Shown one piece after another: positions 1 through 64,000 of a stretch of 64,000 nt of DNA. Position 1 is the first letter of the stretch. Every line of letters starts with the position of its first letter. The notes under the pieces were generated by a model. That model was not told the origin of the DNA, searched no databases, and saw only the letters and a list, made by a program, of their open reading frames with translations. Both the position numbers and the translations under genes were made by a program. Origin of the DNA: Terrimicrobium sacchariphilum (GTDB lineage Bacteria; Verrucomicrobiota; Verrucomicrobiia; Chthoniobacterales; Terrimicrobiaceae); assembly GCF_001613545.1 (NCBI RefSeq), contig NZ_BDCO01000002.1:3596001-3660000 (forward strand). Direction: 5' to 3'.

Positions 1-1652
1 TCCGCCACGATCTGAGCTGCACGGCGGCGAAGCTTCTCATTGGTCGGCTTCAAACAGGACATAGAATTCCCGTCCACCCTTCCCAGGCGCACCATCACAC
101 AGGTGGAAAGGATATTCAGGGCGACCTTCGTGGCGGTGCCTGCCTTGAGACGGGTCGAGCCGGTGATGATTTCCGGCCCGGTAGGCAGATCGATCTCGAC
201 ATCGGCATGCCCGACGGCACGGTCCCTCCGGGGATTGCAGGTGAGAAATATCGTGCCCGCTCCGAGACGCCTCGCCTCGGCCAGAGCGCCTAATACGTAG
301 GGAGTGCGACCGCTTGCCGTGATCCCGCAGACCACATCGGAATCCCGCACTCCGCGATCCCTCAATGCAAGTGCTCCGGCCTCGCGGGAATCTTCCGCGC
401 TTTCTGAACTCCGCATCACTGCCGCCACGCCTCCAGCGAGGACTCCCTGCACCAGTTCCGGCTCAACGCCAAAGGTCGGCGGCATTTCACTCGCATCGAG
501 CAGCCCGAGCCGACCGCTCGTACCAGCTCCGATGTAAAACAACCTCCCACCGGCTTGAAGCGAGGCGGTCAGGAGATCCACCGCAATGGCGAGTTCCGGC
601 ACACAGTGGCGGACGGCCTCCTCAACGGCCCGCTCCTCCGTGGCAAAAAGCTCCACGAGTTTTCGCGTGGGGAGGAGACCAAGATCCGCCGAACGCGGGT
701 TGGGCTGCTCGGTTACCGCCTGGGCCACCTCGGATTCCGCGACGGTCTGGACGCGGACGGGGTCTGGCATGTGCCCCGCCGCGAGATAGACGGATCCCAT
801 GCTTCCCGGTGTCGTGCAGACATCGATATCGGCGGTAGGCCAAGCCTTGCGAAACTCTTGCTCGAACAGGTCTCTGTATATTGGCTGGCCAGTAAAAACC
901 CCTCCTTGCAGGCGCACCACCGGAGAGTGAAACTCCAACCTCCGCGCCACGCTGCCGGCCAGTCGTGCCAGTGCCGCCGCGCCCCGCCGCAAGATGCGCG
1001 CTACCGAAAACTCTTCCGCATGGCGGAAGACGACCGGCGTGATCCGTGCGAGGTCACTCTTGTGCGCGGCCTGCGCCCATACGGTGAGTTCTGCCAGCGT
1101 ATTGATACCGAGAAGCTGAAGCGTCTCGGCAGCCAGCGGGGTGATTTCCCTCGCGGTATCGTAGTCGTACAGGATACGTCGGAGGGCATTGATGGCGATG
1201 TCGTACCCGCCGCCCGAGTCTCCCAGGAGATGCCCCCAGCCGCCCGCCCGATCCTCGATCCCGCCAGCGCGCCCAGTTACCGCCGAACCCGTACCCGCGA
1301 TCACAGCGATGCCATCGTGATCCTGAAAGGCGGCGGCAAAACCGGACTCCCGGTCACTCCCGACCCGCACTGTCGCATGCGGCCAGACGGAATCCGCCAC
1401 CTCGCGCAAAACCTCGCGATCGCGCTCCGTCGCACATCCGGCCAGAAATACCCCCACCCGGCTCGCGTCCGCCGGCATCACAGAGAGAAGATGCCGGAGC
1501 TCCTCCAGGCTCAGGAGCCTCAGGCTGCCCGGACCGAGTACGCCTTCGGTGATCGAAACGAGCGACTCGTTTTCTTTCTCACAGAGAATCCACCGGGTTT
1601 TTGTCGCGCCGCCCTCGATTCCGAGGATTAAATTCTTGGAAAACGCGCCCAC
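1..1652 (-). CDS. murQ: MurK-MurQ fusion: N-acetylglucosamine/MurNAc kinase plus MurNAc-6-phosphate etherase (3' end cut by window)
   Basis: The frame is open from a GTG at 1652 to the window edge (550 residues visible). Residues about 1-300 are a BadF/BadG-type sugar kinase: the phosphate-1 loop GIEGGATKT lies near residue 11, followed by GTGSAVTG and GDSGGGYDI. From about residue 312 the protein becomes MurQ: the SIS sugar-phosphate loop GAGTSGRLG, DASEMPPTFG (first catalytic Glu) and SAEDSRE (second Glu), then ASGRTPYV and the signature GSTRLKAGTATK. About 50 C-terminal MurQ residues are missing. MurQ removes the lactyl ether from MurNAc-6-P to give GlcNAc-6-P, and the kinase half would supply the phosphorylated sugar, so one polypeptide could do two consecutive peptidoglycan-recycling steps. 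The start is uncertain because no clear ribosome-binding site is seen and the frame stays open upstream. Confidence 0.93.
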   Translation of the reverse strand, partial: MGAFSKNLILGIEGGATKTRWILCEKENESLVSITEGVLGPGSLRLLSLEELRHLLSVMPADASRVGVFLAGCATERDREVLREVADSVWPHATVRVGSDRESGFAAAFQDHDGIAVIAGTGSAVTGRAGGIEDRAGGWGHLLGDSGGGYDIAINALRRILYDYDTAREITPLAAETLQLLGINTLAELTVWAQAAHKSDLARITPVVFRHAEEFSVARILRRGAAALARLAGSVARRLEFHSPVVRLQGGVFTGQPIYRDLFEQEFRKAWPTADIDVCTTPGSMGSVYLAAGHMPDPVRVQTVAESEVAQAVTEQPNPRSADLGLLPTRKLVELFATEERAVEEAVRHCVPELAIAVDLLTASLQAGGRLFYIGAGTSGRLGLLDASEMPPTFGVEPELVQGVLAGGVAAVMRSSESAEDSREAGALALRDRGVRDSDVVCGITASGRTPYVLGALAEARRLGAGTIFLTCNPRRDRAVGHADVEIDLPTGPEIITGSTRLKAGTATKVALNILSTCVMVRLGRVDGNSMSCLKPTNEKLRRRAAQIVA

Positions 1653-1673
1653 GCCGTAAATGTATCTGCGAAG

Positions 1674-4065
<2,392 letters not shown>

Positions 4066-4123
4066 CCCGCAAAAACCGGCTTGGAGTTTCCCGCGCGACA
4101 TGGGAAATCTTGCCGTCCAAATC

Positions 4124-5311
4124 ATGAGCACTCTCTCCGATCTCTATAGCGAATTCGTCATGCCCACGTACGGCCGTTTCGATCTCGAGATCGCGCGAGG
4201 AGCCGGTTCGCGGGTGTGGGACTTCGATGGGAAGGAGTACCTCGACTATGGCGCGGGCATCGCGGTGTGTTCGCTCGGTCATGCTCATCCCGAGATCACG
4301 GAAACGATCGCGAAACAGGCCGCCACGCTCATTCACACGTCAAATCTTTACAAGACCCAGCCGCAGGCGCTCCTGGCGCAGCGGCTCGTCGGCATCACCG
4401 GTCCGGGCAAGGTTTTCTTCGGCAACAGCGGCGCGGAGGCTAATGAAGGCCTCATCAAGCTCACGCGGAAATTTGGCAGTGAGACGGGACGATACGAGAT
4501 CCTGACTTTTCTTGGTTCCTTCCATGGTCGCACCATGGCGGGCATCTCCGCGACCGGGCAGGAAAAGGTGAAGAAGGGCTTCGCTCCACTGCTCGAGGGT
4601 TTTCAGCATCTGCCGTTTGGCGATATCAAGGCCGTGAAAGCCGCCATCGGACCCAAGACGGCGGGCATCCTGCTGGAGCCCGTCCAGGGCGAGGGAGGCA
4701 TTCACATTGCCGCTGCGGACTTCCTACGCCAGCTCCGGCAGCTTGCCGATGAGCACAACCTGCTCCTGCTTTTTGACGAAATCCAATGTGGTCTCGGCCG
4801 CACGGGCGAATGGTGTGGCTGGCGGTCTCTCGCTCCCGACATCCAGCCCGATGGTGTGAGCTGGGCCAAGGGCATCGCCAATGGCGTGCCGCTCGGAGCC
4901 TTCTGGGCGTCGTCGAATCGCGGACTCTGCGATCTGCTGGGACCCGGCACCCATGGCACGACCTATGGGGGCAATCCGCTCGTGAGCGCCGTCGGTAACA
5001 AGGTGCTCGAGATCATCGAACGCGACAATCTCCTGGACAACGCCAAGGCTCGTGGCGCACAGCTTCGCGACGGCCTGCTGGCCGCAAACCACCCTTCGAT
5101 CGACACGGTGCGCGCCCTCGGTCTCATGCTCGGCATCGAGCTTGTCCCTGGGATCACCGCCATCGACACGGTAAAGGCGCTCATGGCTGGGGGGCTGCTG
5201 ACCATCCCGGCCGGTGAGAAGGTCGTGAGGCTGTTGCCTCCGCTCAATGTTACGCCGGAGGACACCGCCGAGTCGCTCGACCGCATCCTGAAAAACCTCC
5301 CGAAGGCCTAG
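4124..5311 (+). CDS. argD: Acetylornithine aminotransferase ArgD
   Basis: A class-III PLP aminotransferase of 395 residues that interconverts N-acetylglutamate semialdehyde and N-acetylornithine in arginine synthesis. Motifs seen: GNSGAEANEG (phosphate cup), GSFHGRTMAG, LLFDEIQCGLGRTG (Asp contacting the pyridine nitrogen) and SWAKGIANG with the Schiff-base lysine. I chose the ATG at 4124 because MSTLSDLYSEFVMPTYGR matches where the family usually begins. An in-frame ATG at 4100 would add eight residues, and neither has a strong Shine-Dalgarno. The next gene is argF, so this is an argD-argF arginine pair. A related ornithine or succinylornithine specificity is possible but the argF context favours ArgD. 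Confidence 0.95.
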   Translation: MSTLSDLYSEFVMPTYGRFDLEIARGAGSRVWDFDGKEYLDYGAGIAVCSLGHAHPEITETIAKQAATLIHTSNLYKTQPQALLAQRLVGITGPGKVFFGNSGAEANEGLIKLTRKFGSETGRYEILTFLGSFHGRTMAGISATGQEKVKKGFAPLLEGFQHLPFGDIKAVKAAIGPKTAGILLEPVQGEGGIHIAAADFLRQLRQLADEHNLLLLFDEIQCGLGRTGEWCGWRSLAPDIQPDGVSWAKGIANGVPLGAFWASSNRGLCDLLGPGTHGTTYGGNPLVSAVGNKVLEIIERDNLLDNAKARGAQLRDGLLAANHPSIDTVRALGLMLGIELVPGITAIDTVKALMAGGLLTIPAGEKVVRLLPPLNVTPEDTAESLDRILKNLPKA

Positions 5312-5330
5312 GCGACGGGAGTTTTTCGGG

Positions 5331-5362
5331 ACAGGTTCTCTTGTAGACAGGAAACCTGTTTT
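5331..5362 (+). promoter_or_regulatory. Alternative hairpins between argD and argF
   Basis: Two competing stems can be drawn: ACAGGTT (5331-5337) with AACCTGT (5353-5359), or the inner ACAGG (5347-5351) with CCTGT (5355-5359). The latter is followed by TTTT. This could be a weak intercistronic terminator or attenuator controlling argF. The stems are short (5-7 bp), so this is only suggestive. Confidence 0.25.
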
Positions 5363-5378
5363 CCCTTACATCTCCCCG

Positions 5379-6275
5379 GTGAAACACCTCCTCTCCATCG
5401 AGTCGCTTTCCCGCGCGGAAATCGAACAAATCGTCGACCTGACGCATGAGATGAAGGCATCACGCGGCCAACATTCCTCCAAGCCGCTGCAGGGAGAATG
5501 CTGGGCCCTGATGTTTTCCAAATCGTCCACACGCACCCGCGTAAGCTTCGAAGTCGGCATCCGGGAACTGGGTGGCGACGTGATCTTTCTCGCAGCCGAC
5601 GACATTCAGTTGGGCCGCGGCGAACCGATTCGCGACACAGCCCGCGTGATGGGACGCATGCTCCATGGCGCAGTGATACGTACCTTTGCCCAGACTGACG
5701 TCGAGGATTTCGCCTCGTATGGTCGCATCCCGACCGTAAATGCCCTCACCGACGAAGAGCATCCCTGCCAGATCCTTACCGATCTTTTCACGATCAAGGA
5801 ACTCCGTGGTTCGCTCGACAATCTCGTCGTTACCTTCATCGGCGATGGAGACTGCAATGTCTCGCGCTCCTGGATCTGGGCGGCCGCCCGGCTCGGTTTT
5901 GAGTTGAGAATTGCCTCGCCCGAGAAATTCCAGCCACCGGCTGAACTCGTCGCCCGCTCGGGCGGCAAGATCACCGTCACCGAGGACGTCATCGGAGCTT
6001 CAGCCGGTTCCGACGTACTCTACACCGACGTCTGGGTGAGCATGGGCAAGGAGGAGGAGGCTGCCTTCCGTCTCGCTCAATTTCAAAGCTATCAGATCAA
6101 TGACGAGACGCTGAAGGTCGCTCCCAATGCCCTTGTCATGCACTGCCTTCCCGCATATCGGGGCAAGGAAATCACCGAGGCCGCCTTTGAGCGTCACGCC
6201 GACACGATCTTCCGAGAGGCAGAGAACAGGCTCCATACCCAGAAGACGATCCTGTCCCTTCTCAAGCAAAGCTAA
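5379..6275 (+). CDS. argF: Ornithine carbamoyltransferase ArgF
   Basis: A 298-residue protein with a GTG start that transfers carbamoyl phosphate to ornithine, giving citrulline. The carbamoyl-phosphate loop SKSSTRTRVSFE lies near residue 47, followed by HPCQILTD and the ornithine/catalytic loop VMHCLPAYRG near the C-terminus. HCLP distinguishes ornithine from aspartate carbamoyltransferases. The chain is slightly short for the family (usually 300-335) but all motifs are present. It follows argD at 67 bp and probably shares its transcript, subject to the hairpin region between them. Confidence 0.96.
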   Translation: MKHLLSIESLSRAEIEQIVDLTHEMKASRGQHSSKPLQGECWALMFSKSSTRTRVSFEVGIRELGGDVIFLAADDIQLGRGEPIRDTARVMGRMLHGAVIRTFAQTDVEDFASYGRIPTVNALTDEEHPCQILTDLFTIKELRGSLDNLVVTFIGDGDCNVSRSWIWAAARLGFELRIASPEKFQPPAELVARSGGKITVTEDVIGASAGSDVLYTDVWVSMGKEEEAAFRLAQFQSYQINDETLKVAPNALVMHCLPAYRGKEITEAAFERHADTIFREAENRLHTQKTILSLLKQS

Positions 6276-6310
6276 GGATTCATGAAGAACGAAACGGAGC
6301 AGCTCGACGT

Positions 6311-7918
6311 ATGTTAACGCGACGCGGCTCCCTTCGTTTTCGTATCGGATTGATCGTGGGAGGGGCCATGCTTCTCTTCGCCGGCGTCTTTCTGGTCCTT
6401 AGTTCGTGGATCCTGACGGATTACTTTGGCCGGGTGCAGAACAACTTCACCCGCGAGCATCTCACGCAGTTTGCCACCGTCCTCAACCGCGAGGCAAAGT
6501 CCAAGCTGCGGCTCGTCCGTGACTACGCGCAGTGGGACGAGGCGTATAACTACATGAGGGGGCAGTCCCCTGGGTTCCTGGAGGAGAACTTTCTGCCCGA
6601 GGTCAACACCTCCGGCCAGGATCTCATCCTGTTCTTCGATCCATCGAAAAGGCTCCACAGCTTCGTATGCCCCTTCAATGCCCCGCAGGTCGAGGAAATG
6701 CCCGAGGGGGTCAATATCCAGCAGATTGCCAGCAGCAGGCTGCTCGCCACCCAGCCGAGAGCCAGCCTGATCGAAACTCCCGCCGGTCTCATGCTGCTGG
6801 CTGCCAGCCCGATCACCCGCTCCAACCCCTCCTCTGGAGAGTCCGCCGGGTGGCTCGTCTTTGGCCTCTTCCTCACACCGCCACGACTCTCCGAGATGGC
6901 CCAGGTCGCAGGCATCTCCAACTCAGGTCACCCCTTCCCAAAGGAAATGGGCGCATCCGATCAGATCCGCTCCCAGATCCTGACCGACATTCTCGGCCCG
7001 GTGACGATTTCCTTCCCATCCGTTTTCGCCAATCCAAAAATCGACGAGGGCATCGATGGCTCCATCAACTTTCGGCCGCTCTCGGATGACGGCGAGATGC
7101 TCATCTCGATCAAGGACTCGGCAACCATCTACCTCAATGCGATGGAGAGGAAAAACTGGGTGCTCATACTCTCCGCCGCCGGGATCATCGCCATCGTCGG
7201 CATCGGCTTCATCGTGATCGACTTTTTTGTCACCCGGCCCATTTCTCAACTCGATACCGCGATGCAAAAGATGTCGTCGGCCCCGGCGGCCATCTCGCGC
7301 ATCGAGGATTCGCGCGACGATGAGATCGGCCGTCTGGCCGCCTCGGCAAATTCGCTCCTGGGTACAGCTCTCATGGAGCGACGCGACGCCATCCGCCAAC
7401 GCGAACTGCTAGCCAGCATCCTCGACAGCGCCTTTGAGTCCATCCTCGCCTTCCATACCGTGCGAGACGCCGATTCGCGCATCGTGAACCTCGAGCTTGC
7501 TGTAATGAACCACTCCGCCGAGCGACTCTTCAGCATCTCAGCCGCCGATGGACGGGGCAAATACCTGACCGACCTCTTTCCCAATCTCGCCAATCCGGCG
7601 GTCTTCGATCGCTTCCGCCATGCCATCGACTCCCATATGCCCCTCACCTTTGAGCAATCGGCGGGAGCACTCCAACCCTCCGGCTGGTATCACTTTTCCG
7701 CCACTCCGTGGGAAGAGGGTCTGGTGATTACGATCAACGACATCACCGAGCGCAAGCAACGCGAGCAGGAGCTCGCCAAGACCTACGCCGAGATGGATCG
7801 TTTCAATGCCGCCATGGTCGGACGCGAGGAACGAATCATCGCCATCAAAAAGGAAGTGAACGACCTGCGCGGCCAGTTGAACCTTCCGCCGACATACAAT
7901 GTGGAAGCCTATGAGTGA
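6311..7918 (+). CDS. CHASE4-HAMP-PAS membrane receptor without a kinase domain
   Basis: A 535-residue protein. An N-terminal membrane segment (about 11-34) is followed by a periplasmic CHASE4-type domain (RDYAQWDEAYNYM near residue 60, then LPEVN), and a second membrane segment (about 280-303) leads into a HAMP linker (VTRPISQLD). A PAS domain then ends in ITINDITERKQREQELAK with a short coiled tail. There is no HisKA, HATPase or GGDEF domain, so the protein cannot signal alone. It overlaps the next gene, a soluble hybrid kinase, by 8 bp and is probably its sensory partner. The ligand is unknown. Domain assignment is by motif and hydropathy only. Confidence 0.8.
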   Translation: MLTRRGSLRFRIGLIVGGAMLLFAGVFLVLSSWILTDYFGRVQNNFTREHLTQFATVLNREAKSKLRLVRDYAQWDEAYNYMRGQSPGFLEENFLPEVNTSGQDLILFFDPSKRLHSFVCPFNAPQVEEMPEGVNIQQIASSRLLATQPRASLIETPAGLMLLAASPITRSNPSSGESAGWLVFGLFLTPPRLSEMAQVAGISNSGHPFPKEMGASDQIRSQILTDILGPVTISFPSVFANPKIDEGIDGSINFRPLSDDGEMLISIKDSATIYLNAMERKNWVLILSAAGIIAIVGIGFIVIDFFVTRPISQLDTAMQKMSSAPAAISRIEDSRDDEIGRLAASANSLLGTALMERRDAIRQRELLASILDSAFESILAFHTVRDADSRIVNLELAVMNHSAERLFSISAADGRGKYLTDLFPNLANPAVFDRFRHAIDSHMPLTFEQSAGALQPSGWYHFSATPWEEGLVITINDITERKQREQELAKTYAEMDRFNAAMVGREERIIAIKKEVNDLRGQLNLPPTYNVEAYE

Positions 7919-9698
7919 ATCCGACTCCAGGGCCATGGACCAGGCCGAGGTCCTGCGCGCCGTCACCGAGGCGCTCTCCACTCTCCTCCAGCCGGGCGAC
8001 CTTGAGGCATCCATGCAGCGCGCCCTGGAGATCATCGGCCGTGCCGTGGAGGCGGACCGCATGTATATCTTCGAGATCCACTCATCCCGAGCTTCGGATG
8101 AACTGCTGATGAGCCAACGGCACGAGTGGACGGCCGCAGGCGTGTCGAAGGAACTCGAGAATGCCGCGATGCAAAACCTCCCCTTCGGCAAATTCCAGGG
8201 AATGCTCGAAAGCCTACAGGCTGGCAACGCGTATGCACGCATCCGACGGCTTTTTTCCGAGGCTCAGCACGCCATCCTCGATCCTCAGGGCATTCTTTCC
8301 TTTGTCGTGATGCCCATCATGTTGAAGAACGAGTTGTGGGGCTTCGTCGGTTTCGATGACTGCAAGACCGAACGGACCTGGAGCGACGCCGACCTCGAAA
8401 ACCTGCGGGCTGCCGCCGCCGGACTCGGCGGAGCGATCGTCCGCCAGCAGATGGAGCGTTCCTTCCGCCGTCAGACCGAGGAGCTCCGCCGCCACCAACG
8501 CGTCGCCCTCAGCCTGGCCGAGGACGCCCGCCTGGCTGAGCAGGCTGCCGCCAAGGCGAGCGCAGCCAAGAGCACCTTTCTCGCCATGATGAGCCATGAG
8601 ATCCGCACTCCGCTCAACGGCGTCATCGGTTTTACCGACCTCCTCCTCGCCGAGGGCCTGCCCAACCACCAGGCCGAACTCGCGGAGTCCATCAAGACCT
8701 GCGGCGAAACACTCCTCAGCCTCATCAGTGATATCCTCGATATCTCCAAGATCGAGTCCGGTCGCCTTGACCTCAACTACGAGGCCACCGATGTCGCCGC
8801 CTGCACGCGCTCCGTCGTGGCATCCTTCGAACCCCTTCTCAGCACCCGCAACATCCACCTTGCCTGCAATGTCGCAGCCGAACTGCCGCAATGGCTTCAC
8901 ATCGACCAGAGCAGGTATTGCCAGATCCTCTTCAACCTCATCGGCAATGCGGCAAAATTCACCCGACAGGGTCACGTCTCCGTGGACCTCTGGACCGAAC
9001 GGCATCTGGACCACATGTATCTCTGTGGCAGGGTGGCCGACTCTGGCGTCGGCATATCACCCGACGACCTGGAGAATGTCTTCGAGCCCTTTCAGCAAGG
9101 GGACGGCGCGCGCAAGCATGCCGTGGGCGGTACCGGGCTGGGCCTTGCCATCTGCCGTCGGCTTGTCGAGTCCATGGGTGGGCAGATTTCCGCGCAAAGC
9201 ACGCTGGGAGTCGGCTCGACCTTCTCCTTCTCCATCGCCACCCGGCCTGCACAGGCACCAGCCGCCAAGCCGCTCCCGGAGCCTTCTTTTGGCCGCGATA
9301 GCAACCAGATGCGTATTTTGGTCGTGGATGACGTGCCGGTGAATCTCAAGCTCTCGTGCCGCCTCCTCGACAGGCTAGGATTCCAGGCCGACACGGCCTC
9401 AAACGGCGCGGAGGCCCTGTCGATGATCGCCGCTGGCGATTATGATGTGGTGTTCATGGATATCCTCATGCCGGAGATGGATGGATACGAAACGGCTCAT
9501 CGCATCCGCCAGCAGCAGGCACAGAATTCCCGCCAGCCATGGATCGTGGCTCTCACAGCGCATGCCCTCGTCGAGAATCGCCATGCCTGCATCGAAGCCG
9601 GGATGGATGATTTCCTCACCAAGCCCCTGCGGGTATCCGACATGCAGGCCGCCATCGAGCGATGGCGCACCGGCGAGCGCGGGCTGGAAGCTCCATAG
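7911..9698 (+). CDS. Soluble GAF hybrid histidine kinase with receiver domain
   Basis: A 595-residue protein with no membrane segment. Domains in order: GAF-like sensor (about 10-170); HisKA with phospho-acceptor His229 in MMSHEIRTPLNG; HATPase_c with N box (NLIGNAAKF), G1 (DSGVGI), F box (FEPFQQ) and G2 (GTGLGLAI); and a C-terminal receiver with acceptor Asp517 in FMDILMPEMDG and the conserved Lys in LTKPL. The start at 7911 overlaps the receptor stop; an ATG at 7899 would add MWKP. GGAAG just upstream of 7911 may be the ribosome-binding site. It probably takes input from the preceding CHASE4 receptor. No DNA-binding response regulator is adjacent. Confidence 0.9.
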   Translation: MSESDSRAMDQAEVLRAVTEALSTLLQPGDLEASMQRALEIIGRAVEADRMYIFEIHSSRASDELLMSQRHEWTAAGVSKELENAAMQNLPFGKFQGMLESLQAGNAYARIRRLFSEAQHAILDPQGILSFVVMPIMLKNELWGFVGFDDCKTERTWSDADLENLRAAAAGLGGAIVRQQMERSFRRQTEELRRHQRVALSLAEDARLAEQAAAKASAAKSTFLAMMSHEIRTPLNGVIGFTDLLLAEGLPNHQAELAESIKTCGETLLSLISDILDISKIESGRLDLNYEATDVAACTRSVVASFEPLLSTRNIHLACNVAAELPQWLHIDQSRYCQILFNLIGNAAKFTRQGHVSVDLWTERHLDHMYLCGRVADSGVGISPDDLENVFEPFQQGDGARKHAVGGTGLGLAICRRLVESMGGQISAQSTLGVGSTFSFSIATRPAQAPAAKPLPEPSFGRDSNQMRILVVDDVPVNLKLSCRLLDRLGFQADTASNGAEALSMIAAGDYDVVFMDILMPEMDGYETAHRIRQQQAQNSRQPWIVALTAHALVENRHACIEAGMDDFLTKPLRVSDMQAAIERWRTGERGLEAP

Positions 9699-9829
9699 GA
9701 GAGCCCGGCTGGTCTGTTTCCTGATTGCGGCACTTTCCCCGTAAACTCCCGTTCCGAACCTCCGGAAACGCATTGCTTCCGCACGCCGTTGGGAGTTAAA
9801 TTTTCCACCCCCCACTCCTCCACAATACC

Positions 9830-11935
9830 GTGAATTCGGCATTCCTCACCCAGCAGGGCATGGGAATCGCATTGACTGCCGCCATCCTCGGCCTGGTCGT
9901 TGCTGCGATCCTTATTGCAAAAATCCTCCGCTCACCCGCCGGCAACGACCGCATGCAGGCCATCGCCAAAGCCATCCAGGAAGGAGCAAGGGCATACCTG
10001 AACCGGCAGATCACCACGATCTGCATGATTTCGGTCGTGCTCTTCGTCCTCCTCGCCATCCTGCGCGACATGTCGACCGCACTTGGATTCCTCCTCGGCG
10101 CTGCATGCTCGCTGGCGGCGGGCTACATCGGGATGCGTATCGCCGTGCTGGCCAATGTACGCACCGCTCAAGGGGCCATTACGAGTCGACAGAAGGCGCT
10201 GCAGGCGGCTTTCAACGGCGGCGCGGTGACGGGTCTTCTCGTCGTTGCTCTCGCTCTACTTTCCGTCGGCATCTTCTGGTTCGTCATGTCGCGGATCAAC
10301 CCGCAGGGTGCGATCGCCAGCCTGATTGGAGTGGCGCTCGGCGCTTCGCTCATCTCGGTCTTTGCCCGCCTCGGCGGCGGCATCTACACCAAGGCCGCCG
10401 ACGTCGGCGCCGACCTCGTGGGCAAGGTGGAATCGAACCTCGAAGAGGATGATCCGCGCAATCCCGCCACCATCGCAGACAACGTGGGTGACAATGTCGG
10501 CGACTGCGCGGGCATGGCGGCGGACGTTTTTGAAACCTACGCCGTTTCGCTCATCGGCACGATTCTGGTGGGCGCGCTCACGATTGGCTTCGGCGCTCCC
10601 GTTGTCTTTCCGTTCCTGCTCGGGGCCGTGGCTCTCGTCGCCTCGATCATCGGCATCATTTACGTGAATGTGTCAAAGTCGAAGCCTGGCAATGCCCTCA
10701 TGGGCGGAGTACTTGTCAGCGCGGTTCTTGCCGCCATTGGATTCTGGCCGCTCACCCATGCCCTCTTCCCAGATGGCATCAAGGTCGACGACGTTCTCAC
10801 GGGCAAGGCCGCAGCCTACTCCGCAACCGGCATTTACCTTGCCACGCTCATCGGCCTGCTCATGACCGGAGCCTCTGTCATTATCACCAACTACTACACA
10901 TCGACCGAATACTCGCCCGTGCGCAAAATCGCCCGGGCCAGCGAGACCGGGCACGCGACGAATATCATCGCTGGCATCGGAGTCGGGCTTCATGCCACGG
11001 CCCTTCCCGTGATCTGTATCGGCGCGGCCATCTGGCTCAGCTACTCCTCGGCAGGACTTTACGGCATCGCTGTCGCAGTCATGGCCATGCTCGCGATGTC
11101 GGGCATCATTATCTCGCTCGACGCGTTTGGCCCCATCACGGATAACGCAGGAGGCATCGCCGTCATGAGTGGACTCCCGCATGAAGTCCGCGACGTGACC
11201 GACGAGCTCGACGCGGTAGGCAATACCATGAAGGCCGTCACCAAGGGCTACGCCATCGCCAGCGCGGGCCTCGCCGCGGTAGTGCTCTTTGGGTCCTACT
11301 TCGTCGACCTGAAGCACCACCTCGAGGCCAATGCCGCGACGATGCATCTCGATCCTGCGGTGATCAATGAGATGCTTTCCTTCTCGCTGCGCGATCCGCA
11401 GATCATCATCGGTCTCTTCATCGGCGGTCTGCTCCCGTATCTCTTCTCCGCCTTCAGCATGAACGCCGTTGGCCGCGCTGCTGGAGCCGTGGTGCAGGAG
11501 GTGCGCAACCAGCTCGCCCGACGTCCGGGCATTCTCAAGGGCGAGGACGTGCCGGAGTACGGCGCCTGCGTCGACATTGTCACCCGCGCCGCGCTCAAGG
11601 AAATGATCGTCCCGGCCCTGCTGCCCGTCCTCGCGGTCATAGCAGTAGCCGCCGTACCCGGCGGCATGAAGATCCTCGGCGGTGTCCTCGTGGGCAGCAT
11701 CGTTACCGGCCTCTTCATGGGCATCTCGATGACCTCCTCGGGAGGAGCCTGGGACAACGCGAAGAAATACATTGAGGAAGGCCACCACGGCGGCAAGGGC
11801 TCCGAGGCGCACAAAGCCGCCGTCACCGGCGACACCGTCGGCGACCCTTACAAGGACACCAGCGGCCCGGCCATCAACCCGATGATCAAGGTGGTCAACA
11901 TCATGGCCATCCTCGTCATCCCGATCTTTTTCTAG
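9830..11935 (+). CDS. hppA: Membrane-bound proton-pumping pyrophosphatase HppA
   Basis: A 701-residue polytopic membrane protein with a GTG start; it hydrolyses cytoplasmic PPi to pump ions outward. The substrate motif [11 protein letters not shown], followed by [20 protein letters not shown], is intact, and further acidic loops follow ([12 protein letters not shown]; a C-terminal [13 protein letters not shown]). The loop [11 protein letters not shown] has Lys where K+-dependent enzymes have Ala. By the established rule for this family this predicts a K+-independent H+ pump. The gene stands alone, with 131 bp upstream after the kinase gene, and ends just before a stem-loop. The H+ rather than Na+ assignment is inferred from this residue alone. 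Confidence 0.97.
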
Positions 11936-11942
11936 GAAGTGA

Positions 11943-11964
11943 TGCGCGGAAGCTTGTCCGCGCA
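11943..11964 (+). terminator. Stem-loop between convergent hppA and the 11983 gene
   Basis: TGCGCGGA (11943-11950) pairs perfectly with TCCGCGCA (11957-11964) around a 6-nt loop, 8 bp after the hppA stop. It lies between two convergent genes and could stop transcription from either side. There is no proper U-run on either strand, so termination strength is uncertain. Confidence 0.4.
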
Positions 11965-11982
11965 TTCAACTCCGGTCCGGGA

Positions 11983-12333
11983 CTACTTCCAGCGAGTCTC
12001 GGGCTGGAGGTTGATCTCCTCCGGCTTGATGTCAAAACCGCAGCTGCGCAGGAGGTAATCGACACCCTCCTTGGTATCCATCGTCTCCCGCAGGCTGCGG
12101 GCGAAAATCTCGATGTATTCCTTGTAGCTGTCGAGAGCGAGTCGGCCCTCGGCGAAGTGCTTGGCGAGCTGGTCGTCGTGGTTCTCGATCAGGGCGATCA
12201 GGGCGCGGCGCAGGCGCTGGCGCATCGCGGGATCGACGACCACGCGGAACGGACTGGCGGTAGGATCCTGGGGGGTCCTGTCACTGGCGACATCAAAGGT
12301 ATACGGCGTCAGGGTGTTTTCCGATTCGTTCAT
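11983..12333 (-). CDS. Hypothetical protein, 116 residues
   Basis: A small soluble acidic/basic mixed protein with no signal peptide or membrane segment. The middle (RQRLRRALIALIENHDDQL) and the following stretch up to about residue 90 look alpha-helical, and the C-terminus ends in QPETRWK. I recognise no family. It is convergent with hppA and lies downstream of actP, separated from it by a good terminator, so it has its own promoter. Composition and codon use match its neighbours, and the frame contains no better opposing candidate, so I consider it a real gene of unknown function. Confidence 0.6.
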   Translation of the reverse strand: MNESENTLTPYTFDVASDRTPQDPTASPFRVVVDPAMRQRLRRALIALIENHDDQLAKHFAEGRLALDSYKEYIEIFARSLRETMDTKEGVDYLLRSCGFDIKPEEINLQPETRWK

Positions 12334-12474
12334 GGCTTGTGCGTTGGATCGCGCGCACTCTGTCGGAACCCCCCCGCAAAGTCGCGCACTTTATCAACGC
12401 AAACGCACCCCGGCCCGGTCGTGCGAAGTTTTCAGAAGACCCAATGCCTTCCGGCGTAGGGCGTTCCGGGAAGA

Positions 12475-12509
12475 AAAAATAAACCCGCCGCCCGGTGAGA
12501 GCGGCGGGT
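12475..12509 (-). terminator. Rho-independent terminator downstream of actP
   Basis: Read on the minus strand: ACCCGCCG, an 11-nt loop, CGGCGGGT, then TTATTTTTTC. The stem is 12502-12509 with 12483-12490. It lies about 20 bp after the actP stop codon and ends the alr-DUF485-actP transcript before the 11983 gene. Confidence 0.85.
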
Positions 12510-12528
12510 CTATACGGGAGAGATCGTA

Positions 12529-14157
12529 TCAGTGCGAAACCGCCTTCTCGGCGCCGAGACCGGTATTCGCACGCACTTCCATCTCGGTGAAGCGAGCCTC
12601 GGCTGCCGGTTCGCGCGAGCACAGAGTGGCGATGATTGCGGCGAGGAAGCCGAGCGGAATGCTCACGATACCCGGGTTTTTCAGCGGGAAGAGCGGGGTG
12701 GCGTTGATGAGTCCCTTGCCGTCGAGCGACATGACGCTCGGGCTGATGATGATAAGGACGATGCTGGCCACGAGGCCGACGGCGAGGCCGGTCACCGCGC
12801 CTGCCGTATTGAAGCGCCGCCAGAAGATCGACAGTACGATCACGGGGAGATTTGCACTCGCCGCCACTGCAAAGGCGAGGCCGACGAGGAACGCGACGTT
12901 TACCGTCTGGAGCTTGATCGCGAGGAAGATCGCGATCGCGCCGACGACGAAGGCCGTGATGCGGGCGACGAGGACTTCCTCGCCCGGCTTGGTCTCTTTG
13001 CCGTGATGCAGCACGTTGGAGTAAAAATCATGGGCGAAGGATGTGCTCGCGCTGATCGTGAGGCCCGCCACCACCGCGAGGATCGTCGCGAATGCCACCG
13101 CGCTGATGAAGGCGAAGAACACCTCGCCGCCCAGGAAATGCGCCAGCAGCGGGGCCGCCATGTTGTCGGTCGGCTTGCCGCCCACCACGATGTTCTCCGG
13201 CGTGAGAATCGTCGCCGCGCCAAAGCCGAGGAAGGTGGTCATGATGTAAAACGCGCCGATGATCAGCATCGCCCACACGACCGACACGCGCGCTGTCTTG
13301 GCATCCGGCACGGTATAGAAGCGGATGAGAATATGCGGCAACCCCGCCGTACCGCCGATGAGGGCGAGGCCGAGCGAAATGAGGTCGAGCGGACCCCAGG
13401 GATTCACCGCCGCGCCGTAGACGAGGCCGGGCTGCAGGAAGTCTTTCGTCACCACGGTGCCATCCGCCGATTTCACCGGGACATGCGAGATGGCATCAAA
13501 GAACTTCGAGATGTCGAAGTTGAAATGCTTCAGCACCAGCACGCTCAGAAAGAGCGTGCCGCACATGAGCAGCACCGCCTTGATGATCTGCACCCAGGTC
13601 GTCGCCAGCATACCGCCAAAGACCACGTACACGATCATCAGCACGCCGACACCGGCTACCGCCACCTCGTAGGAAACGCCAGGCAGGAGAAGTTTAACCA
13701 GCGCACCCGCGCCGACCATCTGGGCGATCATATAAAAGGTCGAGACGGTCAGCGTGCTGAGCGAGGCCAGCGCACGCACGGGACGCGGGGAGAGTCGATA
13801 TGCCAGCACGTCGGCCATGGTGTACTTGCCTGCATTGCGCAGGGGTTCCGCCACGATGAGGAGCACCGTGAGGTAGGCGACGAGGAAGCCGACAGAGTAC
13901 ATGAAACCGTCGTATCCCTTGAAGGCGATCATCCCGGCGATGCCGAGAAAGCTCGCCGCGCTCATGTAGTCACCGGCAACGGCGAGGCCGTTTTGCCAGC
14001 CCGTGATGCGCCGCCCGGCGGCGAAGTAACCAGCTGACCCCGACGACTTGCGGGCGCTGAAGTACGTGATGACGAGCGTGGCCGCGACAAAGGCCATGAA
14101 CATGAAGAGAGCGGTATGACTCTGCTGAGCCACCGCCAGAAGCAATGTGGAGGACAT
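12529..14157 (-). CDS. actP: Sodium:solute symporter, ActP-like (acetate/glycolate permease)
   Basis: A 542-residue polytopic membrane protein of the SSS family with about 13 hydrophobic helices. Landmarks are AAGRRITGWQNGLAVAGDYMSAASFLG near the N-terminus (family motif including the GDYMSAASFLG run), GGTAGLPHILIRFYTV, and SASTSFAHDFYSNV. These are typical of ActP, the Na+-coupled acetate/monocarboxylate permease. The gene directly upstream encodes a DUF485 protein, the usual partner (YjcH) of ActP in proteobacteria, which supports the assignment. There is no acs gene nearby. Exact substrate (acetate, glycolate, propionate or pyruvate) cannot be read from sequence. Confidence 0.9.
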   Translation of the reverse strand: MSSTLLLAVAQQSHTALFMFMAFVAATLVITYFSARKSSGSAGYFAAGRRITGWQNGLAVAGDYMSAASFLGIAGMIAFKGYDGFMYSVGFLVAYLTVLLIVAEPLRNAGKYTMADVLAYRLSPRPVRALASLSTLTVSTFYMIAQMVGAGALVKLLLPGVSYEVAVAGVGVLMIVYVVFGGMLATTWVQIIKAVLLMCGTLFLSVLVLKHFNFDISKFFDAISHVPVKSADGTVVTKDFLQPGLVYGAAVNPWGPLDLISLGLALIGGTAGLPHILIRFYTVPDAKTARVSVVWAMLIIGAFYIMTTFLGFGAATILTPENIVVGGKPTDNMAAPLLAHFLGGEVFFAFISAVAFATILAVVAGLTISASTSFAHDFYSNVLHHGKETKPGEEVLVARITAFVVGAIAIFLAIKLQTVNVAFLVGLAFAVAASANLPVIVLSIFWRRFNTAGAVTGLAVGLVASIVLIIISPSVMSLDGKGLINATPLFPLKNPGIVSIPLGFLAAIIATLCSREPAAEARFTEMEVRANTGLGAEKAVSH

Positions 14158-14196
14158 GGTGTGGAGAAAGTGGGGGAGGAGTGATGCGAGACCTGA

Positions 14197-14616
14197 TTAC
14201 TTGCGAAACTTCGCCAGCAGCGCCGCCGCCTGCTTGTCCCAGCCCGCAGCCGCAGCCACGTAAAGGAACGCGACGACCCAGGCCATGATGAACTGCGAGA
14301 AAGCAAAGACGTACGCCCAGTTCAGGCCGCCAAATGCCTCTTTGGTCATCAGATTGGGGAACCAGCCCACCAGAATGGGAAGGGCAAGGTAATACGCCAG
14401 GAAGAACACGGTCGCCGGCACGATGAAGCGGGCCTTGGAGGCGAGGAGACTCTTGAAATCCGGGTCAGCCGCGATGGCATCCCAGTCGGCCATGGCCTTT
14501 TCCTCGTCGGCGGTGCGTTCATGGGCGGGGACGGTGTCCCGGCCGAGTGGAGCAATATCCGTCGGAGCCGCAGACTCCGGGGTCAGGTCGCGATTGTGGG
14601 GGTCGCTTGGGGGCAT
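14197..14616 (-). CDS. DUF485 membrane protein, YjcH-like
   Basis: A 139-residue protein. An acidic, proline-rich cytoplasmic N-terminus of about 55 residues is followed by DPDFKSLLASKARFIVPATVFFLAYY, the hallmark opening of DUF485, and two transmembrane helices (about 68-88 and 103-125). It lies 39 bp upstream of the actP-like symporter, and this pairing is the standard yjcH-actP arrangement. The long N-terminal extension is unusual, since typical DUF485 proteins are about 100 residues. Its role beside the permease is unknown; a small auxiliary subunit is a common inference. Confidence 0.85.
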   Translation of the reverse strand: MPPSDPHNRDLTPESAAPTDIAPLGRDTVPAHERTADEEKAMADWDAIAADPDFKSLLASKARFIVPATVFFLAYYLALPILVGWFPNLMTKEAFGGLNWAYVFAFSQFIMAWVVAFLYVAAAAGWDKQAAALLAKFRK

Positions 14617-14641
14617 GGTGGGGGAACTTAGGCAGGTTTTC

Positions 14642-15811
14642 TTACACTGTCGAGCCTGTGTCGGAATCGTAATAAAAGTACGATCCGCGCGGCTTCAAGC
14701 CGGTAAAAATGTGCCATGAGATCGTTCCCGCCTTGTCGGCCAGCTCCCGGGCGAGGATTTCCTCCCCGCCTTGACGACCGATCAGCACCGTCTCGTCGCC
14801 CACCCGGGCGTCGGGCACATCGGTGACGTCGACGAGGATCTGGTCCATCGTCACCCGGCCAAGCACCAGACAGCGCTTGCCATGAACCAGCACCGCCGCA
14901 TCGTGGCCGGAAACCTGTCGCGGAAACCCATCGGCATAGCCGACCGGCACCGTGGCGATACGCATCTGGTGCGGTGTAAAAAAGGTGCGCCCATAGCTCA
15001 CGCTGCGGCCTGCCGGGACATCGCGCACGAGCACGAGCCGGGCCTTCCAGCTCAGAGCGGGCTGGATTTGCGGCTGGTAGATATCCGGGTAACACGACCC
15101 GTAAAGCACGAGTCCCGCCCGCACGTAATCCGGCGCAAACCCTGCGAACTCAAAGATGCCCGCGCTGTTGAGGGCGTGGAACTTCGCCCGCGGCGCGATG
15201 GCCTTGATTTCCGCCGCGAGCCGCCCGAACCCCTCCAGCTCCTCCCGCGTAAAGTCCGCATCCTCATCCGGCGCGGGGAGATGGGTCGAAATATGAAACG
15301 CGCCAAGATTGGGGAGCTTCACGATCTGGCGCACAACCTCCGCGGCGTCCTCGTGCCAGCAGCCCATACGCCCCATGCCGGTATCGACCTTGAGATTGAG
15401 CGCACAGGACCGGGTCCCCGCCAACCCAGCAACGGCAGACGCTTCCTCAGCGCTGGAAACGGAAACGATGTACCCGGCATCCACCGCCGCCTGCCGTTCA
15501 TCGGGCAGGCAGGGGCCGAGGAGCAGGATATCCCGCCCAAGGCCGAGCGCCGCAAGTTCGTCCGCCTCATGCACATTGGCCACGGCAAAAAGATCGATTT
15601 GATCCACTATTGCCGGTGCGACCCGCGTAATACCGTGCCCGTAAGCGTCGGCTTTAACCACGGCGATGATCCCTGCCGTCGAGCCGATTCGCGCGCGAAT
15701 GGCCTTCAGATTATGCCGGAAGGCGGCGAGATCGATTTGAACCCAGGTACGAAGGTTCGAAGGAATGGACACCTGACTAGATGACACCCACGACGGAAGG
15801 ATTTCAACCAA
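14642..15811 (-). CDS. alr: Alanine racemase
   Basis: A fold-type III PLP enzyme, up to 389 residues, that makes D-alanine for peptidoglycan. The PLP lysine is in AVVKADAYGHG near residue 52, and PVGYADGFPR in the C-terminal domain carries the second catalytic base region. The substrate and barrel motifs MGRMG and HALNSAG are present. The start is ambiguous: a TTG at 15811 overlaps the upstream stop by 8 bp, and in-frame GTG codons lie 24 and 39 bp further in; a start at either would better match the usual N-terminus before WVQIDLAAFRHN. The gene sits between the glycosylase-like gene and the DUF485 gene on the same strand. Confidence 0.95.
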   Translation of the reverse strand: MVEILPSWVSSSQVSIPSNLRTWVQIDLAAFRHNLKAIRARIGSTAGIIAVVKADAYGHGITRVAPAIVDQIDLFAVANVHEADELAALGLGRDILLLGPCLPDERQAAVDAGYIVSVSSAEEASAVAGLAGTRSCALNLKVDTGMGRMGCWHEDAAEVVRQIVKLPNLGAFHISTHLPAPDEDADFTREELEGFGRLAAEIKAIAPRAKFHALNSAGIFEFAGFAPDYVRAGLVLYGSCYPDIYQPQIQPALSWKARLVLVRDVPAGRSVSYGRTFFTPHQMRIATVPVGYADGFPRQVSGHDAAVLVHGKRCLVLGRVTMDQILVDVTDVPDARVGDETVLIGRQGGEEILARELADKAGTISWHIFTGLKPRGSYFYYDSDTGSTV

Positions 15812-16685
15812 CTTCCACCCCGGGCGCGATGAGTTCCTGGCACAGAGCGATCAAATTTTCCCGCAAGGGAGCAGCCCGTCGGCTGAAATCCCGTTGCCGC
15901 GATTCGTACTCCGCGCGCCCCTCCGGCGTCTCCACTCGGACCGGCTCATACCCGAGCTCTCGCAGGTCGTATGGGCTGGCCTGCATGTCGAGGGTGCGAA
16001 TGTCCCGCGCCAGTTCGAAGCAATCGGCCACCAGCTCCGAGGACGAAAAGGGCGCGAGTTTGAAGGCCCATTTGTACAGGTCCATGTTGGCGTGGAGGCA
16101 GCCGGGCTGCTCAAAATCGATCGTCGTCTCGCGCGTGAGCGAGTGCTTGTTCAGCGGCACGGCCTCCGTGGTGAAAAACCGGAAGGCGTCGTAGTGCGTG
16201 CAGCGCAGCCCGAGCGACTCCACCGCCGAGGCCAGTTCGTCGCCCGAAACCCGCAGCGGCCAGGAGTGGCGCGTCTCTTGGGTCCGGTACACCATCGCCC
16301 ACTCGTGCAATCCGAAACACCCGAAGACCGCCGGGCGATTCGCCGCTGCCATGAGAAACCCGGCGAGCCAGCGCGGGAAGGTCCGCCGTTTTTCCGGCAA
16401 CTCCGCCGGATCAACCATCACCCCATCGCCCTCTCGCCGATACCCGGTGATGGCGAGATATTCCTCGCAACCTTCGCCCCTGAGCACGACCCCCAGCCCC
16501 GGATGCCAAAGCAGCAGCTTCGCGGGGCGGTTCGGGTAGTATTCGAAAAGGAAATCATCCACAGGGTGCTTCTGCTGCAATGACATGCGCCGCAGCCTCG
16601 GCTCGATCCATGGGCGCACCCGCGCCTCATGGTCGCGGCGCATCTGCCGCCACGCCGGGGCATTGAGGATGAGAGCGGATTTCAT
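15804..16685 (-). CDS. Conserved protein often annotated as putative 3-methyladenine DNA glycosylase
   Basis: A 293-residue soluble protein. It opens with WRQMRRDHEARVRPWIEPRLRRM and KHPVDDFLFEYYPNRPAKLLLWHPG, and has histidine-rich later motifs (LHEWAMVYR, CTHYDAFRFFT, EQPGCLHANMDLYKW). The pattern resembles a conserved bacterial family that databases, especially in actinobacteria, label 3-methyladenine DNA glycosylase. I see no helix-hairpin-helix or AlkA/Tag/MPG signature, so the enzymatic name is weak. Conserved Cys/His/Asp residues suggest an enzyme. It overlaps alr by up to 8 bp and probably heads the operon continuing into actP. Confidence 0.7.
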   Translation of the reverse strand: MKSALILNAPAWRQMRRDHEARVRPWIEPRLRRMSLQQKHPVDDFLFEYYPNRPAKLLLWHPGLGVVLRGEGCEEYLAITGYRREGDGVMVDPAELPEKRRTFPRWLAGFLMAAANRPAVFGCFGLHEWAMVYRTQETRHSWPLRVSGDELASAVESLGLRCTHYDAFRFFTTEAVPLNKHSLTRETTIDFEQPGCLHANMDLYKWAFKLAPFSSSELVADCFELARDIRTLDMQASPYDLRELGYEPVRVETPEGRAEYESRQRDFSRRAAPLRENLIALCQELIAPGVEVG

Positions 16686-16776
16686 GGAGCGCCGATCTTA
16701 ACCCACCGCGCGGGATTTGCCACCCGCTCCGCAATTCTTCTCGCACCCATCAACCGCCGGGCGCACACTTTCCCTC

Positions 16777-17175
16777 ATGCGATTCCTCCGCATCCTCCCC
16801 GTTCTCACGCTGTTTTTCATCCTTCCCTGTGCCCTCGCCGAGTCCGATCTCTCTGGTACCTACTCGGGTGAACACGCCGTCAATAAAGACACCCTTCTTT
16901 GCGAAGTCACCATCACGGCAGAAGGCAAAGGCTACGCCATCTCCGGCTCGTATGCGCTGGAGTCCGGTCGTGGAGCGACTCCGAGCTTCGACGGTTCAGG
17001 CAAGGTCAATGAGCAAGGCACGCTCGTCGCCACCTTCACCGACTCTTTTGAAAACACCGGAACCGCGATGATTACGCCCACCGATGAGGGTGTCACCATT
17101 TCCATTCGCGTGACTGATGTAAAAGACCCTCGCTGCATCCCGCTCTACAAAGAGTGCACCCTGAAAAAGCAATGA
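16777..17175 (+). CDS. Hypothetical secreted protein, 132 residues
   Basis: A Sec signal peptide (MRFLRILPVLTLFFILPCALA, cleavage near residue 20) is followed by a small beta-rich domain with DLSGTYSGEHAV and two late cysteines (CIPLYKEC) plus one earlier Cys, suggesting a disulphide-stabilised periplasmic or secreted domain. I chose the ATG at 16777 because it starts exactly at the signal peptide; the frame is open further upstream. The stop overlaps the next start as ATGA, so the two small genes are translationally coupled. I do not recognise the family. Confidence 0.65.
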   Translation: MRFLRILPVLTLFFILPCALAESDLSGTYSGEHAVNKDTLLCEVTITAEGKGYAISGSYALESGRGATPSFDGSGKVNEQGTLVATFTDSFENTGTAMITPTDEGVTISIRVTDVKDPRCIPLYKECTLKKQ

Positions 17176-17477
17176 TGCCACGTCTCGCCCTACTTGCCGT
17201 CCTGGCGCTCTTGGTGGTCACACCTCTTTTCGCCGAGGTGACACTCGCTGGAGGAGACGGATCATCGTTCGAAAAAGCTATCCTCGTCCAGGGAGCAACC
17301 GAACCCACCGGTGTTGCGGCTGAGTACGCGTATCTAGACAAACACTACCCTGGATACGCCGTCACCAAGCAATCTTTACTTAACCACAAAGATCGTCTCT
17401 ACGACGCGCTCGATTTCACCTGGGAGGGGAAGCCGCATCGCATCTATTTCGATATCACCGAGTTCTTTGGTAAATAA
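17172..17477 (+). CDS. Hypothetical secreted protein, 101 residues
   Basis: A signal peptide (MMPRLALLAVLALLVVTPLF, cleavage after FA) precedes a short mature domain of about 78 residues beginning EVTLAGGDGSSFEKAI and ending in DITEFFGK. The start is at 17172 in an ATGA overlap with the previous gene; the next codon is also ATG. The protein is probably periplasmic. No family is recognised. The tight coupling to the preceding secreted protein suggests they function together. Confidence 0.6.
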   Translation: MMPRLALLAVLALLVVTPLFAEVTLAGGDGSSFEKAILVQGATEPTGVAAEYAYLDKHYPGYAVTKQSLLNHKDRLYDALDFTWEGKPHRIYFDITEFFGK

Positions 17478-17487
17478 TCGCATCCTT

Positions 17488-17706
17488 ATGAGCACTTACG
17501 AGAAAGTCGTGATTGTCGTCATTCGCTTCGTCGCCGTCCTTTGGTTCGTCTACTCGCTTACGGCGTTCGCTTCGATGACATTGTCGGGACTCAACCAGTT
17601 GGGAATCCGGCTCACTCCCGTTTTCCTCATCTCCTTCCTCGCCCCGCTGGCACTCTATTTCGCAGCCCGACTCCTTGCCCGCATCATCACGGCAGGAGTG
17701 GATTAG
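17488..17706 (+). CDS. Small two-helix membrane protein, 72 residues
   Basis: The ATG at 17488 gives MSTYEKVVIVVIRFVAVLWF, then two hydrophobic helices (about 7-30 and 43-63) and a short polar tail. A TTG at 17467 would extend it upstream into the end of the previous gene. It follows the two small secreted proteins in the same direction with a 10-bp gap and may belong to that operon. Function unknown. Confidence 0.5.
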   Translation: MSTYEKVVIVVIRFVAVLWFVYSLTAFASMTLSGLNQLGIRLTPVFLISFLAPLALYFAARLLARIITAGVD

Positions 17707-17718
17707 CTGGAAATTCGC

Positions 17719-18009
17719 TTACTCCGCCAGCAGTCTGGCGCGGATCTCCGCCGCCGCCAGTCCGCTGACAAGCACCTGCTTTTCCCGACTCGACTGGCCC
17801 CGCAGCAGGCTCAACGCCGCGCTGGGGACGCCGAGTTTCTCCGCGAGGAACTTCAGCAGCCGGTCATTCGCCTTGCCATCGACCGGTGGCGCATTGAGCC
17901 GCACCTTCAGCGCGTCGCCATGCGTACCAGCGATCGCATCCTTGCTCGCGCGCGGCGCGGCATGCACGGCTATCACACATCCTTGCGAACTCTCTCGGAG
18001 CCAACTCAT
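17719..18009 (-). CDS. DUF167/UPF0235 (YggU-like) protein
   Basis: A 96-residue protein of the DUF167 family. The diagnostic motifs are VHAAPRASKDAIAG near the start, LKVRLNAPPVDGKAND in the middle, and LLRGQSSREKQVLV near the end. These are small soluble alpha/beta proteins of unknown function found across bacteria and eukaryotes. I chose the ATG at 18009 because GGAGGG lies four bases upstream; a GTG at 18021 is possible but would bury that site in the coding region. Convergent with the small membrane protein at 17488. Confidence 0.85.
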   Translation of the reverse strand: MSWLRESSQGCVIAVHAAPRASKDAIAGTHGDALKVRLNAPPVDGKANDRLLKFLAEKLGVPSAALSLLRGQSSREKQVLVSGLAAAEIRARLLAE

Positions 18010-18069
18010 TGCACCCTCCACCCTACCCAGTCGGAGCCAAGGCGTCAGCAGGAATCCCGATTTTGTCTA

Positions 18070-18099
18070 TTGACACATTATGCCAAAGAGAAGTAGCTA
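18070..18099 (+). promoter_or_regulatory. Possible promoter for the Nramp gene
   Basis: A perfect -35 TTGACA (18070-18075) is followed after 18 bp by TAGCTA (18094-18099), a poor -10 match. It lies about 45 bp upstream of the transporter start in the divergent gap with the DUF167 gene. No convincing MntR or Fur box was seen. Confidence 0.3.
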
Positions 18100-18141
18100 A
18101 ACCTACAAAAGTGTATCACTGGCTACAAATAAAGGGACTCC

Positions 18142-19533
18142 ATGGGAACTGGTAGCGGGCCGGAATCTCCAGATATGGCATGGCGGAGGGAAGCGGCGGC
18201 GGTGAGCCTGCCGGAGGTCCACCGCAGTATTTTCGTCCCGAACAAGGCGCCGTTCTGGCGCAAGATGATGGCCTTCGCCGGTCCGGGCTTCCTCGTGGCC
18301 GTGGGCTACATGGACCCGGGCAACTGGGCCACCGACCTCGCGGGCGGGTCCAAGTTTGGCTACACGCTGCTCAGCGTCATCCTCATATCCAATCTGATGG
18401 CCATCCTGCTGCAGCACCTATGCGTGAAGCTCGGCGTGGCTACAGGGCGCGATCTGGCCCAGGCCTGCCGCGATCATTATCCCACTCCCGTCGTGTGGGG
18501 TCTCTGGTTCCTCTGCGAACTCGCCATCGCAGCATGCGACCTCGCGGAGGTCATCGGCTCGGCCATCGGCCTCCAGCTCCTCTTTGGCATTCCGCTTGTC
18601 TGGGGCTGCATCATCACCTGTCTCGACGTGCTGGCCGTGCTGTATTTGCAAAACAAGGGCTTCCGCTACATCGAGGCGCTCGTGCTGACGCTTATCCTCA
18701 CCATCGGAGGGTGCTTCGTGGCCGAGCTGTTCTTTGCCAAGCCCAGCCTCACCGGCGTGCTGCTAGGCTTCGTGCCGAGCACGGAGATCCTGAAGAACCA
18801 GGAAATGCTCTACGTCAGCATCGGCATCCTCGGCGCGACCGTCATGCCGCACAATCTGTACCTGCACTCCTCCATCGTGCAGACGCGCAACTTTGAGCGC
18901 ACGAACGAGGGCAAGCGGGAGGCCGTCCGGTTTGCGACGATCGATTCCACCGCAGCGCTCATGTTTGCCCTCTTCATCAATGGCGGCATCCTGGTCCTGG
19001 CGGCGGCGGCGTTTCACTTCAACGGCCACAACGAGGTCGCGGAGATTCAGGACGCCTTCCAGCTCCTGAGCCCGACGCTGGGAGTCGGGGTCGCGAGCAC
19101 GCTCTTCGCCGTGGCCCTGCTCGCTTCCGGACAGAACGCCACGCTCACCGGCACACTCGCCGGGCAGATCGTGATGGAGGGTCTCTTGAATTTCCGCCTG
19201 AAGCCCTGGCTGCGCCGCCTCATCACCCGCGCCATCGCCATCGTGCCGGCCGTCGTGGTGATCGGCATGTATGGCGAGAGCAGCACGACCTCGCTCCTCA
19301 TCGCCAGCCAGGTCGTGCTCAGCATGCAACTCGGTTTCGCCGTGTGGCCGCTCATGCGCTTTACCGGGGAAAAGGCCAAGATGGGCGAGTTCGCCAATCC
19401 GCTCTGGATCAAGATCCTTGGCTGGTCGACCGCGATCATCATCATCGTGCTCAACCTGAAGCTGCTCTTCGACACCTTCGTGCCGGAATCCATCCGGCGT
19501 CCGTTCTACGCGTTCTTCGGACTCAGCATTTAA
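18142..19533 (+). CDS. mntH: Nramp-family divalent metal transporter (MntH-like)
   Basis: A 463-residue polytopic protein with about 11 helices. It imports Mn2+ or Fe2+ with protons. Both Nramp metal-binding motifs are present: DPGNWATD in helix 1 and MPHN in helix 6. The polar N-terminus of about 45 residues is longer than in E. coli MntH. Its stop is 8 bp before a universal stress protein start, so the two are probably cotranscribed. Metal preference cannot be fixed from sequence, but the helix-6 Met with DPGN favours Mn/Fe over Mg or Al. Confidence 0.93.
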
Positions 19534-19541
19534 AATCCGTC

Positions 19542-19970
19542 ATGTACCACCACATCCTCATCCCGGTGGAGAACAGCCCCGCCGACGAAACGATCCTCGA
19601 CCACATCAAGCCGCTCGCGCGCTGGTCGAATGCCTGCATCGTCCTCCTCCACGTGGCCGACGGCTGGGTCGCCCGCAACTACGACCAGCTCAAGCTCGCG
19701 GAGAGCGAGGAGATCATCGAGGACCGCGCCTACCTGGAGCGCCGCGCGAAAGAACTCACCGCCGAGGGATTTACCGTCACGTATCATCTCGCGATGGGCG
19801 AACCTTCCGACGAGATCGTGAAATTCGCCAAACAGGATCACATCGACCTCATCGCGATGTCGACCCACGGCCACCGCTTCATCAGCGACCTGCTCTACGG
19901 CGCCACCGTGGACAAGGTGAGGCACCTCGTCGACATTCCGGTCTTGTTGCTGAAGGCGAAGGATCGGTAA
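19542..19970 (+). CDS. Universal stress protein, UspA family
   Basis: A 142-residue cytoplasmic protein. The N-terminal beta strand HILIPVENS is followed by a variable helix and the C-terminal nucleotide-site region IAMSTHGHRFISDLLYGATVDKV, then VDIPVLLLK. The ATP-binding pattern G-2x-G-9x-G(S/T) is only partly kept, because the second Gly is replaced (HGHRF), so ATP binding is doubtful. I chose the ATG at 19542; the open frame upstream lies inside the transporter gene. The 8-bp gap to the Nramp gene suggests one operon, perhaps linking metal uptake to stress. Confidence 0.88.
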   Translation: MYHHILIPVENSPADETILDHIKPLARWSNACIVLLHVADGWVARNYDQLKLAESEEIIEDRAYLERRAKELTAEGFTVTYHLAMGEPSDEIVKFAKQDHIDLIAMSTHGHRFISDLLYGATVDKVRHLVDIPVLLLKAKDR

Positions 19971-19999
19971 CGGCCCAAAAGCACGCTTGAAGATTCATC

Positions 20000-20024
20000 C
20001 ATATCATCTATTTTAGATGATATG
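20000..20024 (+). promoter_or_regulatory. Palindromic operator of the toxin-antitoxin operon
   Basis: A perfect inverted repeat with 11-bp arms and a 3-bp TTT centre: CATATCATCTA (20000-20010) and TAGATGATATG (20014-20024). The right arm contains the antitoxin ATG (20022-20024). Phd-type antitoxins repress their own operon by binding such palindromes, so this is very likely the autoregulatory operator. Confidence 0.75.
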
Positions 20025-20270
20025 ACGATCATTGCCGCAAACGAGGCCAAGCAGAGCTTTGGGAAAGTCCTCGATGCTGCCCAACGAGAGCCGGTGCTGA
20101 TCCAAAAGCACAACCGGGCAACTGCGGTCATTCTCTCCGCTGAAGAGTATGAGCGCCTGCGCGGCATCAATACCGCCGAATTTGAAGCTTTTTGCGATCG
20201 CGTCGGCGAACGTGCCAAGCAAGCAGGACTGACGGAGAAGAAGCTTTCCGATCTCTTGGATAATCCATGA
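20022..20270 (+). CDS. Phd/YefM-family antitoxin
   Basis: An 82-residue protein with the Phd/YefM N-terminal fold: ANEAKQSFGKVLDAA, then PVLIQKHNRATAVILSAEEYERL, the classic motif pattern. The N-terminal half binds DNA; the C-terminal tail (from about residue 55) should wrap the toxin. The start codon is embedded in a perfect palindrome, consistent with autorepression. The stop overlaps the toxin start as ATGA. The antitoxin keeps the toxin inactive and represses the operon. Confidence 0.9.
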   Translation: MTIIAANEAKQSFGKVLDAAQREPVLIQKHNRATAVILSAEEYERLRGINTAEFEAFCDRVGERAKQAGLTEKKLSDLLDNP

Positions 20271-20680
20271 TCCCACCGCGCCGTTGGGTCGTGGATACCA
20301 ATGCGCTCATCAGTCGCCTCCTCCTCCCGACATCAGTGTCTGCACACGCTGTTCAAAAAGCGCTGTCTTCAGGTGATCTCATTGTATCCGATGCCACCCT
20401 GCAGGAACTGGCAGACGTTCTGGGCCGCCCAAAGTTTAACAAGTATCTCTCTCCGGAAGAGCGCCGAGAATTCTTTCAACTCCTCAGTCGGGTCGCGATA
20501 CGCATCGAAGTTTTACGCCCCATCAAAGCTTGCCGCGATCCCAAGGATGACAAATTCCTCGAGCTGGCAATCAATGGTAGAGCGGACGCGATCATCACGG
20601 GCGACGAAGATCTGCTTGTTCTCCATCCTTTTCTCGGGATCCCAATTCTGAGCCCGAAATCGTTCCTTGATCAGATGTAA
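20267..20680 (+). CDS. PIN-domain toxin (putative ribonuclease)
   Basis: A 137-residue single PIN domain of the COG1569 type. The acidic metal-binding residues are visible: Asp in VVDTNALIS near residue 10, Glu in DATLQELADVL, Asp in DPKDDKFLELA and Asp in AIITGDEDLL. PIN toxins are Mg2+-dependent endoribonucleases that cut tRNA, rRNA or mRNA. The gene overlaps its antitoxin by 4 bp, which couples their translation. The pairing of a Phd-type rather than VapB-type antitoxin with a PIN toxin is known for this subgroup. Its RNA target cannot be predicted. Confidence 0.9.
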   Translation: MIPPRRWVVDTNALISRLLLPTSVSAHAVQKALSSGDLIVSDATLQELADVLGRPKFNKYLSPEERREFFQLLSRVAIRIEVLRPIKACRDPKDDKFLELAINGRADAIITGDEDLLVLHPFLGIPILSPKSFLDQM

Positions 20681-20760
20681 GAGCTGGGATCAGTTAATAC
20701 CTCCAGACCCCCGGTCAGTGTACTGAAAAGCACGGAGATCTCGCGCCGAAAAATGTCTTC

Positions 20761-22356
20761 CTACACCCTTCCCAGCAGCGCCATCAGCTCGGCCTGCTCG
20801 ACGGGTTTGACGAGATGGGCATTGCAACCAGCCTCCAGCGAGTTGCGGCGGTCTTCCTCCTGGCCCCAGCCCGTCAGTGCGATGAGCGCGATATTTTCAC
20901 CCCACGGCTCCTGCCGGATGAGGCGCGCCACGTCGAGCCCGCTCATGCCGGGCAGGCCGATATCGAGCAACACTACGTCCGGACGAAACTCTGCCGCCGC
21001 CGCCAGCGCGGCCAGGCCGTCATGCGTCGTGCGGGTTTCGTTTCCGCCCATCGCCAGCAGGATGGCCATGGACTCCGCCGCGTCGACATTGTCATCGACC
21101 ACGAGAATGCGCCGACCTCGTATTGCCTGCGCCTTCACCTCCGGCGCTTCTTCTCCCGATTCGCCTAAAGATTCGTCATAAAGCGGAAGGCGAACAAGGA
21201 ATTCACTCCCGTGCCCCAGCCCTTCACTGAACGCCTCGACCGTGCCATCGTGCATCTCGACCAGTCCCTGCACGAGCGTTAACCCGATGCCGAGCCCGCC
21301 GTGCATGTGCTCCTGAGATTTACTCGCCTGGCGAAACATGTCGAAGATATGCGGCAACTGGTCAGGTTGAATGCCCACGCCGGTATCGGCCACCTTCACG
21401 ACGACCTTGTCCGCCTCCGTCCAGACTTCCAGAGAGACCCGGCCGTTGGCATCCGTGTACTTGCAGGCGTTATTCAGGAGATTGCTGAAGACCTGGGTCA
21501 GCCGGGCGCGATCCGCCAGCAAGTACACAGGCTCGGCGGGCAACTGCACGACGATCTCGTGACTCAGGCGCTCAGCCAGAGGACAGCATACCTCGAGCGC
21601 CTGCTCGATGACCGGAGCCAGCTCCACCCGCGACTTGCGCAAAACCAGTTTGTCGCGACCGACCCGGTTGACGTCGAGCAGGTCGTCCACCAGACGCACC
21701 ATCTGCCCGAGTTGACGCTCCATTGTCTCGGTTGCCTGGCGGACCAGATCCACGTCGGCCTCGGAGTGCTTCAGGACATTGAGCATGTTGACCAGCGGAG
21801 CGAGCGGACTGCGCAGTTCGTGCGCCAGCATGGCGAGAAACTCGTCCTTGCGGCGGTGCGCCTCTGCGAGTTCCTCCTCGGCTTGTTTCCTCTCGGTGAT
21901 GTCGCTGAAGATCGCCGCCACGCGACGCTGCTCAGGCTCGTCGATGCGAAACGCATATACGCTGAACCATCGCCCCATTCCCTCGCCGCGCTCCTCAAAC
22001 CGGATCGATTCGCCCGTCTCAGCAACGCGCCCGTAAATCTCATGCCAGTGTTTTTCATGAGCTGGCACCATCTCAAGAATCGTCCGACCCTCGGCATCAG
22101 CCAGCCCCGTGTGCTTTTCAAACGCCGGGTTTACCTCAAGAAACCGGTAGTCCACCGGCTGCCCAGTAGCATCGTAAATCATCTCGAAGACGCAAAACCC
22201 CTCGTCAATCGAATTGAAGAGCGTACGATAACGCTCCTCGCTCCGCCGAAACTTCGCTTCCGTGCGCAGGCGACGTTCCGCCTCGCTCTCGGAAAAAATC
22301 TCACCCTTAGCCGCGGCTACGGCAAACACATCATCGGGCAAATGCGAATCGGTCAT
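20761..22356 (-). CDS. PAS hybrid histidine kinase with C-terminal receiver
   Basis: A 531-residue soluble protein. PAS domain about 40-155, ending ITERKQAEEELAEAH; HisKA with His179 in LAMLAHELRSPL; HATPase_c with NNACKYTD (N box), DTGVGI (G1) and GLGIGLTL (G2); and a receiver from about residue 410 with acceptor Asp in VVLLDIGLPGMSG and Lys in LVKPVEQ. The HELRSPL form is typical of a large family of soluble PAS hybrid kinases. It is convergent with the PIN toxin gene. No partner regulator is adjacent, so its output is unknown. Confidence 0.92.
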   Translation of the reverse strand: MTDSHLPDDVFAVAAAKGEIFSESEAERRLRTEAKFRRSEERYRTLFNSIDEGFCVFEMIYDATGQPVDYRFLEVNPAFEKHTGLADAEGRTILEMVPAHEKHWHEIYGRVAETGESIRFEERGEGMGRWFSVYAFRIDEPEQRRVAAIFSDITERKQAEEELAEAHRRKDEFLAMLAHELRSPLAPLVNMLNVLKHSEADVDLVRQATETMERQLGQMVRLVDDLLDVNRVGRDKLVLRKSRVELAPVIEQALEVCCPLAERLSHEIVVQLPAEPVYLLADRARLTQVFSNLLNNACKYTDANGRVSLEVWTEADKVVVKVADTGVGIQPDQLPHIFDMFRQASKSQEHMHGGLGIGLTLVQGLVEMHDGTVEAFSEGLGHGSEFLVRLPLYDESLGESGEEAPEVKAQAIRGRRILVVDDNVDAAESMAILLAMGGNETRTTHDGLAALAAAAEFRPDVVLLDIGLPGMSGLDVARLIRQEPWGENIALIALTGWGQEEDRRNSLEAGCNAHLVKPVEQAELMALLGRV

Positions 22357-23039
22357 AATCTGGCGGCAAACCGTCGCGCCGTCTTGGTGGGTTGTTTGAC
22401 CAAAGATACATCGTCCTTTTCTGGTCGGGGACGCGCATGCCGATTCGACTCATCCATATTACCGAGTCTGGCAAACTCGGCAAGTGCTCCGCATGCAATT
22501 CACCGAAATTTACGCATGGTGTCTCCTAAGGTAATACATGCGCCCCGGGGCACATTAGCTACACAACCGCGAACCCCCGGTTTTTACTAATCACTAGTTT
22601 TTTAGAATAAGTTCAACGTGAGGAAAAGCTTCCCGGAGAGCGCCGAACAGGATGACCACGCTTGATGGCTCGGATGTCAGCACGAAACCCACACCCCCCT
22701 TGTCTGAATCCATCATCCGTAATTTCTCATCCCCCCACTTCGTCGAAAAACGTCGGCGGCATTCGAACTACACCTGCTCCTGCACGTGTAGAAGAGCTTT
22801 GGAGAATACTCTCACTCCGTCTCCTGAAAGATGTTCACCGACACGCCACCGCAAAAGAGAACCGCTGGAGCACCCTGGGCTTGTCACATCCCGACAAAAT
22901 GGAGAGCACACCGATCTCCCAAACCACGACGGATCTTTTGAATGCTCGCATCGATCCATACTGAAGAAACTGGCGGCCTCCAATGCAAGCCGCCAAATCC
23001 CCTTTACCCACCGAAGCGAATTTTTGACAATCCGGCACG
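22357..23039. other. Gene-poor 680-bp interval
   Basis: This is the only stretch over 300 bp without a confident gene. It is visibly less GC-rich than its neighbours, especially 22490-22620. It holds a short hairpin (CCGAGT...ACTCGG near 22463), the probable promoter region of the PAS hybrid kinase, and a weak 100-codon frame at 22662-22964. A second, longer frame (22652-23206) runs into the phosphatase gene and looks spurious. I see no tRNA, rRNA or known riboswitch. Confidence 0.5.
22662..22964 (+). CDS. Doubtful small ORF, 100 residues
   Basis: The frame begins TTGATGGCTCGG; the first ATG is at 22665. The first 40 residues are rich in Pro/Ser and look non-coding, but the second half (RVEELWRILSLRLLKDVHRH, then ENRWSTLGLSHPDKMES) has a natural, helix-like composition. 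Third-position GC is lower than in neighbouring genes. It could be a small or horizontally acquired gene, a decayed fragment, or chance. No family recognised. Confidence 0.2.
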   Translation: MMARMSARNPHPPCLNPSSVISHPPTSSKNVGGIRTTPAPARVEELWRILSLRLLKDVHRHATAKENRWSTLGLSHPDKMESTPISQTTTDLLNARIDPY

Positions 23040-24221
23040 ATGAAAAGCCGTACGTTCCTGATCGCGCTGGTGTGGGCTCTTCCAGGGTTGCTGCACGCCG
23101 AGATCGTCCTGAAATCACCTGCCCCGGATGCCACCATCTCGACAGTCGCCCCCGAACTCCGCGCCTTCCTCGACATGCCGCAGGAACAGCGTCGCGAGTT
23201 TTTTAACGATCCGGAAAAGCGCAAATCCCTCAACAAGGTTCGCAACGCCCAGCCCTACGCCTTCACCTGGGAGTGCACCGATGGCGAACACGGTCCCTTC
23301 CGGGTGGTGATTTCCGAGAAGGAAGATTTCTCCACGCCATCGCCAGCTCTCGCCTTGCCAACGGGCAAGGACGCATCCCCCAACGAAGCCCGTATCGCGA
23401 ATTTCCTCATCGAAAAAACCTACTACTGGAAAGTCGAGGGCCTGGATGCGAATGGCCAGCCCACGTCTTCACAGACGGCTCGATTTCATACCGATCCGCT
23501 CGCTCCGCGCCTCCTCACCATTCCCAATATCGAAAACGCACGCGACCTCGGAGGCCGCACCGGGCTCGATGGCCGCAATATCCGCCAGGGACTCATCTAT
23601 CGCTCCGCCGGACTGAATGCCAACAGTCCCGATTTCGACTGGGATCGCACGAAGTGGAAGAAGGAGCGCATCGAGGACTTCCGCATCGGCGACACCAAGC
23701 TCTCCCCGGAAGGCGTCGCCTACATCAACGACGTGCTGCGCTGGAAGACCGATCTCGACCTGCGAGGCCCGGGCGAAGTCGCCACCATGAAGGAATCTCC
23801 CGCCGGACCAGCCGTAAAGTGGGTTCACAACTCGTCACTCTCCTATGGCAAGGTCTTCGGACAGGACGGAAACTGCACCGGCGAGGGCCCGGAAGCCATG
23901 GCCAGAAACTTCCGCCTCTTCTGCGACCGCGCCAATTACCCCATCGAGTTTCACTGCATCGCCGGAGCCGACCGGACGGGCGCCCTCGCCTACGTCCTCA
24001 ATGGGGTGCTGGGCGTGAAGGCCGACGACCTCGAAAAGGACTGGGAAATCACCGCCAACAGTTATTTCAAGTACGAGAAAATGTTCAACGACCTCTCAGG
24101 AGGATTCGAAAAATTCGGCGCGCCCGGCGATCCGCTCCACAAGAAGATTGAAGCCTACCTTCAAAAGATCGGCATCACTCCCGAGGAGATCGCCTCCTTT
24201 CGTGCGATCATGTTGGAGTAG
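23040..24221 (+). CDS. Secreted protein tyrosine phosphatase-like protein
   Basis: A 393-residue protein with a Sec signal (MKSRTFLIALVWALPGLLHA). Residues about 20-150 form an extra N-terminal domain, possibly beta-sandwich, carrying WECTDGEHGPFRVVISE and a YYWKVEGLDANGQ run that resembles fibronectin-III-like modules. The C-terminal half is a Y_phosphatase3-type domain: NARDLGG, RQGLIYRSAGL, then the catalytic loop HCIAGADRTG (C-x5-R, with general-acid candidates around DLRGPGE). It should remove phosphate from tyrosine, or from phosphoinositide or polysaccharide-linked phosphate, outside the cytoplasm. The gene stands alone, with its start right at the signal peptide. Confidence 0.88.
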   Translation: MKSRTFLIALVWALPGLLHAEIVLKSPAPDATISTVAPELRAFLDMPQEQRREFFNDPEKRKSLNKVRNAQPYAFTWECTDGEHGPFRVVISEKEDFSTPSPALALPTGKDASPNEARIANFLIEKTYYWKVEGLDANGQPTSSQTARFHTDPLAPRLLTIPNIENARDLGGRTGLDGRNIRQGLIYRSAGLNANSPDFDWDRTKWKKERIEDFRIGDTKLSPEGVAYINDVLRWKTDLDLRGPGEVATMKESPAGPAVKWVHNSSLSYGKVFGQDGNCTGEGPEAMARNFRLFCDRANYPIEFHCIAGADRTGALAYVLNGVLGVKADDLEKDWEITANSYFKYEKMFNDLSGGFEKFGAPGDPLHKKIEAYLQKIGITPEEIASFRAIMLE

Positions 24222-24237
24222 CCAACATTCTGCGGAG

Positions 24238-24585
24238 CTAAACCGCGTCCAATTCAGCCATCAGTCCCTCATAGTCGCTTCCGAGGTCTGACCTCCAGAC
24301 CTCCAGAGCGTTGAGGATTTTCTGCCGACCGTTCTCCTTGAGCGCCCGGTAGCCGATAAACGAAGGAATAAAGACTATGAGGAAAATCGGAATAATGCTA
24401 AGGATGCCCATCATCACCATCATGATGCGGAAGGACTTCAGGTTCATCCGATAGTCAGCAATCGCATTGCGGATGAAGAGCGACTTCGCCTTGCGAATCT
24501 CGTCCGTGGGAAGAGTCGACAGCGACGCCACAAAGGCCGTTAGTGCCGCGGGATCTAGGGAAAGCTGGGAGGCGCTGGTGTTCAT
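24238..24585 (-). CDS. Hypothetical membrane protein, 115 residues
   Basis: An N-terminal soluble half (STLPTDEIRKAKSLFIRNAI) is followed by one or two hydrophobic segments (about 54-80: MMVMMGILSIIPIFLIVFIP) and a short C-terminal tail with NALEVWRSDLGSDYEGLM. It is convergent with the phosphatase gene and 17 bp from its stop. No known family. It may be a small inner-membrane protein. Confidence 0.5.
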   Translation of the reverse strand: MNTSASQLSLDPAALTAFVASLSTLPTDEIRKAKSLFIRNAIADYRMNLKSFRIMMVMMGILSIIPIFLIVFIPSFIGYRALKENGRQKILNALEVWRSDLGSDYEGLMAELDAV

Positions 24586-24732
24586 GGCTGCGTCGCAAGG
24601 CTACCCGATTTTCGCGGATGGACAAGGCCGTGCGAACACTCTCCCTGAAGGATTCCCACACGATGGGGCAGCCAACCTTACTCCCACTGAATCAATGAAA
24701 GAAGGCCTGAAATCCGCGCATCCTTTTCCAGG

Positions 24733-25191
24733 TCAACGCAGCCTTTGCTTTAGGTCAGGATGTTCCTCGGAAAACTCCTGGATTCTTTTCAGCATCTCCT
24801 TGCCGTCGCCGTTCACGTAGTACTTCGGTGCTTCCGACGGTCCATGAGTATTGTAATACGACACGATCACCATGGACAAAATCTCCTTCGCCGCCCGGGG
24901 TTTTGATTGTTCGATAAAATCGATGGCCCTCATCGCCGCCAAGGCCCCCGGTTGAGAGCCCTGCTCAAGGCCGGAGCCGACCTCGGTTATTCGTTTGACG
25001 ACCTGTTCAGGCGGCACACCTTCGGCGGCAAAAGCCCTTACCATTCGCCTTGCTGCCAACTCCACCTCGGAATCAACCTGCTGCCCGCGGATATACGACC
25101 CGGAACCAAATCCGATGATGAATACCAAAACGGAAGCCAATCCATACCAAAAGATTCGCATCAGCGGAAAGGTTGTACTCCTCATCTTCAC
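24733..25191 (-). CDS. Hypothetical single-pass membrane protein, 152 residues
   Basis: An N-terminal signal anchor (FWYGLASVLVFIIGFGSGSYI, about 14-34) precedes a helical periplasmic domain of about 115 residues containing ARRMVRAFAAEGVPPEQVVKRI. The start may be the GTG at 25191 or an ATG six bases in. It begins 19 bp after the aldehyde dehydrogenase stop on the same strand, so it could be the third gene of that operon, although its composition gives no functional hint. Confidence 0.55.
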   Translation of the reverse strand: MKMRSTTFPLMRIFWYGLASVLVFIIGFGSGSYIRGQQVDSEVELAARRMVRAFAAEGVPPEQVVKRITEVGSGLEQGSQPGALAAMRAIDFIEQSKPRAAKEILSMVIVSYYNTHGPSEAPKYYVNGDGKEMLKRIQEFSEEHPDLKQRLR

Positions 25192-25210
25192 TTTTCAACG
25201 GCGAGAAGAA

Positions 25211-26638
25211 TCACCCGAGATTAACAATCAGGCTCCGTGGCTCGGTCATTTCCTCCATCGCGTAGCGGATTCCTTCGCGACCGAAGCCGCTGTCCTTCAC
25301 GCCGCCGTAGGGCATGTTTTCCACGCGGAAGGTCGGGACCTGATTGATCATCACGCCGCCAACATCGAGAGCTTCATAAGCCTGAAAGGCTTTGGTGATA
25401 TTCGGCGTGAAGACACCCGCCTGAAGGCCGAAAGCGGAGTCGTTCACAATGTTCAGCGCTTCCTCGAAGGTGTCGTAGGGCTGGAGCACGGCGAGCGGAG
25501 CGAAAGCTTCCTCGCAGGAAACCGCCGCATCGCCGGGAGCGTTTTCGATCAGGACGGGATGCAGGAGCGAAGCTCCCTCGACCTTGAGCGGGGTGAGAAG
25601 TTTCGCCCCGGCAAGCTCGGCATCCTGAATCCAGTCGACCACCTTGTCGCGAGCGCGGGAGTTGATCATGGGACCGACGATGGTGGCGGGAAGCGAGGGG
25701 TCACCTGCTGCGATCTTTTCGCGAATATAAGCAATGAGTTCGCTACGGAAGTCCTCATAAATCCCACGCTGGACGAGGATGCGCTGCACGCTAATGCACG
25801 ACTGGCCCGCGTAGCCATATGCGCCTGAGGCGACCTTCGGAATGGCGGCGCGCCAGTCCGCGTCGGATTCGATCACGACTGCGGCATTGCCTCCGAGCTC
25901 GAGAGCGACCTTGAGCTTCGCGGCCTCAGTCTTGAGCTTCCAGCCCACATCGACACTGCCGGTGAAGCTCAGCATCTTGATCCGCTCATCCATGAGGAGT
26001 TGCTTGATATGCTCGTGACCGAAGGGCGTGACGTTGATCTGCCCCGCAGGCAGGCCCGCCTCGTGCAGCACCTCGGCAAGGAGCAGTGCGGAAAGCGGAG
26101 TTTTCAGCGCAGGCTTGAGCACCATCGTATTTCCCGTCGCGATGGCGGGAGCCACCTTGTGAGCGACGAGATTGAGCGGGAAATTGAAGGGTGTGATCCC
26201 AAGGATGACGCCGAGCGGAAACCGCCGCACGAGGCCAAAGTGATTGCGCCCCGGTTTTGTGGCGCCCATCTCGAGGATCTCTCCCGGAGGGTGTGCCGTT
26301 TCATGCGCTGCCTGGCGAAAGCAGATCTCCGCGCGCTCGACCTCCACGCGGGCAAAGGTCACCGGCTTGCCCGCCTCAGCGATAAGGGTGGCGATGAAAT
26401 CCTCACGCCGCGCCGCAATGCCGTCCGCGATGCGCGTGAGCAACTCGGCGCGCTCGACCGGAGGCGTCTTGCGCACAACTTCAAATGCTGCCGCCGCCGT
26501 GGCGACCGCCTCCTCGACCTGCGCCGCCTCCGCCACCGCGATCTCGGCTACGAGTTCACCATTCCACGGATTTTCCACCGCGTGGCTCTCGCCTGAGTTC
26601 ACCCACGACCCGTTCAGATAAAACGCCCGGTTGCTCAT
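25211..26638 (-). CDS. NAD(P)-dependent aldehyde dehydrogenase
   Basis: A 475-residue class-I ALDH. Motifs: TPFNFPLNLVAHKVAPA (cofactor pocket), FTGSVDVG (Rossmann turn), catalytic Glu in LELGGNA and catalytic Cys in GQSCISVQR, then EEAFAPLAV. It oxidises an aldehyde to an acid in the cytoplasm. Its start overlaps the end of a saccharopine-reductase-like gene (ATGA), so the two act in one pathway. Together they could convert saccharopine to allysine and then to 2-aminoadipate, or handle another amino-semialdehyde. This pathway is inference; the ALDH family assignment is firm. Confidence 0.93.
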   Translation of the reverse strand: MSNRAFYLNGSWVNSGESHAVENPWNGELVAEIAVAEAAQVEEAVATAAAAFEVVRKTPPVERAELLTRIADGIAARREDFIATLIAEAGKPVTFARVEVERAEICFRQAAHETAHPPGEILEMGATKPGRNHFGLVRRFPLGVILGITPFNFPLNLVAHKVAPAIATGNTMVLKPALKTPLSALLLAEVLHEAGLPAGQINVTPFGHEHIKQLLMDERIKMLSFTGSVDVGWKLKTEAAKLKVALELGGNAAVVIESDADWRAAIPKVASGAYGYAGQSCISVQRILVQRGIYEDFRSELIAYIREKIAAGDPSLPATIVGPMINSRARDKVVDWIQDAELAGAKLLTPLKVEGASLLHPVLIENAPGDAAVSCEEAFAPLAVLQPYDTFEEALNIVNDSAFGLQAGVFTPNITKAFQAYEALDVGGVMINQVPTFRVENMPYGGVKDSGFGREGIRYAMEEMTEPRSLIVNLG

Positions 26639-27861
26639 AGTCTCTCCACTTCACGCTTCTCAACGAAAATGGGCAATCCTTCGCGCGTGAAATTTGCCAT
26701 GAGCTCCTCGGGATCGAGGGCCTCCGGCATCATCACGCCGCGCTCGGGGATCTTCCCCATCACGAGGAGCTTGGCCGTGAGCGCAGGCGGGATACCCGTT
26801 TGTACCAGCGTAAGTGAGTATCCGTAGCGCTCGTAGGTATCGCGGTGGTTATCCATCGAGTAGACAAAGTACTCCACCCTGCGGCGGTCCTTCGTACCGC
26901 GTACCTCCGTGCCCACGCAGGAGTACCCGTCCACGGTGGGACCGAGTTGAGCCGGCTTCGGCAAATGCGCGCTCGCCACCCGGACGGGGGCGACCTCCAC
27001 GCCATCGACCTTCACCTTTTTCCAGGTGTCGAGGTTGAGGAGTTGGAGGGACTTCGAGATATTCACCACCTTGTCCGGGACGCTGTACTTGAAGACCGAA
27101 TACCGCACGCCCTTTTCCACAAAGGGCGGATAAATCCCGAGACTCACGCCCTCCTCGTGGGCGACGGCGTAGGTTTTCTGAAGGCCAATCGGATCAGGAA
27201 ACCGGACCCATTCCACCTCCGTCTCCAGCGGACGTCCGCTAATCACCCGGCCATCCTTCACGAAATACGGCGCAGCGCCCAGCTCTTCAAAGAATGTCTC
27301 TGGCGAAAACAGCACCGCAAAGCGGTACCCTCGCACCTCGGCGTTATCCGCATCCAGCACGCGAATGCTGGATGCCGTGTCGAGACGATCCATCGCCCAG
27401 CGGGCAAAGACGTTTACCGCCCCGGGGTCCATCCCCATGCAAAGAATGCCTGCGAGGCCGCGCTGCAGGTAGGCGTCGTTGAATTTCTCAATCTCGGCCT
27501 CGAAGGAATTCTTTCCCGGTCGTTTCACGCCGGGGGGCGAATAAATATCTGCCGCCATGTCGAGGTAATGCGATCCGGCACGTAAGCAGGCCTCCATCAC
27601 GGAGTGATTGGTCTGGCAGACGCAGGCATTGCACGTCACCTCGACCTTGTGTTCTTTCATTAATGCAGCGAGACGCTCCGTCTCCATGGCGTTTGCCTGC
27701 ACGACCACGAAGCGGCTCTTGGGTGTTCTCGCTGCAAGCTGTTGCGCGAAAACAGGATCCAAATCCGCCAGGATAATCCTGTCGAAGCAATCATACTCAT
27801 GGAGCTTCTGCCCGATGACAGAGCCCACGCCGCCTATCCCGATGACCATTGCGTTAGCCAT
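26635..27861 (-). CDS. Saccharopine dehydrogenase-like oxidoreductase
   Basis: A 408-residue protein. A Rossmann N-terminus (VIGIGGVGSVIGQ, residues 5-17) is followed by CNACVCQTNHSVMEACLRAGSHYLD and the mid-chain GILCMGMDPGAVNVF, the typical pattern of the LYS9/LYS1 saccharopine reductase superfamily. That superfamily also contains carboxynorspermidine dehydrogenase, which makes a polyamine precursor by the same chemistry. The partner ALDH overlaps by 4 bp. A role in lysine degradation, or in condensing an amine with an aldehyde, is possible. It is separated by a 108-bp AT-rich gap from a divergent secreted protein. Confidence 0.88.
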   Translation of the reverse strand: MANAMVIGIGGVGSVIGQKLHEYDCFDRIILADLDPVFAQQLAARTPKSRFVVVQANAMETERLAALMKEHKVEVTCNACVCQTNHSVMEACLRAGSHYLDMAADIYSPPGVKRPGKNSFEAEIEKFNDAYLQRGLAGILCMGMDPGAVNVFARWAMDRLDTASSIRVLDADNAEVRGYRFAVLFSPETFFEELGAAPYFVKDGRVISGRPLETEVEWVRFPDPIGLQKTYAVAHEEGVSLGIYPPFVEKGVRYSVFKYSVPDKVVNISKSLQLLNLDTWKKVKVDGVEVAPVRVASAHLPKPAQLGPTVDGYSCVGTEVRGTKDRRRVEYFVYSMDNHRDTYERYGYSLTLVQTGIPPALTAKLLVMGKIPERGVMMPEALDPEELMANFTREGLPIFVEKREVERL

Positions 27862-27969
27862 ACTATAGGGTGCTTATACGTAACTAAGGTACCCTAAGTC
27901 CTTTATTTACACAAGTCGCAGAGCTTTCCTCTGGACAGTCGAAAGCGGGAATTTGCACGCTCGGCGCGC

Positions 27970-28488
27970 GTGATCAAAGCACTCATCCTTGCTACCTTCT
28001 GCCTTCCTTTTGCACTCACCTCCGCCCTCGCAGGGCTTCAGGATTTTGACATCTCGACCACACGCGAAAAGCTCAGTCAGGACCGCGGTCGTGACTCCGG
28101 CAACATGACAGTCACCTCGCGCGAGATCCGGTACCGTATCGACGTCAAGAGCCGCTCATTCAAGCCTCTCTCCAACGTCGAGGTAAAATACAATATCGTC
28201 TATCAGGACCAGCAGGAAGGATCAAAGGACGATGGCCTTTTGCAATCTCACAAGGGTTCCCAGAAGTTTGACAAGGTCGATCCCAATGGATCTCTGGTCG
28301 TCAGTACCGAACCATTTCAGCTCACGACCCATCAACTCGACGGCAACTGGGTGTGGGCGAATGGCGCAAGCAACAAGGCTTCGGACCGCGTGGTCGGCAT
28401 CTGGACCCGCATCTATGTGGACGGTCAACTCAAGCAGGAATACTGCAACCCTTCCACCCTGTCCAAAAAGGTGGACTGGAAAGACTGA
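27970..28488 (+). CDS. Hypothetical secreted protein, 172 residues
   Basis: A GTG start is followed by a signal peptide (MIKALILATFCLPFALTSAL, cleavage after ALA). The mature part is beta-rich with YRIDVKSRSFKPLSNVEVKYNIVY in the centre and a conserved-looking ending (KQEYCNPSTLSKKVDWKD). The pattern of one internal repeat-like strand pair and a single Cys suggests an exported beta-sandwich domain. No family recognised. It is divergent from the saccharopine-reductase-like gene and stands alone. Confidence 0.7.
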   Translation: MIKALILATFCLPFALTSALAGLQDFDISTTREKLSQDRGRDSGNMTVTSREIRYRIDVKSRSFKPLSNVEVKYNIVYQDQQEGSKDDGLLQSHKGSQKFDKVDPNGSLVVSTEPFQLTTHQLDGNWVWANGASNKASDRVVGIWTRIYVDGQLKQEYCNPSTLSKKVDWKD

Positions 28489-28537
28489 ATCTCCCCCCGA
28501 TATCCCACTCCCCATACCACCAGGAAACCCGTCCTGC

Positions 28538-28651
28538 TCACGGCTCAAACTCGATCTTGGTCGTGCTCGTGCGAGTGATCATTCCCTCCTTGAAGTAGCA
28601 GTGGCTGGCACAAGCCGGCCATGAAAATGGCGTGGAGTCCTCCTCTGTCAC
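28538..28651 (-). CDS. Possible 37-residue small protein
   Basis: A GTG at 28651 opens MTEEDSTPFSWPACASHCYF and continues to TKIEFEP before TGA at 28540-28538. GGGAG lies 10 bases upstream. Two Cys separated by three residues (CASHC) could bind a metal or form a disulphide. It lies 70 bp after the left-handed beta-helix gene on the same strand, in an otherwise empty gap. It is too short for compositional proof; coding is suggested by the coherent composition and ribosome site. Confidence 0.35.
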   Translation of the reverse strand: MTEEDSTPFSWPACASHCYFKEGMITRTSTTKIEFEP

Positions 28652-28721
28652 CGCGGATCAACTCCCTCGCGGGGTGCGTTCACCAATCAGGGCAACTAAT
28701 CGCCCTGTCGATAGTCCCGCG

Positions 28722-29402
28722 TCAGTCGCGGCGCGGGACGATGTCGACCGGCTGGCGGACCTTGGCGATCTGGTTTTCGCCCAGCACGCCGCGCCATTGG
28801 ATGCCAGGATAGAGAATCGACCGGCGACCGATGATGGAACCGGGCGAAAGCACACTATTGCAGCCCACCTCGGCTTCATCGCCGACGATGGCGCCGAATT
28901 TCCGCAGTCCCGTTGACACCGGCTTTCCCTCAGGACCAACGAGCGACACCTCGCGTTTGTCGAGCTTCACGTTGGAAAGGATCACGCCCGCGCCAAGGTG
29001 CGCCTTGTAGCCGAGGATGGAGTCTCCGACGTAGTTGTAATGCGGCACCTGCGCTTCGTCGAAGACGAGACAGTTCTTGAACTCGCACGAGTTGCCCGCC
29101 ACCACGCCATTGCCGATGATGACGTTTTCGCGAATGTAGCAGCCGTTGCGGATCTCGCATCCCTCGCCGATCCAGGCCGGCCCCTTGATCATGGCGCCAT
29201 GCTCGATGACGGTGCCGCGCCCGATGAAGACCGCGTTGCTGATGAACGGCTTGCCGATCAGCTTGCCATAGATGCCGGGCTTGAGGCGAAATTGCAGGTA
29301 CGCGGAGATTTTCGGGAGGGCCTGCCACACTGCCTCCACGTTCTCGAAGATCACCCTGTGTTCCGTACGGGTGAGATCGAGAAAACGGTCTGGCTCGAAC
29401 AT
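28722..29402 (-). CDS. Left-handed beta-helix (hexapeptide) acyltransferase-like protein
   Basis: A 226-residue protein. I chose the ATG at 29402, whose product starts MFEPDRFLDLTRTEHRVIFEN; the upstream open frame lies inside cysS. After a helical N-terminus of about 45 residues come hexapeptide repeats: FISNAVFIGRGTVIEHGAMIKGP, IGEGCEIRNGCYIRENVIIGNG, DEAEVGCNSVLSPGSIIGRRS. This is the GlmU-like C-terminal fold without an N-terminal pyrophosphorylase domain, so it is probably an acetyltransferase or sugar-nucleotide-related protein. It lies 74 bp after cysS. Substrate unknown. Confidence 0.85.
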   Translation of the reverse strand: MFEPDRFLDLTRTEHRVIFENVEAVWQALPKISAYLQFRLKPGIYGKLIGKPFISNAVFIGRGTVIEHGAMIKGPAWIGEGCEIRNGCYIRENVIIGNGVVAGNSCEFKNCLVFDEAQVPHYNYVGDSILGYKAHLGAGVILSNVKLDKREVSLVGPEGKPVSTGLRKFGAIVGDEAEVGCNSVLSPGSIIGRRSILYPGIQWRGVLGENQIAKVRQPVDIVPRRD

Positions 29403-29476
29403 CGACGCACTATGCGCGACACCGCGCCCGACCGGAAGCGGAAAAACTCCCGGCTCCATCGGCGCGATGGATCGCT

Positions 29477-30871
29477 CTACCCCTTGCGGGAGACTTTCTG
29501 GCCGTCCTTTGTGTCCTTCACCTGCCAGCCGAGGGCGAGGATCTGGTCGCGCAGCACATCGCTGAGCGCCCATTCCTTCTTCACACGGGCTTCGGCACGC
29601 TGATCGACCAGCGACTGCACCTCGGCGGGAACACCCTCGTCGTCGGCAGAGAAATTCAGCACCGAGTCGATGCGCTCGCGCCAGGCGAGAAGCGACCGCG
29701 CCTGTCCCGGCGTGAGCTGCCCGGCATCGAGCAGGCGATTGGACTCGCGGATAAGCTCAAATAACGCGCCCAGCGCAGCCGAGATGTTCAGATCATCGTC
29801 CAGGGCCGCACCGAATCGCTCGGGGTCGAGGCTCTCAGGCAGCGGCTCCGGCGTGGTCGAGGCGGTTTCCTGCAACCGGCGGCTCCACTCGTCGAAGCGG
29901 GCCAGCGATTTGCGGGCAGCCTCAAGGCTCTCGAAGGTGAAATTCAACTGCTCGCGATACTTCACGGAAAGCAGCACGTAGCGCACCTCCCGGCCAGTCC
30001 AGCCCTTGGCCTGGAGGTCGCGGAGGGTGAAAAAATTTCCCTCGCTCTTGGCCATCTTGCGGCCATCGACGAGGAGGTGTTTGCAGTGCAGCCAGTAGCG
30101 GACGAAGGGCTCGCCCGTCACGCTCTCGCTCTGCGCGATCTCCGCTTCATGGTGCGGGAAGATGTTGTCCTCGCCACCGCAGTGAATATCGAGGCTCGCG
30201 CCGAGGATCGCCGTCGCCATCGCGCTGCACTCGATGTGCCAGCCTGGGCGTCCGCGTCCCCAGGGGCTTTCCCAGAAGACATCGCCATCGGCTTCGTCCC
30301 ACGCCTTCCACAGTGCGAAGTCGCCGATCTGCTCCTTCTCGTACTCGTCGCTGGCCACGCGGCCGGAGGGTTGGAGTTCGTCGAGATTGAAGTGCGCCAG
30401 CTTGCCGTAGTTTGGGAAGGTACGGATGCGGAAGTACACCGACCCGTCCTCCGCGCGATAGGCGTGGCCCTTTTTCACGAGGTCGGAGATCATCTCGATC
30501 ATCCGCGCGATGTGATTCGACGCCGTAGCCTCGGGATAGTGCGATGCGCGCTTGATTCGCAGCGCATCGAGATCCTGGAAGAACGCCTGCTTGTACTCCC
30601 GGGTGAACTCACCCAGCGGCACCCCGGCATGGCGGCACCCGCGGATGGTCTTGTCATCCACGTCGGTGAGGTTCATCACGCGATCGATCGTGAACCCGCG
30701 AAACTCCAGGTGACGCTGGAGCAGGTCCTCAAAGACGTAGGCGCGGAAGTTGCCGATGTGCGCGTAGTTGTAAACCGTCGGGCCGCAGGTGTACATGCGC
30801 ACGCGGTTCGGGTCCGCCGGCTGAAAGTCCTCGATCTCTCTGGTGAGAGTATTGAAAAGGCGAATGCTCAT
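29477..30871 (-). CDS. cysS: Cysteinyl-tRNA synthetase
   Basis: A 464-residue class-I synthetase that charges tRNA-Cys. The HIGH motif appears as HIGN (AHIGNFRAYVFEDLL), the zinc-binding CGPTVYN lies near residue 29, with HCGGEDNIFPHHE and the KMSKS loop as KMAKSEGN. The C-terminal anticodon-recognition helical domain is present. The start overlaps the ispF stop by 4 bp (ATGA), placing cysS in the same operon as ispF and the inositol-phosphatase gene. Length and motifs are normal. Confidence 0.97.
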   Translation of the reverse strand: MSIRLFNTLTREIEDFQPADPNRVRMYTCGPTVYNYAHIGNFRAYVFEDLLQRHLEFRGFTIDRVMNLTDVDDKTIRGCRHAGVPLGEFTREYKQAFFQDLDALRIKRASHYPEATASNHIARMIEMISDLVKKGHAYRAEDGSVYFRIRTFPNYGKLAHFNLDELQPSGRVASDEYEKEQIGDFALWKAWDEADGDVFWESPWGRGRPGWHIECSAMATAILGASLDIHCGGEDNIFPHHEAEIAQSESVTGEPFVRYWLHCKHLLVDGRKMAKSEGNFFTLRDLQAKGWTGREVRYVLLSVKYREQLNFTFESLEAARKSLARFDEWSRRLQETASTTPEPLPESLDPERFGAALDDDLNISAALGALFELIRESNRLLDAGQLTPGQARSLLAWRERIDSVLNFSADDEGVPAEVQSLVDQRAEARVKKEWALSDVLRDQILALGWQVKDTKDGQKVSRKG

Positions 30872-31344
30872 TGACGTTCGATGGCGGCGACCGCCATGGC
30901 GGCTATCCCTTCCCCGCGCCCGAGGAATCCCAGTTTTTCATTGGTCGTGGCCTTGATGCCCACATGACCGGGAGGCAGGCCCAGCGCCCCGGCGATGTTT
31001 TCCTTCATGGCCATGAGATGCGGCCCGATCTTGGGCGCCTCGGCGATGAGGGTCGAGTCGATGGTATTCAGCACATGCCCGCGCTCGTCCAACACCGCGC
31101 GCACACGCCGCAGGATCTCCAGGCTGCTGATTCCCCGTATCGACTCATCCGTATTGGGGAAAAGATGCCCGATGTCGGGCTCGCCCGCCGCGCCGAGGAT
31201 GGCATCGGCGATGGCATGGCACAGCACGTCGGCATCGGAATGCCCCTCGAGCCCGAGCGGGTAATCAAAGGTCACGCCGCCCAGCACGAGGGGACGCCCC
31301 TCCACCAGGCAATGCACGTCGTAGCCGATGCCGGTCGCAAACAT
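30868..31344 (-). CDS. ispF: 2-C-methyl-D-erythritol 2,4-cyclodiphosphate synthase
   Basis: A 158-residue enzyme of the non-mevalonate isoprenoid pathway that cyclises CDP-ME-2P. Motifs: GIGYDVH near residue 6 (zinc site), LEGHSDADVLCHAIADAILGA (Zn ligands and active site), DIGHLFPNTDE and KATTNEKLGFLGRGEGI. It ends in a 4-bp ATGA overlap with cysS and starts 1 bp after the inositol-phosphatase stop, so the three genes form one transcription unit. ispD is not in the window. Confidence 0.97.
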   Translation of the reverse strand: MFATGIGYDVHCLVEGRPLVLGGVTFDYPLGLEGHSDADVLCHAIADAILGAAGEPDIGHLFPNTDESIRGISSLEILRRVRAVLDERGHVLNTIDSTLIAEAPKIGPHLMAMKENIAGALGLPPGHVGIKATTNEKLGFLGRGEGIAAMAVAAIERQ

Positions 31345-31345
31345 C

Positions 31346-32092
31346 TCAGAGTCCCAGGTCGAGTTTTCCGCTGTACGCGACGATGCCGTATTTCTCCTTC
31401 ACCGTCTCGTGTGGGGTGAGGGTCACAATGCCGCCCGCCTTTTCGACGAGGAGCAGTCCGGCGGCGATGTCCCAGATACTGATCTGGCTTTCGATATAGG
31501 CGTCGAGACGTCCACAGGCCACATAGGCAATGTCGAGAGATGCGCTGCCCATCATACGGCACTTCTTGGCAGAACGTGCCATGCGCTCAAAGAGCGGGAG
31601 TCCGCGGTCGATCGACTCGGAGGTCTTCGCCACGCCCACCGAGACCACAGCCTCGGAGAGCTCCTTCCGCTGGCTCACCTGAATGGGCTGGCCATTCAGG
31701 GTGGCGGGAGAGCTTTCATCCACCGCCCAGAGGTCGTCGCGCATCGGATCGTAGATCACACCCGCGATGATCTGCCCCTTGCGGCGCAGCGCGATGGAGA
31801 CGGCAAAGTGCGGGATGCCGTAAAAGAAATTCACCGTGCCATCGATGGGATCGATGATCCACTCGTACTCGCTCCCGGCCTCGCCGCGCACGCCTTCCTC
31901 ACCGAGGATGGCATGATCGGGGAAACGCGAAAGCAGCAGCGACTCGATCAGCGCCTGGCTGCGGCGATCGAGCTCCAGCTTGATGTCGTGCGCCTCGTTG
32001 GCGTCTACAGTGAGGGGACGCTCAAAGGCGGCGCGCAAAAGGCCGCCCGCCGCCTGCGCGGCTTCGATAGCTGGTGTGAGATAGTCGGACAC
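31346..32092 (-). CDS. Inositol monophosphatase family protein
   Basis: A 248-residue Mg2+-dependent phosphatase of the IMPase/FBPase superfamily. The metal-binding motifs are GEEGVRG, WIIDPIDGTVNFFYG and, near the C-terminus, SIWDIAAGLLLVEKAGG. A GTG at 32092 (VSDYLTPAIEAAQ) best matches the family start; the frame is open about 27 codons further upstream. Substrates in this group include myo-inositol-1-phosphate, fructose-1,6-bisphosphate and histidinol phosphate. Sequence alone does not choose. It is the first gene of the ispF-cysS chain, after the histone-like terminator. Confidence 0.9.
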   Translation of the reverse strand: MSDYLTPAIEAAQAAGGLLRAAFERPLTVDANEAHDIKLELDRRSQALIESLLLSRFPDHAILGEEGVRGEAGSEYEWIIDPIDGTVNFFYGIPHFAVSIALRRKGQIIAGVIYDPMRDDLWAVDESSPATLNGQPIQVSQRKELSEAVVSVGVAKTSESIDRGLPLFERMARSAKKCRMMGSASLDIAYVACGRLDAYIESQISIWDIAAGLLLVEKAGGIVTLTPHETVKEKYGIVAYSGKLDLGL

Positions 32093-32179
32093 GGGTTCGG
32101 TTTTAGAGGGAGGCGCGACCGGGGGCAAAAAGATTTTCGCTCCCGGACCTGGCAACAAAGTCCCCCGCGCCATCCGGGC

Positions 32180-32215
32180 AAAAAATTTGGGAGAAGCCTT
32201 TCGGCCTCTCCCAAA
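32180..32215 (-). terminator. Strong rho-independent terminator after the histone-like gene
   Basis: On the minus strand: TTTGGGAGA, a G-U pair, GCC, a GAAA tetraloop, GGC, then TCTCCCAAA and a six-U run. The 13-bp stem maps to 32186-32215 and the U-run to 32185-32180. It separates the histone-like transcript from the downstream phosphatase-ispF-cysS genes. Confidence 0.92.
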
Positions 32216-32227
32216 TCAAGTTGAGTC

Positions 32228-32243
32228 GTTCGCGGCCGCGAAC
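32228..32243. repeat. 16-bp perfect palindrome GTTCGCGGCCGCGAAC
   Basis: A self-complementary 16-mer between the histone-like stop codon and the terminator. In RNA it could only fold as a small hairpin because it has no real loop. It could also be a protein-binding site. Nothing similar was noticed elsewhere in the window. Confidence 0.5.
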
Positions 32244-32250
32244 AACCAGT

Positions 32251-32505
32251 TTATTTCTTGGTCGCTTTTTTGGCGACTGGCTTCTTGGCAACGGTCTTCT
32301 TGGCGACCGGCTTCTTGACTGCTGCGGCCTTCTTGGCCACCGGCTTCTTAGCGACCGCTTTCTTAACGGCGGGCTTTTTAGCTGCGACGGTCTTCTTGGC
32401 TGCGGGCTTCTTCGCGACTGCTGCCTTCTTGGCCGGAGCGGCCTTCTTGGCAGGAGCTTTTTTCGCGGGAGCCTTCTTGGCTGCGGGTTTCTTAGCAACT
32501 GGCAT
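32251..32505 (-). CDS. Histone H1-like Lys/Ala/Pro-rich DNA-binding protein
   Basis: An 84-residue protein made almost entirely of Lys, Ala, Pro and Val in repeats such as AKKPAAKKA, AKKAAPAKK and VAKKPVAKKT. This composition and periodicity match bacterial histone H1-like nucleoid proteins (Hc1/Hc2-like tails), which coat and compact DNA non-specifically. ATG at 32505 has a good ribosome-binding site (AAAGGGGGGAAA). It has a dedicated upstream promoter and a strong terminator, so it is monocistronic. The low complexity prevents a homology-based family call. Confidence 0.85.
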   Translation of the reverse strand: MPVAKKPAAKKAPAKKAPAKKAAPAKKAAVAKKPAAKKTVAAKKPAVKKAVAKKPVAKKAAAVKKPVAKKTVAKKPVAKKATKK

Positions 32506-32553
32506 CAAATTTCCCCCCTTTCCATTCGCAACGGCGAAAGATTGTGAAAAGCA

Positions 32554-32583
32554 TGTGAATAACTCACTATGCGCTGTGAATAA
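32554..32583 (-). promoter_or_regulatory. Two TTATTCACA (DnaA-box-like) repeats
   Basis: Two identical 9-mers read TTATTCACA on the minus strand at 32554-32562 and 32575-32583, centres 21 bp apart, i.e. two helical turns. They fit the bacterial DnaA-box consensus TTATNCACA exactly. A third near match (TTATTCACG, opposite strand) is at 32646-32654. The surrounding 140 bp is AT-rich. They overlap the promoter of the histone-like gene. Confidence 0.45.
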
Positions 32584-32605
32584 GTCGCCGTTTCTCTCTC
32601 GTCAA
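32577..32605 (-). promoter_or_regulatory. Promoter of the histone-like gene
   Basis: On the minus strand, -35 TTGACG (32605-32600) and -10 TATTCA (32582-32577) are separated by 17 bp. The -10 lies inside one TTATTCACA repeat. The start codon is about 70 bp downstream. Confidence 0.5.
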
Positions 32606-32649
32606 CGAAATTTTCTCGATTTTCTCTTGATTTTTGCGCGCCAATTTAT

Positions 32650-33207
32650 TCACGCAATTTCGCCCTGTGGACCGCGGAGCAAGATTTCATGAGCCTTCGC
32701 GACGATTTCGTCCGTCGGCCAGAGTCGTCCAACTCCTTCATATCCGCAGGCTAACATTCCCTCTTCCGGACCGATAAACTCGGCTCCGCGCTCGCGCAGA
32801 GTCGCGACATTCTTCTGCGTCGCAGGATGCAGCCACATCTTTCCGTTCATCGCGGGAGCGATGAGAAACGGTGCGCGCGTGGCGAGCGAGATGGAGGTGA
32901 GCGCATCATCCGCAATGCCGTTCGCAAGTTTCGCGAGGACATTGGCTGTCGCTGGAGCGATGAGGAAAAGATCCGCGCGGTCCGCGAGATCAATGTGCGT
33001 CGGTCTCCAGGACTCCTTTTCATCAAAGACGCCGGTCGTCACGGGATTGCGCGATAGCGTCTGAAAGGTCATCGCGCCGATGAATTGCGTGGCGTTCCCG
33101 GTCATCACGACATGTACGCTGCATCCGTCGCGCGTGAGGCGGCTGGTGATATCCGCCGCCTTGTAGGCTGCGATGGAACCGCAGACACCGAGAACGATCG
33201 TTTTCAT
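32650..33207 (-). CDS. coaC: Phosphopantothenoylcysteine decarboxylase (CoaC domain only)
   Basis: A 185-residue flavoprotein that decarboxylates 4'-phosphopantothenoylcysteine in CoA synthesis. N-terminal VLGVCGSIAAYKAADITSRL is the FMN/phosphate segment (with the family His replaced by context), followed by FLIAPATANVLAKLANGIADD and APAMNGKMW (the substrate-binding PXMNXXMW motif as PAMNGKMW), then EEGMLACGYEGVGRLW with the active-site Cys. The usual C-terminal CoaB synthetase domain is absent, so CoaB must be elsewhere. Start overlaps gmk by 4 bp (ATGA). Confidence 0.92.
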   Translation of the reverse strand: MKTIVLGVCGSIAAYKAADITSRLTRDGCSVHVVMTGNATQFIGAMTFQTLSRNPVTTGVFDEKESWRPTHIDLADRADLFLIAPATANVLAKLANGIADDALTSISLATRAPFLIAPAMNGKMWLHPATQKNVATLRERGAEFIGPEEGMLACGYEGVGRLWPTDEIVAKAHEILLRGPQGEIA

Positions 33208-33818
33208 GGCGTATTGACGTAGCGGCGGGTGAGCTGGCGCTCCGCCTGCATGATGGCACGGAAGCTCTCCACATCCTCGGGAGGCGTCCGGCTGAGGATG
33301 GTGTATTTGTACTCGTACCAGCGCTCCATCTCGGCCACGGCATTGCGCACGCGCAGGGCGATCTGCTCCGGTGCCTCGGTGCCGCGCCGCTCCAGGCGCT
33401 GGCGGAGTTCCTCCACGCTGGGAGGCATCACAAAAACATCGGCGAGCGAATCGGTGATGAACTTGTCGCCGCATCCGCGAATGGAAGCCGCGCCCGCGAT
33501 GTCGACGTCGATCAACACATCGACGCCCTTGCGCAGGTTCTCTATCACCGTGCTCTTCAGCGTGCCGTAGCAGCGGCCATGCACCTCGGCGTATTCCAGG
33601 AACTCCTCCGCCTCCACGCGGCGGGTGAATTCCTCCTGGGAAAGAAAGTGGTAGTGCTCGCCATCACGCTCGCCGGGACGCGGCGCGCGCGTGGTGCAGG
33701 AGACGGAATACACGAAGTCCTGGTTGGCGCGCAGGCCGGCGCAGAGCGTGGTTTTTCCTCCTCCGGACGGAGCGGAGAGAACGAACAGGACGCCGGTGCG
33801 TTGGAAGGTGCTATTCAA
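33204..33818 (-). CDS. gmk: Guanylate kinase
   Basis: A 204-residue enzyme that phosphorylates GMP to GDP. The P-loop SAPSGGGKTTL lies near residue 15, then SVSCTTRAPRPGERDGEHYHF (GMP-binding segment) and the lid region VFVMPPSVEELRQRLERRGTE. I chose a TTG at 33818, where the N-terminal spacing to the P-loop is normal. A GTG at 33875 would add 19 residues lying inside yicC. It overlaps yicC by 8 bp and coaC by 4 bp. Confidence 0.95.
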   Translation of the reverse strand: MNSTFQRTGVLFVLSAPSGGGKTTLCAGLRANQDFVYSVSCTTRAPRPGERDGEHYHFLSQEEFTRRVEAEEFLEYAEVHGRCYGTLKSTVIENLRKGVDVLIDVDIAGAASIRGCGDKFITDSLADVFVMPPSVEELRQRLERRGTEAPEQIALRVRNAVAEMERWYEYKYTILSRTPPEDVESFRAIMQAERQLTRRYVNTP

Positions 33819-34677
33819 TGTTGGCAAGTTGTTCGCGTATTCTATCAAGCTCGGCTTTTGCGTCCACGACCACACGTGAGATTTCCGAGTCGTTGGCCTT
33901 GGAGCCGGTCGTATTCCACTCGCGCCCCATCTCCTGAGCGAGAAACTCCAGCGTGCGGCCGACAGGGGCGTCGGATTTCAACGCATCGCGAAATTGCGCG
34001 ATATGGCTGTCGAGCCGCGTCAGTTCCTCCGCGATGTCGCAGCGTTCGGCAAAGACGGCTATCTCCGTGGCGAGCCTCGGCTCCATCACGTCGATGGGCA
34101 ACTGCGCGGACTCCAGGCGGCGCAGCAGATTCTCGCGCTGGCGCTTCGGCACATTGGGCGCGAGCGTGCGAACGCGCTTCACCATCGCGGCCATGCGGGT
34201 GAGCGATTTCGCCAGATCCTTTTGCAGATGCGAGCCCTCGCGCACTCTCATCTCCAACAGAGCGTCGAGCGAAAGCCCGAGCGCCTTCTTCACGGCGGGC
34301 AGCACGTCGCGCTCCGACGGATCACCGGCACGGATCACGCCTGGCGCGGCCAGCACGGTCTCCAGGCTGATCTCGCCGGTAAGGCCGAGATGTTTCTGCA
34401 AAGCCTTTGCTTCTTTCAAAAATGCCGCGGCGCGGCTGCGGTCAATGAGTCCGTGGACGGAATCGTCTGTCGTTTCGATCGCCACCGATACCTGCACCTT
34501 GCCACGCGAGACGCGCTTGAGGACCTCCTCGCGCACATGCGGCTCCAGCCAGGCGAGTTCGCGGCCGGCAGCCAGCGAAACCTCGGCTTGTTTGCGATTG
34601 ACGGAGAAACACTCCACGACAGCACGCACCCCCTTGGCGGCGGTCTCTCCGCGTCCGTGGCCGGTCATGCTCTTCAT
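33811..34677 (-). CDS. yicC: YicC family endoribonuclease-like protein
   Basis: A 288-residue protein starting MKSMTGHGRGE, the diagnostic YicC N-terminus, and ending with ETTGSKANDSEI and DAKAELDRIREQLANIE. YicC proteins are reported metal-dependent RNases affecting sRNA stability. The E. coli gene is likewise near gmk, and yicC-gmk adjacency is widespread. It starts 33 bp after the ABC permease and continues into gmk by overlap. Function in this organism is inferred. Confidence 0.92.
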   Translation of the reverse strand: MKSMTGHGRGETAAKGVRAVVECFSVNRKQAEVSLAAGRELAWLEPHVREEVLKRVSRGKVQVSVAIETTDDSVHGLIDRSRAAAFLKEAKALQKHLGLTGEISLETVLAAPGVIRAGDPSERDVLPAVKKALGLSLDALLEMRVREGSHLQKDLAKSLTRMAAMVKRVRTLAPNVPKRQRENLLRRLESAQLPIDVMEPRLATEIAVFAERCDIAEELTRLDSHIAQFRDALKSDAPVGRTLEFLAQEMGREWNTTGSKANDSEISRVVVDAKAELDRIREQLANIE

Positions 34678-34710
34678 CGGAAAATCTCTAGCGGGGCGGA
34701 GCGCCTGTTG

Positions 34711-35556
34711 TCACGACTTGAAGTCCCGTCGCTCAAAGACCGCCCAGCCGATGATGAAGAGCGTGACATTGATGGCAAAGAGAAACACGTAGCTCTCCAC
34801 CATCGTCTCCCATGGCACCCGCGCCTGGAAGACCTGGATCCAGGCCGACATCTTGGTGGTCAGAAACCATCCACGGATGCCTTCAAAGAACGGAACGCTC
34901 CGCACGATCACATCGGCAAAGAGCAGCGACAGCGTGATGATCGTCGCCGCCGCCGGTTTCATGTTGAAGCACGACAGGCAGAAGGCCAGTAGCGTCACCG
35001 TGCACAGGCTCAGCGCCAGCAATGGCAGCGCAATCGCGTAACGCGCCAGCCCCGGCCAGAAATCGTGAAAGGCAAAGATGCCCGCCGGAGGATCGATCAC
35101 GAACAAGCCTCCCGGGCCACTGTTCAGCAAACCCACTCCCAGTGCGGTGAGCCCCACGAAGAGCGTCAGCACGATCGTGTACAGCAACGTCACGATCACC
35201 TTGACCGTCAGGATGCGCGTGCGGGAGATCGGGCGGCACAGCATCATGCGCAGCGTACCGTCCTCGACTTCCTTGCTAACCACATCGCCCGCGACCAGCG
35301 CCAGAAACAGCGCCTCGAGTAGAAACACCGTCCACGCCACGATGAGCAGGCCCAGCGTGAGACCGGAGAGATATTGCGTCGGGTCGTACCCCATCCGCTC
35401 GATCGCGCCTGAGAGCGACCTTTGCACCGGCGGCAGCCGCAGCAGGAAGAGCACGACGATTTCAAAAACGAGAAACGCGCCGAAACCGATAAACGTCCGC
35501 TTGCGGGCGAAGAGCTTGCGGGTTTCCCCGCGCAGTTGGAGCCAGAAGAGATTCAT
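34711..35556 (-). CDS. ABC-2 type transporter permease
   Basis: A 281-residue inner-membrane protein with six hydrophobic segments (approximately 22-42, 70-92, 120-142, 176-198, 206-226, 255-274). DVVSKEVEDGTLRMMLCRPISRTRILTVK after the second helix is the ABC-2 coupling-helix pattern. It begins at the ATG overlapping the ATPase stop (ATGA). With the preceding ATP-binding subunit it forms an ABC exporter. Substrate unknown; neighbours hint at envelope or pseudopilus functions. Confidence 0.85.
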   Translation of the reverse strand: MNLFWLQLRGETRKLFARKRTFIGFGAFLVFEIVVLFLLRLPPVQRSLSGAIERMGYDPTQYLSGLTLGLLIVAWTVFLLEALFLALVAGDVVSKEVEDGTLRMMLCRPISRTRILTVKVIVTLLYTIVLTLFVGLTALGVGLLNSGPGGLFVIDPPAGIFAFHDFWPGLARYAIALPLLALSLCTVTLLAFCLSCFNMKPAAATIITLSLLFADVIVRSVPFFEGIRGWFLTTKMSAWIQVFQARVPWETMVESYVFLFAINVTLFIIGWAVFERRDFKS

Positions 35557-36422
35557 CCTGTCGTACGCTCCAGGTAAAAACTTTCCAGTGTGCGCTCGAA
35601 CGGTTGCACCCGGCTCACCCGCACGCCGCCGCGCACCAGCGCATCGACCACATCCGCGATCTCCAGCCCGTCTGGCAATGCCACGTGGGAATCCGTGCGA
35701 ACGACCTTGAGCGCCGCAAGAACACGGTCCGCCGCATCCCACGCATCGACTTCCAGTTCCCACTCCGGTCGTGCATCACGCCAGTTGCCGCAATACATCA
35801 ACCGCCCCTGGTGGAGGATGGCGACGCGATCGCACAGCTGCTCAACCTCCGAAAGCAGGTGCGAGGAAAGCAGGATCGTCAGCCCATGTTCGTCGCGCAG
35901 CCGCAGGATCATCTCGCGCATTTCGCGAATGCCCTGCGGATCGAGTCCCTCGGTCGGTTCATCGAGCAGGATAAAATCGGGATCGGGCAGCAAGGCCTGC
36001 GCGAGGGCGAGCCGCTGCCGCATGCCGTGGCTATAGGTGCGCACGGGATCATTTATGCGTTTCTCCAAGCCCACCAGCCGCAGCACATCCTGCATGCGCT
36101 CCCGGCTTACCGCTCCGCTCAGCGAAACGAAGAACCGCAGGTTCTGCCAGCCGCTCATGTAATCGTAGAACGACGGCGTCTCAAAAATCGCCCCGACCTT
36201 TTCCAGCGCGCGCGGGCGGTCCTGCGTCACCGAGTGCCCGGCGATAAAGGCATCGCCCTCGTCGGGATGCACATGCCCGAGCATCATGCCGAAGGTCGTG
36301 CTCTTGCCCGCGCCGTTGTGCCCGAGCAGGCCGAAAATCTCGCCCTTTGCGATCTCGAGCGAGAGCGAATCGAGCGCCTTGCGCCCGCGCCAGGATTTGG
36401 AAAGACGTTCGAGCCGGACCAC
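35553..36422 (-). CDS. ABC transporter ATP-binding protein
   Basis: A 289-residue subunit with a GTG start and GGAG ribosome site. Walker A GHNGAGKST near residue 34, Q-loop EKVGAIFETPSFYDYM, the signature as YSHGMRQRLALA, Walker B FILLDEPTEGLDP and the H-loop SSH. An ABC-2 exporter ATPase. The C-terminal extension of about 75 residues after the core has a ferredoxin-like appearance, common in this subgroup. It follows the pseudopilin gene with a 4-bp gap and overlaps the permease gene by 4 bp. Confidence 0.93.
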   Translation of the reverse strand: MVRLERLSKSWRGRKALDSLSLEIAKGEIFGLLGHNGAGKSTTFGMMLGHVHPDEGDAFIAGHSVTQDRPRALEKVGAIFETPSFYDYMSGWQNLRFFVSLSGAVSRERMQDVLRLVGLEKRINDPVRTYSHGMRQRLALAQALLPDPDFILLDEPTEGLDPQGIREMREMILRLRDEHGLTILLSSHLLSEVEQLCDRVAILHQGRLMYCGNWRDARPEWELEVDAWDAADRVLAALKVVRTDSHVALPDGLEIADVVDALVRGGVRVSRVQPFERTLESFYLERTTG

Positions 36423-36426
36423 TGGG

Positions 36427-36942
36427 TTACTCCGTAAAAAGCCGCAGTTCCTTCGTCGCGTGGCCGTCGGCGAAGAGGTGGTTCACCTTGTTATCCGAGT
36501 ACGTGTGCCAGCCCTCCTTGTCGACCAGCACGGGAATTCGGCCCAGATCCGATACCATGCCGAAGAGATTCAACGCCGCGAGCCTCTGGCCATTGAGCGC
36601 GCTGTCCCAGTAGTAACTCGTGCCGGTGTCTCGAAAGTACCGGCGATCCGCGGGACAGGCGAAAACCCGCTGGTCGTCGACGTAGGAGTTCAGCGTGTTG
36701 TCGATCACCGGTACGTCTTCGTTACGAGAAGCTCGACCGGCCTTCAGATCCGGCATGGTCGAGTCATGCTCGGCCAGGTAGGCGCTCAGCGCCACGCCCA
36801 GCCCGCGGAGATTGCCGAGACATTTCGCCGACTCGCCCCTTGCCTTCACCATCGAGAAAAGCGGCACGGTCAATCCCGCCAGCAGCACGATGATCCCGAT
36901 CGCAACCATCATCTCGATCAACGTGAAAGCCCGCCGTCTCAT
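36427..36942 (-). CDS. Type II/IV pseudopilin-like protein
   Basis: A 171-residue protein with a class-III prepilin N-terminus: basic leader MRRRA, cleavage before FTLIEMMVAIGIIVLL, and the conserved Glu at mature position 5. The globular part ends with a LFADGHATKELRLF segment typical of the DUF1559/H-x-DG family abundant in Planctomycetes-Verrucomicrobia. It probably needs a prepilin peptidase not in the window. It lies between a membrane-anchored protein (4-bp overlap) and an ABC exporter, suggesting cell-envelope secretion. Confidence 0.88.
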   Translation of the reverse strand: MRRRAFTLIEMMVAIGIIVLLAGLTVPLFSMVKARGESAKCLGNLRGLGVALSAYLAEHDSTMPDLKAGRASRNEDVPVIDNTLNSYVDDQRVFACPADRRYFRDTGTSYYWDSALNGQRLAALNLFGMVSDLGRIPVLVDKEGWHTYSDNKVNHLFADGHATKELRLFTE

Positions 36943-37490
36943 GGCCGCTGCGCCGCGCGCTGGAGTTGCTCGATCACGGGGGCGAAGTCGAGTTTCACGT
37001 CGGCATTCGCCTCTTCGTAAAAGCTGCTCATGCCCTGATTCACGATCTTGCGCACCTCATCCTCCTGCATGCGCTGGCTGATCTCGGGATTATCCTTTTC
37101 CAGATTCTCCAACGCCCGCTTCACGATGCGCTTGCGCCGCTCGGGGTCCATCTTGTTCAGGGCGAGCATGAACTGGCGGAAACCCTCGGGCATCGTCATT
37201 TCGATGAACTGCTTTCGCTCCTCCGGGGTGAGTTGTTCGAAGAACCTCCGATCCGATCCCCCGCGGCGCAATTCCTGCCGCTCGTCGAAATTCAGCCGGT
37301 TAAGCCGGTCCGCCACGCCGCGAATCACATCCTCTCGCGCCGGTTCGGAGAGCGAAGCCAGCGGATGCTTTTCGATGTAGGCCTGCAGCGAGGCTGGAGT
37401 GGGTTTCAGCCCGCGCATCCAAAGCATGACCCCCGCCGCCACGGCCCAGACGACCAGCAGTACCACGACGATCCTGACGACGCGATTCAT
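36939..37490 (-). CDS. Hypothetical membrane-anchored protein, 183 residues
   Basis: One N-terminal membrane anchor (VVRIVVVLLVVWAVAAGVML, about residues 3-23) is followed by a charged helical periplasmic domain with several ERRKRIVKR-type basic/acidic stretches and PEERKQFIEMTMP. The start lies 48 bp after the TamA stop; the end overlaps the pseudopilin gene by 4 bp. No known family. Its place between TamA and the pseudopilin suggests an envelope role, possibly a scaffold. Confidence 0.65.
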   Translation of the reverse strand: MNRVVRIVVVLLVVWAVAAGVMLWMRGLKPTPASLQAYIEKHPLASLSEPAREDVIRGVADRLNRLNFDERQELRRGGSDRRFFEQLTPEERKQFIEMTMPEGFRQFMLALNKMDPERRKRIVKRALENLEKDNPEISQRMQEDEVRKIVNQGMSSFYEEANADVKLDFAPVIEQLQRAAQRP

Positions 37491-37538
37491 GCCTTTACTT
37501 ACGCATGAGGTCCGCCGGGAGCAACAGGGGAATCATCC

Positions 37539-39554
37539 TCAAAAGGTGAAGCCAAATCCGAACTGCCACGCGCCGACCGGATCGCCCTCCTTGCGAATGA
37601 GGTTGTACCCGTAGTCCACGCGCAGCGCCCCGATGGGCGTGTAGAGCCGCGCTCCGAGCCCCGGCCCGACTCGCGTATAACTCCACGATAACGACTCCAG
37701 GCTGGGAGAAAGGTTGCCTACATCGACAAAACCCGCCACGTACAGCGCGCGCCAGATGGGCCACTGGATTTCCGCATTGCCGAGCAGGTAGGCCATGCCG
37801 CCGACCGGATAGCCGTTCTGGTCCTTCGGCCCGAGGCCATCAAGCTGGAAGCTCCGGACGGTATCCGGTCCACCAAGGAAAAAACGCTCGGGAATGGGCG
37901 CCGTGGTGTCGTTGTCGTAGGGAACCATCAGCCCGGCCCGGTGGTTCAGGATCAGAAAGGGAACAAAAGGCCGCTCCGGCGTGATTTTGCGGAACGGAAT
38001 GTACCAGGTCGCCTGCACGGATAGCCGGAGAAACGACACCTCGCCAGCCAGATAGCGCGACGCGACATCGCCCTGCCAGTTGAGGAAGTACCCCTTGGTC
38101 GGCGAGAGTAGATCGTTGCGGCGGTCGAGCGTCTGTTCAAAGCTCACCGCGCCCAGGGTGTAGTCGTCGAGCACATCGTTCGCCTCATCGGCGTAGATCA
38201 CGGTATTGGTCACGGCCTTCCACTGATACCCCGCCCGCCAGCCTGTAAGGTTGTTCTGGTCATATTGCCGCTCCACGTTGAAACCGCCTCCGTATTGACT
38301 CACTTGGAACGCCGGAGTCTCCTCGCGCTGGGCAAATCCGCTCACGGTCGCGATGACCGGCGTGCGCAGGAAAAACGGATCGGAGAGCGCGGCCTGGATG
38401 CCGTAGTTCTTGGTCGAGATGTTGCCGCGCAGCGAGAATCGGTTGAGCGTGCCGAGGAAATTGCGGTCCGTATAGGTGGCATCGGCAAATCCGCGTTGCC
38501 ACTGCCCATACCCGAGCGTGGTGGTGAGCTGCTTTGCCGCCGTTTCCGTCACCTTCACCACCATGTTGACCGTGCCATCGGAGGTCGGCGTCTGCCGGGC
38601 ATCCACATCGGAGAAGGCTCCCGTAAACCAAAGCCGCCGGATTCCGGCATCCACCGTCGCGGCATCATAGGTTGCACCGGCCTTCACCCCGAGACGCTGA
38701 AGGATGGCCGTAGTGAGCGTGCGCCGGTTGCCCGTCACTCCGATCGTCCCCAGGCGAAACTGGCCGCCCGGTTGCACCGCGATCACGATGCGTACTCCCC
38801 CGGTCGCTGAGTCGAAGGTGGTCTGCTGGGTCACGACCGCGTTGAAGTACCCGTTGGCTTTTAAATAATCCTGCACCTGCGAACGAATCGTCAGTTCCTG
38901 CCCCGGATGATAAACACCGCCTTGCGCCCGCCTCGCAATCTCGTGAATTTTTTCCGGGAGCTCGCTGGAGCTCTCCACCACGGCCTGGTCGACGACAGAC
39001 TGAGGGCCGGGCGTCGCGGTGACGGCCACATTCACCATTCTCTCCACAAAGTCCGGCTTAACCTGCACCGTTGCACCTAGGAAACCATCCTGCACCAGCG
39101 CCTGCCGGATGCGGTCCGCTGCGCTTTCGGTCGCGCTCTGCACATAGCGCAACGCTCCAAAGGGGTTCCGCGTCGCCTGCCGCATTTCCGCCGTGAAGAT
39201 ATCCTCCATCCGCTCGGCGGTGATCGCCTCGCCGCCGGAAAACGTCATCTTTCCCAGCAGGTACTTGGGCCCCTCGCTAATGGTGAAAAACACCGTCGAT
39301 CCAGCGAAGCGATACTCCACATCGGCCTCCGGCAAACCCTGCTCGAATAGAAACTCCCGCAAAAAATACGCCGCGTCGTCCGCCGTGGTTGGTTCGATCG
39401 GCGGCGTAAGGTCGATCTCGTAGCGACCCAACGCCTTGATCAACTGCGCACGGGTGTAGGTTTCGTTTCCCTCAAAGACAAACTCCGTCGCCTGCTGCGC
39501 CATCGCCACCGCGCACCAGACGAGAAAAGAAAGGAGTGCCAGCCCGCGTCTCAT
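37539..39554 (-). CDS. tamA: TamA/BamA-type outer membrane protein
   Basis: A 671-residue Omp85 protein. A signal peptide (cleavage after AVAMA) precedes several POTRA-like domains to about residue 330 (FVFEGNETYTRAQLIKAL, LGTIGVTGNRRTLTTAILQRLGVKAG). A C-terminal barrel of about 16 strands ends in aromatic GFGFTF, the outer-membrane insertion signal; the FFLGGPDTVRSFQL element is the Omp85 VRGF/Y-like lid motif. It overlaps tamB by 4 bp. TamA and TamB form a periplasm-spanning apparatus that helps insert outer-membrane proteins and traffic lipids. Confidence 0.9.
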   Translation of the reverse strand: MRRGLALLSFLVWCAVAMAQQATEFVFEGNETYTRAQLIKALGRYEIDLTPPIEPTTADDAAYFLREFLFEQGLPEADVEYRFAGSTVFFTISEGPKYLLGKMTFSGGEAITAERMEDIFTAEMRQATRNPFGALRYVQSATESAADRIRQALVQDGFLGATVQVKPDFVERMVNVAVTATPGPQSVVDQAVVESSSELPEKIHEIARRAQGGVYHPGQELTIRSQVQDYLKANGYFNAVVTQQTTFDSATGGVRIVIAVQPGGQFRLGTIGVTGNRRTLTTAILQRLGVKAGATYDAATVDAGIRRLWFTGAFSDVDARQTPTSDGTVNMVVKVTETAAKQLTTTLGYGQWQRGFADATYTDRNFLGTLNRFSLRGNISTKNYGIQAALSDPFFLRTPVIATVSGFAQREETPAFQVSQYGGGFNVERQYDQNNLTGWRAGYQWKAVTNTVIYADEANDVLDDYTLGAVSFEQTLDRRNDLLSPTKGYFLNWQGDVASRYLAGEVSFLRLSVQATWYIPFRKITPERPFVPFLILNHRAGLMVPYDNDTTAPIPERFFLGGPDTVRSFQLDGLGPKDQNGYPVGGMAYLLGNAEIQWPIWRALYVAGFVDVGNLSPSLESLSWSYTRVGPGLGARLYTPIGALRVDYGYNLIRKEGDPVGAWQFGFGFTF

Positions 39555-42500
39555 CGGAACCTCAGCTGGTAGGTAACGCCGGCATTGTAATAGCCGTAGC
39601 TGTCCCGTTCGCTCATCACGGAAATCCCCCGCCAGATCTCGAACCGCCCGCGGATGCCTGCGCGGTCGTACGGATCGACCGGCGGCACCGCACTGATCTG
39701 GAGGCGATTGACCAGCGACTCGACATCGAAGCCCTTCGCATCGATCTGCCGTAGCAGCGTGCGCAATACCAGCAGCCCCCCCTGCCCCGCCGCGGCCTCG
39801 CCGAATCCCGCCCCGGCATACGCACCCGGCGCGAAGCCTGTCGTCAGCAAAAGCACGATCGACTCCTGTGGCAGCGGCGGCTCGGAGCGCAGGATGAGAT
39901 GCTTTTCATCCAGCGGACCGTAGGCATACGCCTGCACCGTGTAATCCAGCGCCTGCGCCGTGGCGTGAATGTCCAGCATCGGCACCCACGGGCTGGCGGG
40001 CGTGAAGGTTATCTCGCCCTGCGGGATCTGCATCGTACTGAAGGGAAGGTACGCGCGCGTATCCTTCAGCGTCACACGCCCGGAGGGCACGGGATTTCCC
40101 AGCGTGCCAACGATGCGCAGGTCGGGAATGATTTCCCCCGATGCGATGTTGCCAACGATCTTGAATGGCGTTTCGTTGGAAATCCCGATGTCCACCGTCC
40201 AGCCGGCAAATGGGGGCGGGGCTAGCCCCGCCAGCACCGGCGGAACCCAGAGCGGGCCGTTCACCGGCGATGGCACCAGCAGCGGCGTGATCTCCAGCTT
40301 CCTGTACACCCGCCCATCAACGAGCTTCACCACTCCCGTGACGGAACCGCCCGAGTTGTCACCCCGGGCACGGATATCGAGATTGGCGCGCAGCCGCAGA
40401 CCGGCATCGCGAGCCAGGAGGATCTTTCGCCCGGTGAATGCGATGTCGTATTTCAGATTCTTCGGATCGGAAAACGTGACGCCTCCCGTGACCTGAAACG
40501 GACCCGCCGCCATGTCGCCCGTGAAGCGCTCGACGGCTACACTGTCCGAGTCGAAGCGCATGGAGCCATTGAGATTCCCGATGATCGGAGCACGGGTGGA
40601 AATCTGGAAGCTGCCGCCCGCTAGCGCGATCATGCCTTCCACCTTGGGCTTCGCAAGCGTCCCGGATAGAGTCAATCCACCCGTCAGCGTTCCAGTCAGC
40701 CGCCGCATCGGGGGAAAGAATGGCTGCAACGCGCCCACATCCGTGCGCGGCACGGAGACATTTCCCGCGATGGTGCCGTCAGGATTTGCCCAGACCAGCT
40801 TGCCATCCGCTCCGCGCACGAAACCAAAGGGAGTCTGCGCCGAAATGGTGAGCGACGGGAAGCCGGGGGTTGCCAGCATTCCCTCGAGTGAAGCCTTGCC
40901 ATTGGCTGCGCGCAGGGTGGCGTCGAAATTCGCGCGGGGGCTGGTGTGATCCTCCATGCGCACGGCGAGGTCGCGGCCTTGCAGCGATCCATCCACCACC
41001 AAGGCGGAGGGCAGGCCGGAGGCTTTCAGGTTCAGCGCCACCGTGCCCTCCGTAGGAAGCGCCTGACCGCAGAGCCGCCCGAGATCGGAAATGCTGAGTG
41101 CGCCCGCCGTTGCCACATTGGCCGCCACCTCCCGACCGGCGATCAGGGCGTCACCCAACGGCTTGCGGGCCACGAGGGAGGAATAGTCAACCGGCAGGTA
41201 CATTTCTCCACCGGCCAATGGAGTTGCCCCCGAGACGAGCTTGAGCCCGGAAACCGCGAGTCCCTCCGGCGTGAATGAAAGCGCTGCCGTGAGTTGCAAG
41301 GGGCCGGAGGAAAGCTCGCAAGCCGTGAGGTTCAGCGCCGTCGGCGAGTACGATCCGGCGAACCTCCCATTCAATCCGCTCGCGGTCTTTTCCGTGAAGA
41401 GATCGCGCAGTGCGATGTCAAAAGTCCCCGAGTGCCCGGCCTCGCTCCCGCTGCCATCCCATTGCGCCGTGAGGCCGCCGGAATATATCCCCGAGGCCTC
41501 CGATCCCGGAATGAGCGACAGAAACGGGCTGATCTCTCCCAGGTCCGCCCGCAGTGTGCCGGAGTACGCAAAGGGCTTTTGCAACGCCACCTCGCCCGAG
41601 CCGCGAATCGTATCCGTCCCGCTCTGGATCTCCAGCGAGGTGATCGTGGCCTTTCCATCCCGGAAAACCGCCTCAGCCCGCGAGCGGTCGACCATCAGGC
41701 CGCGAAACGACGCCTCGCCCGTCTCGATGCTGGCGGAACCATCGAGGACGCCCGCCTTTCGCGACACCGCTCCGAGCATCGACACCCAGCCCGCCGCATC
41801 CTCGCGCGGCGCTCCAAGCCACTCCGCCAGGTCGCCGCCTTCCGCACGACCTCGGAGATTCACCAGGAAGTCTCCCTTCTCCGCGTCGAAGTGGCCACCG
41901 GTCGTGGTCAGTTCACCCTCGCCTTCCAGCGAGCTTTGCTGCCGCGCGATGGAGAAGCGCTTCACCCGCAGCACCTCGTTTTCATAGGACGCCGCGGCTT
42001 CCAGTGTGTCGCATGAGCGTCCCTGCCACACGAGGTCCTTCAGCAGCAGGCGGGTCGACGAACGCGCCTCGAAGGGCCGCTCGGGGATCCCCCGGAATGC
42101 ATACCCACCCTCGGCCAGTGTCCCTGTCGCAGCGGGAGCGAAGTTCATGAGTTCGCAAAGAGGTGCGAGGGAGACATTCCGCGCTGTCACGGTGGTATCG
42201 ATGCCCGGAAGCCCGCGATAGCCGATAAAGGTGATCTGCCCGTTCAACGTTCCGCCAAAGGCATTCCCATCCAGCGTCAGCGTGATGCCCTCGAGCTGGG
42301 TGAACCGCGCTTCGAAAAGATTCACCTTCATGTCCGGGCGCAGGGTGAAGTCGGAGAGCGACGCCGTGCCTCGCCCCCACTGCGTCACCGCATGCAGCGG
42401 ACCGATCCGGGTATGGATGCCGCCGGCATTCACCTCCGCCCACTCTGCCGTGAGGGTTCCCGGCTGGTCTTCGCGAAAATCCGCCGCCGCATTCATCAGC

Positions 42501-43024
42501 CGGTAGGATTGGTCGATACCGAGAAAGGTCAGATCCGCCTGGCGAAGACGCACCTCGTGCGGGAGGAACTTCAGGATGGTCTCGGCCTGGAGGCGTAGTT
42601 CCTCCGTCGTCAGATCCGGAATGTGCGGAGGGGGCGGCAGCGCCGTCGGCCTCAGGTCAAAGCTCCCCTGGATGCCCTGAATCTCGGCCAGCCCGATGAG
42701 CCGCTGCCTTCCTTTCCAGACGCTCCAGAGATTGGAGAAATCCACCTGGAGCCGCTGCACTCGGACATCCGTGCCGGAGCGTTTCGGGTCATCGGCATAA
42801 ATATGGACATCGGTAAGCACGACCGGGCGCCCCGCCGCGACCTGCACCTCGCCGATCGTGATCTTCCACCAAGCCATCCCGATGACATGACGCAGGCCCT
42901 CCCGCAGTGCGACGCCGAGCAGCAGCGGGTGAAACACGAAAGCAAGGAGCGCCATGATCGCCAGGGCGACGAGAAGGCGTCTCCAGCGCGAGAGCCGGAC
43001 GCGCGGACACGGCTCCCCGGTCAT
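39551..43024 (-). CDS. tamB: TamB-like translocation and assembly protein (DUF490)
   Basis: A 1157-residue protein with one inner-membrane anchor (about 17-36) and a very long beta-rich periplasmic body with many alternating hydrophobic strands, ending in a C-terminal DUF490 domain (RVTLKDTRAYLPFSTMQIPQGEITF, then VLLLTTGFAPG) and a final Phe-Arg strand. The AsmA/TamB fold forms a groove for lipid or unfolded protein. It overlaps tamA by 4 bp in the order tamB-tamA. It is divergent from the mlaD gene and heads a chain reaching coaC. Confidence 0.9.
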   Translation of the reverse strand: MTGEPCPRVRLSRWRRLLVALAIMALLAFVFHPLLLGVALREGLRHVIGMAWWKITIGEVQVAAGRPVVLTDVHIYADDPKRSGTDVRVQRLQVDFSNLWSVWKGRQRLIGLAEIQGIQGSFDLRPTALPPPPHIPDLTTEELRLQAETILKFLPHEVRLRQADLTFLGIDQSYRLMNAAADFREDQPGTLTAEWAEVNAGGIHTRIGPLHAVTQWGRGTASLSDFTLRPDMKVNLFEARFTQLEGITLTLDGNAFGGTLNGQITFIGYRGLPGIDTTVTARNVSLAPLCELMNFAPAATGTLAEGGYAFRGIPERPFEARSSTRLLLKDLVWQGRSCDTLEAAASYENEVLRVKRFSIARQQSSLEGEGELTTTGGHFDAEKGDFLVNLRGRAEGGDLAEWLGAPREDAAGWVSMLGAVSRKAGVLDGSASIETGEASFRGLMVDRSRAEAVFRDGKATITSLEIQSGTDTIRGSGEVALQKPFAYSGTLRADLGEISPFLSLIPGSEASGIYSGGLTAQWDGSGSEAGHSGTFDIALRDLFTEKTASGLNGRFAGSYSPTALNLTACELSSGPLQLTAALSFTPEGLAVSGLKLVSGATPLAGGEMYLPVDYSSLVARKPLGDALIAGREVAANVATAGALSISDLGRLCGQALPTEGTVALNLKASGLPSALVVDGSLQGRDLAVRMEDHTSPRANFDATLRAANGKASLEGMLATPGFPSLTISAQTPFGFVRGADGKLVWANPDGTIAGNVSVPRTDVGALQPFFPPMRRLTGTLTGGLTLSGTLAKPKVEGMIALAGGSFQISTRAPIIGNLNGSMRFDSDSVAVERFTGDMAAGPFQVTGGVTFSDPKNLKYDIAFTGRKILLARDAGLRLRANLDIRARGDNSGGSVTGVVKLVDGRVYRKLEITPLLVPSPVNGPLWVPPVLAGLAPPPFAGWTVDIGISNETPFKIVGNIASGEIIPDLRIVGTLGNPVPSGRVTLKDTRAYLPFSTMQIPQGEITFTPASPWVPMLDIHATAQALDYTVQAYAYGPLDEKHLILRSEPPLPQESIVLLLTTGFAPGAYAGAGFGEAAAGQGGLLVLRTLLRQIDAKGFDVESLVNRLQISAVPPVDPYDRAGIRGRFEIWRGISVMSERDSYGYYNAGVTYQLRFR

Positions 43025-43117
43025 GGGAGCTCGGTCTCCGGAGTTAGGCCTTGATACGTCGAGTCCGGACGCATAGAGAACAGCTACATTACGGCGTCAA
43101 AGCCGACTCGTGGGAAC

Positions 43118-44077
43118 ATGAAAAGCAAGAATTTCGGCGATTGGGCGGTCGCATTGGTGGTGGTCGCATGCAGCGTGGCACTTTTCGCCGCGCTTGCCAT
43201 GGCTTTAAGCGGTCGCCTGATTACACAACCGGGCCGCACCCTGAAGGTTTATTTCCACGATGTCACCGGCATCAAGGTCAGCTCCAATGTCCGTTACGCC
43301 GGAGCTCCCGCCGGACGTGTCGCAGGCATTCGCATGCTCTCGCCGCAGGAACGCATCGCCACGGGCGACCCGCGCAATGTCGTGGAGCTTTCCCTCGCCG
43401 TTGACCGCCGCGTTCCCGCCTTGCCCGCCGATGTCGAGGTAAGCGTGGCCGCCGATACACTACTGGCGGACAAGTTCATCCTCATCTCGGGAGGCAATCC
43501 TTCCGGTCCCGAGCTGGACGACAAGGTTGTCCTGCAGGGCATCACCCCAGTCACCTTTGACCGTCTCACCCGCAATCTGGACGGCGTCATCGACGGCATC
43601 GCAGGCATCCTGAAGAGTTCGCCCGGCGACTCGAGCGATCTTTTCGACCGCCTCCAGGCTTTCATTCAGAACGCCCAGCAAGCCCTCGACGAGGCGCGCG
43701 GCCTCATCACCTCGGCCAAGCCCGTCGTGCAGGACGCCTCCGCTCTCCTCACCGATTCGCGTCAATTGATCACGACGAACCGCGATGGTATCACCCGCAC
43801 GGTGACGAATCTCGAGCGCGCCAGCGTATCCCTCGACAAGCTCACCATCCGCGCCACGACCTTCATCAACACGACAGAAACCAAGATCACGCCTCTCCTC
43901 TCGGATTTCCGCGTGACCGCCGAGAATCTCAAGATCACCTCGACCTACACACGCTTCCTCCTCCGCAGCCTCGCGGCGCGCCCGCAGCAGCTCATCTGGG
44001 GCAACCGGCGCCCGAACGAGCTCCCGAGCCCCGAAGAAATCCTCAAGTCGGCCAAGCCGCTGCCCTACAATCCCTAG
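43118..44077 (+). CDS. MlaD/MCE domain protein
   Basis: A 319-residue protein. An N-terminal signal anchor (WAVALVVVACSVALFAALAMAL) is followed by a single MCE domain (LKVYFHDVTGIKVSSNVRYAGAPAGRVAGI, then VELSLAVDRRVPALPADVEVSV, ISGG) and a long C-terminal coiled, helical tail to about residue 300. MCE proteins form hexameric rings that shuttle phospholipids between membranes. No MlaE or MlaF is next to it, so this is an orphan subunit. It is divergent from tamB by 93 bp and convergent with the histidine phosphatase with a 4-bp overlap. Confidence 0.9.
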   Translation: MKSKNFGDWAVALVVVACSVALFAALAMALSGRLITQPGRTLKVYFHDVTGIKVSSNVRYAGAPAGRVAGIRMLSPQERIATGDPRNVVELSLAVDRRVPALPADVEVSVAADTLLADKFILISGGNPSGPELDDKVVLQGITPVTFDRLTRNLDGVIDGIAGILKSSPGDSSDLFDRLQAFIQNAQQALDEARGLITSAKPVVQDASALLTDSRQLITTNRDGITRTVTNLERASVSLDKLTIRATTFINTTETKITPLLSDFRVTAENLKITSTYTRFLLRSLAARPQQLIWGNRRPNELPSPEEILKSAKPLPYNP

Positions 44078-44628
44078 CGGTTCCAGCGCCGGATTGCCGG
44101 CAGGTCAAACTCCCGGTCCAACACCGAGATACACCCGGTCTGGAGCATGAGCTGGGCGGCAAAAACCGGCGGCAAACCGAGATAGCACGCAGTCAGCGTA
44201 CGCAGCAGATGCCCGTGAGCAAAAATCGCGACGGGGCCGGGTTCGTTCTGAACGCGCTCGAGCACCCGGCGGGCGCGGTCGGCTACTTCTTCATGCGTTT
44301 CACCACCTGGATACCCATGCGTCCAGGGCGACCATGCCGGTTCCTTTTCCCGGATCTGCTCGACCGTCAGGCCTTCGTAATCACCGTAGTTCCACTCCAT
44401 CAGGTCGTTGTCCGTGACGAGCCGCTGGCCAAACCCGCAAATCTCCGCCGTCTCCCGCGCCCGGGCGAGTGGACTGCTCAGGATCGTCTGAAACGAAAAA
44501 CCCTCCAGCTTGAACGCCGCTTTCCTCGCCTCCGAGCGGCCTTCCTCGTTCAGCGGCATGTCTTTGCGACCCGTGTGCAGACGCAGGTCCGTCCAGTCAG
44601 TGCGTCCATGACGTATGAGTACGATCAT
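44074..44628 (-). CDS. Histidine phosphatase superfamily protein (phosphoglycerate mutase-like)
   Basis: A 184-residue protein starting MIVLIRHGRTDWTD, with the phosphohistidine RHG motif, SSPLARARETAEI, the acid-base Glu in MEWNYGDYEG, and the second His in AIFAHGHLLR. The family acts on phosphoglycerate, fructose-2,6-bisphosphate, or cobalamin precursors. The frame extends 130 codons further upstream but the RHG motif fixes the real start at 44628. Substrate is not determined. Convergent with mlaD. Confidence 0.9.
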   Translation of the reverse strand: MIVLIRHGRTDWTDLRLHTGRKDMPLNEEGRSEARKAAFKLEGFSFQTILSSPLARARETAEICGFGQRLVTDNDLMEWNYGDYEGLTVEQIREKEPAWSPWTHGYPGGETHEEVADRARRVLERVQNEPGPVAIFAHGHLLRTLTACYLGLPPVFAAQLMLQTGCISVLDREFDLPAIRRWNR

Positions 44629-44838
44629 TCCAGACACGTTGCATCCCATGCGCCAGCGAGCAAGCGGCAAAAACCTCCCGCCCTCGCAGAGACTCGCGAA
44701 TATTCCTGCGTCCCCAGCCATGGAAGGCCCGTCAAACCGCCTCATCCCCCATGAAATCATCCGGGGATTCCCCGCAGGAAATCCCTTTCCCTCCACCACT
44801 TCCGGTGCAAACATGGAAAAGCAATCGCTTCGAGCATT

Positions 44839-45099
44839 ATGAAACATCACGGCTTCGATGAGTTGGACTTGATGATTCCCGAATTGCACGATCCCGAGCA
44901 GGAAGCCAGGGCCGGAGCGGCTCTGCGCGGCATCTCGGGTATTGAATCCGTGCGCTTCGTCACCGGCGGCGCCCTCGTCACCTACCGCGCCGACAGCGTG
45001 AGCAAGGACGAGATCTGCCACACCCTGCGGCAGGCCGGGTTCCGCGCGAGCACCTTTCAGGACTCGTTTTCCGGCGCTACCGGTGTCTCGTCAGATTGA
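44839..45099 (+). CDS. HMA-like small protein lacking the CxxC motif
   Basis: An 86-residue protein with the alternating beta-alpha-beta pattern of heavy-metal-associated domains (AALRGISGIESVRFVTGGALVTYRADSVSKDEICHTLRQAGFRAS), but with no CxxC, only a single Cys in the second helix. It is unlikely to bind a metal in the normal way, and may be a structural descendant or a different ferredoxin-like domain. It is a single gene between the phosphatase and the PTS EIIA gene. Function unknown. Confidence 0.55.
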   Translation: MKHHGFDELDLMIPELHDPEQEARAGAALRGISGIESVRFVTGGALVTYRADSVSKDEICHTLRQAGFRASTFQDSFSGATGVSSD

Positions 45100-45225
45100 G
45101 CAGTTCGCAGCAGGGATGATGGGTTTACTGAAGGATTTCCGTACGCAACATTGCGTTCCGTACGACGGCGAAATGCTTTTCCCTCTTGTCATCTTTGGGG
45201 TGATCAGTAGCCTCACGGCTCGCAC

Positions 45226-45693
45226 ATGACGTTGGCAAATCTTTTATCGGCCGAGCAAATCGTGCCGGAAATGAAGGCCAAAGGACGGTGGGAGGCCATT
45301 GCTGAATTGGTCGACAGGCTGGTGATAGCGGGTCGCATACGCGCCGATGACCGGGAACATGTTCTCGAGTCGATCAAGCAGCGTGAGCAGACCATGAGCA
45401 CCGGCATCGGCTTCGGCATAGCCATCCCGCATGCTTCATCGGAGAAAGTCGGTGAAGTCGTGGCGTCCTTCGGTCGGTCGACCACTGGCATCGAGTTTGA
45501 ATCGCTCGACGGCCAGCCGGTCTTCTTTGTCGTGCTCTTTGTCGTTCCCCGCGATCAGTTCCAGACTCACCTCCGCACCTTGGCGGCCATCGCGAAATTT
45601 CTCAACGACAAGGCGGTGCGCGACGAGTTGGGCAAGGCGAAGGACGCTCAGCAGATTCTCCAGGTTTTCGAAAACCGTTCTCCCCGCGGATAA
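45226..45693 (+). CDS. PTS fructose/nitrogen-type EIIA protein
   Basis: A 155-residue EIIA domain of the fructose/mannitol/PtsN group. The phospho-accepting His is in GIAIPHASSEKV, near residue 68, followed by EFESLDGQPVFFVVLFVVP and the family ending. No EIIB or EIIC partner is visible, so it is probably a regulatory phosphocarrier (PtsN-like). It starts after a short gap containing TTCCGTACG direct repeats and ends 3 bp before argS. Confidence 0.9.
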   Translation: MTLANLLSAEQIVPEMKAKGRWEAIAELVDRLVIAGRIRADDREHVLESIKQREQTMSTGIGFGIAIPHASSEKVGEVVASFGRSTTGIEFESLDGQPVFFVVLFVVPRDQFQTHLRTLAAIAKFLNDKAVRDELGKAKDAQQILQVFENRSPRG

Positions 45694-45696
45694 CAC

Positions 45697-47409
45697 ATGA
45701 TCACCGTTCGCGAACTCCTCGCGGAACGGCTCAAGTCGGCGCTCGACGCCGCGGGCTTTTCCGACATCACTCCCGAAGTCACCCCCACCGCCGACGCCCG
45801 TTTTGGCGACTATCAGGCGAACGCGGCCATGATCCTCGCCAAACAGCGCCGCATGAATCCCCGCCAGGTCGCTGCGGAGATCATCCAGCACCTCGCCGTC
45901 GACGACATCTCGGCCGCGCCGGAAATCGCCGGGGCCGGGTTCATCAATTTCCGCCTCCTCCCGCAATTCCTCGCCGACCGCGCGCAGGAAATTGTGAAGG
46001 ACGACCGCCTCGGCGTGTCGGACTCGAGGCAACCGCGCCGCATCGTCGTCGATTTCAGCTCGCCCAATGTGGCCAAGCCGATGCACGTCGGCCACATCCG
46101 CAGCACGATCATCGGCGATACACTCGTGCGCATCGCCCGTTTCCTCGGCCACGAGGTCATCGCCGACAACCATATCGGCGACTGGGGTACGCAATTTGGC
46201 AAGGTCATCTACGGCTGGAAGCATTTCCTCAACCGTGAGGAACTCGCCGCCAATCCCATTGGCACGCTGGTCGGCCTCTACCGCAAGGTCAACGCCGCCG
46301 AGGAAAACGACGAGGCGCTCAAGAAGACCGTTCGCGAGGAACTCGTGAAACTCCAGCAGGGCGACGCGGAGAATTTCGCCATCTGGCAGGAAACCGTGAA
46401 GCTCTCCTGGGCCGAGTTTGAAAAAATCTACGGCCTGCTCGACATCCATTTCGACGCGGTCCTCGGCGAAAGCGCCTACAACGACGCCCTCGCCCCGCTC
46501 TGCGAACGCCTCGAAAAGGACGGCATCGCCGAGGTCAGCGAAGGCGCTCTCTGCATTTTCTTCCGCGACATCCCGGAGCTGGCCGAAAAGCCCGCCATCG
46601 TACGCAAGGCCGACGGCGGCTTCCTCTACGCCACCACCGATCTCGCCACCATCGAGTACCGTGTGAAGCATTGGAACCCCGATGCCATCTGGTACGTCGT
46701 CGGCGCTCCCCAGGCTCTCCATTTCCAGCAGATCTTCCTCGCAGCCCAGCGCATGGGCGTCAGTGCCGAGCTAAAGCACATCGCCTTTGGCAGCATCCTT
46801 GGCGAGGACCGCAAGATCATGCGCACCCGCGCCGGAGAAAGCGTGGGCCTCGATGACGTGCTGAACGAAGCCATCGAGCGCGCCACCGCCGTCGTAGCGG
46901 AAAAAAATCCCGACCTTCCCGCTGAGGATCGCGCCGCCATCGCCCGCACCATCGGCCTGGGAGCGGTGAAATACACCGAACTCTCTCAGCACCGCATGAC
47001 GGACTACGTGTTCTCGTGGGAGAAAATGCTCTCCTTCCAGGGCAATACCGCGCCGTATCTCCAGAATGCCTACGTGCGCATTCGCTCCATTTTCCGCAAG
47101 CTGGAAGCGCCCTTCGATCCCGCCTCGGCCACGATCAGCGTGAACGAGGACGCCGAGCGCGCCCTCGCGATCAAACTCGGCCAGTTTGCCGAGATCCTCC
47201 CACTCGTGTTGGAGGATTTCCGCCCGAACCTCCTGGCGAACTATCTCTACGAGCTCGCGATCACGTTCCATGGCTTCTACGAAGCCTGCCCCGTGCTGAA
47301 GTCCGAGGAGCCTGTACGTTCCTCCCGCTTAGCCCTTTGCGACCTCACTGCCCGCATCCTGAGGCATGGTCTCGGGCTGATGGGAATACAGTGCCCTGAG
47401 CGAATGTAA
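45697..47409 (+). CDS. argS: Arginyl-tRNA synthetase
   Basis: A 570-residue class-I synthetase. The N-terminal Add-1 domain (FGDYQANAAM) is followed by the HIGH motif as HVGHIRS near residue 125 and a degenerate KMSKS region (KIMRTRAGE), which is normal for ArgRS. The DALR anticodon-binding domain follows, with ENAYVRIRSI-type sequence (NAYVRIRSIFR) and a GLMGIQCPERM C-terminus typical of the family. It charges tRNA-Arg. ATG is 3 bp after the EIIA stop, so coupled. Confidence 0.97.
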   Translation: MITVRELLAERLKSALDAAGFSDITPEVTPTADARFGDYQANAAMILAKQRRMNPRQVAAEIIQHLAVDDISAAPEIAGAGFINFRLLPQFLADRAQEIVKDDRLGVSDSRQPRRIVVDFSSPNVAKPMHVGHIRSTIIGDTLVRIARFLGHEVIADNHIGDWGTQFGKVIYGWKHFLNREELAANPIGTLVGLYRKVNAAEENDEALKKTVREELVKLQQGDAENFAIWQETVKLSWAEFEKIYGLLDIHFDAVLGESAYNDALAPLCERLEKDGIAEVSEGALCIFFRDIPELAEKPAIVRKADGGFLYATTDLATIEYRVKHWNPDAIWYVVGAPQALHFQQIFLAAQRMGVSAELKHIAFGSILGEDRKIMRTRAGESVGLDDVLNEAIERATAVVAEKNPDLPAEDRAAIARTIGLGAVKYTELSQHRMTDYVFSWEKMLSFQGNTAPYLQNAYVRIRSIFRKLEAPFDPASATISVNEDAERALAIKLGQFAEILPLVLEDFRPNLLANYLYELAITFHGFYEACPVLKSEEPVRSSRLALCDLTARILRHGLGLMGIQCPERM

Positions 47410-47489
47410 TAATTCGCTCGCCCGACCTTCCCGTTCCGATTATTTTTTCGTCCTCGAAGGGTGCCATCGCACAAGGGGATAGAATTTTC

Positions 47490-48809
47490 ATGAAAGAACT
47501 CACGCCTGCCGACCTGACAGTCAGAAACCTGGGCGAGCGAACGATCGTTTCGCCTCTGGAAATCCAGTTCGGCGAGATGGGATACGAACACGCGTTTTTC
47601 TCAGACGATTCGCGCGTGCTGGTGGACCACTCGCTGAGCCATCTGAAGAACCTCAATGGCGCGGAACCCGCCTGCTTTGAAGTAGCCGGACCGCGACGCA
47701 AGATCTACTTCCACCCGAGAAAGACCACTGGGGCCATCGTCACCTGCGGCGGCCTGTGTCCCGGGTTGAATGACGTCATTCGTGCCATCGTCAACCAATC
47801 CTTCTACCGCTACGGCGTGCGCCGCATCTTCGGCATCCGCTACGGGTTTGAAGGTCTCGTGGAATCCTACGGCCACCAGCCGTACAACCTCACCCCCGAG
47901 TCCGTCAGCAACATCCACTCCTTTGGTGGGACGCGGCTCGGCTCTTCACGCGGTCCGCAAGACCCGGCGAAGATGGTGGATTATCTCTCCGATCTCGGCG
48001 TCAATATCCTGTACGTCATCGGAGGCGATGGCTCCCAGCGCGGAGCGCTCGCAATTGAACAGGAAGCGATTCGCCGCGGCATGGAGCTTGCCGTTGTCGG
48101 TGTGCCCAAGACCATCGACAACGACATGATCTACATGGACAAGAGTTTCGGCTACGAAACTGCCTGCGCCGCCGCGGTCACCGCCATCAATGCCGCGCAC
48201 ACCGAGGCCCGCAGCGCCCGCAATGGCGTCGGCCTCGTCCGCCTCATGGGCCGCCACTCCGGCTTTATTGCCTGCTCCGCCTCCATCGCCAGCGGCGATG
48301 TGAACTGCGTCCTCATTCCCGAGGTCCCGTTCGAGCTCGACGGAGAACATGGCGTTTTGGCCAACCTCTACGAGCGCGTCATGCGCCGCGGCCATTCCGT
48401 GATCATCGTGGCCGAGGGCGCGGGGGAACACCTCATGACCGGTCCCGGCGGTGCGGATGCGTCGGGCAACAAGAAGCTCGGCGACATCGGTGTCTTCCTG
48501 AAGGGGAAAATCGAGGAGTATTTCCGCAGCCGCGAGACCGAGCTGACGCTCAAGTACATCGACCCGAGCTACATGATCCGCAGCGTGCCCGCCTCGCCTC
48601 AGGACCGCATCTACTGCATGCGTCTCGGCCAGGCTGCCGTGCACGCCGCCATGGCAGGCAAGACCGGCATCGTCGTGGGCCGCTGGCACAGTACCTACGT
48701 GCACCTGCCGATCAGTCTTGTCACCTCGGCCCGCAAACAGGTCGATCCCAAGGGCGACATCTGGCTCTCCGTGCTCGAGTCCACCGGACAACCCGCCCGG
48801 TTCTACTAA
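47490..48809 (+). CDS. Phosphofructokinase, PfkA family clade X-like
   Basis: A 439-residue 6-phosphofructokinase. Nucleotide site GGDGSQRGA and the fructose-6-P site PKTIDND are present, along with TEARSARNGVGLVRLMGRHSGF and AEGAGEH. By the family rule, Gly after GGD (here GGDG) indicates ATP, whereas PPi enzymes have Asp there. The Lys in PKTIDND is shared with PPi-PFK-like groups. I therefore predict ATP dependence with moderate certainty. It commits sugar phosphates to glycolysis. Good ribosome site (AAGGGG) 12 bp upstream. Confidence 0.92.
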   Translation: MKELTPADLTVRNLGERTIVSPLEIQFGEMGYEHAFFSDDSRVLVDHSLSHLKNLNGAEPACFEVAGPRRKIYFHPRKTTGAIVTCGGLCPGLNDVIRAIVNQSFYRYGVRRIFGIRYGFEGLVESYGHQPYNLTPESVSNIHSFGGTRLGSSRGPQDPAKMVDYLSDLGVNILYVIGGDGSQRGALAIEQEAIRRGMELAVVGVPKTIDNDMIYMDKSFGYETACAAAVTAINAAHTEARSARNGVGLVRLMGRHSGFIACSASIASGDVNCVLIPEVPFELDGEHGVLANLYERVMRRGHSVIIVAEGAGEHLMTGPGGADASGNKKLGDIGVFLKGKIEEYFRSRETELTLKYIDPSYMIRSVPASPQDRIYCMRLGQAAVHAAMAGKTGIVVGRWHSTYVHLPISLVTSARKQVDPKGDIWLSVLESTGQPARFY

Positions 48810-48835
48810 GCCAGAGGCCAACCAACCGCATTCCC

Positions 48836-48871
48836 AAACGCTCCGCTCGCCGACCGGCTGGCGGAGCGTTT
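48836..48871. terminator. Bidirectional terminator between convergent pfk and dehydrogenase genes
   Basis: An 11-bp perfect stem AAACGCTCCGC (48836-48846) and GCGGAGCGTTT (48861-48871) with a 14-nt loop. It lies 26 bp after the phosphofructokinase stop and 17 bp after the convergent dehydrogenase stop. Loop bases could pair further. The U-tract is short in both directions. Confidence 0.7.
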
Positions 48872-48888
48872 GTCTTAGAGAAGCCCCT

Positions 48889-49890
48889 TTAGTGGAGCAT
48901 CTCGATCGTCACGGCGTTCTTCAACTCCTCGCCGTTGGCGAAGGCGGCCACGTTGTCGAGCGTGGTCTGGGCGATATTCTTAAGTGCCGTGTCTGTGAAA
49001 TACGCCTGGTGCGAAGTCACGAGAACGTTGGGAAAGGCCACAAGACGCTGGAGGACGTCATCCTGAATGATCTCCTCGGAGAGGTTTTCGTAAAAGACAT
49101 CCGCCTCCTGCTCGTATACGTCGAGACCGAGATAGCCGATCTGGCCGCTCTTGAGACCCTCGATCACCGCCGGAGCATCGACAAGAGCGCCACGGCTCGT
49201 GTTGATGATCATCACGCCGCGCTTCATCTTGGCGATGCTGTGCTGGTCGATGATGTGGTACGTGTCCGGGGTGAGCGGGCAGTGCAGGCTCACGATGTTG
49301 GACTCGGCAAAGAGCGTGTCCAGATCGACATACTTGCCCATCGCGCCGAATTCCTTGTTGGGAAACACGTCGTAGCCGAGCACGCGCACGCCGAATCCGG
49401 AAAGGATCTGCGCCATCACACGGCCGATCTTGCCCGTGCCGACGAGACCGATTGTGCAGCCATTGAGGTCAAAGCCCTGCAGTCCCTCGATGGAGAAATT
49501 GCCGTCGCGCACGCGATTGTAGGCGCGGTGAATCTTGCGGTTCAGCGCGAGAATCAGCGTGAGCGCAAACTCCGCCACCGCAAAGGGCGAGTAGGCTGGG
49601 ACGTGCGTGACCTTGATGCCGATGGAATCCGCATGGCGGATGTCGACCTGGTTGAAACCCGCGCAACGCAGCGCGATGAACTTGATCCCCAGTGCCTTGA
49701 GCTGATCCAGCACATGGGCGGTCAGGATGTCATTAACGAAGCAGCAGATCGCATCGTGCCCCTGGGCTAGGAAGACGGTATTGGAGTTAAGCTTCTCCTC
49801 AAAGAAGTTGAACTCATGCTCCCCAGCGCCATTGGCGGCGAGAAGGAACTTCTGGTCGTACTGCTTCGTGCTGAACACTGCGATTTTCAT
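48889..49890 (-). CDS. D-2-hydroxyacid dehydrogenase, D-lactate dehydrogenase-like
   Basis: A 333-residue NAD-dependent enzyme starting MKIAVFSTKQYDQKFL. The Rossmann loop is GLVGTGKIG. Catalytic residues are RCAGFNQVD (Arg), DVYEQE (Glu) and the His in TSHQAYFTD. The opening AVFSTKQYD and the length match LdhA-type fermentative D-lactate dehydrogenases, which reduce pyruvate. ATG at 49890; an upstream frame adds seven residues. It is convergent with the phosphofructokinase and 57 bp downstream of the GNAT gene. Confidence 0.92.
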   Translation of the reverse strand: MKIAVFSTKQYDQKFLLAANGAGEHEFNFFEEKLNSNTVFLAQGHDAICCFVNDILTAHVLDQLKALGIKFIALRCAGFNQVDIRHADSIGIKVTHVPAYSPFAVAEFALTLILALNRKIHRAYNRVRDGNFSIEGLQGFDLNGCTIGLVGTGKIGRVMAQILSGFGVRVLGYDVFPNKEFGAMGKYVDLDTLFAESNIVSLHCPLTPDTYHIIDQHSIAKMKRGVMIINTSRGALVDAPAVIEGLKSGQIGYLGLDVYEQEADVFYENLSEEIIQDDVLQRLVAFPNVLVTSHQAYFTDTALKNIAQTTLDNVAAFANGEELKNAVTIEMLH

Positions 49891-49947
49891 GCGTGGCAAA
49901 ATGGTGCGCACGTCTTTGCGGTATTCAGACGATGATTGGCAAGGCTT

Positions 49948-50415
49948 TTACGCCTCGAGCTTGCGCTGAAAAATCCGGACTTCGTGCCCATTGGCGGTCG
50001 TTTCCGCCATCTCGAGCCACCCCATGCGCCGGAACAACCCTGGCGCGGACTCCGTGAAAAGGTACATCTCACCATACCCGGCCTCGCGTGCAAATCGCTC
50101 CGCCTCCCGCACCAAAAACGCCCCGATGCCGCGTCCGCGCTGCTCCGGCACTACGAGCAGCGTGGCCAGCCACGGATTCAGATGCTCAAAGCCCGGCAGG
50201 TCATCCTCTATCACGCTCACCGTTCCCAGCAGAGTCCCATCCTCATCGAGTGCAACCAGGGTTGCAGGTATCCCGCCATCCGTCCGCGCCATGCGAAACT
50301 CCTCAACCGCCTCCCCTTCTCCCCAGGCCAGATAAAGATGCGCCCATTCGTTGGCGCATTGCTGCGCGAGCGGTGCGATCAGCTCCGGATGATGGGAGAG
50401 ATAGTCGATATGCAT
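49948..50415 (-). CDS. GNAT family N-acetyltransferase
   Basis: A 155-residue acetyltransferase. The acetyl-CoA loop is VVPEQRGRGIGAFLVREAERFAREAG (motif A, with R-x-x-G-x-G/A), and the C-terminal region is YLFTESAPGLFRRMGWLEM. The start at 50415 is set where the GNAT fold begins; the open frame upstream lies inside the pgeF region. Substrate unknown. It follows the pgeF gene by 56 bp on the same strand. Confidence 0.88.
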   Translation of the reverse strand: MHIDYLSHHPELIAPLAQQCANEWAHLYLAWGEGEAVEEFRMARTDGGIPATLVALDEDGTLLGTVSVIEDDLPGFEHLNPWLATLLVVPEQRGRGIGAFLVREAERFAREAGYGEMYLFTESAPGLFRRMGWLEMAETTANGHEVRIFQRKLEA

Positions 50416-50471
50416 GTCATGACGGAACGAAACTGCATTTCTCCGGCAACGGCGCAGTCGACAATCCCTCT

Positions 50472-51125
50472 CTAGACCAGCGCAAGCAAGGCGAGAAGGC
50501 GTCCCGTTCTCCCCATCTCCCGGCGATAAGAATAGTACGTATCGGGATGCGAAGCGGTGCAGGTGCCGCAATCGATCACTTCGGTGACTCCGGCTTCGCG
50601 CGCATCGCGTACGATCTGCGCCGCGAAATCGATCTCGTAATGCGGTGGACGAATGCACGGCGCGATCTGAACGACCAGGTCTTCGGCCGGGATGCCATAG
50701 TTCTCACGCAAGGCATCGATGGCAGCGACAACGATGCGTTGCTCGGTGCCCTTCTTGCCGGAATGTACCAGTCCTATCCCCCGCCCCTTTTTGTCGACGA
50801 GATAAACCGCTGCGCAATCCGCCACATAAACAGCGAGGCAAAGGCCGCGGGATGAGGTAATAAGTCCATCTGCTCCCGGAACGGGTGCGGAGGTCGGCCC
50901 TGAGACTGCGGCCACGATGCTGCCATGCACCTGCTCGGCGACGGCAAAGGGCATGCCCGCAAAACCCGCCTCATCCGCCGTATGGCGATGGACCTCCCAG
51001 AGCCGCGCCAGCGCAGTCTCCCGGTCGGTCAGGACGTCAATGCCGGGCGCGCGTTGGAGAAACGCGGCCCGTGCAAACGGCAGGGCGTCGAGGGCGGGAA
51101 ACGTCTCGACCGGACAGGCGATCAC
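50472..51125 (-). CDS. pgeF: Peptidoglycan editing factor/polyphenol oxidase family protein
   Basis: A 217-residue YfiH/laccase-domain protein (DUF152). Zinc/copper ligands are visible: His in EQVHGS, Cys in VADCAAVYL, and His in LVHSGKKG. E. coli PgeF (YfiH) removes L-Ser-containing muropeptides; related proteins act on purine nucleosides. GTG start at 51125 in a 4-bp GTGA overlap with the TolC stop. The long frame upstream is inside tolC. The final catalytic preference is uncertain. Confidence 0.9.
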   Translation of the reverse strand: MIACPVETFPALDALPFARAAFLQRAPGIDVLTDRETALARLWEVHRHTADEAGFAGMPFAVAEQVHGSIVAAVSGPTSAPVPGADGLITSSRGLCLAVYVADCAAVYLVDKKGRGIGLVHSGKKGTEQRIVVAAIDALRENYGIPAEDLVVQIAPCIRPPHYEIDFAAQIVRDAREAGVTEVIDCGTCTASHPDTYYSYRREMGRTGRLLALLALV

Positions 51126-53218
51126 TTGGAAGAGTTCGCCTTGGTCTGCTTCTTTTTCGGAGCCGGAGTCGGATTCGTCTCGAGGATCGGCTTGATCAGA
51201 TCGCTGTCGCGGAAGGCGCGAGGCAAGGCCGGCTGCGGCTTGTCGGGATTCGTCGCCTTCTGGAAGTGGGCTGTCTCCGCCTTGCTGAGAGCCTGCGGGT
51301 TGAGCGGACGCACGAGCGGATCGGAGAATGTCTCGACGTACTGGGTATCGAGCGAAAGTGCATAGTCGTAGCTGGCCATCGCCGCGATGTAATCGTAGCG
51401 AGCCTGGAGTACGTTGGTCTGGGCTTGAAGGAGCTGCACCTGGGCGTTCAAGACGTCCAGCTGGGTGCCGGCACCGGCATCGAGTCGCTCGCGGGCGAGT
51501 CGGAGGGCTTCCGTCGCCTGTACGACGCTGGCCGTCTGGCTGTCGATCGTCTCCTTGGCCTGTTGCAAATTGGAGATCGACTGCTGGACATCGAGCACGA
51601 CCTGGCGAATACCGTTGTCGTAGGTGTTCTTGGCCTGCATCAACTGTGCCTTGGCCTGTGCGACATTGCCGTAGGTGAGGCCGCCGTCCCAGATATTCCA
51701 AGTGCCCGTAGCACCGAAGAACCATCCCGAAAGCGTGTCGGCCAGGTTCGTCGATCCGGTGTTGTTCGTGTATTGGTAACCGCCGTTGGCGTTAATCGTC
51801 GGGAGGAACCCGGCGAGTTGGGCGTTGACGTTGGCTCCGTTGGAGAGGATGTCGAGGCGCTGGGCCTTCAGAGCCGGGTTGCGGGCGATGGCCACACGGA
51901 TCGATTCATCCGTGTCGATCTTGCGCGGGTTGTAGCCGAGATTGCCAACCACATTGAACGGCACCTCGCTCGGGCGGCCTTTCGGATAATCCATGCCAAG
52001 CAGAGCGACGAGTTGGTACAGCGAGATGCGGTAGGCATTCTGCGCCTGAATGAGCGGCGGCTGGGCATTGGCCAGCGCCACCTCGGCCTGCAGCACGTTG
52101 AAACGCGGCACGGTTCCCGCCTCGTAGCGGTTCTGCTGATCCTTCACCTGCTGCTGGAGGAGGTTGACGTTCTGCTCCTGCGCCACGATGAGGGCGCGGT
52201 TCAGCACCACCTGGTAAAAGCTGGTGACTACCTGCGAGACAATGTTGTCGATCGTCGCTCGGAGGCTGAAGAACGCGCTATTATAGGCGGAGCTTCCGGC
52301 CGAAATCCCGGCGACCGCCTGAAGGTCGAAGATCGTCTGAGTTGCCTGGAACTGGATATTCCAAGTCTGATTCTGCACGCCTCCCTGGTTGCCGCCAAAG
52401 GTCAGCACGGTGGATTTGCCGTTCGGGTTCGGAATCTCAATGCGGCCACCGGAGGAGCGGCCATTCGTGGTCAAATCCTGCGCCTGCTGGGTGTAACCCG
52501 AGGTGATGCCCAGTTGCGGCATCACCTGTGAGACCACCTGGATCAACTGGCCGCGGGTCAAGCGGATCTGCTGGATCGCATTGAGGATTTGCGGATTCTG
52601 CTTCAACGCGATCTGCACGGCATCATTGAGCGTGAGGTCCGCGACTTTGGGATTGCGCTGGCGGGCAATGAGAGCCGTGAGGGATTTCTCAAAGTCGGCC
52701 ATCACCATCTTCTGCTTCATCGCCAGTTCCTCGGAGCTCTCCATCTTGCCGGTCTCTTTGGTCGGCAAAAGATTCTCTGCAGACTGCGTGGGAGCGGGCA
52801 AGGGAGGTAACTGGTCGGAGAGCGTCGACGCGTCCTGCATCACCGGGGTGGGCAGAGGCGGAGGTGTAAGCGGCATCGTGCCATCGGGCAGCGGGGTGGG
52901 AGCCGGAGTCACTCCCGGCGTGGGTGTGGCCGCTGGAGTCGGAGTCGGAGAGGCCAGGGTGACCTGCACCGGATTGGCCAGCGAGGTCGGCTGCTGGTTC
53001 AGGTTATATGGCGTCGGCATCGGCGGCGGCGTGCCGGGCCCGGCATAGGCGGGCATCTGAGGCAGCACCGGCTGGCTCGCACTGAGATTCGGAGTCGGCA
53101 GCGGAGACGGGGTCGGGAACTGGCTGTTTGTATTCTGGGCAAAACCCACGGTCGCCGTGATCGCCCAAGCGCAAACGGTCGTCCTGTAAATCGTGCTGAC
53201 GGTGACTAGGCTTCGCAT
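51122..53218 (-). CDS. TolC-family outer membrane efflux protein
   Basis: A 698-residue protein. I chose the ATG at 53218, with AAGGAA seven bases upstream. A signal peptide is followed by about 130 residues of proline-rich, low-complexity sequence (SPLPTPNLSASQPVLP, PTPTPAATPTPG), then two OEP-family coiled-coil repeats (about 205-420 and 440-640) with LTLNDAVQIALKQNP and VLDVQQSISNLQQAKE, and a charged Lys-rich tail. It would form a trimeric outer-membrane/periplasmic channel. No inner-membrane pump is in the window. It overlaps the marR gene by 13 bp. Confidence 0.88.
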   Translation of the reverse strand: MRSLVTVSTIYRTTVCAWAITATVGFAQNTNSQFPTPSPLPTPNLSASQPVLPQMPAYAGPGTPPPMPTPYNLNQQPTSLANPVQVTLASPTPTPAATPTPGVTPAPTPLPDGTMPLTPPPLPTPVMQDASTLSDQLPPLPAPTQSAENLLPTKETGKMESSEELAMKQKMVMADFEKSLTALIARQRNPKVADLTLNDAVQIALKQNPQILNAIQQIRLTRGQLIQVVSQVMPQLGITSGYTQQAQDLTTNGRSSGGRIEIPNPNGKSTVLTFGGNQGGVQNQTWNIQFQATQTIFDLQAVAGISAGSSAYNSAFFSLRATIDNIVSQVVTSFYQVVLNRALIVAQEQNVNLLQQQVKDQQNRYEAGTVPRFNVLQAEVALANAQPPLIQAQNAYRISLYQLVALLGMDYPKGRPSEVPFNVVGNLGYNPRKIDTDESIRVAIARNPALKAQRLDILSNGANVNAQLAGFLPTINANGGYQYTNNTGSTNLADTLSGWFFGATGTWNIWDGGLTYGNVAQAKAQLMQAKNTYDNGIRQVVLDVQQSISNLQQAKETIDSQTASVVQATEALRLARERLDAGAGTQLDVLNAQVQLLQAQTNVLQARYDYIAAMASYDYALSLDTQYVETFSDPLVRPLNPQALSKAETAHFQKATNPDKPQPALPRAFRDSDLIKPILETNPTPAPKKKQTKANSSK

Positions 53219-53679
53219 GACTTTTCCTTGTTGTGGCAAAATTGGTAAATTTTCTCGTAAATGTTCAACCAGGAGCGGCGCTCTTCCGGCTCGAGCATGT
53301 CCATGATCTGGCTGAGGTTGTTGACGATGTCCTGACGCATCCGCTCGACCAGCTCCGTCCCCTTGGGCGTAATGCGCACGAGGACCTTTCTCCGATCGTT
53401 GGTGGCGTGAGTACGTTCGACGTACCCGAGATTCTCCAGGCGATCGACCAATCCCGTCGCAGCCGCGGTGGAATGATCCATCCGCTCGGCCACCTCACTC
53501 ATCGTCACCGGCATCCCGTCGGACAGATGGCCCAGCAGGAAGTACTGCGGGAACGACACCTGCCCGCGACCGAGTTGCTCCGAGAGACGCAGCACAAAAC
53601 AGCGCTGAAGTGACATCACGATATCGGCAAGCCGTTCCACATCGGGCCGGCTCTGGTTCGGTGTCAGGTCTATCGCCAT
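53206..53679 (-). CDS. MarR family transcriptional regulator
   Basis: A 157-residue winged-helix repressor-type protein. The recognition region is MPVTMSEVAERMDHSTAAATGLVDRLENLGYVERTHATNDRRKVLVRITPKG, with the wing at NDRRKV, typical of MarR. It overlaps the tolC start by 13 bp and probably controls the tolC-pgeF genes. GTTAAGG direct repeats over its -10 region suggest autoregulation. Ligand unknown. Confidence 0.92.
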   Translation of the reverse strand: MAIDLTPNQSRPDVERLADIVMSLQRCFVLRLSEQLGRGQVSFPQYFLLGHLSDGMPVTMSEVAERMDHSTAAATGLVDRLENLGYVERTHATNDRRKVLVRITPKGTELVERMRQDIVNNLSQIMDMLEPEERRSWLNIYEKIYQFCHNKEKSCEA

Positions 53680-53687
53680 GAAAAATA

Positions 53688-53730
53688 GTTAAGGTGGTTA
53701 AGGATTAGGGGGCAAACTTCACGTTGTCAA
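53688..53730 (-). promoter_or_regulatory. marR promoter with direct-repeat operator candidate
   Basis: On the minus strand: -35 TTGACA (53730-53725), 17-bp spacer, weak -10 TAATCC (53707-53702). Two direct repeats GTTAAGG (53688-53694 and 53697-53703, plus-strand sense) lie over and just after the -10, a likely binding site for the regulator. Confidence 0.4.
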
Positions 53731-53733
53731 CCA

Positions 53734-54225
53734 TCATGGCTTGTAAACGCGATCCCCCACCGACGGGGTTCCGGACACGATGTCCGCGATGAGGAAAGGA
53801 GGTTTGCGGAGCGGGCTGACATGGAGGCCGGCCGTCTCGCGCTGGTTCGAAATGCAGATGAGCGAATCGCCCGGCGCGCCCGGTGTGTAGACCAAGGCGT
53901 CGATCAGGACAAATTTGTCGTCAAGGTTGACCATTTTCACCGTACCGATCAACTGGGCAGGCTCTGCCTTGGGCGGACCTTTTTTCTTGGGAAAAAGCTT
54001 ATCAAAGAGGCCGAAGCAGGAGAAGACCTGCACCAAAAGCGGCTTCTTGAACTTCTGAGGCGGAGCTGGCGTCGGGGTCGGGATGGGTGCCGGACGCAAA
54101 AAGCTCGGTGTTTGCGCCGTGGCAGCTGTCTCTGCGGGCTTGGGTTCCTTCTTGCCAAAAACGGAGCATCCGGCTGGCAGGCAGACCAGCGCCATGGCAA
54201 GAACGAGGCTCCCGAGAATGCGCAT
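53734..54225 (-). CDS. Putative lipoprotein, 163 residues
   Basis: ATG at 54225, overlapping the FmdB stop by one base (TAATG). A lipoprotein-type signal (ILGSLVLAMALVCLPAGC, likely lipobox LPAGC with an atypical -3 residue) is followed by a proline-rich linker (RPAPIPTPTPAPP) and a short globular end with GTVKMVNLDDKFVLIDAL. Perhaps an envelope protein that forms a lipoprotein with the linker spanning the periplasm. No family recognised. Confidence 0.65.
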   Translation of the reverse strand: MRILGSLVLAMALVCLPAGCSVFGKKEPKPAETAATAQTPSFLRPAPIPTPTPAPPQKFKKPLLVQVFSCFGLFDKLFPKKKGPPKAEPAQLIGTVKMVNLDDKFVLIDALVYTPGAPGDSLICISNQRETAGLHVSPLRKPPFLIADIVSGTPSVGDRVYKP

Positions 54226-54458
54226 TACCGACCGCATCCGCCTGCGCCACATCCACAGGACGAGGTATGCACGTGACGGCTCGTCGATGAGGATGAACCG
54301 GTTAACACGCCAACTCCCCCGGCGATCACCCGGCGCACAGGTTCGCCGCTCTCCGGATCATGAGTCAACGCGGCATCCTTGATGCTCTGGCGAATCTCGA
54401 AGCGGCGCGGCTTGGCGCCCTTCTTTGCCGGAATCGTTTCATACACGTACGTGGGCAT
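54225..54458 (-). CDS. FmdB-like protein lacking the first zinc cysteines
   Basis: A 77-residue protein starting MPTYVYETIPAKKG and ending SSSSTSRHVHTSSCGCGAGGCGR. Ordinary FmdB/zinc-ribbon proteins begin MPTYEYxCxxC; here the first pair of cysteines is gone and only a C-terminal Cys-rich tail remains. The middle part (FEIRQSIKDAALTHDPESGEPVRRVI) keeps the family pattern. Start fixed by MPTY. It may have lost zinc binding in the N-terminal finger. Confidence 0.7.
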   Translation of the reverse strand: MPTYVYETIPAKKGAKPRRFEIRQSIKDAALTHDPESGEPVRRVIAGGVGVLTGSSSSTSRHVHTSSCGCGAGGCGR

Positions 54459-54486
54459 TCCGTGATGTAGAGTCCCCCCATCGCCC

Positions 54487-54525
54487 CCTGACAAGTGAAA
54501 TAATGCAAACTCGCCACTTGTCAGG
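54487..54525 (+). promoter_or_regulatory. Inverted repeat in the fmdB-pheA divergent gap
   Basis: Perfect 11-bp arms CCTGACAAGTG (54487-54497) and CACTTGTCAGG (54515-54525) with a 17-nt centre, located in the 95-bp gap between divergent genes. It could be an operator or a leader hairpin for pheA. An alternative in-frame ATG for pheA (54503) lies in the loop. Confidence 0.5.
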
Positions 54526-54553
54526 CAGCCTGATCAGCCGGAAAAAGAGAGGA

Positions 54554-55378
54554 ATGCCGGAGATTTACTACCTGGGCCCAGAAGGAACCTTCTCTCATAT
54601 CCTTGCCCGGAAGCGATTTGGCCGCCGCGCCAACCTCGTCGCCTGCCCTGCGATCGAGGCCATTTATGATCGTGTGCGCGAAAATCCCTCCGGCCTCGGC
54701 CTCGTCCCGGTGGAGAACTCCAGCGGCGGGACCGTTTACGATTCCGTCGACGCCATGATCCGCAATGCCGGAAAGATCTTCCTCCGCGAAGAACTCTCCC
54801 TCGACGTCCGTATCGCCCTCCTCGGTCACGCCGGGCAGGAGGTCACGACCATCTACTCGCATTTCATCCAGCTCAAGCATCACGCGGAATGGCTGAAACA
54901 GCGTTATCCCAAGGCTCGCCAGCGAGCCGTCGCCAGTACCGCCATCGCGGCGCAGAAGGCTAAGGCGTCGCCCCACGCGGCGGCTCTCGCCTCGCCCGGA
55001 GCCGCCGAGGTGTACGGCCTCGACGTCCTGGAGAAATCCCACGCTGGCAGCGTAAATGTGACCCACTTTGCGATCATCGGCGCATCACCCGCGCCGGAAA
55101 TCGACGAGGTGCGCAAGACGGCCCTCATCGCCGCCTTGCCCAACTCCTGCGGCAGCCTCCATCAATTCCTTGGTCCCTTCGCCCGTCTCGGCGTGAGCCT
55201 CACCCGCATCGTTTCGCGGCCGGTGCCAGGAAAACCACAGACCTACGTCTTCTTTGTCGAGATCGAGGGCGGCGAGCACGATCCAGCAGCAGCCAAGGCG
55301 CTCGCACGTGCACGCAAGCTTTCCGAGTCACTCGTAAGCCTCGGAACGTTCCCCGTGCGAGGGCGTTTCAAATCGTAA
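54554..55378 (+). CDS. pheA: Prephenate dehydratase (PheA-type, with ACT domain)
   Basis: A 274-residue stand-alone dehydratase that converts prephenate to phenylpyruvate. YLGPEGTFSH at the N-terminus, VPVENSSGGTVYDSVDAM, then an ACT domain (GSLHQFLGPFARLGVSLTRIVSRP). The catalytic TRF motif reads THF and the ACT ESRP motif reads VSRP, both unusual. ATG at 54554 matches the family start and lies after GAGAGG. It is followed 46 bp later by tolB. The altered motifs raise the possibility of changed activity or feedback control. Confidence 0.88.
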   Translation: MPEIYYLGPEGTFSHILARKRFGRRANLVACPAIEAIYDRVRENPSGLGLVPVENSSGGTVYDSVDAMIRNAGKIFLREELSLDVRIALLGHAGQEVTTIYSHFIQLKHHAEWLKQRYPKARQRAVASTAIAAQKAKASPHAAALASPGAAEVYGLDVLEKSHAGSVNVTHFAIIGASPAPEIDEVRKTALIAALPNSCGSLHQFLGPFARLGVSLTRIVSRPVPGKPQTYVFFVEIEGGEHDPAAAKALARARKLSESLVSLGTFPVRGRFKS

Positions 55379-55424
55379 GTTGCAAACCCGCGATTCTTTT
55401 GCCAATTCACACCTACCCATCATT

Positions 55425-56561
55425 ATGAAGCGAGCTGTCCTACTCCTCTTTGCCCTTGCCGCTCTGGCGCAAGCGCAGGAACCGGCCACCATCACCATCC
55501 GCAAAGGCGATACCACGAGCGTCGCGCTGAAGACCATCGGAGGCGGAGATGGCGCAACCGCCACCAAGGTGCTGCAGAACGACCTCGACCTCTCCGGTCT
55601 CTTCTCGCTCACGCCGCCCGAGCGTGCGAGCTACATCATCTCCGGCAATGCCAACGGCGGTTCCCTGGAGGGACAGGTCGTCGACCAGCGCGGCAGCGTC
55701 GTGCTGCAGAAGTCGTATGCTGGCGGCACCCGCGCCGCAGTGCATCACTTCGCCGATGACATCGTCGAAACGCTTACGGGCAAGAAGGGTATCGCGAGCA
55801 CCAAGATCGCCTTTGTCGCCACCCGCACTGGCCGCAAGGAAATCTATACCGCCGACTACGATGGCGCGAACGTCCGACAGATCACCAATGACGGCTCGAT
55901 CAGCGTCGCTCCGGCCCTTTCCTCCGACGGCTCGAAACTCGCCTATACGGGATACCAGAGCGGCTACGCCGACATTTATCTCATCGATCTCGCCTCCGGT
56001 GCTCGCAACCGCATCATCAAATTCCCCGGCACCAACTCGGGCGCTTCCTTCTCGCCCGATGGCGACCGCATCGCCTGCACACTAAGCAAGGACGGCAACC
56101 CCGAGCTTTACATCGTCGGCGCCAACGGCTCCGGCGCTCGCCGCCTGACCAAGACCTCCGGTGTGGAGTCTTCGCCAACCTGGTCGCCTGATGGTTCGCA
56201 GATCATCTACTCCTCCGACGATCGCGGCGGTCCGCAGCTTTACAAGATCGGAGCGGGCGGCGGCTCAGGCCAGCCCATCTCGACCGGCTACAACTACTGC
56301 ACCGAGCCGAGCTGGTCGCCTGATGGTCGCAAGGTTGCCTTCACCGTCCGCACGGGCGGTTTCTCCATCGCCGTGAAGGATCTCCAGGGTGGTGCGACCC
56401 AGCTCCTCACCGCGGGCGAAGACCCCGTTTTCGGCGCGGATTCCCGCCACGTGATCTTCAGCAACGGCTCGTCACTCATCCTGCTCGACACGCAGAACGG
56501 ACGTCAGGTTCCCATCGTTACCGGCCTCGGGAAAGTAACCGAGCCCACCTGGTCTCTGTAA
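55425..56561 (+). CDS. tolB: TolB-like beta-propeller periplasmic protein
   Basis: A 378-residue protein. A signal peptide (MKRAVLLLFALAALAQAQ) precedes an N-terminal alpha/beta domain and six WD-like blades, each with SPDG or SSDG turns: SSDGSKLAYTGYQSG, SPDGDRIACTLSKDGNPELY, SPDGSQIIYSSDDRGGPQLY, SPDGRKVAFTV. This matches TolB of the Tol-Pal envelope system. No tolA, tolQ, tolR or pal is nearby. Start fixed by the signal peptide. Convergent with the C39-like protein. Confidence 0.9.
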   Translation: MKRAVLLLFALAALAQAQEPATITIRKGDTTSVALKTIGGGDGATATKVLQNDLDLSGLFSLTPPERASYIISGNANGGSLEGQVVDQRGSVVLQKSYAGGTRAAVHHFADDIVETLTGKKGIASTKIAFVATRTGRKEIYTADYDGANVRQITNDGSISVAPALSSDGSKLAYTGYQSGYADIYLIDLASGARNRIIKFPGTNSGASFSPDGDRIACTLSKDGNPELYIVGANGSGARRLTKTSGVESSPTWSPDGSQIIYSSDDRGGPQLYKIGAGGGSGQPISTGYNYCTEPSWSPDGRKVAFTVRTGGFSIAVKDLQGGATQLLTAGEDPVFGADSRHVIFSNGSSLILLDTQNGRQVPIVTGLGKVTEPTWSL

Positions 56562-56573
56562 GGCCAGCCCGTC

Positions 56574-59210
56574 TCAACGGCGTTGGCGGATTCTCCGCGA
56601 GGCGATCATCGCTCCGCAGCCCGCCAGCGCCAGCCAGATCACCGCAGGCTCAGGCACCGCGACATACTTCAGATACACGGAGTTGTCAGCAGCCTTCTCC
56701 ACCACGTCAAAATTTCCATAGTTGAACGACGTGTTTCCATCACCCGAGTCATCCCATGAGTAGGATGTAGCCTGGGAAAAATCCCAGATTTTCCACTCGT
56801 GATCTGTCATCCAGAAGGGATCAGCGGTATCCGGCGTGATCACCCCTGCCGCAAACTGGAGATAGATCGTCACCGGGGCGTCCTCCGATCCCACGTGGGA
56901 ATCGCCAAGGAATGTCAGCAGATTCCACTCGATCCCGGCCTGGGAGGCGTCATCGGTCAGCGAATCCAACTGCCAGAAAAATTGGGAGCTGTTCAGATCA
57001 GCCGAGCCTTCAAAGGTGATGTTGCCTCCTGACGCCCCTGAGGTGATAACACCCCGAGCGGTCGTGGAGCCCGAGAGAGTTCCACTACCGGCCAGTGTGC
57101 CACCAGGATTCGCCGAGCTTTGTCCCACCTCGGCTACAGTCACATTTCCAGAGATTGTGCCGCCGGAAAGCAACAGCGTACCGTTATTCTGCACGGAGAC
57201 ATTGCCCGCCACGGCCCCGGCTCCGCTGACTGAGAGAGTCGCATTAGCCTGCACGGAAACATTGGCAGAACCCGTGGCCGAACCCTGGGCGCTCTGGGCC
57301 GAGAGCGTGCCGGAGTTGACCGTCACAGTACCCGAAAGCGTACTCGTGCTGTCTCCGCTCAAAGCCACCGTACCAGGACCGAAGGTAGTCAGTCCCGCGG
57401 AGCTGGTGATCGTCGACGAGATGGCTCCTCCTGCCTCGCTTGCATAAATCACACCCTCTGCAGCTCCAAAATCCAACGAACTGGCCGAGATCGTGCCACC
57501 ATTCAGGATCACCCCGGCAGAGTCGCCCGCCTGCCGCGATCCGACCTCGAGCGTCGCATTCGTTCCACTCACTTCGGAATCATTAACCTGGAGAGCGTAC
57601 ACTCTTGCCGTTTCATTCGTGGCGATGACCTGATCGGTCTCTGCCGCATAAACCGTGGAACTGGTCGCCACATCGATTGCCGTGCTCAGGGAGGACACTG
57701 CTGCCGCCTTCTGAAAGCCCGCGCTTCCGTCATAGTTGAGGAAATACCCGCTGGCACCTGCGTCATTGTCCTGTCCGACGATATACGGAGCGACCATGCC
57801 ATTCACACTCGCCGGCCTGCTCGACGATCCTCCAGCCACGAGCACCCGCTCGGTCGTGCCAAGCGCCGAAATGCCATGGGCGGGAATGATGACAAACGTC
57901 CCCGCGCTCTGACGGATCAGGTTGCTGGAAGTCGCAGATCCATCGCCCATCGTCACCGAGAGCGAATCGTACCCGCCCGCGTCAATCTCCAGAGCCCCTC
58001 CACCTGCTCCGAATGTCACGGAGCTGCCCGAGCCGGACGCGATGGAAAAGGCAAGCGGCCCTCCGCTTCCCGCGGGAGTGAGACCGATGGTGCCGCCATT
58101 CGTCAGCACGAATGACCCGGTGCCCAGCGGGGTCGAGTCTCCGGCATTGGTGCTACCAAGCGCCCCACCGGAGACAGCATTGTTTCCTGTGAGATCATCG
58201 CCCGCAGTCAGCACCAGTGCACCTTCGCCCGTCTTGTTGAAACCTCCCGCGCCAGTCACCGCCGCCTGCACGGTAAATGTCGCACTATTTGTATTGATCG
58301 TCTTGCTGCCTGAGATCACCCAATCCGCCGGAGTCCATGACGGGTTCAAAGTCGGATTGGCCATAGTGTCGACAGAGAAGGCATACGCGGAATCCACGAT
58401 GGCCTTGGTAGTCGACCCATCGCCCACCGTGCCATCAGAGCTCTGGAGTTGCCAGTAGTCCTCTGATGGCAGCGCCATGCCCGGGAGATTCCATCCGGCT
58501 GGTACCTGAGTGATGCCGAGCGTCTGGGGATCGCTCTCAGGAACATTGGGAACGTTTTCCAGCGTGCTCGGGTAGGCGTTGTTCAAGATAAGCTGGGCGT
58601 TGCCAGTCGGATCAACCACGGCCAGGAGGGCCAGCTCATGGCCGCCTTCGGCACTGAAACTCGTTGAACTGCCCGAGTTCTGGCCGTACCACGAGATCGA
58701 AAAATCAATAAAGGTAATGCTGCCCGGATTCGCTCCCGCATTGGGCGCGAGTTGGGCAGCCAGCCAGGATGGATTCAAGAGATTCGATGCCGAATCCCCG
58801 CCATTGTAGATATAGCTGAAGGACCCACTGAGACCAGCTGCGGCAAGATAATCCGAAATGCCCTGGATCGCAGAGGAGTCGTACGTTCCTTGCGTGGCGG
58901 AAGTCTGCATGAGTCCGCCCATAAGACGCTCGAGGTTGTAGGTATAGGGATCGTTCTGTCCAGGATAGGTCGAGGGCGTAAGTTGAGTGAATCCATTGCT
59001 ACCCAGCCAGAAGAGCGACATCACCGCCGAGGTGGGTTCGCAATAGTTCTGACCATCGCCGGGGAGCTTGTTTCCGTAAGGGCCAAAATCCAGTTGAATA
59101 ATGGCCGGCGTATTTGTCACCGGATCATTCCATGCCGCCGCGGCCATCCCGGCTGCAAGCAACGACAATACCCCGATCCAACCACCTGTCCTGGCGAGTT
59201 TTCCCTTCAT
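56574..59210 (-). CDS. Secreted C39-like cysteine peptidase fused to beta-strand repeats with PEP-CTERM anchor
   Basis: An 878-residue exported protein. A signal peptide (cleavage near AAAA, residue 26) precedes an N-terminal domain with Gln54, Cys57 (GQNYCEPTSAVM), His191 (EGGHELALLAVV) and Asn210/211 (LILNNAYPS), a C39/papain-like catalytic arrangement. From about residue 310 to 790 come Gly/Ser/Thr/Asn-rich autotransporter-type beta-strand repeats (GGTISGNVTVAE-like). It ends in a PEP-CTERM sorting signal, VPEP followed by a membrane helix and Arg-rich tail (about 852-878). I expect it to be processed by an exosortase and held at the surface. Start ATG at 59210 begins the signal peptide. 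Confidence 0.85.
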   Translation of the reverse strand: MKGKLARTGGWIGVLSLLAAGMAAAAWNDPVTNTPAIIQLDFGPYGNKLPGDGQNYCEPTSAVMSLFWLGSNGFTQLTPSTYPGQNDPYTYNLERLMGGLMQTSATQGTYDSSAIQGISDYLAAAGLSGSFSYIYNGGDSASNLLNPSWLAAQLAPNAGANPGSITFIDFSISWYGQNSGSSTSFSAEGGHELALLAVVDPTGNAQLILNNAYPSTLENVPNVPESDPQTLGITQVPAGWNLPGMALPSEDYWQLQSSDGTVGDGSTTKAIVDSAYAFSVDTMANPTLNPSWTPADWVISGSKTINTNSATFTVQAAVTGAGGFNKTGEGALVLTAGDDLTGNNAVSGGALGSTNAGDSTPLGTGSFVLTNGGTIGLTPAGSGGPLAFSIASGSGSSVTFGAGGGALEIDAGGYDSLSVTMGDGSATSSNLIRQSAGTFVIIPAHGISALGTTERVLVAGGSSSRPASVNGMVAPYIVGQDNDAGASGYFLNYDGSAGFQKAAAVSSLSTAIDVATSSTVYAAETDQVIATNETARVYALQVNDSEVSGTNATLEVGSRQAGDSAGVILNGGTISASSLDFGAAEGVIYASEAGGAISSTITSSAGLTTFGPGTVALSGDSTSTLSGTVTVNSGTLSAQSAQGSATGSANVSVQANATLSVSGAGAVAGNVSVQNNGTLLLSGGTISGNVTVAEVGQSSANPGGTLAGSGTLSGSTTARGVITSGASGGNITFEGSADLNSSQFFWQLDSLTDDASQAGIEWNLLTFLGDSHVGSEDAPVTIYLQFAAGVITPDTADPFWMTDHEWKIWDFSQATSYSWDDSGDGNTSFNYGNFDVVEKAADNSVYLKYVAVPEPAVIWLALAGCGAMIASRRIRQRR

Positions 59211-59299
59211 GCGATGAGATGATTCTGCGGCGTTAACATAGTGAGTCCCGCTTCGCAAGCGGAGTCCGCCAAGGTTTGAGATAATCGCTCCTTATCACG

Positions 59300-59340
59300 A
59301 AAAAGCCGCAGCGATCGACCTGATGATCGACGGCTGCGGC
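59300..59340 (-). terminator. Rho-independent terminator after opcA
   Basis: On the minus strand: GCCGCAGC (59340-59333), a 20-nt loop region that can pair partly (CGATC/GATCG), GCTGCGGC (59312-59305), then TTTTT (59304-59300). It lies 17 bp after the opcA stop. Confidence 0.85.
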
Positions 59341-59357
59341 CAGGATTTTCGGATCAG

Positions 59358-60401
59358 CTAGTGGCCGAGCAACGGCTCGATCGCTGAGATCGCCTTGGCG
59401 TACAACGGGTGCTTGCCGCCGCGGCTGAGTTCCATGAGGAGAATGTCCTCGATGCGGGACTTGCCGGCCGACAACACCATGTTCGTGTTGCAGAAGCCGC
59501 CGCCGTCGATGTAGCCGTGGAAATACTCGGAATACTCCTCGCGTCGGATGCCAAAGGACACATCCGCCGTCTGGAAAGAAACCTCCGCAATATCCGCACC
59601 GGGCTTTTCGGTTACGCTGAAATCGATGTGCCCGCCGCTCTGCGGAAGGAAAAACTCCTTGCCGAGCAGCGACTGGAACTTCCAGCCGAACTGTGTAGCC
59701 AGCCACCCGAGCAGGAGCAGGCCCGTGCTGCGGCGCGACGTCGTGATCGTGACCTTCTCGATCTCGCGCATGCGGGCATTCGCACAGGAGTGGTCAAACA
59801 GTTGGGCCAGCGCGAAGCGTGTCCCAAGCAGACGAGTCCAGTTGAGATCGCAAAGGATCGTGCGCTCGGCATTGAGCGTGGCGATCTTGCGTGCGATGGC
59901 GAGCTGCTCGACGGGCTTCTGCCAGTCGGCGCTGTCAAAGATGAGCCGGTCGATCCAGCTCCAGAGCTTCTGGTCCAGCGGCTCGCGGAATTCCCCCTGC
60001 CACCAGAAATAAAGTGGCAGGTCGGAGTCGAGGTGGGAAAAGACGATGTTGGGCAGCGAATGCACCATCTCGCCATCGAGCTCGAAGGTGATCTGCTCGG
60101 AGCAAATTTGCCGCTCGCCCTTGCCTGCCATGTGGCAGTGAGCGCTGATCCAGGCTCGGGCGTCGGGTTTCTCCGAGGCCGGGTCGGCAAAGATCAGCAG
60201 GGCACGGCAGGCGTGTTCGCCCGCGATTTCTGCGATGAGTCCGGTATTCCACGGCACCGCGTCGGGATTCTCGGTATAGATCGCGAGATTGATGAGTGAG
60301 GCGCGCGTCTTTGTGTCGCCGCTCTCCTCCCACAATTTCCCGAGCTCCTTGCCGATCGTGCCGATTTCCACCGGCAATCCGGGGTCCACCGCGAGGCTCA
60401 T
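59358..60401 (-). CDS. opcA: Glucose-6-phosphate dehydrogenase assembly protein OpcA
   Basis: A 347-residue OpcA protein, the activator and assembly factor of glucose-6-phosphate dehydrogenase. Family features: RASLINLAIYTENPD at the N-terminus, CSEQITFELDGE, the mid-chain SDLPLYFWWQGEF and DRLIFDSADW, and the C-terminal FHGYIDGGGFCNTNMVLSAG region. Its start overlaps the zwf stop by 4 bp (ATGA), so zwf-opcA are coupled. OpcA is best known from cyanobacteria and actinobacteria. Confidence 0.94.
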   Translation of the reverse strand: MSLAVDPGLPVEIGTIGKELGKLWEESGDTKTRASLINLAIYTENPDAVPWNTGLIAEIAGEHACRALLIFADPASEKPDARAWISAHCHMAGKGERQICSEQITFELDGEMVHSLPNIVFSHLDSDLPLYFWWQGEFREPLDQKLWSWIDRLIFDSADWQKPVEQLAIARKIATLNAERTILCDLNWTRLLGTRFALAQLFDHSCANARMREIEKVTITTSRRSTGLLLLGWLATQFGWKFQSLLGKEFFLPQSGGHIDFSVTEKPGADIAEVSFQTADVSFGIRREEYSEYFHGYIDGGGFCNTNMVLSAGKSRIEDILLMELSRGGKHPLYAKAISAIEPLLGH

Positions 60402-61930
60402 AGTCTTCTCCAGGTTGCGCCGTGGCGCTTGATGAGTTCGTCAGCCTCGGTCGGCCCCCACGTGCCCGCGGAGTACATGGCGAGGTCTTCAGACTCCTTC
60501 GCCCAGGCATCATGCAGGGCATCAACAAATTTCCACGCCTCCTCGACCTCGTCGCGGCGGGCGAAGAGCGTCGCGTCGCCGCTCATCGCGTCGAGGAGCA
60601 GGCGCTCGTAAGCCTCCGGCGTGGCCTTGCCAAAGCTGGTGCCGTAATGAAAATCCATCTTCACCGGCTCAATCTGCAGGCTCGAACCCGGCATCTTCGC
60701 ACTCATGCGCAGGGAGATGCCCTCGTCGGGCTGGATACGGATCACGAGCACGTTGCTGTCGATCGTCTCGCCCGTGGCATTGAAAAGCACCGCCGGCGCG
60801 CCCTTGAACTGCACAGCGATTTCCGTGCAGGCCTTGGGCAGACGCTTGCCCACGCGCACAAAGAACGGCACGCCCGCCCAGCGCCAGTTGTCGATATTCA
60901 CCTGAAGCGCCACGTAGGTCTCCGTGACGGATGTCGGGTTCACGCCCTGCTCGTCGCGATAGGCCGCCACGCGTTTGCCGTTGATCGCTCCCGCACCGTA
61001 CTGGGCGCGCACCACGTACTTGCGCACGTCGTCACCCACGATGGGACGGAGGGATTTCAAGACCTTCACCTTCTCGTCGCGGATGGCGTCGGCATCGAGG
61101 CCTGCCGGCGGTTCCATCGCGGTGAGGCAGAGGAGTTGCAGGAGATGGTTTTGCACCATGTCGCGCAGGGCGCCTGACTTGTCATAGTACCCGGCACGTC
61201 CCTCCACGCCGAGCGGCTCGCTGGCCGTGATCTGCACATGGTCGATGTAGCGGGAGTTCCACAACTGCTCGAAGATCGCGTTGGCAAAGCGCAACACCAT
61301 CATGTTTTGTGCGGTCTCCTTGCCGAGGTAGTGGTCGATACGGAAGGTATCCTTTTCCGGGAAAGCCTCGACGACCATATTGTTGAGGATCTGCGCTGTC
61401 GGCAAGTCGGTGCCGAATGGCTTCTCGACGATCACGCGGGCCCAACTGCCGGGCTGGGCTTTGTTCAGGCCACTCTTGCGGAGATTCTCGAGGATGACCG
61501 GGAACTGGTCAGGACCGGCAGAGAGATAAAACAGGCGGTTGCCGCGCGTGCCGCGCTGGGCGTCCAGCTCATCGAGCCGCTTGGCGAGAGCCTCGTAGCC
61601 CTCCAGGTTGTCAAATTCGCTGCGGTGATAGAAGATCGATGACGAGAAGCTGGACCACAGCTCGTCATTGATCTTCTGCCGGGAAAACTTCCGGGCCGCC
61701 TCCTCGATTTCCGTGCGGAAAACTTCATCGGTCTTGTCGCGTCGGGCAAATCCGACCACGCTCACAGCGGGAGGGAGAGCTCCGTCGGCTGCGAGATTGT
61801 ACAGGGCGGGAACCAGCTTCCGGTGGGTCAGGTCGCCGGTGGCGCCAAAAATCACCACGGCGCAGGGCTCGGGCATGTTGCGGCTCGAGAGGCCTTCGCG
61901 GAGCGGATTTCCTTCGTTGGTATCTGGCAT
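60398..61930 (-). CDS. zwf: Glucose-6-phosphate 1-dehydrogenase
   Basis: A 510-residue enzyme that starts the oxidative pentose phosphate pathway, making NADPH. The NADP Rossmann motif GATGDLTHRKL lies near residue 29, the active site RIDHYLGKE (catalytic His nearby), EKPFGTDL and the C-terminal EAYERLLLDAMSGDATLF. Start ATG at 61930 follows from the family N-terminus; the longer frame upstream is in the metallopeptidase region. It overlaps opcA. Confidence 0.97.
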   Translation of the reverse strand: MPDTNEGNPLREGLSSRNMPEPCAVVIFGATGDLTHRKLVPALYNLAADGALPPAVSVVGFARRDKTDEVFRTEIEEAARKFSRQKINDELWSSFSSSIFYHRSEFDNLEGYEALAKRLDELDAQRGTRGNRLFYLSAGPDQFPVILENLRKSGLNKAQPGSWARVIVEKPFGTDLPTAQILNNMVVEAFPEKDTFRIDHYLGKETAQNMMVLRFANAIFEQLWNSRYIDHVQITASEPLGVEGRAGYYDKSGALRDMVQNHLLQLLCLTAMEPPAGLDADAIRDEKVKVLKSLRPIVGDDVRKYVVRAQYGAGAINGKRVAAYRDEQGVNPTSVTETYVALQVNIDNWRWAGVPFFVRVGKRLPKACTEIAVQFKGAPAVLFNATGETIDSNVLVIRIQPDEGISLRMSAKMPGSSLQIEPVKMDFHYGTSFGKATPEAYERLLLDAMSGDATLFARRDEVEEAWKFVDALHDAWAKESEDLAMYSAGTWGPTEADELIKRHGATWRRL

Positions 61931-61970
61931 GGGCGTTTGATAAACGTTCAATCGGCTGGTGACAACGGCA

Positions 61971-62321
61971 ATGAATTTCAAACAAATGGTCTCCTGGGCG
62001 GAGCAGATTTCCGCGGAAACGCTAAAGGAACTCCCCCTGGAAGTACGCACGGCTTTGGATGAGGTGCCGATTTTCTTCGAGGCGCTTCCCTCCGAAAAAG
62101 ATATCGACGAGGGAATCGCCCCCGACACACTCGGTCTCTTTGATCCGGGTCCGGATTCCGCACCCATGGCGTGTATCCGGCTCTGGTTGGAGAATATCTG
62201 GGATGAGGCGGAAGAGGCTGGCACCACGTTTGAGGAGGAAGTGCGAATCACCCTGCTTCACGAGATCGGCCACCTTCTGGGCTGGGATGAGGATGAGGTG
62301 GAGGATCGCGGCCTCGCCTAG
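61971..62321 (+). CDS. Small zincin-like metallopeptidase family protein (DUF1025)
   Basis: A 116-residue protein containing the zinc motif HEIGHLLGWDEDEVEDRGL near residue 96 (HExxH plus extra acidic and Gly residues), the signature of the DUF1025/YjaZ-like small metallopeptidase family often found next to other genes in bacteria. ATG at 61971; a GTG 12 bp upstream is possible. It is divergent from zwf at 40 bp. Activity has to be inferred. Confidence 0.85.
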   Translation: MNFKQMVSWAEQISAETLKELPLEVRTALDEVPIFFEALPSEKDIDEGIAPDTLGLFDPGPDSAPMACIRLWLENIWDEAEEAGTTFEEEVRITLLHEIGHLLGWDEDEVEDRGLA

Positions 62322-62373
62322 CATGCAACGGAGGATTGCGTATTCAGCCTCAGGCAGTTAAGAAAGCAACTTG

Positions 62374-64000
62374 ATGGAAACCTCCCCTAGGGCGCCGCTG
62401 AGGGCGATGCTGGCCAGGGTGTCGCCGGATGACCTGGTGATCTACGCGAATGCTTCGCTATGCCAATATCTCGGAGTTTCCAAGCGCGACCTCGTAGGCA
62501 CCCCCCTCGACGTGCTGGCCGCTCGATGCCAGGGCGAAATCTCCACCTGCTTCGTCCGCGACGTCAGTCACCGCACCAGCAACCACCTCGTCACCGATGC
62601 CGAGGGGCGGGTGTTTGAAGCAAAGGTCTACAGCGAGGGCGGTGTGCTCGATATCGTGCTCGACGAGGTTTCCAGCACGGAATTTGTCGGCAGTGATCTG
62701 CGCTATGTCAGCGGCACGCCTTTTGAATCGCTCGAAGAGGATGAATTGCGCACCGCTCGCCTCCCGGAGCGCCGTTACATCACCATCGGTCACACCCAGC
62801 TCCGCGGTCTTTCCGAGGTGAGCGAACGCAGCTCGGCCATGGACGTTCGCCTCCTGGTCAATTGCTTCATCGAGGAGGCCGGAGATGCCATTTGGGAGTC
62901 CGGCTGCACCGTGGGCGAGATCCAGGGCGGCTCAATCCTCGGCATCTACGGAGCACCGCGCTATTTCGCCGACCACCCGCTGCGCGCCATCCGGGCGGCC
63001 TGTGAGCAGATGGCCAAGATGTCACGCATTCACGGAGAGTTCCTCCGCCAGGGCAAGGAGCTTCCTCCATGTTCCTGCGGACTCTGGACCGGAGATACCC
63101 TCGTCGGGTCCGTCGGCAACTCGTACACCCAGCACTACACCGCTCTCGGGAAGCCTGTGGAGCTCGCTCGCCGGCTCTCCGACCTTGCCCGGCCGGGCGA
63201 AACCATCCTTCCCGAGCATACTCTCACACATCTCCTACGGGTATTGCCTCCTGGATGGCAGCACGTCCGCGCGGAGAACTCTACGGAACCTGATCTCAGT
63301 GATTTCCAGTGGGTCGGCGATGAGGTGGCTCCCCTACCGGAAAACCTGAAGCGTATCGTCTATCTCGTCGGTCCGGACGTGCAAAACAATGCTTCCAACG
63401 CCGAATACTACTTCGATTATCTCTGGTCATTCCGCGTGCCAGGTCGCGACCAGACCGTTCCCATCCTGCGCGTCGTGCGACCGCAGGAGGTTGGCGACTC
63501 CCTTGAGCTGCGCGACGACAACGTCATCTCCCAGTCCGTCCAGACCGTCGGAAAATATAAACTCATCGAGGTTGTCGGCACCGGCGGCATGGGCAAGGTC
63601 TGGCGAGGTATCGATCGATTCGGCAACTCCGTCGCGATCAAGGTCCTTCACACCGCGGAATCCGTCACCGAGGCGCAGCTGAAGCGCTTTCGTCGCGAAG
63701 CTGAGGTGATGGCCCGTCTGCCTCATCGCAATATCTGCCGTGTGTATGAGATGAACGAATTCGAGGGAATCCACTACCTCGCCATGGAGTTCGTCAATGG
63801 TCTTCCGCTCTACGATCTGCTGTACGAGAGCACACCGACCGATTCCGAAAAGACGCCCAGCCGTGAGCACGTCGATCTGCCCGCGCTCATTTCGTCCATT
63901 CGGTCTGCCAAGTCGCTGCGCGACAGCCTGCCACCGCCAGAAGGGGAGAATGGGCCCGAAGTCAGCCGCCCCAAGGACACCCGCATCCTCCCTGTCGAGC
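62374..64000 (+). CDS. PAS-pseudocyclase-Ser/Thr kinase (3' end cut by window)
   Basis: 542 residues are visible. A PAS-like N-terminus (about 12-120) is followed by a class-III cyclase-like domain (about 135-330), but the first metal-binding Asp position is Gln142 (HTQLRG instead of FADIRG) and the second is Gly186 (IQGGSILGIYG instead of GD). YTALGKPVELARRL keeps part of the third motif. So it is probably a degenerate regulatory cyclase. A Ser/Thr kinase follows: GTGGMGKVW glycine loop near 402-410, Lys423 in AIKVL and AMEFVNG hinge. The kinase then has a long charged insert where the catalytic loop is expected; the window ends before it. Confidence 0.88.
   Translation, partial: METSPRAPLRAMLARVSPDDLVIYANASLCQYLGVSKRDLVGTPLDVLAARCQGEISTCFVRDVSHRTSNHLVTDAEGRVFEAKVYSEGGVLDIVLDEVSSTEFVGSDLRYVSGTPFESLEEDELRTARLPERRYITIGHTQLRGLSEVSERSSAMDVRLLVNCFIEEAGDAIWESGCTVGEIQGGSILGIYGAPRYFADHPLRAIRAACEQMAKMSRIHGEFLRQGKELPPCSCGLWTGDTLVGSVGNSYTQHYTALGKPVELARRLSDLARPGETILPEHTLTHLLRVLPPGWQHVRAENSTEPDLSDFQWVGDEVAPLPENLKRIVYLVGPDVQNNASNAEYYFDYLWSFRVPGRDQTVPILRVVRPQEVGDSLELRDDNVISQSVQTVGKYKLIEVVGTGGMGKVWRGIDRFGNSVAIKVLHTAESVTEAQLKRFRREAEVMARLPHRNICRVYEMNEFEGIHYLAMEFVNGLPLYDLLYESTPTDSEKTPSREHVDLPALISSIRSAKSLRDSLPPPEGENGPEVSRPKDTRILPVE

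Follow-up and report, generated by a model that had tools for sequence, protein, structure and literature searches.

A degenerate class III cyclase domain in front of a seemingly active Ser/Thr kinase in Terrimicrobium sacchariphilum belongs to a small PAS-cyclase-kinase family with three states

The stretch of DNA analysed here, a window of 64,000 nucleotides (G000:C2:3596001-3660000) from the genome of Terrimicrobium sacchariphilum NM-5T (Verrucomicrobiota; 4,751,807 bases in three contigs), ends in a gene that raises the question of what a nucleotide cyclase domain without its catalytic residues does in front of a protein kinase. The draft genome of this strain has been published (PMC5532833). 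An open reading frame from 62371/62374, with M1 at the ATG at 62374, stays open to the end of the window, and a preliminary description of the window had proposed that it encodes a degenerate cyclase domain fused upstream of a Ser/Thr kinase. Read on a 15-kb piece of the host contig, the full protein comprises 1248 aa and has this order, with complete kinase motifs: from the N- to the C-terminus, a PAS domain, a helical linker, the class III cyclase domain (CHD), a Hanks Ser/Thr kinase, one TM helix, a coiled coil and LRR (Table 1). The TM helix is read from a single hydrophobic segment after the kinase (about 732-755) and is followed by a charged coiled-coil-like stretch and then the LRR region, which presumably lies in the periplasm, with the PAS domain and the CHD in the cytoplasm. 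A search of 58 relatives yielded, together with the window protein, 14 proteins that share this architecture. The other 13 are 32-96% identical over the N-terminal 387 residues; 13 of the 14 come from the host family (Terrimicrobiaceae), and the remaining one (G026) belongs to a different family in the order. PAS_4 and PAS_9 match 11 and nine of the 14, respectively (best 9.5e-6), and the PAS region of an AF2 model shows a PAS-like order of alpha/beta elements.

Table 1. Features of the PAS-pseudocyclase-kinase gene within the window.
Feature	Residues	Window position	Strand	Evidence or remark
5' part of PAS-pseudocyclase-kinase gene	542 codons	62374..64000	+	~2.1 kb more past window (L002:3375-7121)
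PAS-like domain	~8-100	62395..62673	+	Pfam matches among orthologues; AF2 element order
Helical linker, PAS to CHD	~103-130	62680..62763	+	AF2 model helices 96-105, 115-122
Degenerate class III CHD	~129-371	62758..63486	+	Profile match 2w01; structural match CyaB 3r5g
First metal Asp position	Q142	62797..62799	+	Gln (5) or Arg (9) in 14/14 orthologues; Asp in 6/6 intact relatives
Substrate Lys position	E182	62917..62919	+	Lys in 0/14 orthologues, 6/6 intact relatives
Second metal Asp position	G186	62929..62931	+	Asp in 2/14 orthologues, 6/6 intact relatives
Base-recognition position	K260	63151..63153	+	Ser/Ala in intact relatives; variable in 14 orthologues
Substrate Asn position	E263 (VELARRL)	63160..63162	+	Asn in 0/14 orthologues, 6/6 intact relatives
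Transition-state Arg position	R267	63172..63174	+	Kept in window protein, 6/14 orthologues
Kinase N-lobe, up to just before catalytic loop	393-542	63550..64000	+	PF00069, PknB matches
Charged insert, ~54 residues	~485-538	63826..63987	+	Between hinge/alpha-D and alpha-E of kinase

A gene for a zincin-like metallopeptidase (PF06262, 1.2e-12; window 61959-62321, plus strand) lies ~50 bp upstream of the kinase gene, and is itself overlapped by a zwf ORF on the opposite strand, whose start was probably called too early. Among the loci compared, the kinase gene has the zincin-like gene beside it in the three Terrimicrobium genomes alone, and osmC/purB downstream of it in these and in G006 alone. 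None of these neighbours was accepted as an operon partner, since adjacency is limited to a few genomes; several relatives lie on short contigs, and few flanks are comparable.

The fold of a class III cyclase is retained in the CHD. Taken alone, the CHD of the window protein scores 17.0 bits, below the Pfam Guanylate_cyc cut-off of 21.9 bits; the same family is matched by 13 of the 14 orthologues (best 8e-8), and a profile built from the orthologues finds Cya2 (2w01) at E 8e-24 and CyaC at 3e-19. The AF2 model, which covers residues 8-385 and was built from 15 sequences (model number + 7 = protein residue), has a mean pLDDT of 86.9 and aligns by VIA-align with CyaB (3r5g) at Z 21.9 over 192 residues and 2.1 Å, and with CyaC (1wc0) at Z about 21.8, while Foldseek matches the CHD model to 2w01 at E 4.6e-15. 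These profile, Foldseek and Z-score matches rule out a chance likeness to cyclases, and the model confidence and the match to CyaB bear out the earlier view that the fold is preserved around the lost residues.

With CyaB, CyaC and Cya2 the window protein thus shares the CHD fold and the layout of motifs, but all except one of the catalytic and substrate residues are replaced and the output domain is a kinase. The catalytic positions were set by alignment to Cya2 2w01, CyaC and intact relatives. In the preliminary description Gln142 and Gly186 had been placed at the positions of the metal-binding Asp residues and the Glu of VELARRL at that of the substrate Asn; the alignment puts the first two exactly there, with the numbers unchanged, and Glu263 at the Asn position, and it adds the replacement of the substrate Lys by Glu182 and Lys260 at the base-recognition position. 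Asp occurs at the second-Asp position in L035 and L043, and Gly, Ser or Glu in the remaining orthologues. From the set that defines an active class III cyclase (two Asp, Lys, Asn, Arg), R267 is the sole residue kept in the window protein, and the full set is found in none of the 14. Class III CHDs act as dimers, and the host genome has at least three other CHDs whose catalytic residues read intact (L106, L108 and L109; L107 did not align), so that the domain might be pictured as a C2-like half that pairs with another, active cyclase and couples kinase and cyclase output. A half of this type has to supply Lys, Asn and Arg, but Lys and Asn are absent from all 14 and Arg persists in 6/14, and no conserved neighbour gene is a cyclase among the few relatives with comparable flanks. 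Because the residues that such a half must supply are lost, a partnership of this kind is quite improbable.

A second degenerate CHD is encoded elsewhere in the host genome, in a protein of 420 aa (L110:1222-2484, minus strand; G000:C3 near 96684-97175) that combines N-terminal hydrophobic segments, probably in the membrane, with a CHD carrying Glu at both metal-Asp positions and at the Lys and Asn positions (VCEVQ, DECTGES, GPAVEF). ORFs of ~420-440 aa that match its CHD region, without alignment by residue, occur in many relatives and may represent a widespread pseudocyclase.

The CHD of the kinase fusion is under purifying selection. For CHD residues 129-290, pairwise dN/dS by the Nei-Gojobori method comes to 0.023-0.056 when the three Terrimicrobium genomes are compared with one another and to 0.026-0.155 for three further pairs; the values are rough, as dS approaches saturation in part of the comparisons. 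In every pair measured the CHD value is lower than that of the TM/coiled-coil and C-terminal regions. With this selection, and with a frame that is open in 14 genomes, a local sequencing error or a pseudogene is ruled out. The same two observations (dN/dS 0.02-0.16; open frames) argue against a decaying remnant that serves as a mere linker, as do the invariant fold motifs GAPR..DH..R and the retention of the PAS domain and the CHD in all 14 proteins (deleted in 0/14); a remnant would fit the drift of the catalytic residues and the faster evolution of the CHD compared with the kinase (mean pairwise identity 0.50 vs 0.71-0.76), but is on balance very improbable. The mean identity of the six catalytic positions is 0.30 against a CHD mean of 0.50 in the 14 orthologues (resampling P 0.03), compared with 1.00 for D, K, D, N and R against a CHD mean of 0.59 in six intact proteins, a set that was recognised by these residues themselves, so that only its contrast with the 14 orthologues is informative. 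Together with the dN/dS of the domain, the low identity at the catalytic positions indicates that the fold has stayed under constraint while the active site has been freed from part of it, which speaks against conserved nucleotide binding in this site. This weakens the earlier suggestion that the CHD binds a nucleotide. In its explicit form, in which the domain binds, for example, ATP, GTP or a cyclic nucleotide metal-free and senses energy state or a second messenger on behalf of the kinase, that suggestion can draw on the retained fold, on Arg267 in the window protein and on the Asp at the second-Asp position in 2/14. It is unlikely in view of the substrate contacts, which are unconserved (Lys to E, Q, P or S; Asn to E, D, V or Q; Arg kept in 6/14), and of catalytic positions that vary more than the CHD average. 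To judge from these residues the former active site is likewise unlikely to hold a nucleotide ligand; the ligand of the CHD could be a partner protein.

At the other end of the fusion, the kinase (residues ~393-710; PF00069, 145.7 bits; PknB match, E 9.5e-44) appears to be active as far as its motifs can tell. The Gly-rich loop (GTGGMGKV, 402), K423, E442, H565-R566-D567, N572, D585-F586-G587 and PE614-615 supply the Gly loop, beta3 Lys, alphaC Glu, HRD, DFG and APE elements of a Hanks-type kinase, and the motifs listed from K423 to PE614-615 are invariant across the 14 orthologues. HRD567, N572, DFG585 and PE614-615 are encoded past the window end, where extension of the sequence to the HRD and DFG loops, proposed earlier as a check, recovers both. 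A non-functional kinase had been named as an observation that would count against the proposal; with the motif set complete and not degraded, a kinase that is dead as well is ruled out at the level of motifs. The long charged insert, thought unusual, is real (18/54 residues charged) and, in an AF2 model of the close orthologue L050, forms one helix (~502-517) with disorder on either side. It is missing from the host kinases L099, L100 and L101, which aligned over both lobes (L103, aligned over the N-lobe only, is uninformative), but is general in this kinase family. Its occurrence in relatives with intact cyclases makes the insert a trait of the family as a whole and rules it out as a special mark of the dead cyclase.

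The family to which the pseudocyclase-kinase belongs is small and bounded, being found in 14/384 sampled genomes of the class at E 1e-60 and in 17/213 genomes of the order at E 1e-40; the first of these counts agrees with the impression that a PAS-pseudocyclase-kinase arrangement is uncommon. Beyond the preliminary description, this family proves to have three states. L061 (MAG nzgw509), L063, L079 (G088) and L080 (G177) have the PAS-CHD-kinase order and keep the Asp, Lys, Asp, Asn and Arg together with the kinase motifs; the ORFs of L063 and G728 are equal in length (1295 aa). L081 (G264) gives an intact PAS-cyclase-kinase reading with a frame break near the CHD end, either real or an assembly error, its two parts (L081:2974-4320 and 1259-3706, minus strand) having been read separately and never joined. 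L082 (G334; L082:1977-6644, minus strand) keeps all five cyclase residues, whereas its kinase retains the beta3 Lys but no longer has the Gly loop, alphaC Glu, HRD (HPA instead) or DFG (VFR instead); by its sequence it is a pseudokinase-cyclase of the same family. The CHD of L092 (G675; L092:412-2463, minus strand) has kept the first Asp and the Arg and lost the Lys, second Asp and Asn; its kinase motifs are intact, its frame stops before any TM helix and the PAS part of the profile gave no match. Relatives with both Asp residues, which had been named as evidence against a dead cyclase, thus exist among distant PAS-CHD-kinase proteins, while all 14 close orthologues are without the catalytic set. 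The intact relatives therefore mark which way the family has changed, and the claim stands.

The 14 degenerate proteins are split from the rest in unrooted trees of the kinase (SH-aLRT/UFBoot 93.5/90), the CHD (99.9/100) and the core (100/100), and in the kinase tree the split is retained when L092 and L081 are added (96.6/99), reaching 100/100 without the fast-evolving L082. The kinase tree places L092 among the intact proteins, its exact position there being weakly supported, so that its loss is probably separate. The most parsimonious reading of these sequences would be a bifunctional ancestor, as class III cyclases in general carry the residues seen in the intact proteins. From it, the cyclase would have been lost once before the 14 diverged and again, in part, in L092, and the kinase once, in L082; because the trees are unrooted, the ancestral state rests on parsimony.

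We think it rather likely, on the whole, that such a bifunctional PAS-cyclase-kinase gave rise to a membrane-anchored pseudocyclase-kinase in which the CHD now serves as a dimerising signal relay to the kinase. The gene product would be a membrane-anchored signalling kinase with cytoplasmic PAS and CHD ahead of the complete kinase, and the CHD would derive from a working class III cyclase whose catalytic residues were lost in this lineage while selection kept the fold. Dimerisation, the direction of the signal and the effect on the kinase are taken from what is general to class III cyclases and to kinases of the PknB type; by this analogy the CHD may dimerise as class III CHDs do and hand on a signal from the PAS domain or the membrane side through its C-terminal linker. 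The relay could then set the proximity or orientation of two kinase domains and so control trans-autophosphorylation. We infer regulation of the kinase by the CHD on this basis. The role of the dead domain can be tested in this one small family, whose three states (both enzymes intact, a dead cyclase, a dead kinase) form a natural series for studying how a pseudoenzyme domain controls an active partner. A cyclase-derived input module would be added to those of bacterial Ser/Thr kinases, and a cyclase annotation in this group may belong to a protein that produces no cyclic nucleotide. The open-licence literature searched yielded no description of a PAS-pseudocyclase-kinase family, or of pseudocyclases, cyclase-kinase fusions or Verrucomicrobia kinases of this kind.

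Among known systems, Hanks kinases of the PknB/PknA/StkP type have in common with the window protein complete motifs, a single TM after the kinase and a sensor-like C-terminal region; the window protein differs in its additional N-terminal PAS-CHD part, in the ~54-aa insert before alpha-E and in LRR instead of PASTA. Membership of the PASTA kinases (PknB/Stk1, NF033483) was rejected at 246.7 bits against a cut-off of 450, with the best stretch in the kinase region. The TOMM kinase/cyclase fusion (TIGR03903) likewise unites kinase and cyclase-type domains in one protein, but there the kinase domain leads, whereas in the window protein the CHD leads and is dead; the match of 101.4 bits, best in the kinase, stays below the cut-off of 705.75 bits. 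In receptor guanylyl cyclases (GC-A, GC-C) a dead kinase-homology domain regulates an active cyclase (see PMC9672810, PMC10400071). The window protein has both the domain order and the dead partner reversed relative to this pseudokinase followed by an active cyclase, and would be its mirror image if the CHD does regulate the kinase, a likeness of arrangement in which whole-protein homology is not claimed. That the Verrucomicrobiota hold a PAS-cyclase-kinase family with reciprocal loss, the cyclase having died in the lineage of the window protein and, by the kinase tree, separately in G675, and the kinase in G334, and that the dead CHD has become a conserved allosteric switch of the kinase, mirroring the receptor guanylyl cyclases, is in our judgement evenly balanced.
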